64,000 nt of DNA. Origin: Actinopolymorpha alba DSM 45243 (GTDB lineage Bacteria > Actinomycetota > Actinomycetes > Propionibacteriales > Actinopolymorphaceae). The notes beneath the pieces are model-generated. The model saw only the letters and a program-made list of their open reading frames with translations. It was not told the DNA's origin and searched no databases. Both the position numbers and the translations under genes were made by a program. The stretch's first letter is position 1. Each line of letters begins with the position of its first letter. The DNA lies in assembly GCF_000373925.1 (NCBI RefSeq), contig NZ_KB892768.1, forward strand, positions 1-64,000. The letters run 5' to 3'. Of this stretch, positions 1-64,000 are shown one piece after another.

Positions 1-358
1 TCAGCCCGGTCAAATCGGCCCGATCCAGGTCCAGCCCCCGCCCAAGCGAACCGAATCTGAGGCGCACCGCACCCCAGAAGAAGATCAACGTGGTTGGGTT
101 CCTCGACCGGACCGGCCGCCCTCAGGCGTCCCGCGCTCCCGGCGAGGCGTAGAGAACCATACGTACACCCACAACCGGAGTCAAATCCGCACGTCGTGCG
201 CCCGGACGTGGCGCCGGACAACACATCGGCGCGGGTGCCGATGCCAGCTCGTAGGCGTGGCAGAGCGGCATCCCGCGCCGGTCGTCCCTGCGGTTCAGCA
301 GGCGGTTACAAGGCACTCAGTAGCGCGATCAGGACGCGCCTAGCCGTGTGGTGCCTGC
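1..358. other. no supported gene
   Basis: This 358-base stretch before the first SDR gene shows no open frame with a recognisable protein, ribosome-binding site or domain. Short frames exist on both strands, but they are Arg/Pro/Ala-rich, as expected from random high-GC sequence. It may hold the 3' flank of a gene lying outside the window. Nothing else can be said from the sequence. Confidence 0.5.
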
Positions 359-1111
359 TCAGATCTGGTTCGCGCCTCCGTCAACGTAGAAGTTCGCGCC
401 GACGACGTAGCTGCTCTGTTCCGAGGCCAGGAAGGCCACGACTGCGGCGGCCTCCTCAGGCTGACCCATGCGGCCCCTGGGCACGGTCGCGGCGACATTC
501 TCCTTGACGGCCCGAGCGGTCTCCTCGTCGCCGAAAGCGGAGGTGCCCCCGGGAGTCTCGATCCATGCCGGCGAGACCACGTTGACCCGGATACGACGGT
601 CCTTGAGCTCGTTGGACCACGTCCGCGCGAACGACCGGACGGCCGCCTTCGACGCCGCGTACGCGCCGAACGCCTCTACTCCACGGTCGCCGGCAGTCGA
701 ACCGACCAGGACGATCGAGGCTCCGTCGTTGAGCAGCGGCAACGCCTTCTGCACGGTGAACAGCGTGCCCCGGACGTTGACCGCGAAGGTCTGGTCGAAG
801 TGCTCCTCGGTGGTCTGCTCCAGCGTCACGAACGCACCGACCGCCGCGTTCGCCACAAGCACATCCAAACCCTTGCCTCGCGCCCGGACCGCGTCGTAGA
901 GCCGGTCCAGGTCCTCCGGCTTCGAGATGTCGCCGACGACCGCGGTGGCCCGGTCTGCTCCGATGGTCTTGACGGCGGCCTCCAGCTCGGCCTCGCGTCG
1001 CCCGGTGACGAACACGTACGCGCCCTCGTCCGCCAGCCGTACGGCGGTGGCCAGACCGATCCCGCTGCTTCCTCCGGTGACCACCGACGTCTTGCCTTCG
1101 AGCTGTCCCAT
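359..1111 (-). CDS. SDR family NAD(P)-dependent oxidoreductase
   Basis: A classical short-chain dehydrogenase/reductase of 250 residues, the usual length. The Rossmann cofactor motif TGGSSGIG is at residues 12-19 and the NAA motif at 88-90. The catalytic triad reads S138, Y151 and K155 (YAASK), with an N112 of the active-site tetrad type. The C terminus (Y-V-V-G-A-N-F-Y-V-D-G-G) is typical of the family and closes the substrate pocket. The substrate cannot be read from sequence. ATG at 1111 has a GGAGA-type ribosome-binding site upstream. The gene is divergent from an AraC-family regulator that starts about 120 bases away, so that regulator probably controls it; this is inferred from position only. 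Confidence 0.9.
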   Translation of the reverse strand: MGQLEGKTSVVTGGSSGIGLATAVRLADEGAYVFVTGRREAELEAAVKTIGADRATAVVGDISKPEDLDRLYDAVRARGKGLDVLVANAAVGAFVTLEQTTEEHFDQTFAVNVRGTLFTVQKALPLLNDGASIVLVGSTAGDRGVEAFGAYAASKAAVRSFARTWSNELKDRRIRVNVVSPAWIETPGGTSAFGDEETARAVKENVAATVPRGRMGQPEEAAAVVAFLASEQSSYVVGANFYVDGGANQI

Positions 1112-1232
1112 GGGGTGTCTCCATCACCTTCTCCGTACCGATCCGTTCGACATCGATACTGCGGGAGCAGCGGAGTACGATCCATGATGCAGAGTCCGGA
1201 GTTCTTTACGTATCGTCCAGAAGGAGTGCTCG

Positions 1233-2183
1233 GTGCTCGGCTTTCGGGATCCAGTGGCTGACGCGATCGGCCTGCTCCGGCCCCGCACGGTGGTCGGGCC
1301 CAGCCTCCGGGCCGCGGGAGAGTGGGCGTTGCGCTTCGACACGTTCCTGCACGTGCGGGTCGGCGGCCTCGTGCGCGGCACGTGCTGGTTGATCCTCGAC
1401 GGGCACGAGCCGGTGCTCCTGCAGGAGGGTGACACCTTCATGCTGGGCAACCCGCCGCCGTACGTGCTGGCCAGCACGCTAGACGCGAGCCCGCGCCCTG
1501 CGGAGCCGGTGTGGGCGGGTGCCGAAGACGGGTTCGTGCGGATCGGCCCGGAGTCCGAGGAGGACCTCTACCTCTGCGTCGGGCACATCGCGTTCGACGA
1601 CAGGAACGCGGCCCTCCTGACCGATCTTCTGCCGCCGCTCGTGATCGTCCGCGCGGCCGATCCTCGTGGCAGGCGGCTCGCGCAGCTCATCGATCTCCTG
1701 GCCACCGAGGTCGGGGTCCCCGCCGCCGGCGGCCCGCTGGTGCAGAACCACCTCGCACAGATCCTGCTCGTGCACATGCTGCGCGCTCACGCCGGTCAAA
1801 CAGACCGGCCCACAGGCTGGCTGGGCGCCCTGAACGAGGACGGCATCGGTGCCGCCCTGCGCGCCGTGCACGCGGACGTGGCGCACTCCTGGAGCCTCAA
1901 GGAGCTCGCCGAGATCAGCCACATGTCGCGTTCCGCGTTCGCCCAGGCCTTCAAGAGCCACGTCGGGGTCCCGCCGTTGGAGTACCTGATCCAATGGCGC
2001 ATGAGCCTCGCCCGCGACGCCCTCGCCCGCGACACTCTGTCGATCTCCGAGCTCGCACGGGCCACGGGCTACCTGTCCGAGAGCGCGTTCAGCACCGCGT
2101 TCCGCCGCGTGGTCCGCTCATCGCCCGCACAGTTCCGGAACCAGGCACGGCAGCCACCGCGCTCGGCCGCGAACGGAAGCTGA
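1233..2183 (+). CDS. AraC family transcriptional regulator (cupin + HTH)
   Basis: A 316-residue regulator. The N-terminal ~190 residues look like the AraC-binding cupin domain (L-R-F-D-T-F-L-H-V-R, then G-D-T-F-M-L-G-N). The last ~100 residues are a double helix-turn-helix: W-S-L-K-E-L-A-E-I-S-H-M-S-R-S-A-F is the first HTH, and I-S-E-L-A-R-A-T-G-Y-L-S-E-S-A-F with F-R-R is the second and the family signature. The start is GTG, 6 bases after AAGGAG at 1221-1226. It lies divergent from the SDR gene, the usual arrangement for a local activator or repressor of a reductase responding to a small molecule. The ligand is unknown. Confidence 0.9.
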   Translation: MLGFRDPVADAIGLLRPRTVVGPSLRAAGEWALRFDTFLHVRVGGLVRGTCWLILDGHEPVLLQEGDTFMLGNPPPYVLASTLDASPRPAEPVWAGAEDGFVRIGPESEEDLYLCVGHIAFDDRNAALLTDLLPPLVIVRAADPRGRRLAQLIDLLATEVGVPAAGGPLVQNHLAQILLVHMLRAHAGQTDRPTGWLGALNEDGIGAALRAVHADVAHSWSLKELAEISHMSRSAFAQAFKSHVGVPPLEYLIQWRMSLARDALARDTLSISELARATGYLSESAFSTAFRRVVRSSPAQFRNQARQPPRSAANGS

Positions 2184-2206
2184 AGGAGGCGTCCTGTGCT
2201 CAGATG

Positions 2207-2572
2207 GTGCCGCGCCGACGCCGGATCCGGGCGCGTGGTCTTCACCCGCTTCGACCGTCTCGCGCCCTCAATCCCGGCCACTCGCATCGGCCGAGCGGTC
2301 TGATCCCGCCCAATCATGATCCCGGCACGTGGGGCGGCCTCCCAGAGCTTGCGGACCCCGGAGACGCGGTAGTTCGCCTCCCACAGCTCGACCAGCTGTG
2401 GGATCAGTTCCTCGTCGCGGAGCGCGCGTGCTGACGGGGCGCGGGTCTTGGCGGCGTAGTAGCTGCTCGGAGCCACCTGCAGAAGCCTGCGGATGAGCTC
2501 GACTCCGAGCCGGCGACCGTCCACGACGTCGTCCTTGTTCGCGTCGATGAACGCGACTAAGCGCGCTTCAGA
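2207..2572 (-). pseudogene. IS3-family transposase OrfB remnant
   Basis: A minus-strand frame here reads as the start of the IS3-family OrfB (IS150/IS51-like HTH_21 region): F-I-D-A-N-K-D, then G-V-E-L-I-R-R-L-L-Q-V-A-P-S-S-Y-Y and Y-R-V-S-G-V-R-K-L-W. Similarity stops after P-D-P-A-S-A-R-H, just before the catalytic DDE domain. The whole rve core and OrfA are therefore missing and the frame runs on into unrelated sequence. Several normally conserved positions are changed (YRVY to YRVS, TARLMR to TARPMR), which suggests an old, decaying fragment. No terminal inverted repeats were recognised. It sits between the 3' ends of the AraC gene and tyrS. Confidence 0.85.
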
Positions 2573-2609
2573 ACTCAACCGTTCCGGGCCTTCGGCGTTC
2601 CGACCAAGC

Positions 2610-3914
2610 CTAGGGGCGGACAATCTCGACACCGGCGACATTGCGCCGTCCCCGCCGCAGCACCAGCCACCGGCCGTGGAGCAGTTCGGAGGCCTCCGGG
2701 ACAGCGTCAGGGTCAGTCACCCGCTCGTTGTTGATGTACGCGCCACCCTCCTCGATCGTGCGGCGCGCCGCCGACTTGCTCGGCACCAGGCCGGCGTCGA
2801 CGAGCAGATCGACCAGCGGCGGCAGGGTGGAGTCGACCTCGACCCGGGTATGCGGTGTTTCTCGCAGCGCCGCGCCAAGGGTGACCTCGTCGATCTCGGC
2901 GAGCGTCCCGCGCCCGAACAACGCCGCCGACGCGGCAAGCGCCTTCGCGGTCTCATCCGCCCCGTGCACCAGCGTCGTGAGCTCCTCCGCCAACGCACGT
3001 TGCCCCTCCCGTGCCGCCGGGCGTTCCGCCGTGGCCTTCTCCAGCTCCTCGATCTCCTCACGGGACCGGAAGCTGAACGCCCGGAGGTACGTACCAACAT
3101 CAGCGTCAGCGGTGTTGTAGAGGTACTGGTAGAACGCGTACGGCGACATCAGCTCGCCCGACAACCAGACGCTGCCGCTTTCGGTTTTGCCGAGCTTGCG
3201 GCCTTCGGTGTCGGTGAGGAGCGGCGTCGCGAGGGCGTGCACCGTCGTCCCCTCGACCCGACGGATCAGGTCGACCCCCGCCGTGATGTTGCCCCACTGG
3301 TCGGAGCCACCCAGCTGGAGCAGGCAGCCGAACCGCTTGAACAGCTCGAGGTAGTCGTACGCCTGCAGGATCTGGTAGCTGAACTCGGTGTAACCGATGC
3401 CGAGTTCGGAGTTCAGTCGGGCGCTGACGGCTTCCTTCTGGATCATCTTGTTGACCCGGAAGTGCTTGCCGATGTCCCGCAGGAACTCCAGCGCGCTGAT
3501 CGGCGCCGTCCAGTCGAGGTTGTTGACGACGATCGCGGCGTTCGGTCCCTCGAACGACACGAAGGGCCGCACCTGATCCTTGATCTTGTCGACCCAGCCC
3601 GCGACCACCTCGGGCTCGCGGAGCGTGCGTTCGGCATCTGGCTTGGGATCGCCGATCAGTCCGGTCGACCCGCCCACCAGGATGATCGGCCGGTGGCCCG
3701 CCTGCTGGAACCGGCGCGCGGTGAGCAGCTGCACGAGGTTGCCCAGCTGCAGGCTCTGCGCGGACGGGTCGAACCCGACGTAATAGGTGATCGGCCCCGA
3801 CGCGAGTGCGGTGCGGAGCGCGGCCTCGTCGGTCGTGTGAGCGACCATGCCACGCCAGTGCAGCTCGTCCAGAACTCTGTCGTCCGAGGGACGGGTCACC
3901 GTGGTTCCTTCCAT
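2610..3914 (-). CDS. tyrS: tyrosine--tRNA ligase
   Basis: Class I aminoacyl-tRNA synthetase that charges tRNA-Tyr in the cytosol; about 430 residues, normal for bacterial TyrRS. Visible features are the tyrosine/ATP pocket (Y-V-G-F-D-P-S-A-Q-S-L-Q-L-G-N), the G-G-S-D-Q-W-G-N-I tyrosine-binding segment, the KMSKS-equivalent K-L-G-K-T, and a C-terminal S4 RNA-binding domain (D-A-G-L-V-P-S-K-S-A-A-R-R). The upstream ATG (3914) has a poor ribosome-binding site. A GTG at 3899, five codons downstream, follows AAGGAAC at better spacing and gives M-T-R-P-S-D-D-R, so it may be the true start. It is the last gene of the arg-mpg-tyrS run on this strand. Confidence 0.96.
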   Translation of the reverse strand: MEGTTVTRPSDDRVLDELHWRGMVAHTTDEAALRTALASGPITYYVGFDPSAQSLQLGNLVQLLTARRFQQAGHRPIILVGGSTGLIGDPKPDAERTLREPEVVAGWVDKIKDQVRPFVSFEGPNAAIVVNNLDWTAPISALEFLRDIGKHFRVNKMIQKEAVSARLNSELGIGYTEFSYQILQAYDYLELFKRFGCLLQLGGSDQWGNITAGVDLIRRVEGTTVHALATPLLTDTEGRKLGKTESGSVWLSGELMSPYAFYQYLYNTADADVGTYLRAFSFRSREEIEELEKATAERPAAREGQRALAEELTTLVHGADETAKALAASAALFGRGTLAEIDEVTLGAALRETPHTRVEVDSTLPPLVDLLVDAGLVPSKSAARRTIEEGGAYINNERVTDPDAVPEASELLHGRWLVLRRGRRNVAGVEIVRP

Positions 3915-3929
3915 GCCGGGTCCGGCAGG

Positions 3930-4643
3930 TCAGCCGGAGGATTCGTCTCCAAGCGTGCCCGAGGCCCCGGCCGGTTGGGAAACCGGTGGGGTGGTTCGCC
4001 GTTTCCTCGGGACGTGTGGTCGGTACGTCGAGACGGTGGGGTCGCCGTCGATCCAGAACCTCCACGGGCGCTCCGCGCCGTTCGATAGCCCCACCCGGGG
4101 TCCCCGCCGGATCCGCGACTTCGGCGTACGCCGGCCGAACCGGACCCGCAGCGGCGACGCCGGGTCACAGGCGTCCAGGCCGTTGCAGGCGCGGTCAGCG
4201 TCCAGTGCCTGCGCCAGCCGGGCCGGTCCGCGAGCCAACTCACGGGTGGAGCGGGCCGCCGGGCGGCGGGTCCGGGCAAGCTCCACGCCCTCGACCACTT
4301 CGCCCGCCCGCACCAGGACCGCGCTCGCCTTGCCCGGAGGGCCGCAGACGAGGTTCATGCACCAGTGCATGCCGTAGGTGAAGTAGACGTAGACGTGGCC
4401 GGGTGGGCCGAACATCACGGCGTTGCGGGGAGTCTCGCCGCGGTAGGCGTGGGAGCCGGGGTCGTTGGGTCCGTCGTACGCCTCGACCTCGGCGAGGCGT
4501 ACGACGACCAGGCCGTCCGGCGTCTCGTGCTCGAGGAACATGCCGAGCAGGTCCGGCGCCACCTGAAGCACCGGCCGGTCGAAGAACGCGCGCAGCTCGT
4601 CCGCCGCGCCGCCGGCGCCCGTCTCGTCGCTCATGTCCCTCAT
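3930..4643 (-). CDS. mpg: DNA-3-methyladenine glycosylase (AAG/MPG family)
   Basis: Monofunctional base-excision glycosylase that removes alkylated purines. The family core is clear: V-E-A-Y-D-G-P-N-D with the catalytic Glu, [10 protein letters not shown], and [17 protein letters not shown]. The Y-F-T-Y-G segment carries the base-flipping and pocket aromatics. Length is 237 residues; the last ~45, Pro/Arg-rich, extend beyond the conserved fold. The first ATG at 4643 and a second at 4634 are both possible starts. It begins 19 bases after the argH stop and ends 15 bases before tyrS, so it is probably co-transcribed with them; this neighbourhood is common in actinobacteria. Confidence 0.93.
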
Positions 4644-4662
4644 CGTCCAGGCAGGTGGCCGC

Positions 4663-6212
<1,550 letters not shown>

Positions 6213-6290
6213 CCGGGGGCGGGTGCCCCCGGAGAAGCTCACGGCGTTACCCGGGCACACCTCCGAGGACCGACCCGTTCGTACGGTGAC

Positions 6291-7490
<1,200 letters not shown>

Positions 7491-7557
7491 TTCGGGACTC
7501 CTTCGAGTGTCTGCCATAGACGGGTCCTGCGGGTTCTTCGGCGATTGGTCAACGGTG

Positions 7558-8145
7558 TCATGGGGTCTGGGCGTCGGGCGGCGGGCCGTTTCCGGGCTCG
7601 GTGGTCGTCCGTCCCCGAGGCCGGTGCTGGCGGGCGATCGCGAGCAGTTGGTCGGCGACGGCCGTGCCGCCGTCGGGATCCTTGGCGACGACCAGCACGG
7701 TGTCGTCGCCGGCGATGGTGCCGAGTACGTCGGGAAGCTCGGCGTGGTCGAGCGCTGACGCGAAGAACTGCGCGGCCCCCGGCGGCGTCCGCAACACCAC
7801 CAGGTTCGCCGAGGCGACCGCCGAGACGAGCAACTCCCCGCACACCCGGGCCAGCCGCCCTTCCACGACGGCCGGCTCGTGCGGGACCGCTCGCGGGGTC
7901 CGGTCACCGCCCTCACCGGGCAGCGCGTAGACCAGGACACCATCGGCGTTGCGGACGCGAACCGCACCCAACTCGTCGAGGTCCCGCGACAGCGTCGCCT
8001 GGGTCACCGCGATACCCGCCGCGCCGAGCCGGTCGGCCAGCTCCGACTGGGACCGCACCGCCGACCGGGAGAGGACCTCCACGATGTACTGCTGGCGGGC
8101 CGTCTTGGTGGCCGGCCACTTCGGCGTCAACTGCTCGTTGCTCAT
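7558..8145 (-). CDS. argR: arginine repressor ArgR
   Basis: Hexameric, arginine-dependent repressor of arginine synthesis. The N-terminal winged helix covers about residues 18-85 ([12 protein letters not shown] then [14 protein letters not shown], the recognition helix). The C-terminal oligomerisation/arginine-binding domain contains [16 protein letters not shown] and the G-T-I-A-G-D-D-T arginine pocket. At 195 residues it is longer than the ~155-170 usual, because of a Pro/Thr-rich tail of about 25 residues ([10 protein letters not shown]). It sits between argF and argG as in other actinobacteria and probably controls the cluster through an ARG-box-like site upstream of argC. Confidence 0.95.
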
Positions 8146-8170
8146 GCTCGCGTTCGACTCCCCTCGCCCG

Positions 8171-10319
<2,149 letters not shown>

Positions 10320-10323
<4 letters not shown>

Positions 10324-11231
10324 GGCTGTTCCTCCTTCGTCGCGGGTACGACCATCGTCCCGATTCCTTCGTTGGTGAAGACCTCGAGCAGCAGCGAGTG
10401 CGCGACCCGCCCGTCGATCACGTGGGCCTGGGGTACGCCGCCCTGGACCGCGCGCAGGCACGCCTCCATCTTCGGCACCATGCCCGAGGCCAGCGTGGGC
10501 AGGAGTTCGGCGAGCTCGTCCGCGTCGAGCTCACTGACCGGCTCGGTGGCGGTGGGCCAGTCGCGGTAGAGCCCCTCGACATCAGTGAGCACGACGAGCT
10601 TGCGGGCACCGAGCGCCACCGCCAGCGCCGCGGCCGCCGTGTCGGCGTTGACGTTGTGGATCAGACCGTCCTCGTCGGGCGCGACACTCGACACCACCGG
10701 AATCCGGCCGGCGTCAATGAGGTCTTGCACCGCCTCCGGGCGGACCGACACGACGTCGCCGACCAGACCGATATCGACGGCTTCGCCGTCCACCGTGGCG
10801 GTACGGCGCTCGGCGGTGAACAACCCCGCGTCCTCGCCGGACAGCCCGACGGCGAACGGCCCGTGCGAGTTGACCAGGCCGACCAACTCCCGGCCCACCT
10901 GGCCGACCAGCACCATCCGGACGACCTCCATCGCCTCCGGCGTCGTCACGCGAAGACCCCCGCGGAACTCACTGGGGATGTCGAGCCGGCGAAGCATCTC
11001 GCTGATCTGCGGGCCACCGCCGTGGACGACCACGGGACGCAGGCCGGCGTACCGCAGGAAGACGATGTCCTGCGCGAACGCCTGCTTGAGGGCGTCGTCG
11101 ATCATCGCGTTGCCGCCGTACTTGATCACGACGATCGCGCCGTGGAACTGCTGGAACCACGGCAGTGCCTCGATGAGGGTCCCGGCCTTCTCCTGGGCCA
11201 GGGCGCGGTCTCTGTTCTTCACTGTGCTCAT
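10320..11231 (-). CDS. argB: acetylglutamate kinase
   Basis: Second step of arginine synthesis, phosphorylating N-acetylglutamate. The amino-acid kinase fold is evident: K-Y-G-G-N-A-M near residue 40, [18 protein letters not shown], and L-T-D-V-E-G-L. The N-terminal helix before the kinase core (residues ~5-25) is of the type found in arginine-sensitive hexameric NAGKs, so feedback inhibition by arginine is plausible, but this is inference. 303 residues from ATG 11231. It overlaps argD by 4 bases. Confidence 0.96.
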
Positions 11232-11254
11232 GGTCGCGTCGAACGTTCCAATGC

Positions 11255-12406
11255 TCAGGTGGAGTAGGCGGAGTTCTCGTGGACGTAGGCGTGGGTGAGG
11301 TCGTTGGTCCAGATCGTCGCGGTCTCCGCGCCGGCCTTGAGGTCGACCGTCACGCTGACCTCGCGGCCGGAAAGGTCAACCAGGTCACGGGATTCGCCGA
11401 TACCGCCGTTCCGGCACACCCAGACACCGTTGAACGCGACATCCAGGGTGGCTGGGTCGAACGCCGCACCGGTGGTGCCGACCGCCGCGAGGATCCGGCC
11501 CCAGTTGGCGTCCTTGCCGAACACCGCACACTTGAAGAGGTTGTTCCGTGCGATGGATCGGCCCACCTCGACCGCGTCGTCCTCGCTGGCCGCGTTGACC
11601 ACCTCGATCGCGATGTCGTGTTCGGCGCCCTCGGCGTCCCCGATGAGCTGCCGGGCGAGATCGGCACAGACCTCGCGCACCGCGGCGGCGAACTCGTCGT
11701 ACGCCGGTGCCACGCCTGACGCCCCGCTGGCCATCAGCAGCACGGTGTCGTTGGTGGACATGCATCCGTCGGAGTCGAGCCGGTCGAACGTCACGCTGGT
11801 CGCCGACCGCAGCGCCAGGTCCGCCGTGACCGAGTCGACCTCGGCATCGGTGGTGAGCACGACCAGCATCGTGGCGAGCGAAGGCGCGAGCATGCCGGCG
11901 CCCTTGGCCATGCCGCCCACGGTCCAACCGGCGCCGGATCGCACTGCCTGCTTGGAGCGGGTGTCGGTCGTCATGATCGCGGTGGCCGCCGCGTCGCCGC
12001 CGTCAACCGCGAGTTGCGTAACGGCCTTCTCGATGCCGGCCAGGAGTTTGTCGCGTTCGAGTTGGATGCCGATCAGGCCGGTGGAGCACACGGCCACGTC
12101 GATCGCGCCTACGCCGAGCTTGTCAGCGACGAGTTCGGCCGAGGCGTGGGTGTTCTGGAAACCCTCCGGGCCCGTGTAGCAGTTGGCGCCGCCGGAGTTG
12201 AGTACGACGGCACGGACCTGGCCGTCCTTGCAGGCCTGCTCGCTCCACAGGACGGGGTTGGCCTTGCAACGGTTCTCGGTGAAGACGACGGCGGCGGCGT
12301 GGCTCGGACCGTCGTTGACAACAAGGGCGACATCGGGATTTCCGCTGGCCTTGAGTCCGGCGGTGACGCCGGTGGCACGGAATCCCTTGGGGGCGGTAAC
12401 GCTCAC
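11255..12406 (-). CDS. argJ: bifunctional ornithine acetyltransferase / N-acetylglutamate synthase
   Basis: Recycles the acetyl group from N-acetylornithine to glutamate. ArgJ precursors cleave themselves at a conserved Thr; here the motif reads [14 protein letters not shown], with the Thr that becomes the nucleophile of the beta chain. [12 protein letters not shown] and the C-terminal [18 protein letters not shown] end are family hallmarks. GTG at 12406 follows GAGGA and gives 383 residues; another GTG at 12433 adds nine residues (M-F-L-I-P-E-E-D-V) and lacks a good ribosome-binding site. No separate argA or argE is seen, consistent with the cyclic acetyl pathway. Confidence 0.95.
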
Positions 12407-12532
12407 AACGTCCTCTTCAGGAATAAGGAACACGTGCCGGAGACGGGTGGCCCGGCAGTGGATCGGATTGTCAGGCAGCGATGGGGTGGACCGACCTGGA
12501 TCGTCGTCGGCGCGCCCGCCACCTCATGGCAC

Positions 12533-13710
<1,178 letters not shown>

Positions 13711-13720
13711 ACCGGTCAAC

Positions 13721-16033
13721 TCAGCGGGTGTGACCGGCGGCGCCCGCGAGAGTCAGCGTCTCGGCGAAGTGGCAGGCGGACAGGTGCTTCGAGCCGGTCT
13801 CGCGGAGGTCGGGGACCTCAGTCGGGCACCGGTCCTGACGTACGTGCGGGCACCTCGTGTGGAACAGACACCCCGACGGGAGGTTCGCCGCGTCCGGTAG
13901 GTCGTCGGGAAGGCCGTGCTCGTGCCGCTGCCTGCGTCGGTGCGGGTTGGGCAGGGGTACGGCGTTCAGCAGTGCCTCGGTGTACGGGTGGTGCGGCGTG
14001 CTGTACAGCGACGAGGTGTCGGCGGTCTCGACAATGGAGCCGAGGTACATCACCGTCACCCGGTCGCAGAGGTGCTCGACCACCGAGAGGTCGTGGGAGA
14101 TGAACAGATAGGTCAGGTTGAGCTCGTCCTGCAGATCGCCGAGCAGGTTGAGGATCTGGGCCCGCACCGACACGTCGAGAGCCGAGACCGCCTCGTCGGC
14201 GATCACCAGTCGCGGCCGGGTGATCAGGGCGCGGGCGATGTTGATCCGCTGGCGTTCCCCGCCGGAGAACGCGTGTGGATAGCGGTGCATGTACTCCGGC
14301 CGCAGCCCCACCTGGCGCAGCATCTCCGCCACCTGGTCCTGCAACTCCGTACCCGCGGCCAGGCGGTTGGTCCTGAGCGGCTCGCCCACCAGCTGCAGCA
14401 GGGTCATCCGCGGGTTGAGCGAGGAGAACGGGTCCTGGAAGACGACCCGGATCTCGCGGCGGTACGGCGCCAGGTCGCGGTTACGCAGGCCCGCGAGGTC
14501 GACGACAGAGCCGCTGGACGTCTCGTAGTGGATCTGTCCCGAGGTCGGTTTGAGGACCCGGGCGAGGCAGCGGCCCAGCGTGGTCTTGCCGCAGCCGGAT
14601 TCGCCGACCAGGCCGACGGTCTCACCCGGCCTGATCGTGAGGTTGACGTTGTTGACCGCACGGATCGTGCCGGTCGTACGACCGAACATGCCGCGCTTGA
14701 TCGGGAACTCCATCGACAGCCCGCTCACATCGAGCAGGGGCCTCTCCTCCCGCGCCGGCACGCCCGCGTGGCGCCCCCGCTCACGGGTGACGACGGCCGC
14801 GGCCGGACGGGCCGGCACCGCCGCGACCGCTTCCTTGACCGTTTCCCGGACCGCAGCTTGCCGGGCAGCAGCGGCACCGGCTGGTTCGCCGAGCGTCCGA
14901 GAGACCGCCTCCTTGGTCGCGCCGTTCTCGTCGTACAGGTGACAGAGGGCGAGGTGCCCTGACCCGAAGCTGGCCATCGGCGGGTCGATCGTGTCGCACA
15001 GGCCTGCGATCACGTGGTCGCACCGGGTGTGGAACGGACACCCTGCCGGGCGGTGCTGGGGGTGCGGGACCATGCCCTGGATCGCGGCCAGGCGCTGGCG
15101 GGCCCTGTCTCCCCGCATGGCCGGGATGGACCGGAGCAGCGCCTGGGTGTAGGGATGCTTCGGGTGGTCGAAGATCTCCTCCACGCTGCCGTGTTCGGCG
15201 ACCTTGCCGAGGTACATCACCGTCACCTCGTCGGCGATCTCGGCGACCACGCCAAGGTCGTGGGTGATGAAGACCATCGCCATACCGGTCTGTTCCTGTA
15301 GGTCCTTCAGCAGGTCGAGGATTCGCGCCTGGGTGGTCACGTCGAGCGCCGTCGTCGGCTCGTCGGCGATGAGCAGGGCCGGGTCGCACGACAGCGCGAT
15401 CGCGATCATGACCCGCTGGCACATGCCACCGGAGAGCTGGAAGGAGTACGCGTCCATCCGGCGTTCTGGCTGCGGGATCCCTACCCGGCGCAGCTGGGTG
15501 ATCGCGCGGTCGCGCGCCTCCGCCTTCGACATCGGCAGGTGGAGCTGGATCGCCTCCATCAACTGGTCGCCGATGGTGTACATGGGTGACAGCGACGCCA
15601 TCGGCTCCTGGAACACCATCCCGATCTCGGCGCCCCGCACCCGCCGCAGGTGCTCCCCGTGTGGGTCCAGGCCCGCCAGGTCCACCCAGGATGCATTCTC
15701 GTCCGGTCGCCACGAGATGGACCCTCCGACGAGCCGACCCGGGCGCTCCACCAACTGCAGGATCGACCGGGCGGTGACCGACTTGCCGCAGCCGGACTCG
15801 CCGACCACACAGACCGTCTTGCCCTTCGGCACCTCGAGGTTCACGCCGTCGACCGCCCTCACCACCCCCTCACGAGTGACGAAGTGCGTCCGCAGGTCCT
15901 TGATGCGAAGCAGCGCCGTCCCGTCGTCAGCCGCGGGCACGGTGGGCGGCACCACCGCCCCACGGCGTGCGCGCCTCCCACGCGGGCGGGCGCCACCTTG
16001 GACGATCTCGCGGGTCTGCGGAGTCTGGTTCAT
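13721..16033 (-). CDS. fused DppD-DppF-type ABC transporter ATP-binding protein
   Basis: A 770-residue protein with two complete oligopeptide-type ATPase domains. Domain 1 has Walker A G-E-S-G-C-G-K-S at about 78-85, signature L-S-G-G-M at 200 and Walker B L-L-I-A-D-E-P at 220. Domain 2 has Walker A at about 477-485, signature F-S-G-G-E-R-Q-R at 589 and [10 protein letters not shown] at 611, with Ala where Pro is usual. Each domain ends with the Dpp/Opp C-terminal Cys motif (F-H-T-R-C). The ~60-residue Ala/Glu/Arg-rich linker (about 375-430) is low-complexity. ATG at 16033 follows GAGGAGA. It energises the two permeases upstream in the operon. Confidence 0.94.
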
Positions 16034-16079
16034 CGGAGTCTCCTCGCACACGGATCGAGCACCGGCCGGCTCGGGATGT

Positions 16080-17237
16080 TCAGTGCTTGTACGGGTCCGC
16101 CGCGTCGCGCAGGCCGTCGCCCAGGAAGTTCAGGGAGAGTACGGCAATCACGACGGCGACGCCGGGCAGCAGCAACCACGGCGCGGTTGAAACCGCCCTG
16201 ATGTTCTGTGCCTCCTGGAGCAGGACTCCCCAACTCACGACCGGCGGCTGAAGGCCGAGTCCGAGGAAGGACAGCGAGGTCTCGGCCAGGATCATGCCGG
16301 GAATCGACAGGGTGAGCGACGCGATCAGGTAGCTGGAGAACGACGGCAGCATGTGCCGGAAGATGATGCGCGGCTGGCTCGCGCCGTCGACCTGGGCAGC
16401 GGTGACGAAGTCCTCTTCTCGCAGCGAGAGGAAACGGCTGCGCACCACCCGGGCCAGGTGCGTCCACGCGATCATCGACAGGATGACGGTGACCGCGAAG
16501 TACCGCTGTAACGGTCCCCATCCAGGCGGCACGGCGGCGGCCAGGGCGAGCCACAGCGGGAGCGTCGGGATCGACATGAAGAACTCCACCACCCGTTGAA
16601 TCCCGGTGTCCACGATGCCGCCGAAGAACCCCGAGATGCCGCCGAGGAGGAGGCCCAGAACGAACGCGACCGCGACACCGACCAGACCGATCGACATCGA
16701 GATTCGCGCACCATGAATGATGCGGGACAACAGGTCGTGGCCGGTGCGGTCCGCGCCCAGCAGATACATCGGGGGCGCCTTCGTACCCCCCGACGTGCCC
16801 AACAGGTGAATGTCAGTTGTGATGAGCCCCAGGAGTTTGTACTCCTCGCCGTGCGCGAACAGCTGGACCGGCACCTTCTTGGACTCGTCGGTGGTCCAGG
16901 TGAGCGCCAGCGTTTCCGGATTCTGTTCTGACTTGTAGCCGTAGACATAAAGGCCCCACTCGCCCTCGTCCAGAACGTGGAGCCGCTGCGGCGGGGCATA
17001 CGCATAGTCGGGGTTGTAGTGCTCGCTGGAGTACGGCGCCAGGAACTCCGCGAAGATCGCCCCCAGATAGATCGCCACGATGACGATCATCCCCGCCATA
17101 GCCAGCCGGTGCCGCTTGAATCCCCACCAGACAAGCTTCCACTGCGGCGCGACCGCCACCGCTCCTTGTCCGGCGTCGGTGGATGTCACGGATGTCTGCA
17201 CCTCAGGGCCTTCCCCGACAGGCAGAGTCTGCGTCAT
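16080..17237 (-). CDS. ABC transporter permease (DppC type)
   Basis: Inner-membrane permease of the peptide/opine/nickel transporter family, 385 residues. One TM lies near residues 45-70, followed by a long extracytoplasmic insert of about 110 residues (L-H-V-L-D-E-G-E-W-G-L-Y-V-Y-G-Y-K-S). Five TMs of the BPD_transp_1 domain come after, with the EAA-type loop A-A-Q-V-D-G-A-S-Q-P-R-I-I-F-R-H-M-L-P. The L-G-A-D-R-T-G-H-D-L-L-S-R motif preceding the core is diagnostic of DppC/OppC. The insert is longer than in typical peptide permeases. ATG at 17237 is behind GAGAGGAG. It is 12 bases downstream of the DppB-type gene. Confidence 0.93.
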   Translation of the reverse strand: MTQTLPVGEGPEVQTSVTSTDAGQGAVAVAPQWKLVWWGFKRHRLAMAGMIVIVAIYLGAIFAEFLAPYSSEHYNPDYAYAPPQRLHVLDEGEWGLYVYGYKSEQNPETLALTWTTDESKKVPVQLFAHGEEYKLLGLITTDIHLLGTSGGTKAPPMYLLGADRTGHDLLSRIIHGARISMSIGLVGVAVAFVLGLLLGGISGFFGGIVDTGIQRVVEFFMSIPTLPLWLALAAAVPPGWGPLQRYFAVTVILSMIAWTHLARVVRSRFLSLREEDFVTAAQVDGASQPRIIFRHMLPSFSSYLIASLTLSIPGMILAETSLSFLGLGLQPPVVSWGVLLQEAQNIRAVSTAPWLLLPGVAVVIAVLSLNFLGDGLRDAADPYKH

Positions 17238-17249
17238 GGTCCGCTCCTC

Positions 17250-18242
17250 TCACCGATACCTCAGCCGAACCCGCGGATCCAGCCAGGCCAGCAGGATGTC
17301 CGAAATCAACGTTCCGATCACCGTGAGCACGCTGACGATCAGGACGATCGATCCGGCGAGGTACATGTCCTGAGCCTTCAGGGCGTTCAGCAACAACGGT
17401 CCGGCTGTATCGAGCGACAACACCTGCGCCACGATGACCTCACCCGACACCAGACCCGGCAGAATCCATCCCACGGTGGAGAAGAAGGGAATCAGGGCCA
17501 CCCGCAACGGATACTTCACGGTCAACCGGCGTTCGCGCATGCCGCGCGCGCGGGCGGCGATGACGTACGGCTTGTGGAGTTCGTCGAGCAGATTGGCCCG
17601 CAGCACCCTGATCAGGCCCGCGGTGCCGGCCGCACCCAACACCAGGATCGGTACCCACAGATGTCCCAACAGGTCGAGCAGCTTGCCGAGATTCCAGTTG
17701 GAATCTCGGTACTCCGGTGAGAGCAATCCCCCAACGCTCTGGCCGAAATAGGTGAGACTGACCCACATCAAGATCAGCGCGATGAGGAACTCCGGAATGG
17801 CGATACCGAGGAAGCCGATGGTGGTGGCCACGTAGTCACCGACGGAGTACTGCCGTACGGCGGAGTAGACACCGATCGGGAACGCCACGACCCAGGTGAC
17901 CAATAGGGCGCTGATCGTCAACATGGCGCTCAGCGGCACCTTACCCGCCAGCAGCTCACTTACCGGTTTGTTCCAGATGAACGACTGACCGAAGTCGCCG
18001 TCCATGACGATCCGGCTGATCCAGGTCCAGTACTGCACGATCATCGGCTGATCCAGGCCGTACTGTGCCTTGAGGGCCGCGAGCTGGGCCTGGTCCACCA
18101 CGTCGCCCTGGGCCGAGAGCTGCGCCACCACCGTGGTCAGGTAATCGCCCGGAGGAAGTTGAATGATCACGAACGACACGATGGAGATCGCGAAGATCAT
18201 CGGAATCATCAACAGAATCCGACGACCGATGTATCCCAGCAT
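17250..18242 (-). CDS. ABC transporter permease (DppB type)
   Basis: Partner permease, 330 residues. The N-terminal R-R-I-L-L-M-I-P-M-I-F-A-I-S TM is followed by the family's P-G-D segment, Y-G-L-D-Q-P, then five more TMs. The conserved cytoplasmic A-A-R-A-R-G-M-R-E-R-R loop couples to the ATPase. The start is ATG 18242 preceded by AAGGAGG at 8 bases; upstream residues in the frame are not needed. It is second in the operon, after the binding protein. Confidence 0.93.
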   Translation of the reverse strand: MLGYIGRRILLMIPMIFAISIVSFVIIQLPPGDYLTTVVAQLSAQGDVVDQAQLAALKAQYGLDQPMIVQYWTWISRIVMDGDFGQSFIWNKPVSELLAGKVPLSAMLTISALLVTWVVAFPIGVYSAVRQYSVGDYVATTIGFLGIAIPEFLIALILMWVSLTYFGQSVGGLLSPEYRDSNWNLGKLLDLLGHLWVPILVLGAAGTAGLIRVLRANLLDELHKPYVIAARARGMRERRLTVKYPLRVALIPFFSTVGWILPGLVSGEVIVAQVLSLDTAGPLLLNALKAQDMYLAGSIVLIVSVLTVIGTLISDILLAWLDPRVRLRYR

Positions 18243-18356
18243 GGCGGATACCTCCTTGCCATGAGCCGGCCAGAACACGATGGCGGCGCCCACTCCGGGA
18301 GAAGGACCTGCCTGTTTGTTTCGGCGTGGCCTCGCTCCCGGAGCAGGACCGGCTGC

Positions 18357-20342
18357 CTACTCGATGAAGAACTGCGCCGGCTGGACCGGGTAGGGCGTGT
18401 TGAAGACCGGTGCTTCTGGAATGACCTTCGGAACGTTGCGGAAGTTGTTCTTGACGATTCCGTAGGTCTTCGCGACCCGGACGACACCCATGGCGTAGAA
18501 CTGCTCCTTGGAGATCTGCAGGATCTGCCGGAAGAGTTCTTTCCGCGCTTCGGCGTCCGGTGTCTTGAGGAGCTGCCAGTAGATCTCCATCTGCTTCAGG
18601 GTCTCCGGTGGCGGCTTCTCCCCGTCGGGATTCGTCCCGCGCGATTCGAAGTACTTCCGCCACAGCTCGGCGTAGTTGGACTCGTTGCTGAACGGGAAGT
18701 ACCACCGGCACTCGAGCATCTCGCCCTTGAGGCCGCCGTCTCCCGACCACACCGTGGCGTCGTGCTCGTTGGCGTCGTCCTTGCGCTCGTAGAAGAGCGA
18801 GCGGTCCTCGTTCTTGACCTTGGCGTCGACACCGACCTTCTTCCAGTACTCGCAGACGGCGTTCGTGCCGTCGACCCAGAACGGCACGGGCGAGGGGCTT
18901 GCCACCTCCACCTGGAAGGTGAGCCGTTTGCCGTCTGGCCGTAGGCGGAAACCCTCACCGTCCTTCTGGGTGAGGCCTGCCTTGTCGAGGTACTCGTTCG
19001 CCTTCGCGACGTCGTACTCGATGTACTGCTTGGCGAACTCCTCGTCGTAGAACTCCGAGTCGGCCGCCGGTGCCGCCTGCCAGGGCTCGCCCTGCCGCTG
19101 CCAGATCGACTTGATCATCTCTTCGCGGTTGATCGCGTGTGAGAGGCCGATACGGAAGTCCTTGTTCTGGAAGATCTTCCGCAGCACAGGGTTCTTGTGG
19201 TTGAGATTGAGCGCGACCACCATGTCGTTCATGAGCGTGTTGCGCAGGTCGATGAAGTGGTACTTGCCCTTCTCGCGGTCCCTCGCCAGCACGGGCTTGT
19301 TGAGCAGGCTGTTGATGTGCCGGGTGGTGAAGTCGAGTTCGCCGTTGGTCGCCTTGAGCAGGATCACCTGCGGCTCGGAGATGACGTCGTACGTCACCCT
19401 GTCGAGGTAGGGAAGCTGACTCCCGTCGGGGTCGGTCTTCCAGTAGTAGGGGTTCCGCTCGGCGACCACGCGGTTGCCCTTGCCCAGCGGCTCCACGATC
19501 TTCCACGGGTTGAGCGTCGGCTTGTCGGCGTTGGCCCAACCATCCGCCTTCGCACCGTAGAGATCCTTCCACAGCGGGTACTTCTCTTGTTTGGCGAGCT
19601 TCTCAACATCCGGGTTGTACTTCTTGTGGAACTGCTTCAGGTAATGGAGCGGGGTGTTCGTGAAGCGTCCTTCGGTCGCCAACCTCGCCATGAAGAGGCC
19701 GGTCGGCTTCGAGAACGTGAACTCGACCGTGTAGTCGTCGAGCTTCTTGATCGTCGCCCGCTCGTCGTCGCTGAGGAGGACGTAGGGAGTGACGGGGTTG
19801 ATCTCCTCGTTGAAGGCGACGTCGTTGACGGAGAACACCACGTCGTCAGCGGTGAACGGCTCGCCGTCCGACCACTTCAGGCCTTCGCGCAGGGTGATGG
19901 TGAAAACCCGTCCGTCCGCTGAGGCCTCGACCTTCTCGGCGACGTTGGGCAGACCCTTCTGGTCGTCGTTCCACTCTGGATCCCAGCGGAAGAGGTTCTC
20001 ACCGCCCAACGTTCGACCCAGCCACGGGGTGTCTGACGCGTTGAGGAGCGCGCATCGCCAGGTGCCGCCGTACGTGCCGATCTTCTCAGTCGGCTGGAGG
20101 ACGACCGGATTCTTCGGCAATCGCTCCTCCAGCTTGGGCAACTTCCCGTCAGCCGCGAGCTTGGCGAGGCTGGGCGCTTCCTTGCCCTTGGCGGCAGCAC
20201 TTCTCGGCGCGCCGGCCTTTTCGGTGCTCGGATCGGTGGAAAGGAAGGAACAGCTGGTGAGCGAGGCCGCGGCGAGAGTGCCCCCACCCCACAGAAGGAG
20301 GTCTCGCCGGGAAGGTCGGACATGGTCGTGCGGTGGAGTCAT
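18357..20342 (-). CDS. ABC transporter substrate-binding lipoprotein (family 5, Tat signal)
   Basis: A 661-residue extracellular solute-binding protein. The N terminus has a twin-arginine motif (S-R-R-D-L-L-L) and a lipobox L-T-S-C at about residues 28-31, so it is likely folded in the cytoplasm, exported by Tat and anchored by lipid. The SBP_bac_5 fold is shown by L-R-E-G-L-K-W-S-D-G-E-P-F-T-A-D-D-V-V-F-S and by A-I-N-R-E-E-M-I. It is about 100 residues longer than DppA. Large SBP family 5 proteins of this kind in actinobacteria often serve plant oligosaccharides; the LacI-like operator upstream supports sugars, but the ligand is not proven. ATG 20342 follows GAGAGGGG. Confidence 0.92.
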   Translation of the reverse strand: MTPPHDHVRPSRRDLLLWGGGTLAAASLTSCSFLSTDPSTEKAGAPRSAAAKGKEAPSLAKLAADGKLPKLEERLPKNPVVLQPTEKIGTYGGTWRCALLNASDTPWLGRTLGGENLFRWDPEWNDDQKGLPNVAEKVEASADGRVFTITLREGLKWSDGEPFTADDVVFSVNDVAFNEEINPVTPYVLLSDDERATIKKLDDYTVEFTFSKPTGLFMARLATEGRFTNTPLHYLKQFHKKYNPDVEKLAKQEKYPLWKDLYGAKADGWANADKPTLNPWKIVEPLGKGNRVVAERNPYYWKTDPDGSQLPYLDRVTYDVISEPQVILLKATNGELDFTTRHINSLLNKPVLARDREKGKYHFIDLRNTLMNDMVVALNLNHKNPVLRKIFQNKDFRIGLSHAINREEMIKSIWQRQGEPWQAAPAADSEFYDEEFAKQYIEYDVAKANEYLDKAGLTQKDGEGFRLRPDGKRLTFQVEVASPSPVPFWVDGTNAVCEYWKKVGVDAKVKNEDRSLFYERKDDANEHDATVWSGDGGLKGEMLECRWYFPFSNESNYAELWRKYFESRGTNPDGEKPPPETLKQMEIYWQLLKTPDAEARKELFRQILQISKEQFYAMGVVRVAKTYGIVKNNFRNVPKVIPEAPVFNTPYPVQPAQFFIE

Positions 20343-20387
20343 CGCGCAACCCCTCTCGTCGGGCTCGGGAGAGACGTTCACCGGAAT

Positions 20388-20403
20388 GGGTAAGCGCTCT
20401 CCC
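20388..20403. promoter_or_regulatory. LacI-family operator-like palindrome
   Basis: GGGTAAGCGCTCTCCC is a near-perfect palindrome around AGCGCT, very close to the TGGGAGCGCTCCCA operators of actinobacterial LacI-type sugar regulators such as CebR. It sits 46 bases upstream of the binding-protein start, where it could block the transporter promoter. No LacI gene is in the window. Confidence 0.65.
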
Positions 20404-21011
20404 GGCCATGGGACCGAAGAAGGACGATCTTCACAGTGTCATGTGCACACGAGCTGACTTGAACGCGACCGCAGGCCGCGAACGTGAGGTTGTGGCGGTC
20501 GTGCGACTAGATTGCCGAGGACGATAAGCGACTCTGGCTGGCCCGCACAACAGCGCCGGCGATGTCAGAACGTCACACGTCCTTAACTGGACGAACCCTC
20601 GGCCAGACTGAGACGAACACCGGTTGAGAGACGTTGCCTGGGAAGATGAGCGACGCCGCGAGGGTGGTTCGTTCGGCGGACACAGCGCCCGGCGACCGCA
20701 ATCGGCGGCGCCCGTCAGGCGATCCTCTGAACGGATAACGGGCCCGGCTGTTGGACCAGTTCGGGCGCGCGCGGGATGCCTTCGTCACCTCGCGTGGACC
20801 GCGACAACGACGAACCCGTTGGACACCAACGGCGAAGATACTTAGCCTGTGCACGGGAATGGGTCGGGGAATGCGACGATCGCGAGACGTCCCCTGTCAG
20901 CCGACAGGCGGATGTCTCGCGATCTCGCTCCCTCTGGGCATCGTGACTCCTCGCCCTTGTGGATGCGGCCCCGACCCGCCGCCGCCGCCGACGCCACTAC
21001 CGGGAAGGTCG
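20404..21011. other. 608-base intergenic region with nested hairpin
   Basis: No protein-coding frame is convincing here; the in-frame extension of the downstream hydrolase (from 20751) is Pro/Cys/Arg-rich and lacks a ribosome-binding site. The main structure is a nested inverted repeat: GATCGCGAGAC at 20878-20888 pairs with GTCTCGCGATC at 20914-20924, and CCTGTC (20893-20898) pairs with GACAGG (20903-20908) inside it. It lies about 90 bases upstream of the hydrolase ATG and could be an operator or a leader structure. Promoters for the transporter and the hydrolase must lie here but no clear -35/-10 pair was recognised. Confidence 0.5.
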
Positions 21012-21809
21012 ATGACCGCCACAGTGACGGTGACCCGCGCACTCGACTACGGGCTCGGCGAGGTTCTCGACATCTATCGACCTGACACCGGTGGGGGTTT
21101 CCCCGTCGTCCTCCTGTGGCATGGCGTCGGCGTTGCCGAGCGGGACGTTTTCGAACCCCTCGCCCGAGCCGTCGCCGCCGGTGGCGCCGTGGTCGTCGTA
21201 CCCGACTGGCGGTCCACCGCACCCGATCGCGGGCGGGCGCACCTGCTCGGGTCCCTGGCGTTCACCAGAGCACGGGCGTCGGGGTACGCCGGCGACGTCT
21301 CGAAGGTCGTCCTCGCTGGCTGGTCGAGGGGTGCGCGCGCCGGATTCGCTCTGAGCGTGCACCCGGAACTCGTCGAGGGCTGGCGGCCCGCGGCGTTCGT
21401 GGGGATCGCGGGAGGGTACGGCCCGCGTCCCGATGGGCGGAACCCCGCGGCACCAACGACCGGAACGCTCCCCCTCGACGACGCGCGGACGAGCGTGCAC
21501 CCGCCGCTGCCGGTCTGGCTGGTCCACGGCACCGCCGACCCGACCGTCGACGTCGAGGAGTCCCGCCGCCTGACCGCGACCTTGCGGGCACGCGGCTGGG
21601 ACGTTCAGTACGACGAGGTGCCGGGCGCCGACCACGTGTCGATCGTGTCGCCACGGCACCGCGTCGACGGCGTCGCGGACGGCCGCGAAGATGCCGGCGA
21701 AGGGCTGCCTTCGGTGGCGGCCGAGGTCGCGACAGAGGTGGCGGGCCACAGCGTGCGGACCGCCCGCGTCCTCCTCAACGCCGTTCGCTCGCTCTCCCCG
21801 CCTCGGTGA
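21012..21809 (+). CDS. alpha/beta hydrolase
   Basis: A 265-residue hydrolase. The oxyanion segment L-L-W-H-G-V-G, the nucleophile elbow G-W-S-R-G, the acid in V-H-G-T-A-D-P-T-V-D and the His in G-A-D-H-V-S-I-V together form a complete Ser-Asp-His triad in the order expected of esterases and dienelactone-hydrolase-like enzymes. No signal peptide is seen, so it is cytosolic. ATG 21012 follows GGGAAGG. A dispersed Gly/Asp/Val-rich tail of about 45 residues follows the catalytic His. The stop codon is the first base triplet of the palindromic repeat at 21807. Substrate unknown. Confidence 0.85.
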   Translation: MTATVTVTRALDYGLGEVLDIYRPDTGGGFPVVLLWHGVGVAERDVFEPLARAVAAGGAVVVVPDWRSTAPDRGRAHLLGSLAFTRARASGYAGDVSKVVLAGWSRGARAGFALSVHPELVEGWRPAAFVGIAGGYGPRPDGRNPAAPTTGTLPLDDARTSVHPPLPVWLVHGTADPTVDVEESRRLTATLRARGWDVQYDEVPGADHVSIVSPRHRVDGVADGREDAGEGLPSVAAEVATEVAGHSVRTARVLLNAVRSLSPPR

Positions 21810-21879
21810 TCATGATCGTGATCATGAAGCCGAACGGGGCTATCCGTACCAAATCCCTTCATGATCACGATCATGATCA
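21807..21879. terminator. bidirectional terminator from a GATCATGATC inverted repeat
   Basis: A 23-base arm at 21807-21829 (TGATCATGATCGTGATCATG then AAG) is repeated exactly in inverse orientation at 21857-21879, with a 27-base loop. Each arm is itself nearly palindromic. It lies between two convergent genes and overlaps the hydrolase stop, so it probably terminates both transcripts. Its GATCATGATC units recall the AATGATCACG repeat family elsewhere in the window. Confidence 0.8.
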
Positions 21880-21909
21880 CGGGATTCGCTACCGCCTCCC
21901 GCCCCACCC

Positions 21910-22647
21910 TCAGCGCGCTGCCCACCACGTACGCACCTCCGCCAGCGGCAACAGCCAGCTGCCGGCCAGTGCCAGCGCCGCGAACGCCACGAGCCCGAAC
22001 ACCAGCACCCACAGCAGTCCGGGTACGCCGGTCAGCCTCGCCAGCTGGTCGGCATCGGAGTCGCGCGCCTGCCCTCGGGCACGCTTGTGCTGCAGCTCGC
22101 CGAGGGGCCGGAACGCCGAGAAGAGCAGGAACCACGTGAAGGCGTACGCGATCGTCGCCTGAACCCCGGCCGGCGCGAACCAGGACACCCCGAAGACCGT
22201 GAGCGCCACCACCAGGACGGACGCGATGCCGTAGGCGTTGCGTACCAGGAGGAGCATCGCGGCGAGCAGGGCGATGCTGATCCAGAGCAGCGCGGTGATC
22301 CGGCCGAAGGTGAGCATCGCCGCGAAGCCGAGCCCGAGCAGGGACGGCGCGACGTACCCCCCGAGCGCGGTCGCCACCATGCCGGGTCCGGTGGGTCTCC
22401 CCCGCGAGATCGTCACGCCCGAGGTGTCGGAGTGGAGCCGGACCCCGGCCAGTCGCCGCCCCACGAGCACGGCGACCAGCGCGTGGCCGCCTTCGTGGGC
22501 GATCGTGACGACGTGCCGGGCCAGCCGCCACACGTCGCGGATCATCACCGCGGCGAGTGCGGCCAGGGCGCACGCCAGCACCACCGTGGTCGAGGGCTGT
22601 TGCTGGATACCGGTGACGTCGTTCCACAACTGTTCCAGGCTCGACAT
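21910..22647 (-). CDS. M50-family-like membrane metallopeptidase
   Basis: A 245-residue integral membrane protein with the zinc motif H-E-G-G-H within T-I-A-H-E-G-G-H-A-L-V-A, followed by roughly five hydrophobic segments. This matches the 'M50 family metallopeptidase' (peptidase M50B-like) group of actinobacteria. The motif lies at the membrane-facing end of the first or second TM, as in site-2 proteases. A conserved second zinc-ligand Asp (N-x-x-P-x-x-D type) is not obvious, so protease activity is uncertain. It ends convergent with the hydrolase and starts 9 bases after the SDR stop, suggesting co-transcription. Confidence 0.8.
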   Translation of the reverse strand: MSSLEQLWNDVTGIQQQPSTTVVLACALAALAAVMIRDVWRLARHVVTIAHEGGHALVAVLVGRRLAGVRLHSDTSGVTISRGRPTGPGMVATALGGYVAPSLLGLGFAAMLTFGRITALLWISIALLAAMLLLVRNAYGIASVLVVALTVFGVSWFAPAGVQATIAYAFTWFLLFSAFRPLGELQHKRARGQARDSDADQLARLTGVPGLLWVLVFGLVAFAALALAGSWLLPLAEVRTWWAAR

Positions 22648-22656
22648 CGGCCGCCC

Positions 22657-23493
22657 CTACGCCGACGCCGGCAAGGACCGGGCCACGAGTTCGTCGCTGA
22701 GCGCGCGGAGCCGGGCGCGGGCGCCGCTGTCGTACGCCTGCCGGTGGGCGGTCGTCTCCCGCATGCCGTCGAAGTACGTCCCGGTCACGCCGTCGAGCTC
22801 GGGATCGGTGATCAGCCGCAGGGTGGCGGCGCCGCCTTCCTCGATGGTGCTCCGCGGCTCGCCGCCGAACTCCCGCACCATCGGAGTGTCCATGAACGTC
22901 GCCGGATGCAACGCGTTGACCGTCACCCCCTGGTCACGCAGCTCCTCGGCAAGGTCGAGGGTGAACATGATCTGGGCGAGTTTGCTGCGGCGGTACGCCG
23001 TCACCCCGTCGTAGCGGCGCTCGAGCATCGGGTCGTCGACGTCGATGGGTTCCTGTCCCGCCGAGGCGACGTTGACGACCCGGGCGGGCGCGGACGCGCG
23101 CAACAAGGGTAGGAGTCGGCGGGTGAGGCGGTAGCCGGCCAGGTAGTTGACGGCGAAGCGGAGTTCGATCTGGTCCGCGCTCAACTCGCGTCCGGACCCG
23201 GGTGGACCAAAGCCCACACCCGCGTTGTTGACGAGCACGTCCAGCCGGTCCAACCGCTGGAGTAGCTCGCCCGCGAGCCGGTCGACCTGGCGAAGGTCGG
23301 CGAGGTCGGCGACCACGGTCTCGACCCGCCCGGGTGCTCTGGCCAGCTCCGACCTGACCCGCTCCACCTTCGTGGGGTTACGGCCGTGCACCACGACCGT
23401 CGCCCCCGCGGCCACGAGCTGCTCCGCGACGTACCTGCCCAGGCCGTCCGTCGCACCCGTCACGGCGATGACCTGTTGGGACACCGGACGCAC
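22657..23493 (-). CDS. SDR family oxidoreductase (retinol dehydrogenase/WWOX-like)
   Basis: Atypical-length SDR of 278 residues. It has the cofactor motif T-G-A-T-D-G-L-G at 12-19, an Arg after beta-2 (H-G-R-N) favouring NADP, V-N-N-A-G at 88-92, S144, and Y167-x3-K171. The 23-residue Ser-Tyr spacing, with a D-D-P/Y-D insertion before the Tyr, is typical of the RDH11/WWOX-like group rather than classical SDRs. It ends 9 bases before the M50-like gene. Substrate unknown; lipid or aldehyde reduction is the usual role in the group. Confidence 0.88.
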   Translation of the reverse strand: MRPVSQQVIAVTGATDGLGRYVAEQLVAAGATVVVHGRNPTKVERVRSELARAPGRVETVVADLADLRQVDRLAGELLQRLDRLDVLVNNAGVGFGPPGSGRELSADQIELRFAVNYLAGYRLTRRLLPLLRASAPARVVNVASAGQEPIDVDDPMLERRYDGVTAYRRSKLAQIMFTLDLAEELRDQGVTVNALHPATFMDTPMVREFGGEPRSTIEEGGAATLRLITDPELDGVTGTYFDGMRETTAHRQAYDSGARARLRALSDELVARSLPASA

Positions 23494-23600
23494 CGCGCTC
23501 TCCTCTCCTGGCGTACGGCCCTACTCCGCCTGGCCTACTCCGCCCGGCCACGCCGTCGTTGCGCCGACCGTAGCTCACGAACCTGTACTACGGTCGCGGC

Positions 23601-24101
23601 ATGACCGGCCACCCACCGGGCGGGGCCAACGCACAGCGGTCAGCCGCCGTCGTACGCCGTTCCACCAGCCGGGTGCTCCCGGTGGACCCGAGCGGACGGG
23701 TCCTTCTGCTGCACGGATTTCATCCGGCCCGGCCGCACGAGCCTCTCTGGTTCACCGTCGGCGGCGCGATCGAGGCCGGCGAGAGCCCGCGGGAGGCGGC
23801 CAGCCGCGAGCTTTGGGAGGAGGTCCGGATCCGCGTGCCACCGGCCGCCTTTCCCGAGCCACTGGCGTTCAACACGGTGGAGTTCTCCTGGGACGGCCTC
23901 ACCATCGTGCAGGAGCAGACCTTCTTCGCGGTGCGGGTCGGGGACGCGCCGGTGTCCTTCGCGGGCCTCGACGAGATCGAGCGGGCGACCACCGACGGCC
24001 ATCGCTGGTGGTACGCCGACGAACTCAAGGACAGCGGCGAGGACTACCCAGAGGAGCTTCCACCACTCCTCCGCCGGGCGGCCACCCTGCCGGCCCAGTG
24101 A
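23601..24101 (+). CDS. NUDIX hydrolase
   Basis: A 166-residue protein with a full Nudix box, G-G-A-I-E-A-G-E-S-P-R-E-A-A-S-R-E-L-W-E-E-V, around residues 55-76. The R-E-L-x-E-E core binds the catalytic metal. The preceding L-P-V-D-P-S-G-R-V-L-L-L-H-G and following F-F-A-V-R-V strands fit the small Nudix fold. Likely hydrolyses a nucleoside diphosphate derivative; the substrate cannot be read. It is divergent from the SDR gene. Its stop lies in a short tandem duplication (GCCGGCCCAGTGAGGC-type units at about 24090-24120). Confidence 0.9.
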   Translation: MTGHPPGGANAQRSAAVVRRSTSRVLPVDPSGRVLLLHGFHPARPHEPLWFTVGGAIEAGESPREAASRELWEEVRIRVPPAAFPEPLAFNTVEFSWDGLTIVQEQTFFAVRVGDAPVSFAGLDEIERATTDGHRWWYADELKDSGEDYPEELPPLLRRAATLPAQ

Positions 24102-24136
24102 GGCGCCGGGCCCAGTGAGGCCGCCCTCAGGATCTG

Positions 24137-25717
24137 TCAGTCCTCCGGAACCTCGTGGCGTTCTTCCCTGGACCGCTCGGCCGCTCCGACCCGCCGCGCC
24201 CTGATCGGGCGGTCACTGGCGGTGATGCAGCGGCCGGTGGCGAGATCGAACTCGTACCCATGCATGGTGCACCGCAGCCGGTCGCCCTTGAGCTCGCCGA
24301 AATAGCTCAGGTCGGCCCTGCGGTGCGGACACTGGCGCTGCACCATCCACTTACCGATCTGGACTTCTTCGGTGGTGTCGTCCTGTTGGGCGTACCACTG
24401 TTCGGCGTAGGCCAGACGCTCCGGCGAGAGGCATTTGAAGAAGGTGTAGACGAACTCGTTGTAGGGCCCGACCCGGGCGGCCCGGAAACGCATGCTCAGG
24501 AAGAGGCTGTTGACCCAGTCGATCTCGTGGTCGGCGACGAGGCGTTCGACCAGCCGGCGCTCGATGCTGAAGCGGTACCTGCATTTCTCGCCGTTCCAGG
24601 CCCGCACCTCGCGATCGATGAAGTCGATGACGATCTTCTCGTCCTCGCCCACCTCGAGTAACAGTTGGGCGCCGACTCCCGCGCTGATCTGGTCCGCGAC
24701 CCGCAGCAGCGGCTCGAACCATTCCTTGACCTCGGCGAGGATGTTGATCCCGGGAACCGCCCAGGACGCCTTCTCCTTCTCCAGCCGCGGGCGTACGCGG
24801 TCGGCGTACACCCGCAGATACTTCGCCTTGTCCTGATAGAGCTTCAGCGCGTTGTTGTTGGGATGGGTGATCTGGACCTCGCCCGGGGTGACTTCGGCGA
24901 CACTTCCCGGAAGCATCATCAGGCCGTTGTAGCGTCCGTTCTCGCGGAGGTAGTCGAGGAAGACGGTGTGGTCGGGGAACGGATTGGCCGGCGAGTTGTC
25001 GATGTCGTTGTACTGCATCAGGTCCTGGTCGAGGAACGCCGCCGGGCCGGCGGAGGGTACGACGTATCTCGCGTCGACCTCCTCGACATAGCGGTAGGCC
25101 CGGGCCAGACCGTTCGCCCGCTTGCTCGTACCAAAAGCCACCTTGGCCGGCTCGGTAAGGTCATAGACCAGCGGCCACCAGTTCGCTCCGGAAAACTGCA
25201 GGAAATGCACGTCGTAAGGCCCGAACGCCCGCAGCGCGTCCAACTCCACCGGCTTCGCGTCGTTCTGGTTGAGGATGCGTACCTGCCCGTCGGACAGCGC
25301 GAGCGCCGAGTCGCCGATCGGCCCGTCGCTCGGGGAGACCAGCGCCACGATCATCACCCGGAGATTTCCGTCGAGCGTCACGGACTCCGAATTCGGCATC
25401 ACCACGAAGTGTCTGAACCCGATCTCGCGAAGGGTTTTCTCCAGGTCCCGAGTCTTGTAGTCGGGTAGTAAGACGGTGGTGTCGCGCGATACTCCGGCGC
25501 GCAGAAATTCCGGGTCGTAATGGTCCCGGTGCAGATGGGAGATGTACAGGTAGTCCGGGTTACGGTACGCCTCCCAGTCGAGGTCGCTGTTATCGGGAAA
25601 CGGAAACCAGGACGCGAAGTAGGCGGGATTGACCCAGGGGTCGCACAGAATTGTCGAACCCGAAGCCTCGATGAAGAATCCGGCGTGTCCGAGGGACGTC
25701 ACCTTGGTAGCGATCAC
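24137..25717 (-). CDS. metallo-beta-lactamase-fold / Rieske fusion protein (CMAH-like)
   Basis: A 526-residue protein. Residues 1-~230 are an MBL-fold hydrolase of the UlaG/CMAH type, with L-C-D-P-W-V-N-P near the start and the metal motif H-L-H-R-D-H. A central ~200 residues are of unknown fold. The C terminus holds a Rieske [2Fe-2S] site, C-P-H...C-T-M-H with 17 residues between the pairs (about residues 455-478). The MBL part resembles CMP-N-acetylneuraminate hydroxylase, where the Rieske domain is at the N terminus; the domain order here is reversed. GTG 25717 follows GAGGAGAGG. It stands alone, with no obvious ferredoxin or sialic-acid gene nearby. Substrate unknown; a monooxygenase-like role is possible. 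Confidence 0.85.
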   Translation of the reverse strand: MIATKVTSLGHAGFFIEASGSTILCDPWVNPAYFASWFPFPDNSDLDWEAYRNPDYLYISHLHRDHYDPEFLRAGVSRDTTVLLPDYKTRDLEKTLREIGFRHFVVMPNSESVTLDGNLRVMIVALVSPSDGPIGDSALALSDGQVRILNQNDAKPVELDALRAFGPYDVHFLQFSGANWWPLVYDLTEPAKVAFGTSKRANGLARAYRYVEEVDARYVVPSAGPAAFLDQDLMQYNDIDNSPANPFPDHTVFLDYLRENGRYNGLMMLPGSVAEVTPGEVQITHPNNNALKLYQDKAKYLRVYADRVRPRLEKEKASWAVPGINILAEVKEWFEPLLRVADQISAGVGAQLLLEVGEDEKIVIDFIDREVRAWNGEKCRYRFSIERRLVERLVADHEIDWVNSLFLSMRFRAARVGPYNEFVYTFFKCLSPERLAYAEQWYAQQDDTTEEVQIGKWMVQRQCPHRRADLSYFGELKGDRLRCTMHGYEFDLATGRCITASDRPIRARRVGAAERSREERHEVPED

Positions 25718-25927
25718 AGCTGGCCTCTCCTCGTCGATCGCCCGACCCCATTAGAACTGTCGAGCAGAGTCAAACTATCGAGCTGAGTGAACTCTTGAAG
25801 CCAGGCTTCCCAGCATCACCGCGAGAATTCATCGACCGCCGTCTCGGAATGGTGAACCTGTTATTTGGCCACCAAAACAAGAACGGTAAAGCAACGCATT
25901 CGTGAACTGCCGGTGAATATGGTTGCG

Positions 25928-25964
25928 GACAGGCGTATTCGGCGTTCGGCGAAAAACGCCTGTA
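25928..25964 (-). terminator. probable stem-loop terminator after SDR gene
   Basis: ACAGGCGT (25929-25936) pairs with ACGCCTGT (25956-25963). The loop holds a T-run (minus strand TTTTT) and an inner GGCG/CGCC pairing. It lies 16 bases beyond the SDR stop. The surrounding 25718-25979 region is noticeably A+T-richer than the genes and has no coding frame; it must carry the promoter of the MBL-Rieske gene. Confidence 0.5.
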
Positions 25965-25979
25965 AATGGGACGGAAATC

Positions 25980-26792
25980 TCAGCCGAGCGGATCGTCGTC
26001 GGCGTACGGCGTCAACCGCAGGGTGCGGGCATTCTGTCGAACAATGGCGTCCGCCCGCGCCCGCAGGTCCTCGACGTCATCAGTGCCGGCACGGAAGTAG
26101 CGTCCGGACAGTGCGTCGAGGCGCCCCGCGGCGATGGCGACGATGATGTCGGTGACCGCCGCCACGGGCGTCCACGACGTACGCCCGCGATGCATCTCCA
26201 TCGATCGGGTCATGTCGGTTTCGACGTGACCGGGTGAGACGTCGAACGCCGTCACGCCATACTCACCAGCGGCCGCGACGATTGAGCCCGTCATGCGCAG
26301 CAAACCGGTCTTGGCGGTGCGGTAGGCGCTGTAGATGGCCCCGTCGCGGATGGCTACACCCGTCGTGAGCTCGACGATCCGGCCGCGGTGGCGGGCCACC
26401 ATCTCAGGAAGCACGGCCCGGCAGAAGTGGTAGGGCCCGCGGAGGTTCGTCTCGACGATCGCCCACCATTCGTCGGGGTCGGACTCCCACAGCGGGACTT
26501 CCGCCGACTCGATCCGGCCGGCGTTGTTGACCAGAAAATCGACCGGGCCGAGCGCCTCGCGTACTCCGTCAACGACGGCTTGCACCTGGTCGGCACCCGT
26601 GACGTCGCCCGGGACGACCGCGACCCGCGCCCCAGCCGCGACACATTCGCGGCGTACCGACTCCAGGGCGTCGGCGTCTCGCGCGGTCAGTCCGACGGCG
26701 AGGCCGGCGCGCGCCAGCGCCAGTGCGATCTCACGACCGATCCCCCGGCTCGCGCCGGTGACCAGCGCTACCGTGCTCGCGCCCTCCGACAT
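25980..26792 (-). CDS. SDR family oxidoreductase with Thr in place of the catalytic Ser
   Basis: A 270-residue classical SDR: T-G-A-S-R-G-I-G at 12-19, V-N-N-A-G at 88-92, and Y157-x3-K161. The residue 13 before the Tyr, normally Ser, is Thr144 (E-L-T-T-G). Thr can replace Ser in a few active SDRs, so activity is possible but not assured. The C-terminal region (after residue ~205) departs from the usual G-G-x-x dinucleotide-fold ending. ATG 26792 follows GGGAGGAA at 7 bases; codons upstream are not needed. Monocistronic, downstream of pheT on the same strand, 81 bases away. Confidence 0.85.
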   Translation of the reverse strand: MSEGASTVALVTGASRGIGREIALALARAGLAVGLTARDADALESVRRECVAAGARVAVVPGDVTGADQVQAVVDGVREALGPVDFLVNNAGRIESAEVPLWESDPDEWWAIVETNLRGPYHFCRAVLPEMVARHRGRIVELTTGVAIRDGAIYSAYRTAKTGLLRMTGSIVAAAGEYGVTAFDVSPGHVETDMTRSMEMHRGRTSWTPVAAVTDIIVAIAAGRLDALSGRYFRAGTDDVEDLRARADAIVRQNARTLRLTPYADDDPLG

Positions 26793-26873
26793 GGTCGCGT
26801 TCCTCCCGCGGATCGCCGCTGGTGCTGGCACACCTGTAGTGGGGCCAACTGCGTTACCGTCCCGAACCCACCC

Positions 26874-29363
26874 TCAGGTGCCGCGCTGGACCGCGTGTGT
26901 GCGCCGCGCGGCCTCGTCGACCGCCGCCTGCTTCGCCGCACTCACCTCGGCGTCCGTCAGGGTCCGGTCGGGCGCGCGGAACCGGAGCGCGAACGCCAGT
27001 GACTTCGTACCCGCCTCGATCTGCGCGCCGGTGTAGACGTCGAACAGGCGTACGGACTCCAGCAGATCGCCGACACCATCGCGCAGTGCCGCCTCGACGT
27101 CGGCCACGGGTACGGCGGCGTCGACAATCAGGGCGACGTCTTCCTTCGCCGGAGGGTACGTCGACACCTGCGGTGCCGACACCGGCCGCATCGACGCTTC
27201 CAGACGGTCAAGCTGGAGTTCCATCGCGGCGGCGCGCGGCGGCAGGCCGTACGCCTCGACGACCTTGGGGTGCAGCTCTCCCGCGTGCCCCACGAGCCGG
27301 CCGTCGACGAGCAGGGCCGCGCACCGCCCAGGGTGCCAGGGAGCGTGCTCGTCCGCGCGGACCGACAGCTCGACCCCGGCGGCCTCGGCGACGATCCGCG
27401 CCGCCTGGATCGCGTCGGCCCAGGTGGCTGACCGCGCAGTGCTCTGCCAGCCGGCGGGTTGGCGGTCGCCGGTCAGCACCACTCCAACCCGGCGCGGCTG
27501 GTCGGGCAGAGCCGCGTCGAGCGCGGCGATCTCCTCCTCGCTTGGCCGGCGGTCGACCGGCAACCTGGGTGCGGCTGGAGCGTCCGGACGCGGGCGGAAC
27601 ACCACGCCCAGCTCGAACAACGCGAGGTCGGTGAACCCCCGACCGACGTTGCGGCGGGCGATCGCGAGGAGTCCCGGCAGCAGCGTCGTGCGCAGCAGGG
27701 GCTCCTCCTCCGACAGCGGGTTGGCCAGCCGGAGCGCCTGACGGCGCGGGTCGTCGGCGGGCAACCGCAGCCGGTCGAAGTCCGCTTCTCCGACGAACGG
27801 ATAGGCCAGGACCTCCACGTAGCCGGCGCCGGCCAGCACCCGGCCGACGGTCCGCCGCAGCCGCTGGTCAGACGTAAGACCACGCCCAGGCGGAGCGACC
27901 GGGAGGACGCTCGGCACCGTGTCGTACCCCTCGAGGCGGATGACCTCCTCGGCAAGGTCATTGGGATCGGCGAGGTCAGGACGCCACGAGGGCGGCGTGA
28001 CAGTCAGGCGCTCGGCTCCGGCCTCGCCCCTCGTCTCGACCACGCACCCGACCTCCTCGAGGCGGCGTACGAAAACCTCGACCGGGATGGGATAACCGGC
28101 CACCCGGGCGGCGTGGTCGGCCGGGATCGTGATCTGCGGAGCCGGCGGCGGCGTGCCGATCAACGTCGCGCCGTCCAGGATCCGGCCGCCACCGATCGAG
28201 ACCAGAAGCTCCGCCACGCGCTGCGCGGCGTACCCCTGGATCGCGGTGTCGACTCCTCGCTCGAACCTCTTCGACGCCTCGCTCGACAGCTTGTGCCGAC
28301 GCGACGTGCGGGCGATCACGACCGCATCGAAGTGCGCGGCCTCGATCACCACGTCGGTGGTGGTGTCGGACAACTCCGTGGTGGCGCCACCCATCACCCC
28401 CGCCAGGCCGATCGGCCCGGAGTCGTCGGTGATGAGGAGGTCCTCGGGATCAAGCTCGCGGGTCGCACCGTCGAGGGTCTGGAGCTTCTCCCCCGGCTCG
28501 GCCCGGCGTACGACAATCGGCCCGGCCAGGCGCGACCGGTCGTAACCGTGGATCGGCTGGCCGAACTCGAGCATGACGTAGTTGGTCACGTCGACGGCCG
28601 CGGAAATCGGCCGCATGCCGGCCAGCTGGACCCGTCGCTGCAGCCAGCGCGGGCTGGGCGCGGCCGGATCGAAACCCTCGACGGTGACCGCGGCGAACAC
28701 CGCGCAACCAGCCGTATCGTCGACCCGCACCGGGTAACCCTTGTCGGACACGTTCGGCGCCAACTCGGGCTTGACGGGGTCGGAGAACGCCAGCCCGAGC
28801 GCGGTCGCCGCCTCGCGGGCGATCCCGCGGACCGACATCGTGTAGCCGCGGTCGGGTGTCACGGCGATGTCAAGCACTTCGTCGCGCAGGTGCAGGACCG
28901 GCGCGGCGTCGTCGCCCGGCGTGCCATCGGACGGGTCGAGCACCAGGATGCCGTCATGGTCGTCGCCGACGCCGAGCTCGCGCGTCGAGCAGATCATGCC
29001 GTCGGAGACGTGGCCGTACGTCTTGCGTGCCGTGATCGTGAAGTCACCCGGAAGGGTGGTGCCTGGAAGCGCGACGACGACCAGGTCTCCGACGGCGAAG
29101 TTGCGAGCGCCGCAGACGATGCCGCGCGGCTCGGCCGCACCGACATCGACCTGGCACCAGCGGATGGTCTTGCCGTTCTTCTGTGGCTCCTCGACGAACT
29201 CGAGCACCCGGCCGAGCATCAAGGGTCCCTTGACGTCGGCGCCGACGGACTCGACCGTCTCGACCTCCAGACCGACCCGGATCAGCGCGTCAGCGACCTC
29301 GCGCCCCGTGATCGACGCCGGCAGGTCGACGTACTCCCGCAACCACGAGATCGGGACCCGCAT
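26874..29363 (-). CDS. pheT: phenylalanine--tRNA ligase beta subunit
   Basis: Large subunit of the (alpha-beta)2 PheRS; 829 residues, standard. Domains in order: N-terminal tRNA-binding OB domain (about 40-155, with I-V-C-G-A-R-N), B3/B4 editing domain (about 215-395, containing [14 protein letters not shown]), B5 domain, catalytic-like core ([14 protein letters not shown]), and C-terminal anticodon-binding FDX-ACB domain ([12 protein letters not shown]). The start M-R-V-P-I-S-W-L shares one base with the pheS stop (TGATG), so the two subunits are translationally coupled and made in equal amounts. An alternative ATG at 29375 is less likely. Confidence 0.97.
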
Positions 29364-30472
29364 CAGCTCTCCCATCCGAAGGCCCGGGTGAACCGCACGT
29401 CACCCTCCACCATGTCGCGCATGTCCTCGACGCCGTTCCGGAACATCAACGTGCGCTCGATCCCCATCCCGAACGCGAAACCGGAATAGCGCTCGGCGTC
29501 GACACCGCAGGCGGTGAGGACGCGCGGGTTGACGACGCCGCAGCCGCCCCACTCGATCCAGCCCTCGCTACCGCAGGTGCGACACGGCCGGTCCGGGTTG
29601 CCGACCGACTCGCCCCGACACACGAAGCACTGCAGGTCGAGCTCGGCGCTGGGCTCGGTGAAGGGGAAGTAATAGGGACGGAGACGGGTCTTGAGGCCGG
29701 GCCCGAACATCGCCGCCGCGAAGTGGTCGAGAGTCCCCTTCAGATGCGCGAGGGTGATCCCCTCGTCGACGACCAACCCCTCGACCTGGTGGAAGACCGG
29801 TGTGTGGGTCGCGTCCAACTCGTCGGTGCGGTAGACCCGACCCGGGCAGATCACGTAGATCGGGGGTTTACGGGACAACATCGTGCGCGCCTGCGCGGGC
29901 GAGGTGTGGGTGCGCAGGACGACGCCGTTGTCCTCGGGTGCGACGAAGAAGGTGTCCATCGTCGTCCGCGCCGGGTGGTCCGGCGGGATGTTGAGGGCGT
30001 CGAAGTTGAGCCACTCCGCCTCGGCCTCAGGCCCCTCGGCGACCTCCCAGCCCATCGCCACGAAGACGTCCGCGATCCGCTCCTGGATGGTGGTCAGCGG
30101 ATGCCGGGCACCGCGGGGCTCGACGTCCCAGGGCACCGTGACGTCCACGGCCTCCTCGACCAGGATCCGGGCCTCCCGCTCAGCCTCGAGCTCGGCCTGA
30201 CGCGCCGCGAGCGCGTCGTTGACCGCCCGGCGGGCCGCGCCGATCCGCATGCCGGCGTCCTTGCGGGCCTGCGGTGGCAGCGCGCCGATCTCGCGGTTGG
30301 CGAGGGCGAGCGGGCTGCGGTCACCCGCGTGCGCGAGGCGGGCGGAGCGCAGCTCGTCGAGGTCGGCCGCCGCGGCGATCGCGGCCAGCGCCTCGTCGCG
30401 CATCCGGGCGACCTCGTCCGCGTGCAGCGGCGTGACCTCTACGGGGTCGTAGTTGGTGTTCGGGCCCGACAT
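29363..30472 (-). CDS. pheS: phenylalanine--tRNA ligase alpha subunit
   Basis: Catalytic subunit of PheRS, 369 residues. The N-terminal coiled coil (about 25-110) that grips tRNA is followed by the class II core: motif 2-type [10 protein letters not shown] and motif 3 [14 protein letters not shown] zinc-like Cys pattern is visible in D-L-Q-C-F-V-C-R-G and C-R-T-C-G, an insert seen in several actinobacterial PheS proteins. It lies downstream of trmH-infC genes on the same strand, with a repeat element in the 151-base gap. Confidence 0.97.
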
Positions 30473-30601
30473 CTGCTGGGAGTCCCCTCATCAAGTCGTA
30501 CGCCGGGAAAGTTTAGGCAGTGCCTCCGGCAGGGCCGGACGCACGCTCGACGACGCGCGGCATCTCTGCACCATGCAAGCCAAATTCACCACGTTTCGTA
30601 G

Positions 30602-30629
30602 GGAATGATCACGCAAACGTGATCATTCC
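30602..30629. repeat. AATGATCACG palindrome (3' end of the rRNA methylase gene)
   Basis: GGAATGATCACG, loop CAAA, CGTGATCATTCC: a perfect 12-bp stem. It overlaps the end of the upstream rRNA methylase gene and supplies its last codon and stop (GAA TGA). The adjacent 5' flank (CCATGCAAGCCAAATTC at about 30571-30588) resembles the inner module of the other copies. It is likely a transcript 3' end or mRNA-stabilising hairpin before pheS. Confidence 0.85.
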
Positions 30630-31477
30630 GGGGCCTCTTCGGTGGCGGAGGTCCGGCAGCCACCGGGCGCCCGTTGGGCGTTGGCCGAGGCGTAGAGGCA
30701 GACCGCCGCCGCGGTCGCGAGGTTGAGGCTCTCCGCCCGCCCGTACACGGGTACGCGGACGACCGCATCGGCCAGCTCCCGCGTGGCCGGGGGGAGCCCC
30801 CACGCCTCGTTACCGAAGATCCAGGCGGTGGGTCCACCGAGCAGGCCCCGCTCGGCCGCCATGTCGAGGTCCAGCTCCCCCGCTCCGTCGGCGGCGAGCA
30901 CTGTGAGCCCCTGCTCCCGTAATGCCGACACGGCCGCAGGCGCGGGGACGCCCACCGTGACCGGGAGATGGAACAGGCTGCCCGCGGACGCCCGCACGCA
31001 CTTGGAGTTGTAGACGTCGACCGAAGCGTCGGTGAAGACCACGGCCTCGGCGCCGGCCGCGTCCGCGCAGCGAAGGACGGTGCCGGCGTTGCCCGGGTCG
31101 CGGACCTGCGCGAGGACCGCAACCAGGTGGGGCTTCGACGCGACCACGTGGGAGTACGGCACGTCGACGAACCGGCACACCGCGATGATCCCCTGCGGAG
31201 TGACCGTCTGGGCCAGCGAGTCGAACACCTCACCGGAGACGAGACGCACCGGGATTCCGGACCGGGCCGCGGTCGCCGTCACCTCGGTGTACCGCTCGGC
31301 GGCCGGGCTCGTCGCGAACATTTCCTGGACGACCCCCGGACTCGCCAGCGCCTCCCCCACCGCCTGCGGTCCTTCGGCGAGGAACTGCCGGCCACGGGCG
31401 CGGAAGGCGCGCTTGACGAGTCGCCGAGCCGCGGTGATGCGGCTGGCGCGGGGATCGGTGAGCTCTGGGCCCGCCAC
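30623..31477 (-). CDS. TrmH/SpoU-family RNA 2'-O-methyltransferase
   Basis: SPOUT-fold methylase, 284 residues. An N-terminal substrate-binding domain (F-L-A-E-G-P-Q-A-V-G-E-A) is followed by the SpoU domain: motif 1 R-D-P-G-N-A-G-T-V-L-R-C-A-D, motif 2 I-F-G-N-E-A-W-G-L, motif 3 R-A-E-S-L-N-L-A-T-A-A-A-V, which knots around S-adenosylmethionine. It probably modifies 23S rRNA or tRNA; the position is unknown. In actinobacteria this gene regularly lies between rplT and pheS, as here. Its last residues (E-E-A-P-E) and stop lie in the palindromic repeat at 30602. Confidence 0.93.
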   Translation of the reverse strand: MAGPELTDPRASRITAARRLVKRAFRARGRQFLAEGPQAVGEALASPGVVQEMFATSPAAERYTEVTATAARSGIPVRLVSGEVFDSLAQTVTPQGIIAVCRFVDVPYSHVVASKPHLVAVLAQVRDPGNAGTVLRCADAAGAEAVVFTDASVDVYNSKCVRASAGSLFHLPVTVGVPAPAAVSALREQGLTVLAADGAGELDLDMAAERGLLGGPTAWIFGNEAWGLPPATRELADAVVRVPVYGRAESLNLATAAAVCLYASANAQRAPGGCRTSATEEAPE

Positions 31478-31521
31478 GCGAGTCAGCGTCGAAGCTCCAA
31501 AGGACTGACGTAGTGCGCCGC

Positions 31522-31899
31522 TCAGGCGGCCGCCTCCGTCTCGGCTGGCAGCGCGTTCCTGGCGACCTCGACCAGGGCGGTGAACGCCGCGGCGTCGGTG
31601 ACAGCGAGATCAGCGAGGATCTTGCGGTCGACCTCGACACCGGCGGCCTTGAGGCCCTGGATGAAACGGTTGTACGTGATGCCGTTCTGGCGGGCGGCCG
31701 CGTTGATCCGCGTGATCCACAACCGCCGGAAGTCACCCTTGCGGGCCCGACGGTCACGGTAGGCGTAGACGAGCGAGTGGGTGACCTGCTCCTTCGCCTT
31801 GCGGTAGAGGCGCGAGCGCTGGCCGCGGTATCCCTTGGCCTTCTCGAGGATGTCGCGACGCTTCTTGTGGGCGTTGACCGCCCGCTTCACGCGTGCCAC
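31522..31899 (-). CDS. rplT: 50S ribosomal protein L20
   Basis: Large-subunit assembly protein, 125 residues. It is basic, with the N-terminal [15 protein letters not shown] extension and the conserved Y-R-D-R-R[19 protein letters not shown] block. Third gene of the infC-rpmI-rplT operon; in other bacteria L20 represses the operon by binding its leader RNA. A leader hairpin is seen here upstream of infC. Confidence 0.98.
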
Positions 31900-32023
31900 T
31901 GGCGAACTCCTTGCTCAGACTGCCGCGCTCCGCCACCGGGGCGCGGATGGTTCATCGGGATCATGGGCAGGGTCCCCCGGTGATCCAGGGGGCCGGGGGC
32001 TGGGGCCGATTTGCCGAGCGCGG

Positions 32024-32218
32024 TCAGCGCCCGAGAAGCTTCTTGGCCTTCTTGGTGTCAGGAGCGGCGACGTCCGCGGGGGCCGCAAGCCGGCGCGCAC
32101 GCGTGGACGACTTCTTCTCCATGATGTGGCCGCGGTTGGCCTTCTTGTGCATGATCTTTCCGGTGCCCGTGACGCGGAAACGCTTCTTGGCCCCGCTGTG
32201 GGTCTTCATCTTCGGCAT
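32024..32218 (-). CDS. rpmI: 50S ribosomal protein L35
   Basis: Small ribosomal protein, 64 residues, [14 protein letters not shown], then K-K-A-N-R-G-H and a basic C terminus. ATG 32218 has AAGGGA upstream; the in-frame extension to 32251 is rejected. It lies between infC and rplT in the conserved order. Confidence 0.97.
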
Positions 32219-32387
32219 ACTCGTCCCTTGCTTCGACCGTTCGGGGCGCACAGCGCACGCCCGACGTCCTGGCGTGCTGCCCCGCCCGGGGAACTACCCG
32301 GCGTAGGGCAGCGATCGTTTCGCCACGATGGTTCGGGGCCTCGCCTCGGCGGGCCCGTCTCCAGGCGTGGTGTTGCTCGGCGGCGGT

Positions 32388-33020
32388 CTAAGGTGTCCGC
32401 TCGCCCTGGGGCTGAGGCACCCGCTCGGCGCGGGCGGCCGCGCGATCTGCCTCGCGCTCCGCGGCCCGCCGGGCCTTGTCGGCCTCGACATCCACGCGAG
32501 CCTCCGACTTCCGCTTGTGGGGAGTCACCACCATGATCATGTTGCGGCCGTCCTGCCGCGGCTGGGACTCGACGAACCCGAGGTCGGCGATGTCCTCAGC
32601 GAGGCGCTGCAGCAGCCGGAAGCCCAGCTCGGGCCGGGACTGCTCGCGTCCGCGGAACATGATCGTGATCTTGACCTTGTCCCCCTGCCGAAGGAATCGC
32701 ACGACGTGACCCTTCTTGGTCTCGTAGTCGTGCGGGTCGATCTTCGGTCGGAGCTTCATTTCCTTGATGACCGTCTGGGCCTGGTTGCGCCGAGCTTCCC
32801 GGGCCTTTTGAGCGGTCTCGTACTTGAACTTCCCAAAATCCATCAGCTTGCAGACCGGTGGCCGGGCGGTCGGAGCTACCTCGACCAGATCGAGGTCCGC
32901 CTCCTGAGCCAGGCGCAGCGCATCGTCGATGCGCACAATGCCGACCTGCTCGCCATTCGGTCCGACGAGTCTGACCTCGGGAACCCGGATCCGCTCGTTG
33001 ACGCGAAGCTCTGTGGCGAT
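32388..33020 (-). CDS. infC: translation initiation factor IF-3 (ATC start)
   Basis: Binds the 30S subunit and checks start codons. About 210 residues: N domain with [15 protein letters not shown] and [10 protein letters not shown], linker [11 protein letters not shown] domain with [11 protein letters not shown] and Q-D-G-R-N-M-I-M-V. No ATG or GTG precedes the conserved N terminus within a sensible distance. An ATC codon at 33020-33018, 6 bases after AGGAGG (33032-33027), begins A-T-E-L-R-V-N-E-R. infC of other bacteria uses AUU or AUC so that IF-3 limits its own synthesis. The C-terminal ~30 residues are Arg/Ala-rich. Confidence 0.93.
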
Positions 33021-33093
33021 GAGGACCCTCCTGTGTGGTGTGCCATGTTTGGTGCCCGCCTGGTGCGTGCACCTCCCAAGAACCCGAAAACGC

Positions 33094-33125
33094 GAAAAAG
33101 GCTTCCGCGCCTTCGCCGCGGAAGC
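33094..33125 (-). promoter_or_regulatory. leader terminator/attenuator of the infC operon
   Basis: Read on the minus strand: GCTTCCGCG, 7-base loop, CGCGGAAGC, then CTTTTT and further T's. This is a perfect 9-bp intrinsic-terminator hairpin located about 75 bases upstream of the infC start codon, before the Shine-Dalgarno sequence. A terminator in this place fits attenuation control of the infC-rpmI-rplT operon, as known for this operon in Bacillus (there by L20). The rest of the leader and promoter should lie in 33126-33423, where no gene is supported. Confidence 0.75.
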
Positions 33126-33423
33126 CATCCTCCGGTACGCCGCATCGCCCGCCGGGGCGGGGACGCCACGCTGGCCGCCGACTCGAGCCAACGAACTCGG
33201 CGACCGGCCGGACCCGACGACCTCAATCGATCGCTGCGGGTGGGAGATGGTCCTCCGCTTGTGACCCGATCGGATGCCGCGGGAGGGGCCCTCGGCGGGG
33301 TGTGCCCGACGGGGACTCACATCCCACGCCACATCTGACCAGGTCGGCCGATCGCCAAGAGTACCAGCACGAGCACACCGCGGCCACCGAGCCCGCCGCT
33401 CGTGCCAAGAGGTCGCGGGATCG

Positions 33424-34467
33424 CTAACCAGAGACGCTGCCCAACGCATACCGGGACAGAAACGCCAACCCCACGCCGGCGGCGTCGATGCCGCACTGCC
33501 GTTGGTTTGGCCAGACGTGACCGCACCGATGGGTGACGATCTCGACCACCGAACCCGGCGCCCGCGCGATCACCCGGCCCGGCAGGTCTGGCACCGGTGA
33601 GAACGACATACCGAGCCAGGCCACCTTCCCGCCCTGGTAGGGAACCACCTCGTCGACCAGGCCGTGGACCTGCAGGTAGTGGATCGGGGCGCCGCCCGCG
33701 CACTGGGTGACGAGCTGCCCGGCAACGCCGAAGCCGGCCGCGAAGAGGTCAGGGCGTTCACACAGCGCGCGCAACGTCATCATGGCGCCGTTGGAGAAGC
33801 CGGTCAGGTAGATCCGCCTCGGGTCGATGTCAGGCACCCGCTGCTGGACGTCCGCCACGAGGTCCGCGAGGTACCCCACGTCGTCCATCTCGTGCGACTG
33901 AGCCCATCCGCAACACCCGCCGGCGTTCCAGGATCTGTTCGGGCCGATGCCGTACGCCACCACGAAGCCCTGCCCGCGCGCCCGGGCCTGGAAGCCAGCC
34001 GCCTTCTCCAGGCGCGTCCAGGTGCCGCCGAAGGAGTGGAGTACGACGAGGAGCGGCCGGCCGGTGCCGCTCCGGCGTACCGCGGTGTCCTGCTGCGCGG
34101 GGAGGACGTAGACCCGGCCGCTCGCCAACCGGACCACACCCGGGGTCGGGAGCGAGCTGGTCGGCAGGGCGCTCGGGCCGGTCGGCGGCGTGGTGCCTGC
34201 GGGGTCTGTTCCTGGGTCCGTTCTTGACCGCGGGGTTGAGCCGGTGGTCGGCCCAGGGCTGGGCAGGCCGACGCGGTTGGCTCCCGTGCGGCCCTGCGCA
34301 CCCGTCTGGTGTCCAGGGTCCGTCTGGTCGCCGGCTGGCACACCCGGGCTGGGCGAGGCCGGCCCGACCAGGCCGCCGGTCCACGATGCGCATCCGGCGA
34401 GGACGGTCAACGACAACAACACCGTCACGAGGACGGCCGGGGTGAGGACTCGCCCTCGCTGCGGCAT
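33424..34467 (-). CDS. LpqC-like lipoprotein esterase (PHB depolymerase family)
   Basis: Secreted lipoprotein esterase, 347 residues from ATG 34467. A signal peptide with lipobox L-A-G-C (about residues 23-26) is followed by a ~80-residue Pro/Thr/Gly-rich linker and an alpha/beta-hydrolase domain. The domain has V-V-L-H-S-F-G-G, a nucleophile elbow [15 protein letters not shown] and a C-terminal G-H-V-W-P catalytic His, the esterase/PHB-depolymerase pattern of mycobacterial Lpq[11 protein letters not shown] segment with the paired Cys, typical of the group, is present. Likely acts at the cell surface on ester polymers or acetylated substrates. Confidence 0.88.
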
Positions 34468-34577
34468 GGCGTGACGATAACCGGTCTCGATCAACGTCGC
34501 GCGCCGATCGGTGGGCGCGCGAGGTTACGTCTCACCTGCTCGAGCTTCGTCTCACACTCTGGTCGATCCAGGGTGCT

Positions 34578-34685
34578 GTCTCACATTGTCTACACCCTGC
34601 GGGTACTTCACATGGCTAGTACCTGCTTTGCACGGCGTCCATGCCGCGTGAAGCCCCTAATGACCACGTATACGTGGTCATTAGG
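34578..34685. repeat. mosaic repeat: GTCTCACAT arm plus perfect 30-bp palindrome
   Basis: 34578-34596 reads GTCTCACATTGTCTACACC, one arm of the second repeat family (also at 59044 and 59151). About 60 bases later, 34656-34685 is a perfect palindrome with halves CCTAATGACCACGTA and TACGTGGTCATTAGG, a member of the AATGATCACG family. Between them CTTCACATGG and CCATGCCGCGTGAAG can pair in part. The element lies in the shared upstream region of the divergent LpqC-like and P-loop kinase genes, so it could also act as an operator. Confidence 0.8.
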
Positions 34686-34742
34686 AGGGGCCGGCCCCCT
34701 CCGGAAAGCCGGATCTGCGGGACACGCCCTAGCCTGCTGCCC

Positions 34743-35432
34743 GTGACAGACCTCCCCGGCAGCCTCCGACCTGGCGTACCCCATCCGCTCGCGTACGTGG
34801 CCGACGTCGTCCACGCCGCGCGGCCCCGGCTGGGCACGGTCCGGTTGGTCTGTATCGACGGGCCGGCGTGTTCGGGCAAGACCACCCTGGCGAGCCGGCT
34901 CGCGCGCGCCCTCGACCTCGTCCCCGCCGTGCAGGTCCTCCACATGGACGACCTCTACGAAGGGTGGGACGGGCTGCCAGGTGTCTGGGAGCGGCTGGAG
35001 AAATGGGTGCTCGCTCCCCTGCGGGCCGGGCGACCCGGGCGGTACCGGCGCTATGACTGGCAGCGCGGAGAGTACGCCGAGTGGCACGACGTCCCCCTCG
35101 GTCTCGCGCTCATCGTCGAGGGGGTCGGTTCGGCGGATCGTCCGGTCGATGCCGACGCGGTCCTCAAGGTGTGGGTCGACGCGCCGACCGCCCTGCGGTT
35201 CGAACGCGGCGTGGCCCGGGACAACGGCGGCTTCGGGCCGTACTGGCACGGGTGGGCAGAAGCCGAGCGGGTGCACTTCGCCACCGAACGCACCGCGGAG
35301 CGAGCGGACCTGCTCGTCGACGGCGCGCCGGACGTGGCGTACGACCCGGAGACGGAGGTGGTGCTCCTCGGCGGCACCTCGCGGCCCGCGGGTCGAGACG
35401 GTCAGCGCCGCTCGCCGGTCTCCTCCGCGTAG
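34743..35432 (+). CDS. uridine kinase-like P-loop NTPase
   Basis: A 229-residue protein with Walker A G-P-A-C-S-G-K-T-T at about residues 43-51, L-H-M-D-D-L-Y-E-G-W and W-x-x-x-L-V-E-G-V-G-S, the pattern of the uridine kinase/(d)NMP-kinase-like superfamily. The D-D-L-Y segment is the base/sugar site in uridine kinases. The start is a GTG (V-T-D-L-P-G-S); the ORF to 34641 would translate the palindromic repeat (N-D-H-V-Y-V-V-I) and is rejected. The 3' end overlaps that of the convergent CoA-transferase gene by 31 bases. Real substrate uncertain. Confidence 0.82.
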   Translation: MTDLPGSLRPGVPHPLAYVADVVHAARPRLGTVRLVCIDGPACSGKTTLASRLARALDLVPAVQVLHMDDLYEGWDGLPGVWERLEKWVLAPLRAGRPGRYRRYDWQRGEYAEWHDVPLGLALIVEGVGSADRPVDADAVLKVWVDAPTALRFERGVARDNGGFGPYWHGWAEAERVHFATERTAERADLLVDGAPDVAYDPETEVVLLGGTSRPAGRDGQRRSPVSSA

Positions 35433-36619
35433 GACTCAGCCGATTCTTCCGCGGAGGTGACCATGTCGAGCCAGGCAAGGACCTCGGCGGTGTGCTGGCC
35501 CAGCGTCGGCGGGGCGAGGTTCACCGGGACCCCACCCGCGTAGGGGTTGTCGTCGAGCCGGATCGCCGGACCGGGGATCCTGATCCGCCCGAGCGTGGCA
35601 TGGTCGACCTCGACGACCAGCCCCTGCGAGCGGGTCTGCTCCCAGTCGTAGACCTGGTCCAAGGTCTTCACCTCACCCGCGGGTACGCCGAGGCGCGCCA
35701 GTTGGCGCAGCAGGTTCGCGACCGGCCAGCGTGCGAAGGACCTCTCCACGGCGGCGACCACCGCCTCGTGATTGCCCACGCGTTCGGCGTTCGAGGCAAA
35801 TCCCGGCTCGTCCGCGGGGAGCCCGAACGCCGCCGCGAACGTCCGCCAGAGCCCTTCGCTGCCGACCGAGATCTGCACGATGCCGTCAGCGCAGCGGAAG
35901 AGTCCGTACGGGCAGATCGACGGGTGGTGGTTGCCCTGTGCGCGCGGCACCTCCCCCGCGACCGTGTACCTCGTGCCCTGGTAGGCGTGCACACCGACGA
36001 TCGCGGCGAGGAGGGAGGTACGAACGACCCGCCCGCGACCGGTGCGGGTCCGCTCGTGGAGTGCGGCGACCACGCCGTACGCGCCGTACATCCCGGCGAG
36101 GAGATCCGCGATCGGGACGCCCACCCGGAGCGGCTCGTCAGGACTCGCCCCGGTGAGCGACATCAGGCCGCCCTCCCCCTGCGCGATCTGGTCGTACCCC
36201 GCCCGCGCACCCTCCGGACCGTCGTGCCCGAAGCCGGTGATGGAGAGGATGACCAGGCGGGGGTTCAGCTCGGTCAGGCGCGACGGAGAGAAACCGAGCC
36301 GCTCGAGGACGCCGGGGCGGAAGTTCTCGACCAGGACGTCGGCGTGGCGGAGCAGGCGTTCGAGGTGGTGCCGGCCGTCGGTGTCCTTGAGGTCGAGGAC
36401 GACCGACTCCTTGTTCCGGTTGCAGGAAAGGAAGTACGTCGCCTCCGGCGTGTCCGGCGGCCCCACGAAGGGTGGGCCCCAGCCGCGTGAGTCGTCGCCC
36501 TCGGGACGCTCCACCTTGATCACCCGTGCGCCGAGATCGCCGAGCATCATCGCGGCATGCGGCCCGGCAAGGGCGCGGGACAGATCGACGACCACCACGT
36601 CCGACAACGGTCCGGGCAC
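35402..36619 (-). CDS. class III CoA-transferase (CaiB/BaiF family)
   Basis: Family III CoA-transferase, 405 residues. Diagnostic: L-S-R-A-L-A-G-P-H-A-A-M-M-L-G-D-L-G-A at the N terminus, V-I-K-V-E-R-P-E-G-D-D, N-R-N-K-E-S-V-V-L-D-L-K, E-N-F-R-P-G-V, and G-Y-D-Q-I-A-Q-G-E-G-G-L-M, where the central Asp of Y-D would carry the CoA-thioester intermediate. Transfers CoA between carboxylic acids; the substrates are unknown. GTG at 36619 has AAGGAGG 6 bases upstream; the extension to 36697 is not needed. Stands alone; convergent with the P-loop kinase. Confidence 0.9.
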   Translation of the reverse strand: MPGPLSDVVVVDLSRALAGPHAAMMLGDLGARVIKVERPEGDDSRGWGPPFVGPPDTPEATYFLSCNRNKESVVLDLKDTDGRHHLERLLRHADVLVENFRPGVLERLGFSPSRLTELNPRLVILSITGFGHDGPEGARAGYDQIAQGEGGLMSLTGASPDEPLRVGVPIADLLAGMYGAYGVVAALHERTRTGRGRVVRTSLLAAIVGVHAYQGTRYTVAGEVPRAQGNHHPSICPYGLFRCADGIVQISVGSEGLWRTFAAAFGLPADEPGFASNAERVGNHEAVVAAVERSFARWPVANLLRQLARLGVPAGEVKTLDQVYDWEQTRSQGLVVEVDHATLGRIRIPGPAIRLDDNPYAGGVPVNLAPPTLGQHTAEVLAWLDMVTSAEESAESYAEETGERR

Positions 36620-36992
36620 GAGCACCCTCCTTGACGTCCGACCGGCTGGGCGAATTTCGTTCGGCGTACCTTGCTCGGTGCATCTCACTCGGTGCATCGC
36701 GTTCGGCGTTTTCGCGTTGGGCCTCTCGTCATGATCACCGGCCGGACCCCGAACAAAACAGCCGCGGTCGGAATTCGTCCGCCAATGGTCGCGCCGCTCC
36801 GGGTAACCTTCCGGCGAATTCTCCCGGGCTTTCTGTGCACCCGATTCCGCCTTTTACGGACCAGAATTCCAGAAAAGGCCACCGGGCGAGGATTGGGATT
36901 TTAGCTTGTTCATCAGGAACGCTTCACCACCGCATTCCTTCCCGGCGTGGTGTACGACGACCGGTCCGGTCAGCGAAATCGAGGTGGAATTC
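36620..36992. other. 373-base divergent promoter region
   Basis: No gene is supported. A short direct repeat CTCGGTGCAT occurs twice about 15 bases apart (around 36674-36698) between TTCGGCGT copies. The second half is less G+C-rich (long T and A runs near 36840-36905) and should hold the multicopper oxidase promoter. No metal-regulator box could be named with confidence. Confidence 0.4.
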
Positions 36993-39041
36993 GTGCGGCT
37001 TTTCCCAAGGCCTTCGCCCGGCCGGACATCCATGTTCACCCGGCGGCAACTCCTGCGGACCGGGACCGTTGCCGGCGCATCGGCGTTCACTGGGCCGGTT
37101 CTGCGTGGTGATCGTCGTACTTCCACGGAGGAGGCGCCACCAGCCGCACACGACGGGTTGCTCGACCCGGCCAGAATCCCGAAGTACGTCACACCGCTGT
37201 TCGTCGTGCCGCCCATGCCGCCCGCTGCCGGTGAACCAGGCATGGACGTCTACCACATCGCGGCGCGGGAATTCGTCCAGCAGATCCTGCCGGACGGATT
37301 TCCCGCGACCACGGTGTTCGGGTACGGCTCGGCCCGCGACCCTGCCACCTTCCGGTATCCGGGATACACCATCGAGGCGATTGTCGGGCGGCCGGTTCGC
37401 GTCACCTGGGCCAACCAGCTGATGTCATCCTCGGGGAAGTTCCGTCCGCACCTTCTGCCGGTCGACCCCAGCATCCTGTGGGCCAACCCGCCGGGAGGTG
37501 TCCACGGGCGCGACAGCCGCCCCACGTTCAGACGTACGCCCGGGCCCTACCGCGGTCCGGTGCCGTTCGTCACCCACCTGCACGGAGGGCACAACGTCGA
37601 GGAAAGCGACGGCTACCCCGAAGCGTGGTACCTGCCACCGGCGCGGGACATCCCGCTCGGCTTCGCCCGCGTCGGCACGGTCTATGAGCGCTACCGCGAG
37701 GAGGCGCGGGAACGGACCGGAGTCGTCTGGAAGCCGGGCAGCGCGGTCTTCCAGTACGCCAACGACCAGCGGGCGACCACCCTCTGGTACCACAGCCACG
37801 AACTCGGCCTGACCCGCCTCAACGTCTACGCGGGCCTCGCCGGCCTCTACCTCCTGCGTGGTGGTCTCGCCGACCTGCCGGCCGGCGTGCTCCCCGGCCC
37901 GGCGCCCCGCCTGTCGGACCTGCCCGGCAGCCGGGCCTACGAAGTGCCGCTGGTGATCGCGGACCGGTCGTTCACCACTGACGGCTCGTTGTTCTTTCCG
38001 CGCAGTCGGGGCTTCTTCGGTGACGTACCGCCCGAGGGGCCGTTCGTCCCCACCACCGACGTGCCCCCGATCTGGAACCCGGAGTTCTTCGGCACCACCA
38101 TGGTGGTCAACGGCACCACCTGGCCGGCGTTCGAGGTCGAGCCGCGGAGGTACCGCCTGCGGCTACTCAACGCGTGCAACACCCGCACGCTCATCCTGAA
38201 GATCGTGACGGATCCGCTCGCTCCCCGCCCGGTCGAGCCCGCGGTGCCGCTGTGGATGCTGGGCAGCGATGGCGGCTTCCTGCCCACGCCGGTGCCCCTC
38301 GATTCCGTGCTCCTCGGCGTGGGCGAACGCGCCGACGTGCTCGTCGACCTCACGGGCCTGCGTCCGGGCACCGGGCTCTACCTCATCAACGAAGGCCCCG
38401 ACGAGCCGTATGGCGGCGGCACTCCGGGCGTGACCTTCGCACCCGCCGATCCGGCGACGACCGGGCAGGTGATGCGGCTGGAGGTGATCCGGCCAGCATC
38501 GGTTGACACGAGCGTGCCACCCGACCAGCTCCGGTTGCCGACCCTGATCCCGCTCGGGCCGGCTACCCGAACCCGCCAGGTCTCCATGAACGAGATGGAG
38601 TCGGTGTTCTTCGCGGACGCGCCGACCGAGGTCCTGCTCGGGACCCTGGACTCGACCGGCGCCGGCCGGCCGCTCCCCTGGGACGCACCGGTGACCGAGG
38701 ATCCCGAGCTGAACTCCACCGAGATCTGGGAGCTGCACAACTTCACCAACGACGGCCACCCGATCCACCTGCATCTGGTGCAGTTCCAGGTGCTCAACCG
38801 GCAGCGGTTCGACGGGCCGGTCAGGCCAGCTGAGAGTTCGGAGAGTGGGTACAAGGACACTGTCCTCGCCCTGCCCGGTGAGATCACCCGGATCAAGGCG
38901 ACGTTCGACCAGCGCGGTCAATTCGTGTGGCACTGCCACATCCTCGATCACGAGGACAGCGAGATGATGCGTCCGTATCACGTCGGACCACCGTCTGGTG
39001 CCAGTCAGACCCACGCCGGCCAGGGACCCTACGACCGGTAG
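36993..39041 (+). CDS. multicopper oxidase (CotA/bilirubin-oxidase type, Tat-exported)
   Basis: Extracytoplasmic copper oxidase of ~682 residues. A Tat-type signal (T-R-R-Q-L-L-R-T-G-T-V-A-G) is followed by three cupredoxin domains. Copper ligands appear in the standard four motifs: T-H-L-H-G-G-H-N, Y-H-S-H-E-L-G, H-P-I-H-L-H-L and H-C-H-I-L-D-H-E-D-S-E-M-M, the last ending in Met as axial type-1 ligand. All needed His residues are present, so it should be active, perhaps on phenols, bilirubin-like compounds or Mn/Cu. GTG 36993 (GAGGTGG upstream) is preferred; ATG 37032 is the next choice; the ORF opens at 36906. Confidence 0.93.
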   Translation: MRLFPRPSPGRTSMFTRRQLLRTGTVAGASAFTGPVLRGDRRTSTEEAPPAAHDGLLDPARIPKYVTPLFVVPPMPPAAGEPGMDVYHIAAREFVQQILPDGFPATTVFGYGSARDPATFRYPGYTIEAIVGRPVRVTWANQLMSSSGKFRPHLLPVDPSILWANPPGGVHGRDSRPTFRRTPGPYRGPVPFVTHLHGGHNVEESDGYPEAWYLPPARDIPLGFARVGTVYERYREEARERTGVVWKPGSAVFQYANDQRATTLWYHSHELGLTRLNVYAGLAGLYLLRGGLADLPAGVLPGPAPRLSDLPGSRAYEVPLVIADRSFTTDGSLFFPRSRGFFGDVPPEGPFVPTTDVPPIWNPEFFGTTMVVNGTTWPAFEVEPRRYRLRLLNACNTRTLILKIVTDPLAPRPVEPAVPLWMLGSDGGFLPTPVPLDSVLLGVGERADVLVDLTGLRPGTGLYLINEGPDEPYGGGTPGVTFAPADPATTGQVMRLEVIRPASVDTSVPPDQLRLPTLIPLGPATRTRQVSMNEMESVFFADAPTEVLLGTLDSTGAGRPLPWDAPVTEDPELNSTEIWELHNFTNDGHPIHLHLVQFQVLNRQRFDGPVRPAESSESGYKDTVLALPGEITRIKATFDQRGQFVWHCHILDHEDSEMMRPYHVGPPSGASQTHAGQGPYDR

Positions 39042-39088
39042 CGTCCCCTTCGACCTGTGGTCACGAGATTCCAGAGAGGACGCTGTTG

Positions 39089-40000
39089 ATGGTTCGCAAA
39101 GCGGTCATCCCGGTCGCGGGGCTTGGTACCCGGCTGCTGCCGTTGACGAAGGCCCTGCCCAAGGAGATGCTGCCTATCCTCGACAAGCCTGTCCTCCAGC
39201 ACACGATCGAGGAGCTCGTCGCCTCCGGCATCGACGACATCACGATCGTCACCTCAACCCGCAAGGCCCTTGTCCAGCAGCACTTCGCGCCCGACGACGA
39301 CCTCGACATCCGGCTCCGCGCCGACGGCAAGTCCCAACTCGCGGACGACCTGCAGGAGGTCACCTCCCTCGCCCGGATCACCTACCTCTACCAGGACGGG
39401 CCGTACGGCAACGGCACGCCGGTGCTGAACGCCGCCCGCATCGTCGGCGACGAACCCTTCATGGTCTTGTGGGCGGACGACGTGTTCACCTCGGAGGTGC
39501 CGCGTGCCCAGCAGTTGATCGCCGCGTACGAACGCACCCGCGCGCCCGTCCTCGGCCTGATGCCGATGGATCCGAGCGAGTCCCACCGCTACGGCGTCCC
39601 CATCGTCGAGGACGAGCTGGGCGCGGGGCTGCTGCGCATCTCCGGGATCGTGGAGAAACCTCGGCCGGAGGAGGCGCCGTCGGCGTACGCCTCGATCGGC
39701 GGGTACGTCGTAACGCCCGGCATCGTCGCCGAGCTCGAGCTGCAGGCCGAACGCCACCTCCACTCGCCCAACGGCGAGGTCTACCTCTCCACCGCCATCC
39801 ACGAGCACGCCCGCACGAGCCCGGTCTTCGGGCAGGTGATCGACGGCACCTGGTGGGACACGGGTAACCCGCTGGGGTATCTCCGCGCGCAGTTCGCCGC
39901 CGCGCTGGCTCACCCGGAGTACGGCCCCGAGCTGCGCAAGCTGGCCCGCGAGGGCAACGATCTCTTCACCCGTGCCACCGGGTCCGAGGAGCGGCCGTAG
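39089..40000 (+). CDS. galU: UTP--glucose-1-phosphate uridylyltransferase
   Basis: Forms UDP-glucose from UTP and glucose-1-phosphate for cell-envelope glycans. 303 residues: nucleotide loop A-G-L-G-T-R-L-L-P-L-T-K-A-L-P-K-E-M, D-K-P-V-L-Q, G-N-G-T-P-V-L, D-D-V-F, V-E-K-P and T-W-W-D-T-G-N-P-L-G-Y-L, as in bacterial GalU. ATG 39089 follows AGAGAGGA. It starts 47 bases after the multicopper oxidase stop and may share its transcript; a hairpin follows it. Confidence 0.95.
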   Translation: MVRKAVIPVAGLGTRLLPLTKALPKEMLPILDKPVLQHTIEELVASGIDDITIVTSTRKALVQQHFAPDDDLDIRLRADGKSQLADDLQEVTSLARITYLYQDGPYGNGTPVLNAARIVGDEPFMVLWADDVFTSEVPRAQQLIAAYERTRAPVLGLMPMDPSESHRYGVPIVEDELGAGLLRISGIVEKPRPEEAPSAYASIGGYVVTPGIVAELELQAERHLHSPNGEVYLSTAIHEHARTSPVFGQVIDGTWWDTGNPLGYLRAQFAAALAHPEYGPELRKLAREGNDLFTRATGSEERP

Positions 40001-40035
40001 CAGCGGTCGCCGTTCGGGCGATGAGTTTTCCCTTC

Positions 40036-40059
40036 GCTCACCGGTCTGATCCGGTGAGC
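40036..40059. terminator. stem-loop between galU and the TauE-like gene
   Basis: GCTCACCGG, loop TCTGAT, CCGGTGAGC: a perfect 9-bp stem between two convergent genes, 36 bases after the galU stop. It is likely a terminator for galU and possibly for the opposite gene as well. A T-run is absent, as is usual in high-GC actinobacteria. Confidence 0.75.
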
Positions 40060-40106
40060 GAGCCCTCGGCGCAACCGGAGGTCACCCGGGCGCGTCGGCG
40101 CCGCGG

Positions 40107-40859
40107 TCATCGGTGGAAAAGTAGGAGCCCAGTCGCGAGGAGAGCGAGAGCTGTGCCGTAGACCCGGGTAAGCCGTTGTGGGTTGGCGCGGATGGCCAGG
40201 CGGGCGCCGAGGTAGGCGAGCGGCGCTGCCGCGGCCGCATACACGGCGGTGATCGACCAGTCGATGTGGCCGAGCGCCCAGTGGGTGACTGTGCCCGGCA
40301 CCGCGAGCGCGGCGGAAACCGCCAGCGACGTCGCAAGGGCCCGCTTGATCGGCAGGCGGAGAACGACCAGGTAGAGCGGCGTGAGGAGGAAGCCGCCGCT
40401 GTTGGCAAGGAGCCCTGAGAACACGCCGACCGCAGCGGCGACCAGGATCAACCGGACCCGGAACATCCCGGCGTCCTCACCGACGCGCTCAGACGGCTCC
40501 CGGGGAAAGACCGCCAACCGTACGCCGATGGCCGCGATCACACCTTCGGTGATCTGTATGAGAAGAGGTCCGCCGACGTACGGAGTGAGCAGCGCACCGC
40601 CCACCGTCGCCGGAAGTCCGATGGCGATGCTCCAGGTCACCGTCCGCCGGTCCACGTAGCCGCGTTCCCAGTAGGCCCGCGATGCGGCCAGCGCGATCAG
40701 CACAGCGGCCGGGAGAGGCGAGGCCAACGCTACGAACGCCGGTACTCCCACAACGTGCAGGAGAAGAGTACCCACCGCCGAACCACCAGCACCGAACAGC
40801 CCGCCGAAGAAGCCCACCCCGCCACCGATCACGGCGATGATCCACCAGGGCGAGGCCAT
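40107..40859 (-). CDS. TauE/SafE-family sulfite/anion exporter
   Basis: A 250-residue membrane protein with about 8 hydrophobic segments. G-G-G-V-G-F-F-G-G-L-F-G-A-G-G-S near the N terminus and S-G-L-L-A-N-S-G-G-F-L-L-T-P-L in the middle are the duplicated TauE motifs. The family moves sulfite, sulfoacetate or other organic anions across the membrane; the substrate here cannot be assigned. ATG 40859 is chosen; the longer frame to 41210 passes through the broken TetR sequence. No sulfur-metabolism gene is adjacent. Confidence 0.85.
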   Translation of the reverse strand: MASPWWIIAVIGGGVGFFGGLFGAGGSAVGTLLLHVVGVPAFVALASPLPAAVLIALAASRAYWERGYVDRRTVTWSIAIGLPATVGGALLTPYVGGPLLIQITEGVIAAIGVRLAVFPREPSERVGEDAGMFRVRLILVAAAVGVFSGLLANSGGFLLTPLYLVVLRLPIKRALATSLAVSAALAVPGTVTHWALGHIDWSITAVYAAAAAPLAYLGARLAIRANPQRLTRVYGTALALLATGLLLFHR

Positions 40860-41169
40860 CAGGCCACCGCCAAACGCCCTGGCCGGCCGTGGCGCGCAAC
40901 CCGTTCGCTCACACTCCCCAACGCCCGCAGTCCATGCCTTCCGAGGCTGCGTAACCCGCGCCATCGCCGGGCACCGATACCTTCGGATCGTCCCAATCCT
41001 CCGAGACCGGTACCCCGCCAGGCACAGGGCTCTAACTCCCAGAGTGCTGGGCCTCGGTCCCTCCTCCGACGCCGGATGGGCTCCGGGCCCGGGGCTTAGG
41101 GCTTGGGGCTCGGGGCCTGGGGCAGCCCGATGAGGTCGGCCATCAAGGAGGTCTGGTGGTCGAAACAAG

Positions 41170-41280
41170 CGTCGGCTCGGAAAGTACCGGTAGACGGCCG
41201 ACGACACCATGCCGAGGTCACGGGCGACTGCCCGAAGCGACAGGTCCGCCCCGTCGCTGGCGCCGGCATGGCCTGGGGCA
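41170..41280 (-). pseudogene. TetR-family regulator remnant (DNA-binding helix only)
   Basis: A minus-strand frame reads G-A-D-L-S-L-R-A-V-A-R-D-L-G-M-V-S-S-A-V-Y-R-Y-F-P-S-R, the TetR_N helix-turn-helix. Right after P-S-R the frame shifts: the next sequence continues in another frame and soon loses all similarity, and the ligand-binding domain is missing. A few residues before it (A-P-G-H-A-G-A-S-D) are not a usual TetR start. It lies between the TauE-like gene and the divergent reductase gene, so it may once have regulated one of them. The remaining sequence from 40860 to 41340 holds no gene. Confidence 0.75.
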
Positions 41281-41340
41281 CGCTTGCGTCAGATGAGAGC
41301 GGCGCTCTCGATTCATTCCATTGATCAAACGGAGCTTCTG

Positions 41341-42282
41341 ATGTCGCTGCATGTCGTGGTCGGCGCCGGCTCGGTCGGCGGCGCGGCGGCGCGGTTGCTG
41401 GCCGAGCGTGGCGAGGAGGTACGGCTGATCAGCCGGCGTGGCGTCGGTCCCGATCGGCCGGGAATCGTGCGGATCGCCGCGGACGCGACCGACGCGGCAC
41501 GCCTCACCGAGCTGGCCGCCGAGGCGGTCGCGCTCTACAACTGCGTCAACCCGCCCTACCACCGCTGGCCAGTGGACTGGCCGCCGCTGGCGACGGCATT
41601 CCTGACTGCCTCCGAGCGCACCGGCGCGGTCCTCGCCACCGTCGGCAACCTGTACGGCTACGGCCCGGTGGCCGGCCCAATGACCGAGTCGATGCCACTC
41701 GCCGCCACGGGGGTGAAGGGCCGGGTCCGCGCCGCCATGTGGACCGACGCCCTCGACGCGCATCGAGCCGGACGGCTCCGCGCCACCGAGGTACGCGGCT
41801 CCGACTACCTCGGTGCCGGTGCGCAGACACCGTTCACCGTTATGGTGCTGCCCCGGGTGCTCGCCGGAAAGCGCGCCGCGATAGCGGCCGACCTGGACGC
41901 TCCGCACAGCTGGACGTACGTGCGCGACGTGGCCCGTACCCTGATCGCCGCCGCCACCGACCAGCAGGCCTGGGGTCGCCCGTGGCATGTGCCCAGCGCG
42001 CCGCCCGTCTCGGTGCGCGAACTGGCAGCGCGGGCCGCACAGCTGGCAGGTGCGCCCACCCCGAGGCTGACCCGGATGCCGTACCCGGCGTTGTGGCTCG
42101 GCGGCCTGACCAACCCGCTGGCGCGAGAACTACGCGAGACCGCCTATCAGTTCGACCGGCCGTTCCAGCTGGACTCCACCGCGGCCAGGGAGATGTTCGA
42201 TATCGAGCCCACCCCGCTCGACGAAGCCCTGCGCGAGACCATCGCCGCCCTCCGGGCCACCCCGGCGCCGATCGCCGGCTGA
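41341..42282 (+). CDS. NAD-dependent epimerase/dehydratase family protein
   Basis: A 313-residue Rossmann-fold protein of the extended/atypical SDR group. The dinucleotide motif is V-G-A-G-S-V-G-G-A-A-A at about 7-17, with A-D-A-T-D and Y-N-C-V-N-P-P-Y after it. A G-N-L-Y-G-Y-G and R-G-S-D-Y-L-G-A-G segment follow. The canonical Y-x3-K is not clearly present, so it may be an atypical SDR that binds NAD without oxidoreductase activity. ATG 41341 follows CGGAG. Regulation by the lost TetR protein upstream is a guess. Confidence 0.8.
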   Translation: MSLHVVVGAGSVGGAAARLLAERGEEVRLISRRGVGPDRPGIVRIAADATDAARLTELAAEAVALYNCVNPPYHRWPVDWPPLATAFLTASERTGAVLATVGNLYGYGPVAGPMTESMPLAATGVKGRVRAAMWTDALDAHRAGRLRATEVRGSDYLGAGAQTPFTVMVLPRVLAGKRAAIAADLDAPHSWTYVRDVARTLIAAATDQQAWGRPWHVPSAPPVSVRELAARAAQLAGAPTPRLTRMPYPALWLGGLTNPLARELRETAYQFDRPFQLDSTAAREMFDIEPTPLDEALRETIAALRATPAPIAG

Positions 42283-42317
42283 GGAGGCGAGCAGCGACTC
42301 AGGACGGTCCGGTCTGG

Positions 42318-42360
42318 CATCCACTGGCCAGGAGGTTGTTGATCTCCCGGCCAGTGGATG
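42318..42360. terminator. stem-loop between the epimerase and rnpB
   Basis: CATCCACTGGCC pairs perfectly with GGCCAGTGGATG around a 19-base loop. It abuts the 3' end of the RNase P RNA and lies between two convergent transcripts, so it could end both. Confidence 0.7.
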
Positions 42361-42775
42361 GAGCGGACGAGCCGGCCTGTAAGCCGGATTCTGTAATCGG
42401 CGGCCATCCCTCTCAGGTCGCCGTTGCCGGCGACTTCTAGCGGCCTACCCGCAGGCTCGGGCGGGCCGCCCTCAAACACCTGCGCGGGCCAGGATGCTCA
42501 GCGCCTCCTGGCCCTTCTTGGCCTTGCTCCGGGTGGGGTTTACCGAGCCACCTGAGTCACCCCAGGTGCTGGTGGTCTCTTACACCACCGTTTCACCCTT
42601 ACCCGCACCCCCGACCACATCGGGTCGAGGGCCGCTGGCGGTCTGCTTTCTGTGGCACTGTCCCGCGGGTCACCCCGGGTGGGTGTTACCCACCACCCTG
42701 CCCTGCGGAGTCCGGACTTTCCTCGGCGGAACGCTGGAAGCGCCCCGACGCGACCGCCCGGCCGGCTCGTCCGCG
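42361..42775 (-). ncRNA. rnpB: RNase P RNA (type A)
   Basis: The catalytic RNA of RNase P, which trims the 5' leader from pre-tRNA. On the minus strand the conserved GAGGAAAGTCCGG (42712-42724), ACAGAAAGCAGACC (about 42640-42656), GGTAAGGGTGAAA (about 42590-42605) and ACAGAATCCGGCTTACAG (about 42377-42394) cores are all present in order. Helix P1 is formed by GCGGACGAGCCGGC at the 5' end (42761-42774) pairing with GCCGGCTCGTCCGC at the 3' end (42363-42376), fixing both ends. Length is about 415 nt, normal for a high-GC actinobacterium. It follows the RNB-domain gene on the same strand. Confidence 0.97.
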
Positions 42776-42896
42776 ACCAAGCCTAGCCACCTCCCGTACG
42801 GGACTGACAGGACACCAGACCCGCCCGCACCAGGAGAGGTCGCACGAAGGAGCCGAGCGAGGGCCAACGCGAACGGCATCGACCAAACGTACGACT

Positions 42897-44339
42897 TCAC
42901 GCGAGCTCGAAATGCACCTTCCGCCGCTGGACGTCAGCCTCGACAAGGCGGAGCTCCACCTGCTGGCCCAGGGGCAGGTCCTGGCCGGCGACGCTCGCCT
43001 CCACCGCCGGATCCCGCAGCTGGACCGTACCCTTCGCGCTGGTCTGATCCACCTCGGTAACCGTCCCCATGAAGATCTCGCCGACATGAGGTCGCAACAG
43101 AGCGGCCTCGACGAGATCGATGATCGCGCGTTCGTACTGATGGGCCCGCCGGTCAGCGTCCGCCATCTCCTTGGGCAGGACGTCCAGCGCCGCCCGCACC
43201 CATTCCGGTACCTCCTGGTCGGAGCACAGTGCGACGCAGATCTCCGCGGCGTACCTGTCGACGAGCCGGCGCAGCGGCGCGGTCACGTGGGCGTACTCCG
43301 ACGCGAGCGCCGCGTGCAGCGGCTGCTCCGGCACGCCACCCTCGAACGACGTGTAGCCCGCACCCCGCAGCAGGACCGTCGAGGAGGCCAGCAGGGCCGC
43401 GTGCGTCGGCTCGGCCGGGTCGAGCGCGCGGATGAACGCGGCGTACGACGTCTCGTCCGACCAGGGAACCCGCAACGCCTGCGCGGACCGCCGCAACCGG
43501 GCCAGGTCCCGCGCGTCCGCCGGCGGCAGGGTGCGAAGGATGCCGATCTCGCCGTACAGCATCAACTGTGCCGCCGCCATGCCGCACATGAGCGACATCT
43601 GCGCGTTCCAGCCCTCCACCCGCAACGGCGCCCGGAACTCCAGCGTCCACCCCGATCCCTGTTGCACCACCACTCGATCGGGGCTCGGGAGGTTGACGCC
43701 CCCGCGCTCGCGCTCGCGTTCCTCCCGCAGCCGCCCGACCTCGCGCAGGAGGGGCAGGACGCCGTCGGCGTTCCCGGAGTCCAGAGAGCGTTGGACGCTC
43801 GGGTAGTCGAGCTTGGCGCGACTGCGGACCACCGCGCGGCTCACCTCTACCGCGGTGCCCTCGCCCGTGGAGTCCAGATCCATCGTCCACAGCAACGCCG
43901 GTCGGTCCACCCCCGGCAGCAGACTGGCGGCGCCCTCACACAGCGTTTCGGGATGCAAGGGGGTACGCCGGTCCGGCGCGTACAACGTGACGCCCCGGCG
44001 GTGGGTCTCCTGGTCGAGGTCACCCAATGGTTCGACGAACGTGGCGGCGTCAGCGATCGCGTAATGCACGCGGTAACCGGAACCGCGGCGTTCGATGTGC
44101 AACGCCTGGTCGAGGTCGAGGGAGTCGGGCGGATCGATCGTCACGAACGGCAGGTCGGTCCGGTCGACGTGCGCATTCCGGACGACGGCGGCAGCGGCAG
44201 CGGCGGCCGCCTGGCGGGCCGACTCCTCCACCGCGCCGGGGAACCCGTCGGGGATGTCGAGCTCGGCACGAATGCGGGCGAAACCGGCGCGAACGTCCTC
44301 GCCATCGGCGGCGGCGAGGCGAATCTGACGTCGGGGCAC
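42897..44339 (-). CDS. RNB-domain exoribonuclease (RNase II/R family)
   Basis: A 480-residue single-strand 3'-5' exoribonuclease-like protein. The RNB core is clear: V-T-I-D-P-P-D-S-L-D-L-D-Q-A-L-H, where the repeated Asp residues hold Mg2+, Y-A-I-A-D-A-A-T-F-V, L-C-E-G-A-A-S-L-L-P-G, and Y-A-H-V-T-A-P-L-R-R-L-V-D-R-Y. It lacks the N-terminal cold-shock domains of Escherichia coli RNase II; a short S1-like tail (G-E-I-F-M-G-T-V-T-E-V) is at the C terminus. This compact form is common in actinobacteria. The GTG at 44339 has a weak ribosome-binding site, so the start is uncertain. Its 3' end is about 120 bases upstream of rnpB. Confidence 0.9.
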   Translation of the reverse strand: MPRRQIRLAAADGEDVRAGFARIRAELDIPDGFPGAVEESARQAAAAAAAAVVRNAHVDRTDLPFVTIDPPDSLDLDQALHIERRGSGYRVHYAIADAATFVEPLGDLDQETHRRGVTLYAPDRRTPLHPETLCEGAASLLPGVDRPALLWTMDLDSTGEGTAVEVSRAVVRSRAKLDYPSVQRSLDSGNADGVLPLLREVGRLREERERERGGVNLPSPDRVVVQQGSGWTLEFRAPLRVEGWNAQMSLMCGMAAAQLMLYGEIGILRTLPPADARDLARLRRSAQALRVPWSDETSYAAFIRALDPAEPTHAALLASSTVLLRGAGYTSFEGGVPEQPLHAALASEYAHVTAPLRRLVDRYAAEICVALCSDQEVPEWVRAALDVLPKEMADADRRAHQYERAIIDLVEAALLRPHVGEIFMGTVTEVDQTSAKGTVQLRDPAVEASVAGQDLPLGQQVELRLVEADVQRRKVHFELA

Positions 44340-44497
44340 GCCGAAAGCCTCGGATATCCAGCGGAGGACCGCAAGGAGGCGTCCGCCGACCGGGGTCTTC
44401 TACGCTCGGACAACGTGGGTATCTCGAGCGCCGGCCGACCTGGTGGCGCCGGTCGATCGGGCGGCGCCGGCCAGCGCTCGGCGCGACGGACGGCACC

Positions 44498-45829
44498 GTG
44501 ACCTGGCACGAACTCGTGGCGGTCGCCGCGCTTGCCGGGGTCCTCGCGTTCGCGATCCGCCGGCCCCGGGACTATCCCGAGGCCGTGGCGGCGGTCCCGG
44601 CCGCGCTCCTCGTCGTCCTCACCGGCGGACTGTCGGCGCAGGAGGCCTGGCACCAACTCACCACCCTGCTCCCGGTGGTGATCTTCCTCATCGCCGTCCT
44701 CGTGATCGCCGACGCCTGTGACGCCGAAGGGCTCTTCGCAGCGCTCGGCGGCGTGCTCGGCCGCGCCTCGCACGGTCGGCCCCAACTCCTACTGACCCAG
44801 GTCTTCGTCGTCGCGGCACTGACCACGGCGGTTCTCAGCCTCGACGCCACGGTCATCCTGCTCACGCCGGTCATCGTGGCGACCGCCCTGCGCGCGCGGG
44901 TTTCCGCCCGACCACACGTGTACGCCTGCACGCACCTGGCCAACAGCGCCTCGCTGCTGCTGCCGGTCTCCAACCTCACGAACCTCCTGGCGCTGTCCGC
45001 GTCGGGCCTGTCGTTCGTCCGTTTCGCCGGGCTCATGCTGTTCCCCTGGCTGGTGGTGATCGCCGGGGAGTACGCGGTGTTCCGCCGCTTCTTCGCCGCC
45101 GACCTCTCTGGGGCCGCGACGGCCACCGGCCCCTCGACCGCGTCGGCCACCGGCGCGACGTCGCCGCCCGACCCACTCCCCCGCGCGCTCCGGTCTGACC
45201 TGGCCGTCCCCATGCCACAAACCGAGCCAATCCCCCGCGGACCGCTGATCGCGGTGGGGCTGGTGTTGCTCGGGTTCGGAATCGCGGCACCGCTGCACCT
45301 GGAGCCGGTCTGGTTCGCGGTCGCGGGCGCGGTGGGACTCGCGGCGTACGGGCTGGTACGCCGGCGGCTCACCGCACGGCGGGTAGCGCGGGCCGCGAGC
45401 CTTGACTTCGGGATCTTCGTTCTCGGCCTTGGTGTGGTCGTCAGCGCCGTCGCTGCCGGCGGTCTCGGGCACGCGGTCGACCGGATCCTGCCCTCTGGAG
45501 CGTCGTTCCTGGCACTGCTGGGGGTCGCGGCCGTGGCCGCTTTCCTCGCCAACCTGCTCAACAACCTCCCGGCACTCCTCCTGCTCCTCCCGTTGCTGGC
45601 CGGTCGCGGCGCCGGGGCCATCCTCGCGGCACTGATCGGCGTGAACGTCGGACCGAACCTGACGTACGTCGGATCCCTGGCGACCCTTCTGTGGCGGCGC
45701 GTCCTGCGGCAGCGCGGCATCGAACCGGCGCTGCGGGAGTTCCTGTACCTGGGCGCGTTGACGGTGCCGCTCACGGTGGTGCTCGGCGTCGTGGCACTCT
45801 GGTGTTCACTCGCCCTGGTTGGGTCGTGA
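44498..45829 (+). CDS. ArsB/NhaD-like (SLC13/IT superfamily) permease
   Basis: A 443-residue membrane protein with about 10-11 hydrophobic segments in two halves. L-S-L-D-A-T-V-I-L-L-T-P-V-I and N-L-L-N-N-L-P-A-L-L-L-L-L-P plus G-V-N-V-G-P-N-L-T-Y-V-G-S-L-A are the paired motifs of the arsenite/anion (ArsB, CitM) superfamily. The ion is not known; neither ArsR nor ArsC is nearby, so arsenite is not supported by context. The loop between the halves (about residues 205-245) is Ala/Thr/Pro-rich. GTG 44498 is chosen; it is divergent from the RNB gene and 19 bases upstream of a Usp gene. Confidence 0.85.
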   Translation: MTWHELVAVAALAGVLAFAIRRPRDYPEAVAAVPAALLVVLTGGLSAQEAWHQLTTLLPVVIFLIAVLVIADACDAEGLFAALGGVLGRASHGRPQLLLTQVFVVAALTTAVLSLDATVILLTPVIVATALRARVSARPHVYACTHLANSASLLLPVSNLTNLLALSASGLSFVRFAGLMLFPWLVVIAGEYAVFRRFFAADLSGAATATGPSTASATGATSPPDPLPRALRSDLAVPMPQTEPIPRGPLIAVGLVLLGFGIAAPLHLEPVWFAVAGAVGLAAYGLVRRRLTARRVARAASLDFGIFVLGLGVVVSAVAAGGLGHAVDRILPSGASFLALLGVAAVAAFLANLLNNLPALLLLLPLLAGRGAGAILAALIGVNVGPNLTYVGSLATLLWRRVLRQRGIEPALREFLYLGALTVPLTVVLGVVALWCSLALVGS

Positions 45830-45848
45830 GCGCCAGGAGGAGGCTGCC

Positions 45849-46352
45849 ATGACCGTCCTCGTCTGGATCACCGAAGGCAGCTGGCAAGCCTGCGTTGACG
45901 CCGCGCTGGCGACCGCCGCATCATCGGAGCCGATTGTGCTCGCGCATGTCACACCCGCTGCGTTGCACGGCGCCGCCGAGGGTGCGTTCGGCGCGTTGCT
46001 CGGCCGGCACCACCGCGACCCGGCGGCCCAGATCGACCACCTCGCGTCCGAAAGTGCCCAGGCCCTGCTTGCCGCCGCGACGGCCCGCGTCGGCACCTGG
46101 CCGGGTGGCATCGAGACCATCGAACGTCGCGGACACGTCGAACGCGAGGTGGTGGCCCTCGCCGCCGGTGTACGCCTCCTGGTGTGCGGCCGGACCGGCG
46201 ACACCGGGCATCTGGGGCCGCGCAGCCTCGGCCATGCGACCCGCTTCGTTGTCGACCACGCGCCGTGCGCCGTTCTGCTGGTGTGGCCGGGGCCCGCTCC
46301 CGACATCGCGACCCTGCCACCTCCCCCGCCGGACCACAGCCCGCCTCGCTGA
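45849..46352 (+). CDS. universal stress protein family
   Basis: A 167-residue UspA-like protein. The nucleotide motif G-R-T-G-D-T-G-H-L-G-P-R-S-L-G-H-A-T matches the G-2x-G-9x-G(S/T) ATP-binding type, and A-P-C-A-V-L-L-V ends the fold. A Pro-rich tail (P-P-P-P-P-D) follows. AGGAGG precedes ATG 45849. The gene is 19 bases after the permease and probably co-translated with it, which suggests a sensor or regulatory role for the transporter. Confidence 0.8.
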   Translation: MTVLVWITEGSWQACVDAALATAASSEPIVLAHVTPAALHGAAEGAFGALLGRHHRDPAAQIDHLASESAQALLAAATARVGTWPGGIETIERRGHVEREVVALAAGVRLLVCGRTGDTGHLGPRSLGHATRFVVDHAPCAVLLVWPGPAPDIATLPPPPPDHSPPR

Positions 46353-46369
46353 ACCTCTGGGCGACGATT

Positions 46370-46409
46370 GTGGAGACTCCGGGGTGCTATAACACCCCGG
46401 AGTCTCCAC
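46370..46409. terminator. strong stem-loop terminator
   Basis: GTGGAGACTCCGGGGTG and CACCCCGGAGTCTCCAC form a perfect 17-bp stem with loop CTATAA, 17 bases after the Usp stop. It isolates the permease-Usp pair from the HNH gene. Confidence 0.9.
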
Positions 46410-46500
46410 GGTCTTACGGGCGTCTTACCTACGCCGTCTGGATTCGGCTCCAGAGATATCGGAACGCCTTGAAAATAAGGAATCTCGTCGTGCTCGTCGG

Positions 46501-46545
46501 TTGCGAGCATGATCGCGATCGACTAAAATCGAACGCATGAGCGAC
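46501..46545 (+). promoter_or_regulatory. leaderless-type promoter with LexA-like box at the HNH gene start
   Basis: TTGCGA at 46501 and TAAAAT at 46524-46529 (17-base spacing) form a credible promoter whose transcript would begin at or next to the ATG at 46537, with no ribosome-binding site. TCGAAC-gcat-GAGCGA (46529-46544) matches 10 of 12 positions of the actinobacterial LexA box TCGAAC-N4-GTTCGA and would cover the start codon. Mycobacterial 13E12 genes are known to be LexA/SOS-linked; here this is a by-eye inference. Confidence 0.5.
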
Positions 46546-48372
46546 GGCGATGGTGTGCGGATCTCTCCGCTCCCGCCCGGGTTTGGCGACATGCTTCCCG
46601 GCCCGGAGTTGGTGGCCGTGCTCGCTGGCGTCGATCGGTCTGCCTGTAACGGGTTTGAGGTGGGGGAGCTGGTCCGCGCGGGCCGCAAGGTTGCCCGTTG
46701 GGCTGAGGCGTTGAGCCTTGGCGACACGCAGGTCTTGGCGCACTGCCCACCGTGCTTCCGTGACGATGAGGCGGAACGCTCGTCTGTGCCGGAGCCGCGG
46801 GCGGCTGAGTTGTTGTCGCCGATGTTGGGGTGGACCAACTACCGCAGTGATCAGTTCATGCTCATCGCGTTGGCGCTTACCGACCTGCCCAATACCCGTG
46901 GCGCGTTGGAACGCGGTGAGTTGGAGTTTTCTGAGGTTCGGACGATCGTCGACCGGCTCACCCTTCTACCCCCAGCTGACCGCACCTTGGTGGATGCGGC
47001 GATCTTCCCCGAGGTGCTGAAACTGCGGGGCGGGCTGCTACGGCTCTATGTTGAAGCCGAAATCATCAAGGTCAACCCCGAAGCATCCAAAGAACGCCAC
47101 AAGAAGGCTCGGGAAGACCGTGGCGTTGCTGTCTACCCCGACGAAGACAACGTCTCCACCCTCCGCCTCCACGGCATTCCCCACGACCAGGCCGCGCAAG
47201 CCTGGGCGTATCTGGATGCGATCGCCCGCACCATGAAAACCGGCGGAGACGAACGCACCCTCCCCCAACTACGTGCCGACATCGCTATCTCCATCCTGTC
47301 CGGCGAGGCCGACGTGATCATCTGCGACAGCGCGCCTGAAGCTGGCGGAGAGTCTGGCCATGGTGATGAGGGCCGTGCCGACGAGGCTGATGGAGAGGAC
47401 TGCACTTGCGAGAAGGACGGGGAGAACAGCGACGACGCCGTCGACGGCGGTGCCAGTGCCGGGGAGAACGGCGACGACGCCGGTCCTTGTCAAGGTTCCT
47501 TTGACGACCTGCTCGACGAGCAGAACAACGCCGACCGCCCCGCCCAAGGCGAAGCTGAGGGTGCGCAGGAGGACTCCGCCACCGAACAGGATGGGTGCCG
47601 GCACACCGGGTGCGACCACGACCACCACCTCCAGGGCTGCCCGTGTGAGGACTGCAAACCCGCCACCTACACCCACCCGTTGGACCAGCCCGCACGTCAG
47701 GCCCGCAATGACGGCGCGACCGGAGAGGGCGACGCGGCCATGGGAGGCCACGAGTTCGGACGCGGTCGGGATAGGGACGCTGATCGGGAACCGATCCCGG
47801 AGCAGGAGATCCCTCTTGCGTTCCGGTCCTGGAGAGCGGCGATCAAGGCGAAACTCCAGCTGAACGTGCCCATTACGACACTGTTCGAGCTGGCGAAACG
47901 GCCAGCGGAGCTTGGCGGGTTCGGACCCATCTTCACCGAAATAGCGAGGCGATTGATCGCGAACCATCTCGATAATCCGGATGCGATGTTCGCCATCGGG
48001 GTCACGCACCCGGTGACGGGGCAGTTGTTGAGCCTGCATCCGCTGTCGAAACGCTTCCTCCGCGGACTCCCGGCGGAGTTTGTGCAGTCACTCAACCAAC
48101 GCTGCACCTGGATGCTCTGTAGACGCCCAGCCATCTCCTGCGACCTCGACCATACAAAGCCCTACTCCGAAGGCGGCGAAACGTCCGTCAACAACGTGGC
48201 ACCACTATGCCGACGCCACCACCGAGTCAAAACTGAAGGCAACTGGAAGGTCGAACAGACCAGCCCAGGTCATCTCCAGTACACCGATCCACACGGACGG
48301 GAGTACCAGGTGACCCCGCCACGCCTCACCGACCCCGTAGAACCCGACGACCCCGATCCGCCACCGTTCTAA
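46537..48372 (+). CDS. DUF222/13E12-family HNH endonuclease
   Basis: A 611-residue protein. The N-terminal ~260 residues are the DUF222 (13E12) domain with D-A-A-I-F-P-E and V-Y-P-D-E-D-N-V-S-T-L-R. Residues ~265-390 form an acidic Gly/Asp/Glu insert ending in a dense Cys/His cluster (C-R-H-T-G-C-D-H-D-H-H, G-C-P-C-E-D-C) that could bind zinc. The C terminus carries the HNH nuclease: C-D-L-D-H-T-K-P-Y, N-N-V-A-P-L-C-R-R-H-H-R-V-K. These genes are repeated in actinobacterial genomes; their cellular role is not established, and mobility or SOS-linked function is debated. It is likely leaderless. A strong hairpin follows the stop. Confidence 0.9.
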   Translation: MSDGDGVRISPLPPGFGDMLPGPELVAVLAGVDRSACNGFEVGELVRAGRKVARWAEALSLGDTQVLAHCPPCFRDDEAERSSVPEPRAAELLSPMLGWTNYRSDQFMLIALALTDLPNTRGALERGELEFSEVRTIVDRLTLLPPADRTLVDAAIFPEVLKLRGGLLRLYVEAEIIKVNPEASKERHKKAREDRGVAVYPDEDNVSTLRLHGIPHDQAAQAWAYLDAIARTMKTGGDERTLPQLRADIAISILSGEADVIICDSAPEAGGESGHGDEGRADEADGEDCTCEKDGENSDDAVDGGASAGENGDDAGPCQGSFDDLLDEQNNADRPAQGEAEGAQEDSATEQDGCRHTGCDHDHHLQGCPCEDCKPATYTHPLDQPARQARNDGATGEGDAAMGGHEFGRGRDRDADREPIPEQEIPLAFRSWRAAIKAKLQLNVPITTLFELAKRPAELGGFGPIFTEIARRLIANHLDNPDAMFAIGVTHPVTGQLLSLHPLSKRFLRGLPAEFVQSLNQRCTWMLCRRPAISCDLDHTKPYSEGGETSVNNVAPLCRRHHRVKTEGNWKVEQTSPGHLQYTDPHGREYQVTPPRLTDPVEPDDPDPPPF

Positions 48373-48410
48373 CCGGCGCACGGAAGATGCGGGACGGGCA
48401 GACATACCGG

Positions 48411-48450
48411 CAGGCTCAAGAACCCTTGGAAACAAGGGGTCTTGAGCCTG
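48411..48450. terminator. bidirectional stem-loop after the HNH gene
   Basis: AGGCTCAAG...ACCCTTG, loop GAAA, CAAGGGGT..CTTGAGCCT: a 17-18 bp stem with one bulge or mismatch. It lies between the convergent HNH and RNase H-phosphatase genes and could serve both. Confidence 0.75.
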
Positions 48451-48559
48451 TCCCCATGCGGACGCTCCGACCAACGGTGACGCCATCGGGCTTGTCCGAG
48501 GGCGATGGATCCCCAGCCAGCCCTACGGAGGACCGATTTCTCAGCCCACGCAGGACCAA

Positions 48560-49699
48560 TCAGTCGAGGTGCGTTGCCAGTCCGAACGACCGTAGCGACG
48601 CCCCGCCGTCGGCGTACCAATGCACTTCACTGATCGAGGCCGGCGAGAGCTCCATACGGAAGATCGCCTGCGGCGGTACGTCGAGGGCGAGACACGTCAG
48701 CAGCTTGATCGGCGTCACATGCGTCACGACGACCACGCTCTGGCCGGCGTACGACCGGATCAGGCGGTCACGTGCGGCGCGTACCCGGACAAACACATCA
48801 TCGAATGACTCGCCACCCGGCGGCGCCACCGAGGTCGACCGGAGCCAGGCGTCGAGGTGGTCTGGCCAGCGTTCACGAACCTCGGCGAAGGTGAGTCCGT
48901 CCCATTCTCCGAACGCTGCCTCGGCGAAGCCGGGTTCGACGGACACCGGAAGGTCAAGCGCCGCCCCCACAAGCTCTGCCGTCTCGCGGGTGCGCCGAAG
49001 CGGGGAGGTGACCACCGCGGCGATCCCCACCCGCCCGGTCAATGCGGTCGCGGCCGCCGCGGCCTGCTCGCGCCCGCGATCGGTCAGCGCGACGTCCTCG
49101 CCACCGGAGCCGCTGAAGCGCTTCGCCAACGAGCGTTGGGTTTCGCCATGGCGCAGCAGGAGGAGGTTCGTCGGGGCCTCGAGCTGCTCGCCCCATCCGA
49201 CGAGGACCTCAGCCGGCGCGTTGGTGGGTTCGGTCAGCGGCGCCTCGGGCAGCGGTGCGGTCGAAACTGACCAGATCGGATCGCCACCGTCGAGGACCTT
49301 GTTGAGCAGCGCGTCGGCCGCCTTGTTGCGCTCTCGCGGAACCCAGGTCCACGCCGTGCCCGCCGGCGCCACCCGACGGGCGTCCAGCGCCAGTTGCTTC
49401 ATGTCGGGATGCTTGATCTTCCACCGGCCGGCCATCTGCTCGATGACGAGCTTGCTGTCCATCCGGACCTCGACGGCGGCCTCGGGGTTGATGTCCCGGG
49501 CGAGCCGCAGCCCGGCGAGAAGCCCGCGATATTCGGCGACGTTGTTGGTTGCCCGGCCGATCGGCTCGGCCGCCTCCGCCAGGATGGCGCCCGTCTCGGC
49601 ATCGCGGACCAGGGCGCCGTAAGCGGCCGGGCCAGGATTGCCACGCGAACCCCCGTCCGCCTCGATGATGAGCCGGCGGTGCTGGTCAGTCCCTGTCAT
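48560..49699 (-). CDS. bifunctional RNase HI / histidine phosphatase (CobC-like)
   Basis: Two-domain protein, 379 residues. The N-terminal ~135 residues are type I RNase H: I-E-A-D-G-G-S-R-G-N-P-G, a conserved Glu in N-V-A-E-Y-R-G-L, and M-D-S-K-L-V. The C-terminal ~200 are a histidine phosphatase: L-L-R-H-G-E-T with the phosphorylated His, S-P-L-R-R-T-R-E-T and V-T-H-V-T-P-I-K. The mycobacterial homologue (Rv2228c type) has RNase H and alpha-ribazole phosphatase activity, so this one probably removes RNA from RNA-DNA hybrids and takes part in B12 synthesis or another dephosphorylation. ATG 49699; the ORF continues upstream to 49744 where it approaches the zinc-ribbon gene. Confidence 0.93.
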   Translation of the reverse strand: MTGTDQHRRLIIEADGGSRGNPGPAAYGALVRDAETGAILAEAAEPIGRATNNVAEYRGLLAGLRLARDINPEAAVEVRMDSKLVIEQMAGRWKIKHPDMKQLALDARRVAPAGTAWTWVPRERNKAADALLNKVLDGGDPIWSVSTAPLPEAPLTEPTNAPAEVLVGWGEQLEAPTNLLLLRHGETQRSLAKRFSGSGGEDVALTDRGREQAAAAATALTGRVGIAAVVTSPLRRTRETAELVGAALDLPVSVEPGFAEAAFGEWDGLTFAEVRERWPDHLDAWLRSTSVAPPGGESFDDVFVRVRAARDRLIRSYAGQSVVVVTHVTPIKLLTCLALDVPPQAIFRMELSPASISEVHWYADGGASLRSFGLATHLD

Positions 49700-49789
49700 C
49701 CAAACCCGACTGTTCTGTTCGTGCCTGATGCTGGCGTCGGCCAACCTGGACCGTGGCGGACCTGCTCCCGCGTCCGGATCGGACCCCGG

Positions 49790-50533
49790 TCACACACCCG
49801 AATTGAGGGAGCGTACGAGGATCCGGCCGCATTCCTCGCACCGCAGGACCTCCTCGGGAGGCGCCTTCGCGATCTTGGCGAGGTAACTCGCGTCCAGCTC
49901 CATCCGGCAACCCTCGCAGCGACGGCTCCGCAGCACGGCCGCCCCGACACCGCCGAACTGCGCGCGCCTCTTCTCATACAGCGCCAGCAGCTCGCTCGAG
50001 ATCCCACCCGCCGTGTCGGCACGCTCTGCCCGCGCGCGTTCGGCTTCCGAGTCGATCTGGGCGTACGCCGCGTCGCGGGCCTGCTCGGCGTCAGCCACCC
50101 GGCTGTCAAGGTCAGCTTGGCGCTGTTGGCGGTCGGAAAGCCGCGCGGTCGCCTCCTCCAGGCGTTCCATGATCTCGAGCTCGACGTCCTCGAGGTCGGA
50201 CTGCCGCTTGGTGAGCGACTCGATCTCGTGCTGGAGGCTCTCGAGTTCCTTGGGCGACGCGACCTGGCCGGCCTGGAGCCGCTGCTCGTCGCGGGCACGG
50301 CGGGTACGGACCTGCTCGACGTCGGCGTCGGCCTTGCGTTGCTCGCGCCCGAGGTCGGCGACCAGCGTGTCGGCGGCGACCACCTCGGACTCGAGTTCCT
50401 TGCGTTCGACCAGGAGTCGCTCCGCCTCGGCGCTCTCGGGCAGGGTGCGCCGGCGGTGGGCCAGCTGGTCCAGCCGGATGTCGAGTGCTTGGACGTCGAG
50501 CAGCCGGAGCTGCATGAACGGGTCGGCGTTCAG
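49790..50533 (-). CDS. zinc-ribbon coiled-coil protein (zf-RING_7; probable CTG start)
   Basis: About 247 residues. Residues ~15-170 are a long helical coiled coil (heptads of Leu/Glu/Arg/Gln). The C terminus is a four-Cys zinc ribbon, C-E-G-C...C-E-E-C. The family is widespread in actinobacteria beside Nif3-like and RNase H genes; its function is unknown, possibly nucleic acid handling. No ATG fits the conserved N terminus; the CTG at 50533 (L-N-A-D-P-F) follows GGGAGGGA at 7 bases and overlaps the Nif3-like stop as CTGA. The next ATG is 50515 and would lose six conserved residues. Confidence 0.88.
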   Translation of the reverse strand: MNADPFMQLRLLDVQALDIRLDQLAHRRRTLPESAEAERLLVERKELESEVVAADTLVADLGREQRKADADVEQVRTRRARDEQRLQAGQVASPKELESLQHEIESLTKRQSDLEDVELEIMERLEEATARLSDRQQRQADLDSRVADAEQARDAAYAQIDSEAERARAERADTAGGISSELLALYEKRRAQFGGVGAAVLRSRRCEGCRMELDASYLAKIAKAPPEEVLRCEECGRILVRSLNSGV

Positions 50534-51384
50534 TGGACGTTCCCTCCCTGGTCGCTGCGGATCTGGCTGGGAAGGTGGCTCGCCCAGGGATCCGTGCATG
50601 TCGTCGAGACGCGGGTCTCCACCGTAGTGCCCTGGTCGGCGAGTGCGTGCGCCAACCGGCTCGCCGCGTGGGCCAGCCATGGCCACTCACTTGCCCAGTG
50701 TGCGACGTCGACGAGTGCCGGCGCATCCGGGTGCTGGCTGGCCTCGGAGGCGGGATGATGGCGCAGGTCTGCGGTGACATAGGCGTCGACGCCGGACTTC
50801 CGCACCGAGTCGAGGTAGGAGTCTCCGGCTCCACCGCACACGGCGACCGTCTGGATGAGGCGTTCCGGATCCCCCGCTACCCGTACGCCGTGCGCGGTCG
50901 CCGGCAGCGCCTCGGCGACCCGCCGCCGAAAGTCCGCCAGGCGTTCGGGCGCGGGAAGGACACCGATCCGGCCGACACCCAGGCGCGGTGCGTCGGGGCG
51001 GGGATCAAGCGGCCGCAGGTCAGTCAGACCGAGTACGCCGGCGAGCGCGTCGGAGACTCCCGGATCGGCGGCGTCGGCGTTCGTGTGGCACACGTGCAGG
51101 GCGATGCCGTTGGTGAGGAGCTCATGGACCACTCGCCCCTTGGGTGTCGTGGCCGCGACGCCGTGAACGCCGCGCAGGAAGAGCGGATGATGAACGACGA
51201 TCAGCTCGGCGGACCATTCGAGCGCCTCGTCCACCACCTCACGGACGGGATCGATCGCGAACAGCACCCGGCGTACGTCCGCCTCGGGCGCACCGGCGAC
51301 GAGCCCCACGGCATCCCAGTCAGCGGCCCAGCGCGGGTCGTAGAGCCGGTCGAGAACCTCGACCACCTGTCCAAGCGTCGGCAC
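50530..51384 (-). CDS. Nif3-like dinuclear metal centre hexameric protein
   Basis: A 284-residue Nif3/YbgI/DUF34 family protein. Metal-binding pattern: W-D-A-V-G-L-V, V-H-H-P-L-F near residue 65, H-T-N-A-D-A-A, and D-V-A-H-W-A-S-E near the C terminus (the H-W-x-S-E motif). The family is linked to GTP cyclohydrolase-like or tRNA-folate/metal chaperone roles, but no exact activity is fixed. The last ~35 residues lie beyond the usual fold. It is translationally coupled with the zinc-ribbon gene through the CTGA overlap. A palindromic repeat doublet lies upstream. Confidence 0.9.
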   Translation of the reverse strand: MPTLGQVVEVLDRLYDPRWAADWDAVGLVAGAPEADVRRVLFAIDPVREVVDEALEWSAELIVVHHPLFLRGVHGVAATTPKGRVVHELLTNGIALHVCHTNADAADPGVSDALAGVLGLTDLRPLDPRPDAPRLGVGRIGVLPAPERLADFRRRVAEALPATAHGVRVAGDPERLIQTVAVCGGAGDSYLDSVRKSGVDAYVTADLRHHPASEASQHPDAPALVDVAHWASEWPWLAHAASRLAHALADQGTTVETRVSTTCTDPWASHLPSQIRSDQGGNVH

Positions 51385-51407
51385 GCCGCCAGGCTAGCGT
51401 GCGGCTC

Positions 51408-51498
51408 GGAATGATCACGTTTGCGTGGTCATTCACCACGGCACTAGGCAAATTGGCCGTGCGTCGTGGGGAATGACCACGCAAACGTGATCATTCCC
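51408..51498. repeat. inverted doublet of the AATGATCACG palindrome with shared inner module
   Basis: Copies at 51408-51434 and 51469-51498 face each other; their central loop is TTTG in one and CAAA in the other. The 34-base spacer contains CACTAGGCAAATTGGCC (51442-51458), which matches CACTAGGCAAATTTGCC at 59096-59112 inside the second repeat family. The doublet lies between the Nif3-like start and the end of the GT39 gene. Confidence 0.85.
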
Positions 51499-51515
51499 CA
51501 CGACGCGGGGGTGGG

Positions 51516-53720
51516 TCAGGCGCCGCATTTGTACAACGTCTGCGCTCCGCCGGGCATCATCGGGTCGGAGTCCTTCTGCGCGTCAGCGGACCCGCCGTAA
51601 GCCGCCGGGTCGACCACCGTGCAGTGCTGGTCGATCCAGTCGGCGCGAGCCGCTCGCGCTCCCGCGCCCGGTCCGCCCGGCATCCCCGCGGACTTTCCCT
51701 CCCGGCTGGCCCCGAGCACGAACTTCAGCGTCCCGTTGCTGACCCACTCCTGCAGCTGCGCGACCGAGGGCGCGTTGTCAGATCCACTGAAGCCACCCAT
51801 ACCGATCACGGTCTCGTCGGAGTCAATGATGTAGACACCCGCGCCGTTGGCACCGCCCTCGACGGCCAGAGTGATCTCGGCCCCGTCGCCGTGCTGCTTG
51901 GCGTAGTTCAGGATCCGGCGTTGTTCGGCGGTCAGCTTGTCGGAGCCCTTGACCGGGCCGCCTGTCATGAGGCGGGGTTGCCTCCCGGGCGTCCCCTGGG
52001 TCTGGCCCTGGCCCTGGCCCTGCGTCTGGCCCTGGCCGCCGGGCTGCCCAGGCATCGGGCCAGGTCCGCCCACGATCACGGTGCCACCACCCGCCACTCG
52101 CCCGACGAATCCCGCGGTGGACGGCCCGGCGGCTGGCATGCCACCGCTGCCGTTCGCGGCGTCAGCGACCGACCACACTCCGGGCGTCAGCAGGATCGCT
52201 GCCAGACCGGCGACGAACGCAGGCCGCACGACCGCCCGCCACCGCGCCGCCCCGAGCCGGAAGTACCGGAAGAGCCGGGCCACCACCAGGCCAGCGACCG
52301 AGACCGCTCCGACAGCGACCACCGCCCAACGCGTCCAGCCATGCCAGTCGGCGGCGTCCCGCGCGACCACGACCCAGGCCCAGCCCGCGCTGATCGCGAT
52401 GCCGAGCGGAAGCAGCAGCCACGCCAACCGCCCGGGGCGTTGGTAGTACCGCCACAGCAATGCCAACCCGGCGGCGGAGATCGCGGCGATCGCCGGCGCC
52501 AGCATGGTCGTGTAGTAGGGGTGCCAGATGCCCTGCGCGTAGCTGAACAGCAGTCCGGTGACGAGCAGCCAGCTCCCCCACAGGAGCCAGCCGGCCCGCC
52601 GCGCCGGGTCACCTGGCGCCTTCGCGAGCAGACGTCGTACGCCCACAACGGCCACCACGATCAGTACGAGCAGCGACAGAGGCAGCAGCCAGGAGATCTG
52701 CCCACCGGCCGCCGCGTCGAACATCCGGGTGATGCCGGGCTCACCGCCGAACGCCGCGTTCGCCCCAGTGGGAAGCCGTGCACCCTCGGGGAGTTCGGCG
52801 CCGGGCGGAAGCGACGTCACCACCCCCGGCGTCCCACCCGCTTTACCCCCCGGCGCCCCGAGGCCCTGCCCGAAGATCCGGCCGAGTCCGTTGTAGCCGA
52901 AGACCAGCTCCAGCGCGCTGCCGTTGGTACTCCCTCCCATGTACGGCTTCTTTCCGGGCCACAGGTCGTGGAGCACCGGCCACCAGAACGACGACCCGAC
53001 CAGGACCGCCCCGGCCGCGAGCAGGTCCACGAGGCGCCGCCGGAGCGGGGCCGCGACGCCGGCGAAGTACGCGACCGCGACGCCGGGCACGATGATCCAC
53101 GCCTGCAGCATCTTGGTGGCAAAGCCGCAGCCGATGAAGAACGCGCACCACAACAGCCACCGCGTACGCCGGCCAGGCTCCCCGGCGTGCACCGACCTGG
53201 TGAAGGCGTACGCCGCGGCGACGAGCAACAGCATCAGCAGCGTGTCGGGGTTGTTGTACCGGTTGATGGCGACCGTGATCGGCGTGAGCGCCAGCAGCAG
53301 CGCGGCGAGAAGCGCCACCTTCTCGCCGGCCCACAGGCGCACGGTCCGGTGCAGTAGGAACACCGTGGCGACGCCCTCGATCACCTGCGGCAGCAGCAGC
53401 GACCAGCCGTGATACCCGAAGATCCACACGGACACGACCTGCGGCCACAGCGCCATCGGCGGCTTGTCGACGGTAACGACGCCATAAGGGTCGAACGACC
53501 CGAACAGGAAGTTGGTGAAGCTGGTCGACATCGACTTCACCGCGGCCGAGTAGTACGCGTTACCGAGCTGACCGCCACCGATCGCCCAGGCGTACAACAG
53601 TCCGGAGGCGACGCAGATCGCGAGCAGCGCCCACACCGGCCAGCGCGCGGCCTGGGATCCCCGCCCTGGTTGGCGTTCCACCGGACTCGTGCGGGCTGCC
53701 GTATCGGTAGCCGTCGTCAT
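51516..53720 (-). CDS. GT39/ArnT-like membrane glycosyltransferase
   Basis: A 734-residue polytopic glycosyltransferase of the dolichyl-phosphate-mannose/ArnT group. A first TM at ~30-50 is followed by a D-K-P-P acceptor/donor motif (V-V-T-V-D-K-P-P) near residue 85 and about ten more TMs. The C-terminal ~200 residues form an extracytoplasmic domain joined by a Gly/Gln-rich linker (G-Q-T-Q-G-Q-G-Q, about 560-585) encoded by tandem CCTGGC-type repeats around 51995-52050. It probably moves sugar from a polyprenyl-phosphate carrier to a cell-surface acceptor. ATG 53720 overlaps the GT2 gene stop (ATGA). Works with the GT2-GtrA gene upstream. Confidence 0.88.
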   Translation of the reverse strand: MTTATDTAARTSPVERQPGRGSQAARWPVWALLAICVASGLLYAWAIGGGQLGNAYYSAAVKSMSTSFTNFLFGSFDPYGVVTVDKPPMALWPQVVSVWIFGYHGWSLLLPQVIEGVATVFLLHRTVRLWAGEKVALLAALLLALTPITVAINRYNNPDTLLMLLLVAAAYAFTRSVHAGEPGRRTRWLLWCAFFIGCGFATKMLQAWIIVPGVAVAYFAGVAAPLRRRLVDLLAAGAVLVGSSFWWPVLHDLWPGKKPYMGGSTNGSALELVFGYNGLGRIFGQGLGAPGGKAGGTPGVVTSLPPGAELPEGARLPTGANAAFGGEPGITRMFDAAAGGQISWLLPLSLLVLIVVAVVGVRRLLAKAPGDPARRAGWLLWGSWLLVTGLLFSYAQGIWHPYYTTMLAPAIAAISAAGLALLWRYYQRPGRLAWLLLPLGIAISAGWAWVVVARDAADWHGWTRWAVVAVGAVSVAGLVVARLFRYFRLGAARWRAVVRPAFVAGLAAILLTPGVWSVADAANGSGGMPAAGPSTAGFVGRVAGGGTVIVGGPGPMPGQPGGQGQTQGQGQGQTQGTPGRQPRLMTGGPVKGSDKLTAEQRRILNYAKQHGDGAEITLAVEGGANGAGVYIIDSDETVIGMGGFSGSDNAPSVAQLQEWVSNGTLKFVLGASREGKSAGMPGGPGAGARAARADWIDQHCTVVDPAAYGGSADAQKDSDPMMPGGAQTLYKCGA

Positions 53721-54982
53721 GCCGTTTCCCTTCCGTTTGTGTCCCGGAAGACCCATCCGCGCAACAGCAGGAAGCGTCCACCGGTGCCGATGATCGATGA
53801 GGCGAGGAGTACGGAGAGTTCGAGCGCGCGCGAGGGTGCCGCGGCAAGGGCGTGCAGGATCAGCAGCGCGGCCGAGGTGAAGCCGTAGTACAACCCGAAG
53901 ACGGCGAATCCCTGCAGGTGGATCCGGCCACGCGACAGTCGCCTGGCGGAGAACGTGAACCTGCGGTTCGCCTCGGTGTTGGCCAACGTGCTGATCACGA
54001 GCGCGACCAGGTTGGCGACGAGGACCGGCCACCACCGCCGGAACGCCGCGTACAGCACGAGGTTCAGCACGGTGGAGAGCGCGCCGACGGCCGCGAACGA
54101 CAGGACCTGCCAGGACAGCGCTCCGGTCTGGCGTCCGAGCACCGCGTCCGGATGCGCGGCGCGGGGCTCGGGTCGCCGCGGCAGCCCTCCCACCCGCGCA
54201 CTCCCCGACGCCTTGGCGCGGGCGACTCTGACCAGCCCGCGCAGGTCGTCCCACGCGGTGCCGAGTACGTCGACCCGGCTGTCGGTGTCCTCCACCCAGT
54301 CGACCGGGACCTCGTGCACGCGCAGGCCGTTGTACTCGGCGAGGAGCAGGAGTTCGGTGTCGAAGAACCACCCGCCGTCGCGGATCCGGGCCAGCAGCGG
54401 CCTGATCACGTCAGTGCGCGCTGCCTTGAAGCCGCATTGGGCATCGGTGAACCGCGCGCCGTGACTCAGCCTGATCACCGCGTTGTAGCACCGCGAGACG
54501 AACTCCCGTTTGGGTCCGCGCAGGGTCCGTGATCCCGGAGCGAGCCGGGAGCCAATCGAGAGGTCGGAGTGTCCGTTGACCAGCGGCGCGACGAGCGGGA
54601 GCAGGGCGTCCAACCCGGTCGAGAGATCGACGTCCATGTAGACCACGACGTCGGCGGTGCTGGCTCCCCACGCCTCCCGTAACGCGTACCCCCGGCCCTT
54701 GCGGTCGAGGTGGCGGACCCGGACCCGTTCGACGTTCTCGGCCAGTGCCCACGCGAGCGCCAGCGTGCCGTCCGTACTCGCGTTGTCGACGATCGTGATC
54801 GTCGCGTCGAACGGAAACTGCTCGCTGAGGAAGCCGTCCAGGACGCGGACGCACCCGGCGAGGGCCCGCTCCTCGTTGTAGACCGGGATCACGATGTCGA
54901 CCGTCGCGGTCGACGGAAGATCGTCCGCCGGATCGGATGACCCCGCGCGTGATCGTTCGCCCTCGATGATGCTCCCCGACAT
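53717..54982 (-). CDS. GT2 glycosyltransferase fused to GtrA-like membrane domain
   Basis: A 421-residue fusion. Residues ~30-260 are a GT-A fold dolichol-P-mannose synthase-type transferase: V-D-I-V-I-P-V-Y-N-E-E, V-D-N-A-S-T-D-G-T and the metal motif Y-M-D-V-D-L-S. The last ~130 residues are a GtrA-type domain with four TMs (A-V-G-A-L-S-T-V-L-N-L). It probably makes a polyprenyl-phosphate sugar on the inner face and helps flip it, and the coupled GT39 enzyme would then use it. ATG 54982 chosen; longer frame to 55192 possible. Divergent from the response regulator. Confidence 0.9.
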   Translation of the reverse strand: MSGSIIEGERSRAGSSDPADDLPSTATVDIVIPVYNEERALAGCVRVLDGFLSEQFPFDATITIVDNASTDGTLALAWALAENVERVRVRHLDRKGRGYALREAWGASTADVVVYMDVDLSTGLDALLPLVAPLVNGHSDLSIGSRLAPGSRTLRGPKREFVSRCYNAVIRLSHGARFTDAQCGFKAARTDVIRPLLARIRDGGWFFDTELLLLAEYNGLRVHEVPVDWVEDTDSRVDVLGTAWDDLRGLVRVARAKASGSARVGGLPRRPEPRAAHPDAVLGRQTGALSWQVLSFAAVGALSTVLNLVLYAAFRRWWPVLVANLVALVISTLANTEANRRFTFSARRLSRGRIHLQGFAVFGLYYGFTSAALLILHALAAAPSRALELSVLLASSIIGTGGRFLLLRGWVFRDTNGRETA

Positions 54983-55212
54983 GCTCTCTCCATCCACTCC
55001 GACCGCCCCTCCACGCACCGGCCACTCTGTGCAATGGCCGGCTACGACAAGTAGCCGCCATGCGCGTGAGAGCAGCCTCGGGAGAAGCTCAGAAGTTCGT
55101 GAGAAATCCCCTCCGAGGGCCGTCGCCGGGCCGCTCACCCGTGCTGTCTCACGTAGCCTCGGCATCGGTTCCCGGGCTGGCCGGGGACCCATACGAGCGC
55201 AGCGGATGATCG

Positions 55213-55923
55213 ATGGACGAGCCCATGCGAGTGCTGGTGGTGGACGACGACCCGCACGTACGCGAGAGCCTGCGGGCGAGCCTGGAGTTCGAGGGGTACG
55301 CCGTCGAGACCGCCAGCGACGGGGAGCAGGCTTTCGACCGGCTCAGCCCGCCCCAGCCAGCGGGAGCATCCCCTGACCTGGTGATCCTCGACCTGATGAT
55401 GCCGCGGCTGGACGGTCTGGAGACCTGCCGGCGCCTGCGGAGCGCCGGCGAGCGCCTGCCCATCCTCATGCTCACCGCCCGGGACGCGCTCGGTGATCGG
55501 GTCACCGGTCTGGACGCCGGGGCCGACGACTATCTCGTGAAGCCGTTCGCCCTCGAGGAGCTCCTCGCCCGGCTGCGCGCACTCCTCCGGCACCGGCGTA
55601 GCCCCTCCTCCACACCCGGCCGCGGACCGGTGCTGCGCTTCGCGGACCTGGAGCTGGACACAGGCACGCGGGAGGTGACCCGCGCCGGCCGGCCGATCAC
55701 GCTGACCCGGACCGAGTTCGACCTACTCAGCCTGCTGATGGGGGCACCCCGGCGGGTACTCACGCGGGGTCACCTGCAGCAGGAGGTCTGGGGGTACGAC
55801 ACCAGCACCAACAACCTTGACGTCTACGTCGGCTATCTCCGCCGCAAGACCGAGGCGGGTGGCGCCAGCCGGCTCGTCCACACCGTCCGCGGCGTCGGAT
55901 ACGTCCTCCGCTCCGAACCATGA
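55213..55923 (+). CDS. OmpR/PhoB-family response regulator
   Basis: A 236-residue two-domain regulator. The receiver has acidic triad D11-D12-D13, phosphoacceptor D60 (V-I-L-D-L-M-M), T-A-R-D and the conserved Lys in V-K-P-F. The C-terminal winged helix (about 135-234) shows [13 protein letters not shown] and R-R-K-T-E-A...R-G-V-G-Y-V-L-R. It overlaps the kinase gene by four bases (ATGA). It is divergent from the glycosyltransferase pair and may control it; similar MprA-like systems in actinobacteria respond to envelope stress. Confidence 0.95.
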
Positions 55924-57374
55924 AGTCGCCCGGCCGCACCATGCGGAAACCACGCGAACGCCGGATGTTGCTCCGCAGCCGGGTCGCTCTGAGCACCGCG
56001 CTCGTCGTCGCGGCCGCCATCGCGGGGATCAGCATCCTGAGCTGGGTGGTGACGCAGCACAACCTGCGTGCCCAGCTCGACGAGTCGCTCACCCGCGGCG
56101 GCGTGCGGTTGGTGGGCGCGATCCGGCACGAGCTGGGCCAGGCACAACTCCCACCCCCACCGCCGATGCCCGACCCGAGCCTGCTCTGCCGGGTCGACAA
56201 CGCGAACGAACCCCTGCAGCGGTTCGTCGAGGGCATCCAGCTTCTCCGGAACGACGGCAGCGTGTGCGCACCGACAGGCGTGGACGAGGTGGTGACAACC
56301 GCACAGGACCGCCGGGTCACGACCCCGACGCTGCGCGACGGCGAGACCCGATCCGGCGCGCAGGTGCGGGTCCTGCTGCGTCCGCTGGAAGACGGCGGCG
56401 TCCTGGTCACCAGCCGCAGCCTGGCCACGATCAACAACACCTTGGCCGGCCTCCGAACCACCCTCATCGGCGTGTCCGTCCTTGGTGTCGCGGTCGCCGC
56501 CGCGTCCGGCCTCCTCCTCACCCGGAACGCGCTCGCCCCGATGGAGCGGCTGACCCGGACCGCCGAACACATCGCCCGCACCGAGGACCTCGCCACGCCG
56601 GTGGACGTGTCCGGGCGGGACGAGGTCGGCCGGCTCGGCCGGGCGTTCACGGCGATGACAGCCGCGCTCGCCGTGTCCAGACAACGCCAGCGCGAACTCG
56701 TCACCGACGCCGCGCACGAACTCCGTACCCCGCTCACCAGCCTGCGTACGAACGTCGACCTGCTCGTCCGAAGCGAGCGCACCGGCCGGCCCCTCCGGCC
56801 AGACCAACGCGCGCGGATCCTCTCCAGCCTCCAGTCGCAGACGGGTGAGTTCAGCGACCTGATCACCGAACTCGTCCAGCTCGCCCGCGACGAACGCGAA
56901 CTCGCCCGCACCGAGGTGCCGATGGCCGACGTCATCGCCAAGGCGGTCCGCCGGGCCAGCAGCCGTGCCCGCGAGCATCGGTTCGCGGTGGACGCGGTGC
57001 CCTGGTGCACGATCGGCGACGCCTCCGCGCTGGAGCGGTCCCTGCTCAACCTGCTCGACAACGCGGTGAAGTTCTCGCCGTCGACGTCGCTGGTCAGCGT
57101 CTCGTCGCGGCCCGGCTGGATCATCGTCGCCGACCAGGGGCCGGGTGTCCCACGGGAGCAACAGGCGCACGCGTTCGACCGCTTCTGGCGCGCACCGGAA
57201 GCGCGGTCGCTCCCCGGCTCAGGACTCGGGCTGGCGATCGTCGCGACGACGACAGCCGCTCACGGCGGTCAGGTCCGCTTCCTCGACCCACCGAAGGGTC
57301 GGGGCGCATGCGTACGCGTCGACCTCCCGGTGACGCCTCTGTGCCCGAGCGAACCCCACGCGGGCCCGGAATGA
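55920..57374 (+). CDS. sensor histidine kinase
   Basis: A 484-residue membrane kinase: TM1 at ~22-44, extracytoplasmic sensor of ~135 residues with a Pro run (about 78-84), TM2 at ~180-200, HAMP (~200-250), HisKA with H266 in [10 protein letters not shown], and HATPase ([25 protein letters not shown]). Partner of the overlapping response regulator. The stop codon (GAA TGA) is part of the palindromic repeat at 57366; the sequence just before it is ordinary. The signal is unknown. Confidence 0.95.
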
Positions 57375-57397
57375 CCACGTATACGTGATCATTCCGG
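57366..57397. repeat. AATGACCACG palindrome / bidirectional terminator
   Basis: CCGGAATGACCACGTA and TACGTGATCATTCCGG form a 16-bp stem with one A-C mismatch; it overlaps the kinase stop and ends before the convergent CE15-like gene. Placement suggests a bidirectional terminator; it belongs to the repeat family also at 6122, 30602, 34656 and 51408. Confidence 0.85.
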
Positions 57398-57398
57398 C

Positions 57399-58571
57399 TC
57401 AGCGCGAGCGCCGCAGGTGACGGTCGGCCGCGTCGGCGAAGCGTTCCCAGTCGTACGCCGTCATCGCGTGGCCGCCCGGCCTGATGTGGTAGCCGATCCG
57501 GCTCAGCACGGGCTCCGACACCGGCGGCAGCTCGGTCGCCGCGAGCCCTTCCACGCCGAGCAGCTCATACACCGGTGAGGCGTACCTGCCGCCGAGGAAC
57601 TCGCCGTACGGATCGGCCCAGTCGTCGTCCTGCGCGCTCGCGATGTAGAACGGACGCGGCGCGATCAGCGCGACGAGCTGATGTTGGTCGAAGGCCAGCG
57701 TCTCCTCGCGGTCCGCGTACGCCGAGAAGTTCGGGCAGAACCAGTGCGGGAACCTCCGGGTGATCGCGTCGACCGTCTCGCCGTGGCGACGGCGGGACAG
57801 CGCGACGCCCCCGCATCCGGAGTTGTTGGACACCGCCATCGCGAAGCGTTCGTCCTGCGCGGCGGCCCACATCGCGGTCTTGCCAAGTCTGGAGTGGCCG
57901 ACCGCGATCACGCGCTCGGGATCCACCCGTGAGTCCTCCTGAAGGTGGTCGAGCGCCCGGCTGAGCCCCCACGCCCACGCGCCGATGGCACCCCACTCGT
58001 CGGGGCCGGGGCGGGTCTGTCCGTCGGTGTAGAAGAGTGGGTGTACGCCGTTGGAGAAGTCGTCGACGTCGGGGTCGAGGTCTTCGTACCACGCGGTCGC
58101 GACGGCGTAGCCGCGTTCGATCATCCGCTCCAGCGGCCAGCGCTGCCTGAGCACGTCGGGCTCAGTCGGGTCCCCGAACTCCGCCGCCTGGTTGCCACGG
58201 AAGTTCAGACCGAGGAACGTCGGCGCCCGGTCGCCCGCTGGCTCGTTGGGGAGGTGGATGAGCAATGTCATGCCCGGCCCGTCTGACGCTGGCCCGAACG
58301 ACAGCCGCACCTCGACCCGGGTCGCCCGCCCGTCCAGCGCCGCGGGCTCCTCGGACAGGACCTCACGGTGGACGGCGATCGCGGTATCCGGCGTCCGGCC
58401 GAACATCTGGCTCGCGAACAACTCCAGCAACTCCGGCCGGCGTCGGGCGTACCACTCCTCCGCCGACGTCACCACGCTCCCGTCGGCACAGACCAGCGGG
58501 TCAGGCAGACCTCCGGGCACTGACAGCCGCCCGTCGGGCAGGGCCAGCCGTCCGATCGTCGTGTCGACCAT
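57399..58571 (-). CDS. glucuronoyl esterase-like hydrolase (CE15/acetylxylan-esterase type)
   Basis: A 390-residue alpha/beta hydrolase. The nucleophile elbow [13 protein letters not shown] sits near residue 225, matching the G-x-S-R-x-G-K motif of CE15 4-O-methyl-glucuronoyl methylesterases, where the Arg binds the uronate. [20 protein letters not shown] and the C-terminal G-G-H-A-M catalytic His are in order. No signal peptide is evident, unlike most secreted CE15 enzymes, so it may act on imported fragments. It stands alone; the LacI-regulated-looking transporter elsewhere is the only hint of plant-polysaccharide use. Confidence 0.85.
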
Positions 58572-59043
58572 GGCGTTCCTCGTCTCGCGCGGGCTTGGCG
58601 GGGCAGGCTGAACGAAGCTCGGAGCAGCGTCATGAGGCTACTGGCTGGCACCGCGCCGGTCAGTACGGATGAGCGTCAGACTCCTGGCCAGAATCCACGC
58701 GGTGACCAGGGCCGGCGCGAACGCGGTCGGGCCGCAGCCGACCGAGCCGTAGAACCGCGACGGGTCAGGTGCGAAGTAGAGCCGCCTCGGGCGCTACGGA
58801 CGAGGGCCCGCGTCCACCGGAGTCGCCGACTGACGCTGTACCGATCGCGCCGAGGTTCCGCTGTAAGGGGTGAGGTGTTTAGGTAAGGCATCGCAGTTGT
58901 GAGACAGTTCGGGTCTTCGTGCGCCACAAGTCGTCGCCAAGCAAGGCGAATTCAGCTGCTTCGTCGGGAGATACCACGTGAGGTGGCGGCCGTCTCGAAT
59001 GGCGTACACCCGGCCGTATCGGATACTGAGAAACCAGGCTTCT

Positions 59044-59169
59044 GTCTCACATCGTGTACACCCCTTGGCGGACCTCACGCGCCAAGTCCCCACCTCACTA
59101 GGCAAATTTGCCTTGCCTGGTAGGGATATCCCCCGTCTCGCACCGCAGAAGGTGTACACAATGTGAGAC
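59044..59169. repeat. GTCTCACAT inverted repeat element
   Basis: GTCTCACATCGTGTACACC (59044-59062) and GGTGTACACAATGTGAGAC (59151-59169) are 19-bp inverted arms with one mismatch, 88 bases apart. Inside lie TTGGCG/CGCCAA arms and the palindrome GGCAAATTTGCC at 59101-59112 within CACTAGGCAAATTTGCC. One arm also occurs at 34578. The size and terminal arms resemble a small non-autonomous mobile element, but no target-site duplication was confirmed. Confidence 0.75.
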
Positions 59170-59235
59170 GCCCCCTCATTGAGGTCTCGAGCGGTCCAGA
59201 TTTCGGATGGCTTACCGGACGACTCGCAGCACTCA

Positions 59236-59298
59236 TGATCAACTAGCAGAAATCGCCCACGATTCGCGCGGATCTTGGGCGATTTCTGCAAGTTGATC
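59236..59298. repeat. long palindrome (possible terminator or REP-like unit)
   Basis: TGATCAACTAGCAGAAATCG... (59236-59263) pairs with 59271-59298 over about 26 bp with two or three mismatches around TCGCGCG. It is upstream of nothing transcribed toward it except the minus-strand MarR gene, which ends 150 bases away, so it may terminate that transcript. I have an impression that GCAGAAATCGCCC palindromes recur in actinobacterial genomes; this is not checked. Confidence 0.7.
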
Positions 59299-59447
59299 AA
59301 GCTTCGACCCGAATATCGCTCACTATGCGAGATCGACCATCGACATCACCCTGACCTGGCGGAGAAGCCGACGCGCCTCAGCCAGGTTGGCTTTCGCCCC
59401 ACTCAGAGCCACCAAGTTGCCAGCGCCGCGGGTTTGAACAGGCTTCA

Positions 59448-59909
59448 TTAGCGGCCGGCTTCCAGGTGTTTGCGCATACGGGCGCAGAGGGCGTGTAACT
59501 GCTCTACCTCCCGCGAACTGAGGAGGTCGAACATCTGCTCCCGAACCGCCGCGACATGACCCGGCGCGGCCTTCTCGAGCTTGGCCATGCCGGCGTCAGT
59601 AAGTTCGGCGTGCATACCCCGCCGGTCGTCCTCGCACTCGACGCGGCGTACCCATCCGGCCCGCTCCAGCCGGGTGACCGCCCGGGTGACGCCGCTGCGG
59701 GTTGCCAGAGTCGCGTCGGCGAGGTCCCGCATCCGCATCCGGCGTTCGGGCGCTTCGGACAAATGCACCAGGAGTTCGTAATCGGTGAACGAGATCCCCG
59801 CGTCGGTCTCCAACTGCCGACCCAGGGTCTGTATGAGAAGCCGGGTGGTGTCCAGGTATGCCCGCCAGGCCTCCTGCTCGGTCGCGTCGAGCCATCGCAC
59901 CTCGTCCAT
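59448..59909 (-). CDS. MarR family transcriptional regulator
   Basis: A 153-residue winged-helix regulator. Dimer helices flank the DNA-binding core: Y-E-L-L-V-H-L-S-E-A-P, M-R-D-L-A-D-A-T-L-A-T-R-S-G-V-T-R (recognition helix), then the wing D-D-R-R-G-M-H-A-E-L-T. ATG 59909. It is divergent from the pirin gene with a 145-base gap holding inverted repeats; repression of both genes, released by a phenolic or oxidising ligand, is the usual arrangement (inference). Confidence 0.9.
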   Translation of the reverse strand: MDEVRWLDATEQEAWRAYLDTTRLLIQTLGRQLETDAGISFTDYELLVHLSEAPERRMRMRDLADATLATRSGVTRAVTRLERAGWVRRVECEDDRRGMHAELTDAGMAKLEKAAPGHVAAVREQMFDLLSSREVEQLHALCARMRKHLEAGR

Positions 59910-59966
59910 GACGGCGAGCCTACCGGGAATGATTGACAGCGCAACGACATTGAGTAGGGTGCAAGT

Positions 59967-59982
59967 CGTTGACACTTCAACG
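59967..59982. promoter_or_regulatory. MarR-type operator candidate
   Basis: CGTTGA-cact-TCAACG is a perfect 6-bp inverted repeat in the MarR-pirin intergenic region, overlapping a wider CAACGAC...GTCGTTG pair (about 59942-59971). MarR proteins commonly bind such sites between divergent genes. Confidence 0.55.
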
Positions 59983-60054
59983 ATCCGATCCGTGGAAGGT
60001 CCCAGCGGGCGCAACCCGGGACGGACCGCCACAATTCTGGGAAGAGAGGCAGCC

Positions 60055-61044
60055 ATGCCCGCCGTCACCGTTGAGAACACGCTGGCATTGCCGCGCGTCC
60101 CGCAACCCAACCCAATGACTGACGAAGACCGTCCGGTCGTCTCGGTGACCACCGCACCCAAGGGCTTCGAGGGTGAGGGCTTCCCCGTCAGGCGGGCCTT
60201 CGCCGGAGTGGACCTGCGCAGCCTGGACCCGTTCATCCACATGGACCAGATGGGCGAGGTGGAGTACGCGCCGGGCGAGCCGAAGGGCACCCCGTGGCAC
60301 CCGCACCGCGGCTTCGAGACCGTGACGTACATGATCGACGGAGAGATGAAGCACTCCGACTCCAACGGCGGCGGCGGTCTGATCACCAACGGGGACACCC
60401 AGTGGATGACCGCGGGTGCTGGCATCCTCCACATCGAGACCCCGCCGGAGCACCTGGTCGTGAGCGGCGGACTGTTCCACGGCTTGCAGCTGTGGGTCAA
60501 CCTGCCGCGGGCCAAGAAATTCGCACCACCGCGCTACCAGGACATCACGTCCAGCAAGGTGGCGTTGCTCAGCTCCGCCGACGGCGGGGCGCTGGTCCGG
60601 GTCATCGCCGGCGAGGTCGCCGGACACCCCGGACCGGGATCGACGTACACCCCGATCACGCTGGTCCACGCGACCATCACGCCGGGCGCGGCGCTCACCC
60701 TGCCGTGGCATCGCGACTTCAACGCGCTGGTCTACACGCTGGCGGGTACTGGCACCGTCGGGTCCGAACACCGGCCGATCGAGTCGGGGCAGCTCGCGGT
60801 GTACGGCGCGGGAGGTGCGATCACGGTCGCCGCGAACGCCCAGCAGGACTCGCGGACGGCGGCCCTGGAGGTCTTCATCCTGGGCGGCCAGCCGATTCGC
60901 GAGCCGGTCGCGGCGTACGGTCCGTTCGTCATGAACACCAAGGCCGAACTCCTGCAGGCGTTCGAGGATTACCAGGCCGGCAGGCTCGGCAGCATCCCCG
61001 CCGCCCACGCGGACGTGCACGGGGCTACGCCCGACGCTGAGTAA
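60055..61044 (+). CDS. pirin family protein
   Basis: A 329-residue bicupin of the pirin family. The metal/cupin motif H-P-H-R-G-F-E-T-V-T-Y, G-A-G-I-L-H-I-E and the second-domain P-W-H-R-D-F-N-A-L-V-Y are seen. Bacterial pirins include quercetinase-like dioxygenases and regulatory partners; activity here is not certain. ATG 60055 follows GAGAGGC. Divergent from MarR, a common pairing. A strong hairpin follows. Confidence 0.92.
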   Translation: MPAVTVENTLALPRVPQPNPMTDEDRPVVSVTTAPKGFEGEGFPVRRAFAGVDLRSLDPFIHMDQMGEVEYAPGEPKGTPWHPHRGFETVTYMIDGEMKHSDSNGGGGLITNGDTQWMTAGAGILHIETPPEHLVVSGGLFHGLQLWVNLPRAKKFAPPRYQDITSSKVALLSSADGGALVRVIAGEVAGHPGPGSTYTPITLVHATITPGAALTLPWHRDFNALVYTLAGTGTVGSEHRPIESGQLAVYGAGGAITVAANAQQDSRTAALEVFILGGQPIREPVAAYGPFVMNTKAELLQAFEDYQAGRLGSIPAAHADVHGATPDAE

Positions 61045-61055
61045 CCGGCCGCACC

Positions 61056-61100
61056 GCGGGAGCTCGCCTGCCCTACTGGACGAGGGCGGCGAGCTCCCGC
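61056..61100. terminator. stem-loop after the pirin gene
   Basis: GCGGGAGCTCGCC (61056-61068) pairs perfectly with GGCGAGCTCCCGC (61088-61100), with inner CCCT/AGGG pairs. It lies between convergent genes and is 12 bases after the pirin stop. Confidence 0.8.
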
Positions 61101-61130
61101 AACTCCGCTCGTACGCCGAAGCCGAGAAAC

Positions 61131-61529
61131 CTATGACAACTCGGAAGGCGTACCGGGCCGCACATCCTGCGGTGGAAGCCAGTGGGTGCTGTAGTCGCGT
61201 TCGATGTTCGCGGCGCCTGACTTGCTGAAACGGAGGGGGCGACGCGGCTTCGTCCAGCTGACGTATGCCGTCTGGCTTGGTCGCAGCCCGCGACTTCGAG
61301 CCCATTGGTGGAAGACTCGCATCGCGGTGCTGATCTTGGGCAGGCTCGCCTCCACCACCTGCTCGAGGAAGGCGACGCGCCCTCGCCGCCACTCCTCGAC
61401 GTCCGCAGGCCCCAGCCAACCAGTCGCGAGCAACGCGTCGACCGCCGTCACGTAGCCGCTCCGCGACAGCGCCGCTTCGCCTGCCGCGGCGATCTTCTTG
61501 TGCAGCTTCGCTGCGTTCCGCGGGTCCAT
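61131..61529 (-). CDS. hypothetical protein
   Basis: A 132-residue protein I do not recognise. ATG 61529 follows GAAGGAG at good spacing, and codon use looks like that of its neighbours, so it is probably real. The N-terminal half is helical (K-L-H-K-K-I-A-A-A-G-E-A-A-L); the C-terminal half has W-A-R-S-R-G-L-R-P-S-Q-T-A-Y-V-S-W-T-K-P-R-R-P-L-R-F-S-K-S-G, basic and Trp/Arg-rich, which suggests nucleic-acid binding. No signal peptide or TM segment. Ends convergent with the pirin gene and lies downstream of the LarA-like operon. Confidence 0.65.
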   Translation of the reverse strand: MDPRNAAKLHKKIAAAGEAALSRSGYVTAVDALLATGWLGPADVEEWRRGRVAFLEQVVEASLPKISTAMRVFHQWARSRGLRPSQTAYVSWTKPRRPLRFSKSGAANIERDYSTHWLPPQDVRPGTPSELS

Positions 61530-61591
61530 CGATCTCCTTCCGCCAAGGCTCGCCCCAATCAAGACGGAGCGCGCCGACACCTGAAGGCGAG

Positions 61592-62893
61592 TCAGGACCT
61601 GAGACGGAACAGAATCTCTCCGGCGTTCGGTACGACGAGCGTGTCAGGATCGCGGGCCCATTCGTCGGGGTCGATGCTCGCCGGGTCGCGGTAGGCCAGG
61701 CCCAGCGCCCGCGTCCGGGCCTCGTCCATCCCGGTCGCCAGCGTCACGGTGACCCGGCAGCGCTCCTCCCCAAGCACCGGGTCATACGTACCTCCGCCCC
61801 GCAGGTGGGTCGAGTGGGCGAGAACCGAGCGCGAGACGTCCCCGAACCGCTCCCACTGGCCGGTGAAGTAATCGCGGCAGTGGTAGCCGATCTTCTCGAT
61901 CTCCGCGCCGTGCGTCCGGCTGACCTCGGTGACCTGCGGCGCGTACAGCACAACCTCGCCGCCGTCGGCGACCACCGGCTCGACCTTGAACATCCCCTTC
62001 GCCGCGGTCCACAGCTCGTCGTACCGGCCAGCCACCAGCGAGAGCACCCGGCGGACCGGGCGGTCGAGGTAGCGCACGTGGGTCTGCGCCGAGACCCCTG
62101 CCGACGCGGCCCACGCCTCCTCGGGCGTCCCGAACGCCAACGAATGCAGGCCGGTGCTCATCGTCGCGTTCGGCTCCTCGTTGAGCCGCTCATGAGATCC
62201 CGACGCCACGACGGCCGCAAGACACAACCGCTCGGACGGGATCAGGCTCGCCGCCCGGTCGATCACCGCGCGTACCGGCGTCACTCCCGGGGTCCCGATG
62301 ATCTCGGCGTTCGTGATCAACGCGCCCAGCCAGTGCGACAGGTCGATGACCTCGCGGCCCGCGACCCCGGGGAAGAAGTACTTGTTGCCGCCGGAGAAGC
62401 CCACCACCTCGTGCGGGAAGACCGGCCCCACGACGAGCACAACATCGTGATCGACGACGTGCCGGTTGACCCGCACCACGACCGGCTCGTCGAACCTCCC
62501 CTCCGAAAGCTCGGCCACGTCTGGTGCGGGGATCTCCCCGACCACCGTGAGCGCCTCCGGGACCCACCACTCATGGTTGACCACCGTGGTGCCGGGATAG
62601 GTCTCCGCCAGCCGGCCCGGACGGTAGCCGAGGTGGGTGGCCAGCTGTGTCTCGTCCATCGGCGCGTGGGTGCCGAGCGCGATGAGCACGGTGAGCCGGC
62701 TGACCCGGCCGTGCACCGCCCCGTGTACGGCGCCCAAGAGGAGCGGCAGTGGGCAGGTGCGCGTGGAGTCAGGAACGACGACGCACAGGCTGCGCCCCTC
62801 CAACGGCACCGAACGCAAGGCATCGTTGACGAAGCGCCGCGCCTCCTCCGGCATCACGTCCTGACCCGGACCGCCCACCTGCTGCACTGCCAC
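61592..62893 (-). CDS. LarA-like nickel-pincer racemase/epimerase family protein
   Basis: A 433-residue LarA-domain (DUF2088) protein. P-D-S-T-R near residue 42, L-G-T-H-A-P-M, and P-H-E-V-V-G-F-S-G-G-N-K-Y-F-F-P-G-V contain the His and the Lys that in LarA attach the nickel-pincer nucleotide; all are kept. The LarA family includes enzymes that racemise or epimerise many 2-hydroxyacids and sugar acids. Its place beside a sugar TIM-barrel and a Gfo/Idh/MocA gene suggests an uronate or aldonate path rather than lactate. LarB, LarC and LarE are not in this window. Confidence 0.87.
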   Translation of the reverse strand: MAVQQVGGPGQDVMPEEARRFVNDALRSVPLEGRSLCVVVPDSTRTCPLPLLLGAVHGAVHGRVSRLTVLIALGTHAPMDETQLATHLGYRPGRLAETYPGTTVVNHEWWVPEALTVVGEIPAPDVAELSEGRFDEPVVVRVNRHVVDHDVVLVVGPVFPHEVVGFSGGNKYFFPGVAGREVIDLSHWLGALITNAEIIGTPGVTPVRAVIDRAASLIPSERLCLAAVVASGSHERLNEEPNATMSTGLHSLAFGTPEEAWAASAGVSAQTHVRYLDRPVRRVLSLVAGRYDELWTAAKGMFKVEPVVADGGEVVLYAPQVTEVSRTHGAEIEKIGYHCRDYFTGQWERFGDVSRSVLAHSTHLRGGGTYDPVLGEERCRVTVTLATGMDEARTRALGLAYRDPASIDPDEWARDPDTLVVPNAGEILFRLRS

Positions 62894-62905
62894 GACTCAC
62901 CCACT

Positions 62906-63748
62906 TCAGTCGCTGATCTCACGGAGATACGCGAGATTGTCCCGCACCCGCTCCTCGAGCGGGACCTCGGTCGAGAAATCCTCCACCGACACCCACCCGT
63001 CGTACCCGTGTTCCTTGAGCGCCGCGAAGAGCGCGGGCAGATTACCGACGCCGTGCCGCATCGGCGCCCACTCCCAGCTCCAGTCGGTACGGTTGGCGCC
63101 CTCGACCGGCTTCGCCACCGGCGCGGCGTTCTTGACGTGGACGTGGGCCAGGTGGTCACCGAGGATCTGCAGGCTCCACGGGTCGTACTCATAGCCCTCG
63201 CGCAGCATGTTGCCGACGTCGTGGATGACGCCGACGTGTGCCGGGTCGAAGCCCTCGACGAACCTCGCCGCCGCCGAGGCGCTGGAGGTCAGCGACTGGT
63301 GGTGGAGCTCGATCAACGCCTTCACGCCGTACTGCTGGGAGAGTTCGGCGATCGTGCGGTACTCCTTACGGCGTTGCTCGAACGCCGCGTTGTAGCCCTC
63401 CGGCCCGGGCTTCCCGACCGGCACCCGCATCTGCGTCACCCCGAGCGCGGCGGCACCACGCATCAGGCGTTCGACGTCCGCCACCTCATCGCACCGGGCG
63501 TACGCGCCGATCGAGGGGATGCCGAGGCCGGCCTGCTTGGTGATCTCCTTGATCCGGGGTACGTCGTCCTCGAACGACGACAGCGGCCAGGTGCACTTGT
63601 TGCCCTGCCAGAAGCCGCTCGCACCCGACGGCGGCTGCTGGTCGACGACCCGCCACTCGACGCCGTCCCAGCCCTGTTCGGAGAGCTTGGTGACCGCCTC
63701 CTCCGGCGTCCACTCGGGCAGGCTCGCGGTGAAGACGGCGAACTTCAT
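62906..63748 (-). CDS. sugar phosphate isomerase/epimerase (xylose-isomerase-like TIM barrel)
   Basis: A 280-residue AP-endonuclease-2 superfamily TIM barrel: W-D-G-V-E-W-R, S-I-G-A-Y-A-R, E-L-H-H-Q-S, V-I-H-D-V-G-N, H-V-H-V-K-N and V-S-V-E-D-F at the strands give the usual Glu/Asp/His metal site. Acts on a sugar or inositol derivative. ATG 63748 overlaps the upstream Gfo/Idh/MocA stop by four bases (ATGA); the LarA-like gene starts 12 bases after its stop. Clearly one operon. Confidence 0.9.
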   Translation of the reverse strand: MKFAVFTASLPEWTPEEAVTKLSEQGWDGVEWRVVDQQPPSGASGFWQGNKCTWPLSSFEDDVPRIKEITKQAGLGIPSIGAYARCDEVADVERLMRGAAALGVTQMRVPVGKPGPEGYNAAFEQRRKEYRTIAELSQQYGVKALIELHHQSLTSSASAAARFVEGFDPAHVGVIHDVGNMLREGYEYDPWSLQILGDHLAHVHVKNAAPVAKPVEGANRTDWSWEWAPMRHGVGNLPALFAALKEHGYDGWVSVEDFSTEVPLEERVRDNLAYLREISD

Positions 63749-64000
63749 GAGGTCAGCTCCTTGATCTTCACCGGGGCCTGCCGGCGCGCGGACTCGTAGA
63801 TGCCGCGGATGAGCGCGAGCGTCTGCGTCGCGTCCGCGACGGTGACCAGCGGCGGGCGCCCCTCGTCGACGGCGTTGAGGAAGTCCACGAACTGCGTCGT
63901 GTGGGAGGTGGCGCTGATCCCGGCCACCTTCGGGCCGGTGTCCTCCTTCTCCTCGGCGTGGCCGCTCGCGGCGAGGACCGCCTCGGCCTGGTTGGCCTGC
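63745..64000 (-). CDS. Gfo/Idh/MocA-family oxidoreductase (3' part only)
   Basis: The window edge cuts this gene; only the last ~84 codons are seen. They read as the C-terminal end of a Gfo/Idh/MocA dehydrogenase (F-V-D-F-L-N-A-V-D-E-G-R-P-P-L-V-T-V-A-D-A, then L-A-L-I-R-G-I-Y-E-S-A). The cofactor and catalytic residues lie outside. It overlaps the TIM-barrel gene start and heads the operon with the LarA-like protein. Confidence 0.8.
   Translation of the reverse strand, partial: QANQAEAVLAASGHAEEKEDTGPKVAGISATSHTTQFVDFLNAVDEGRPPLVTVADATQTLALIRGIYESARRQAPVKIKELTS

Follow-up and report, generated by a model that had tools for sequence, protein, structure and literature searches.

In the stretch of the Actinopolymorpha alba DSM 45243 genome analyzed here (64,000 nucleotides, the window), two palindromic repeats with different outer arms carry nearly the same inner string, which raises the question of whether such repeats are assembled from parts that can be exchanged. 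The original prediction placed the shared string at 51442-51458 and 59096-59112, noted related sequence flanking a copy at 30602, and proposed a modular element with exchanged ends. The shared inner module is confirmed: the two strings lie at these positions and differ by one base, and the sequence flanking the 30602 copy is related, with 30566-30603 scoring 37.0 on the class I core profile described below and a unit adjoining it. The sharing goes beyond chance, since CACTAGGCAAATTNGCC, allowing up to two mismatches, has 36 matches in the 7.98 Mb genome and the reversed-pattern control has none. The shared part also exceeds the string first noticed, which is the center of a 38-bp inner palindrome, here named the class I core, with 79% identity between the two window copies (51434-51471 and 59088-59125). 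Class I cores can have a AATGATCACG unit on either side (U arms), lie within the GTCTCACAT element (T arms), or adjoin T arms that point outward. Another 38-bp core, class II, is accompanied by U arms, by T arms or, in 11 hybrids, by one arm of each kind. The elements of the window are as follows.

6124-6209, no strand assigned: U-doublet of class II, core 6148-6185.
30566-30627, no strand assigned: half element pairing class I core 30566-30603 with single unit 30604-30627, the unit extending 5 bases over a minus-strand gene's 3′ end at 30623.
34578-34730, plus strand: T/U hybrid, with T arm 34578-34596, class II core 34621-34658, unit 34659-34682 and outer MITE-like end 34712-34730.
51408-51497, no strand assigned: U-doublet of class I, units 51410-51433 and 51472-51495 (24 bp each) around core 51434-51471; as a whole a 90-bp inverted repeat, 87% complementary.
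51442-51458, plus strand: core string CACTAGGCAAATTGGCC, within that class I core.
57370-57393, no strand assigned: single unit between convergent 3′ ends at 57374 and 57399, the first overlapped by 5 bases.
58905-59169, plus strand: portion of a larger T composite that includes the next element, 87% identical here to the composite at locus L108.
59044-59169, plus strand: T element of 126 bp, read as arm 59044-59062, middle, class I core 59088-59125, middle, arm 59151-59169, with arms complementary at 18/19 positions.
59096-59112, plus strand: core string CACTAGGCAAATTTGCC, inside the T element's class I core.

A known structured RNA was rejected as an explanation: at the gathering threshold, Rfam matches within the window are limited to RNase P (42364-42769).

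Collecting copies and sorting them by arm and core shows that both kinds of arm recur around the class I core, which excludes the outcome that would count against the original prediction, namely no further copies with either arm. The T arm has 130 genome sites at up to three mismatches and the U pattern 283 or 325 matches, a count that covers both strands and so enters perfect palindromes twice; the reversed control is 0 for each. Profile searches returned 98 class I and 51 class II cores, training members included, each profile having been trained on doublet cores that the search then recovers, with a reversed control of 0 in 1.19 Mb. In the resulting table, which draws on 1.65 Mb in part selected around repeats, class I cores carry two U arms in 15 cases, two T arms in 33, one U arm in 5, one T arm in 3 and neither in 41, with 1 at a contig edge. 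Class II cores comprise 35 with two U arms, 11 T/U hybrids, 2 with two T arms, 2 with one U arm and 1 at an edge. The three fully read contigs hold class I cores with two U arms (6), two T arms (2), one U arm (3) or neither (8), and class II cores with two U arms (19) or one of each (3). False arm calls amount to at most 3 per 3000 random positions. Cores resemble their class across arms, with similarities of 0.711 for class I between U and T arms and 0.722 for class II between U arms and copies with a T arm, versus 0.455 and 0.483 between classes within one arm and 0.281 for shuffled sequence. Close unit pairs (less than 150 bp apart, 98 fetched loci) are all spaced by 62 bp (37/37); their opposite orientation was judged by eye from the asymmetric position of GGTC/GACC. 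Opposed units at a regular distance match the layout of a BIME, although the units in these pairs are not tagged REPs.

The interpretation as a modular element is thus supported, and the proposed comparison with composite REP/BIME or MITE families stands in part: arms and cores are modular and some hybrids have MITE-like ends, but the lack of enrichment of the GTAG/CGTC tag places the repeats outside the strict definition of a REP. Within 8 bp of 91 elements, GTAG was counted 1 and 0 times against random intergenic expectations of 1.6 and 1.5, and CGTC 1 and 6 times against 7.0 and 6.1. Accounts of REP/BIME sequences (GTAG and CGTC superfamilies) record hybrid dimers of differing families and REPs within other palindromes, and the present repeats resemble them in being high-copy intergenic palindromes, located mainly downstream of genes or in convergent gaps, with dimers that have structured spacers (PMC3733652, PMC2817692). 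Unlike REPs, the unit here is a near-perfect dyad, the spacing is 62 bp, a 38-bp palindromic core is common to another arm family, and no RAYT exceeds the cut-off in five proteins tested. The nearest precedent for exchanged ends comes from the BOX elements of streptococci: in S. suis, the same boxB modules can be enclosed by either of two different end-module pairs (PMC3049150). Both are small modular repeats in which an inner module is shared by differing end modules, but BOX inner modules are tandem whereas the palindromes here are concentric and the host GC-rich. Among the literature matches listed, those on palindromic repeats of actinomycetes and of the order, and on these exact sequences, gave no account of this family, and those on Frankia, MITEs and chimeric or mosaic repeats gave nothing useful.

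The likeness to MITEs, of which TIMEs and Correia elements (the latter named in PMC3049150) are examples, comes from just two hybrid copies, L090 and L102. They are 279 bp long, identical at 267/279 positions, start with TAGGGC and end with GCCCTA, and lie at separate sites whose flanks differ by eye. Unlike MITEs, these repeats have no cognate insertion sequence that we found and no proven target-site duplication or exact empty site; the TA at both hybrid ends may belong to the inverted repeat. U-doublets show no separate terminal repeat outside the palindrome. The linked transposase or intact parental element that the original prediction suggested seeking was not found, in a search covering one transposase family (Y1) and part of the arm sites. 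Among the 100 of 130 T sites listed, no autonomous element with T arms was seen, and consecutive T sites on a contig included no plus/minus pair 0.2-15 kb apart; the 0.9 kb that separates two whole T elements contains no called gene. Nor was an autonomous element seen with the outer hybrid ends. The outer hybrid end has 21 sites, some paired about 0.2-0.3 kb apart, and was rejected as a route to a parental insertion sequence, no pair among the matches listed being of insertion-sequence length; around the single lone end that was read (L230), no ORF resembles a transposase by eye. The genome has nine Y1 transposase matches. Five were classified and all pass the IS200 model, their best RAYT score of 25.5 bits falling short of the 80-bit cut-off. 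Of the eight Y1 loci read, a single one shows a unit nearby, at a distance of about 1 kb, and none has two in the stretch examined. A RAYT-driven REP was rejected on these grounds.

To date, this genome is the only one in which the family was found in quantity. The U arm was found in none of five congeners at the mismatch levels searched, and among 51 other relatives the U pattern gave a single site, with 1 mismatch, in one of them. Across 293 genomes belonging to the order, the T arm at up to two mismatches was found in one, the genome itself, and in none of five congeners, and the T composite is in 0/18 relatives. Copies of the composite, oriented by a short-motif rule and with 4/36 copies at contig edges set aside, are 79-90% identical, and its spread is therefore not obviously recent.

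With genes called by codon usage rather than taken from an annotation, and gene names assigned by eye, all 38 U elements in the 1.19 Mb fully read are intergenic, none lying within a called gene and two overlapping a gene end by 5 bases. A 3′ end faces 32/38, less than 90 bp away in 27, and convergent gaps hold 15/38 but account for 20.5% of intergenic length. These values, together with the 325 U matches, amount to the high-copy, intergenic, 3′-biased distribution expected of REPs. The own gap is longer than its counterpart in the congener G002 in 7/8 conserved convergent gaps, a count that includes no element-free control gaps.

This placement is what would be expected if the repeats were functional 3′-end RNA hairpins (bidirectional terminators or mRNA stabilizers) under RNA-level selection, the mosaic being a by-product of copying good hairpins, which we consider possible though unlikely. 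Single units (n=49) also point this way: G.U mismatches fall on the transcribed strand of the nearest 3′-end gene in 24 of 27 that could be scored (12/12 codirectional; 15/18 for non-hybrid units, nine hybrid-type rows having been removed by eye from the 27). Their flanks are complementary over 5 bp though the sequence varies, with 0, 0, 0, 9 and 10 of 2000 permutations reaching the observed value at positions 1-5. However, RNA selection should favor G.U over A.C, and on the transcribed strand of 33 doublets the two are nearly equal, 82 versus 91 (46 versus 45 in the 17 codirectional doublets), 9 divergent doublets of 42 being impossible to score. These strand-symmetric wobble mismatches point more to a palindrome at the DNA level than to an RNA hairpin under selection, and RNA-hairpin selection as sole cause is not supported by this balance. 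The polarity of single units may instead follow from the core on the unit's far side; a manual count over 18 half and hybrid elements found a 3′ end facing the unit side in 15 and the core side in 9. Moreover, 13/91 elements lie between divergent genes. Matching of palindrome halves exceeds chance by some measures and not others, two of five not exceeding shuffles. A model of separate unit hairpins gave 28 double-change cells versus 18.8 shuffled (1/500), with slid versions up to 38, and 8 pairs with a double change versus 9.0 (467/500); it fits more poorly than a single long palindrome.

The same mismatch symmetry is expected of a dyad DNA site, and the 24-bp unit is highly constant amid variable flanks, as it would be if the palindromes were sites for a nucleoid, segregation or regulatory DNA-binding protein, dispersed through use. 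Such a role is very unlikely: no sites were found in the five congeners searched, presumably equipped with the same nucleoid proteins, and the 38-bp cores, T arms and many-copy composites are left unexplained. Least probable of all is that the elements bound mobile gene cassettes, with genes gained between two copies. Three cases are suggestive. Two U elements flank the four-gene segment 51516-57374, where five congeners instead have an esterase-like gene directly before the Nif3-like gene (by eye; G006, from a different genus, does not match); two doublets enclose a methyltransferase-like gene whose outer neighbors are directly adjacent in G001, G002, G003 and G006 (by eye); and an AbiEi-like gene lies between inverted unit-plus-core halves. 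Yet synteny with G002 is broken in 9 of 18 element gaps on contig C1 where matched gaps predict 12.3, and in 3/11 convergent gaps with elements versus 33/41 without. Elements are therefore not enriched at synteny breaks, and a cassette boundary is rejected as a general rule.

We favor, at a probability of roughly 0.6, a family of non-coding, non-autonomous mobile repeats built of concentric palindromic modules, in quantity so far confined to its own genome. Outer arms (U, T inward or T outward) would surround a class I or class II 38-bp inner palindrome; that arms and cores combine in several ways, that hybrids with one of each arm exist, and that copies are intergenic and 3′-end biased is shown. 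The 3′-end bias and orientation fit terminator selection as well, a point against mobile repeats. Copies may have spread in trans by a putative transposase, and arms may have been exchanged when similar palindromes recombined or underwent gene conversion, or when one palindrome inserted into the center of another. Template switching inside the palindrome may maintain matching halves, and one hybrid was presumably captured between TAGGGCGTGTCC-type ends and then spread as a MITE-like unit. More speculatively, and in our view doubtful, a dedicated process might insert or swap palindromes at hairpin tips (the palindrome centers), shuffling concentric arms and cores like cassettes and copying them genome-wide in a single lineage.

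With two families of arms, two of cores and their hybrids present in a single genome, the assembly of these elements is unusually visible for bacterial repeats. The system makes it possible to test by what route palindromic repeats trade parts, what enzyme disperses them, and whether selection on RNA or template switching at the DNA level accounts for the matched halves. The symmetry of mismatches between strands warns against taking covariation in a palindrome as proof of a functional RNA.

The core string is present at both window positions named by the original prediction, differing by one base, and has 36 matches with at most two mismatches in the genome of Actinopolymorpha alba DSM 45243 (7.98 Mb, 127 contigs; reversed control, 0). 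The outer arm of the T element, GTCTCACATTGTGTACACC, has 130 matches with at most three mismatches (control, 0), and the U unit, a 24-bp near-palindromic repeat, has 283, or 325 by a degenerate pattern (control, 0 for each); match counts take both strands, so that a perfectly palindromic unit is scored twice. Element structure was read from 98 loci fetched around listed sites (586,572 bases) and from the complete contigs C1, C2 and C62 (together 1.19 Mb); the window is bases 1-64000 of C62. All 37 unit pairs less than 150 bp apart in the 98 loci showed 62-bp spacing, and the 38-bp inner segment between paired units, roughly palindromic itself, falls into two classes, class I with the pattern CCCCAC...GGCAAATT...GTGGGG and class II with GCCTGC...CATGGCATCGACACCATG...GCAGGC. 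Profiles trained on 11 (class I) and 32 (class II) inner segments scored 98 class I and 51 class II hits over 1.65 Mb; C1, C2 and C62, when reversed, yielded none. A class I segment also occupies the centre of the T element:

Window 59044-59169: T element, 126 bp, class I segment central, 44 bp from each end

The claim of modular exchange is carried by the distribution of arms over these cores.

Arms flanking class I and class II cores (T/U, hybrid). The loci behind the counts of 98 and 51 were partly selected around repeats.
Class I, n=98: U/U 15, T/T 33, one U 5, one T 3, neither 41, edge 1
Class II, n=51: U/U 35, T/U 11, T/T 2, one U 2, edge 1
Class I, C1, C2 and C62 in full: U/U 6, T/T 2, one U 3, neither 8
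Class II, C1, C2 and C62 in full: U/U 19, T/U 3

Arm tests at 3000 random positions gave 0, 2 and 3 positives. The 41 class I cores scored as neither include 33 with an outward-facing T arm on at least one side (both sides in 12) and 8 with none. Mean core identity was 0.711 and 0.722 for the same class across different arms, and 0.455 and 0.483 for different classes within one arm (shuffled, 0.281). The proposal of a modular element with exchanged arms is supported: the same cores occur with different arms, and core identity follows class across them.

These modules extend into larger units. The T element is usually part of a composite of about 400 bp, for which a search with a single copy gave at least 35 strong places including the query itself, many of them partial, 79-90% identical. 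Both flanks are common to most of the 11 hybrids, and AGGGCGTGTCCNGTAGATC, found at 21 sites, is the end of several. Two hybrid copies of 279 bp, running from TAGGGC to GCCCTA, are identical at 267 positions with differing flanks and are MITE-like; a search for a cognate insertion sequence, covering the Y1 transposase family, found none. T composites also lie near contig ends, within the first 1.2 kb of C42, C53, C60, C89 and C126, where the repeats may have caused assembly breaks.

Further hairpins and neighbouring features were recorded in the window:

Window 13662-13715: member of another abundant hairpin family, TTGTCAKAGGTTTCTCGGTCTCTTAGCCGAGAAACC..., also at C62:86182, 143520 and 190948
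Window 42364-42769, minus strand: RNase P RNA, class A
Window 46366-46413: hairpin GATTGTGGAGACTCCGGGGTGCTATAACACCCCGGAGTCTCCACGGTC, by eye resembling the hairpin at the outer end of T composites
Window 51516-57374: four-gene segment with a U element at either end
Window 59236-59299: 64-bp inverted repeat TGATCAACTAGCAGAAATCGCCC...GGGCGATTTCTGCAAGTTGATCA, with a relative at C62:143248

Among 406 intergenic hairpins, 20 contain one particular 10-mer of the TTGTCAKAGGTTTCTCGGTCTCTTAGCCGAGAAACC family, and paired changes are visible by eye (CAGAGG/CCTCTG, CATAGG/CCTATG). The four-gene segment encodes, by eye, a membrane glycosyltransferase-like protein, a second glycosyltransferase, a response regulator and a histidine kinase; five congeners instead have an esterase-like gene directly before the Nif3-like gene. 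Elsewhere, a methyltransferase-like gene is flanked by two class I doublets (C1:210915-212487), its outer genes being directly adjacent, by eye, in four relatives (G001, G002, G003 and G006), and an AbiEi-like gene (by eye) is flanked by two inverted unit-plus-core halves (C1:229297-230584).

With one mismatch allowed, the U pattern is absent from all five congeners and has a single one-mismatch site, in G007, among 51 other relatives; a search of the genome_contigs collection, which may not include the A. alba genome, matched the perfect U palindrome once, in an unrelated species. The T arm (at most two mismatches) occurs in one of 293 genomes of the order, A. alba itself, with 114 matches; the T composite occurs in one of 19 genomes, again A. 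alba. C1 has 470 called genes, of which 261 have a match in the 400 kb fetched from the relative G002 and 260 are in conserved order; C1 is therefore ordinary chromosome.

None of the 38 U elements in C1, C2 and C62 lies inside a called gene, although two reach 5 bases into the end of one. Their gaps are convergent in 15 cases, codirectional in 17 and divergent in 6, compared with 20.5%, 52.6% and 26.8% of the intergenic length, and 27 of the 32 having a facing 3' end lie within 90 bp of it. T composites are preferentially oriented, with one given side towards a gene 3' end in 26/32 and the other in 18/32. Nine element gaps are conserved in synteny; when the eight convergent ones, element-bearing gaps alone, were compared with G002, the G002 gap was shorter in seven (own/G002: 240/133, 177/42, 217/11, 118/0, 190/19, 778/1048, 103/37 and 178/31), consistent with either an insertion in the A. 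alba lineage or a loss in that of G002.

Such palindromes could be maintained as RNA hairpins or at the DNA level. Five flanking bases on one side of a unit are complementary to those on the other, with varying sequence, across 49 single units (0, 0, 0, 9 and 10 of 2000 permutations reaching the observed value at positions 1-5), with no excess from position 6 outwards (2000 permutations); for 42 doublets the excess is confined to about two bases. When 37 doublets were scored over all 98 columns of the palindrome, paired cells were 83.1% versus 78.7% in 500 shuffles and double-change cells 135 versus 90.3 (0/500 shuffles as high for either; slid versions at most 66), cell counts that are inflated because two core classes are mixed. 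In these 37 doublets, neither pairs with a double change (19 versus 22.3, 500/500) nor further pair types (54 versus 55.9, 413/500) showed an excess, and the support for palindrome covariation is only partial. G.U and A.C are nearly balanced on the transcribed strand of doublets, at 82 versus 91 (n=33) and, in codirectional gaps, 46 versus 45 (n=17). Among the 49 single units, 27 were scorable, and the transcribed strand bears the G.U in 24 (15/18 minus hybrid-type rows), a polarity that can arise because the unit is nearer to the gene than the core is; among 18 half and hybrid elements a 3' end is faced by the unit side in 15 and by the core side in 9. Palindrome maintenance at the DNA level is favoured, and terminator activity of the repeats is possible.

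REPs, according to the part of PMC3733652 consulted, show dimers, 3' bias, high copy number and even insertion within other palindromes, all shared by the present repeats; REPs bear a GTAG or CGTC tag (same part), whereas neither is enriched here. No RAYT-flanked gene of the kind described in the part of PMC2817692 consulted was found among the loci and proteins tested in the own genome. The nearest precedent is offered by BOX elements, which in S. suis have one inner module common to two types of end module (consulted part of PMC3049150). We file the A. alba repeats as a variant among composite, non-autonomous palindromic repeats.
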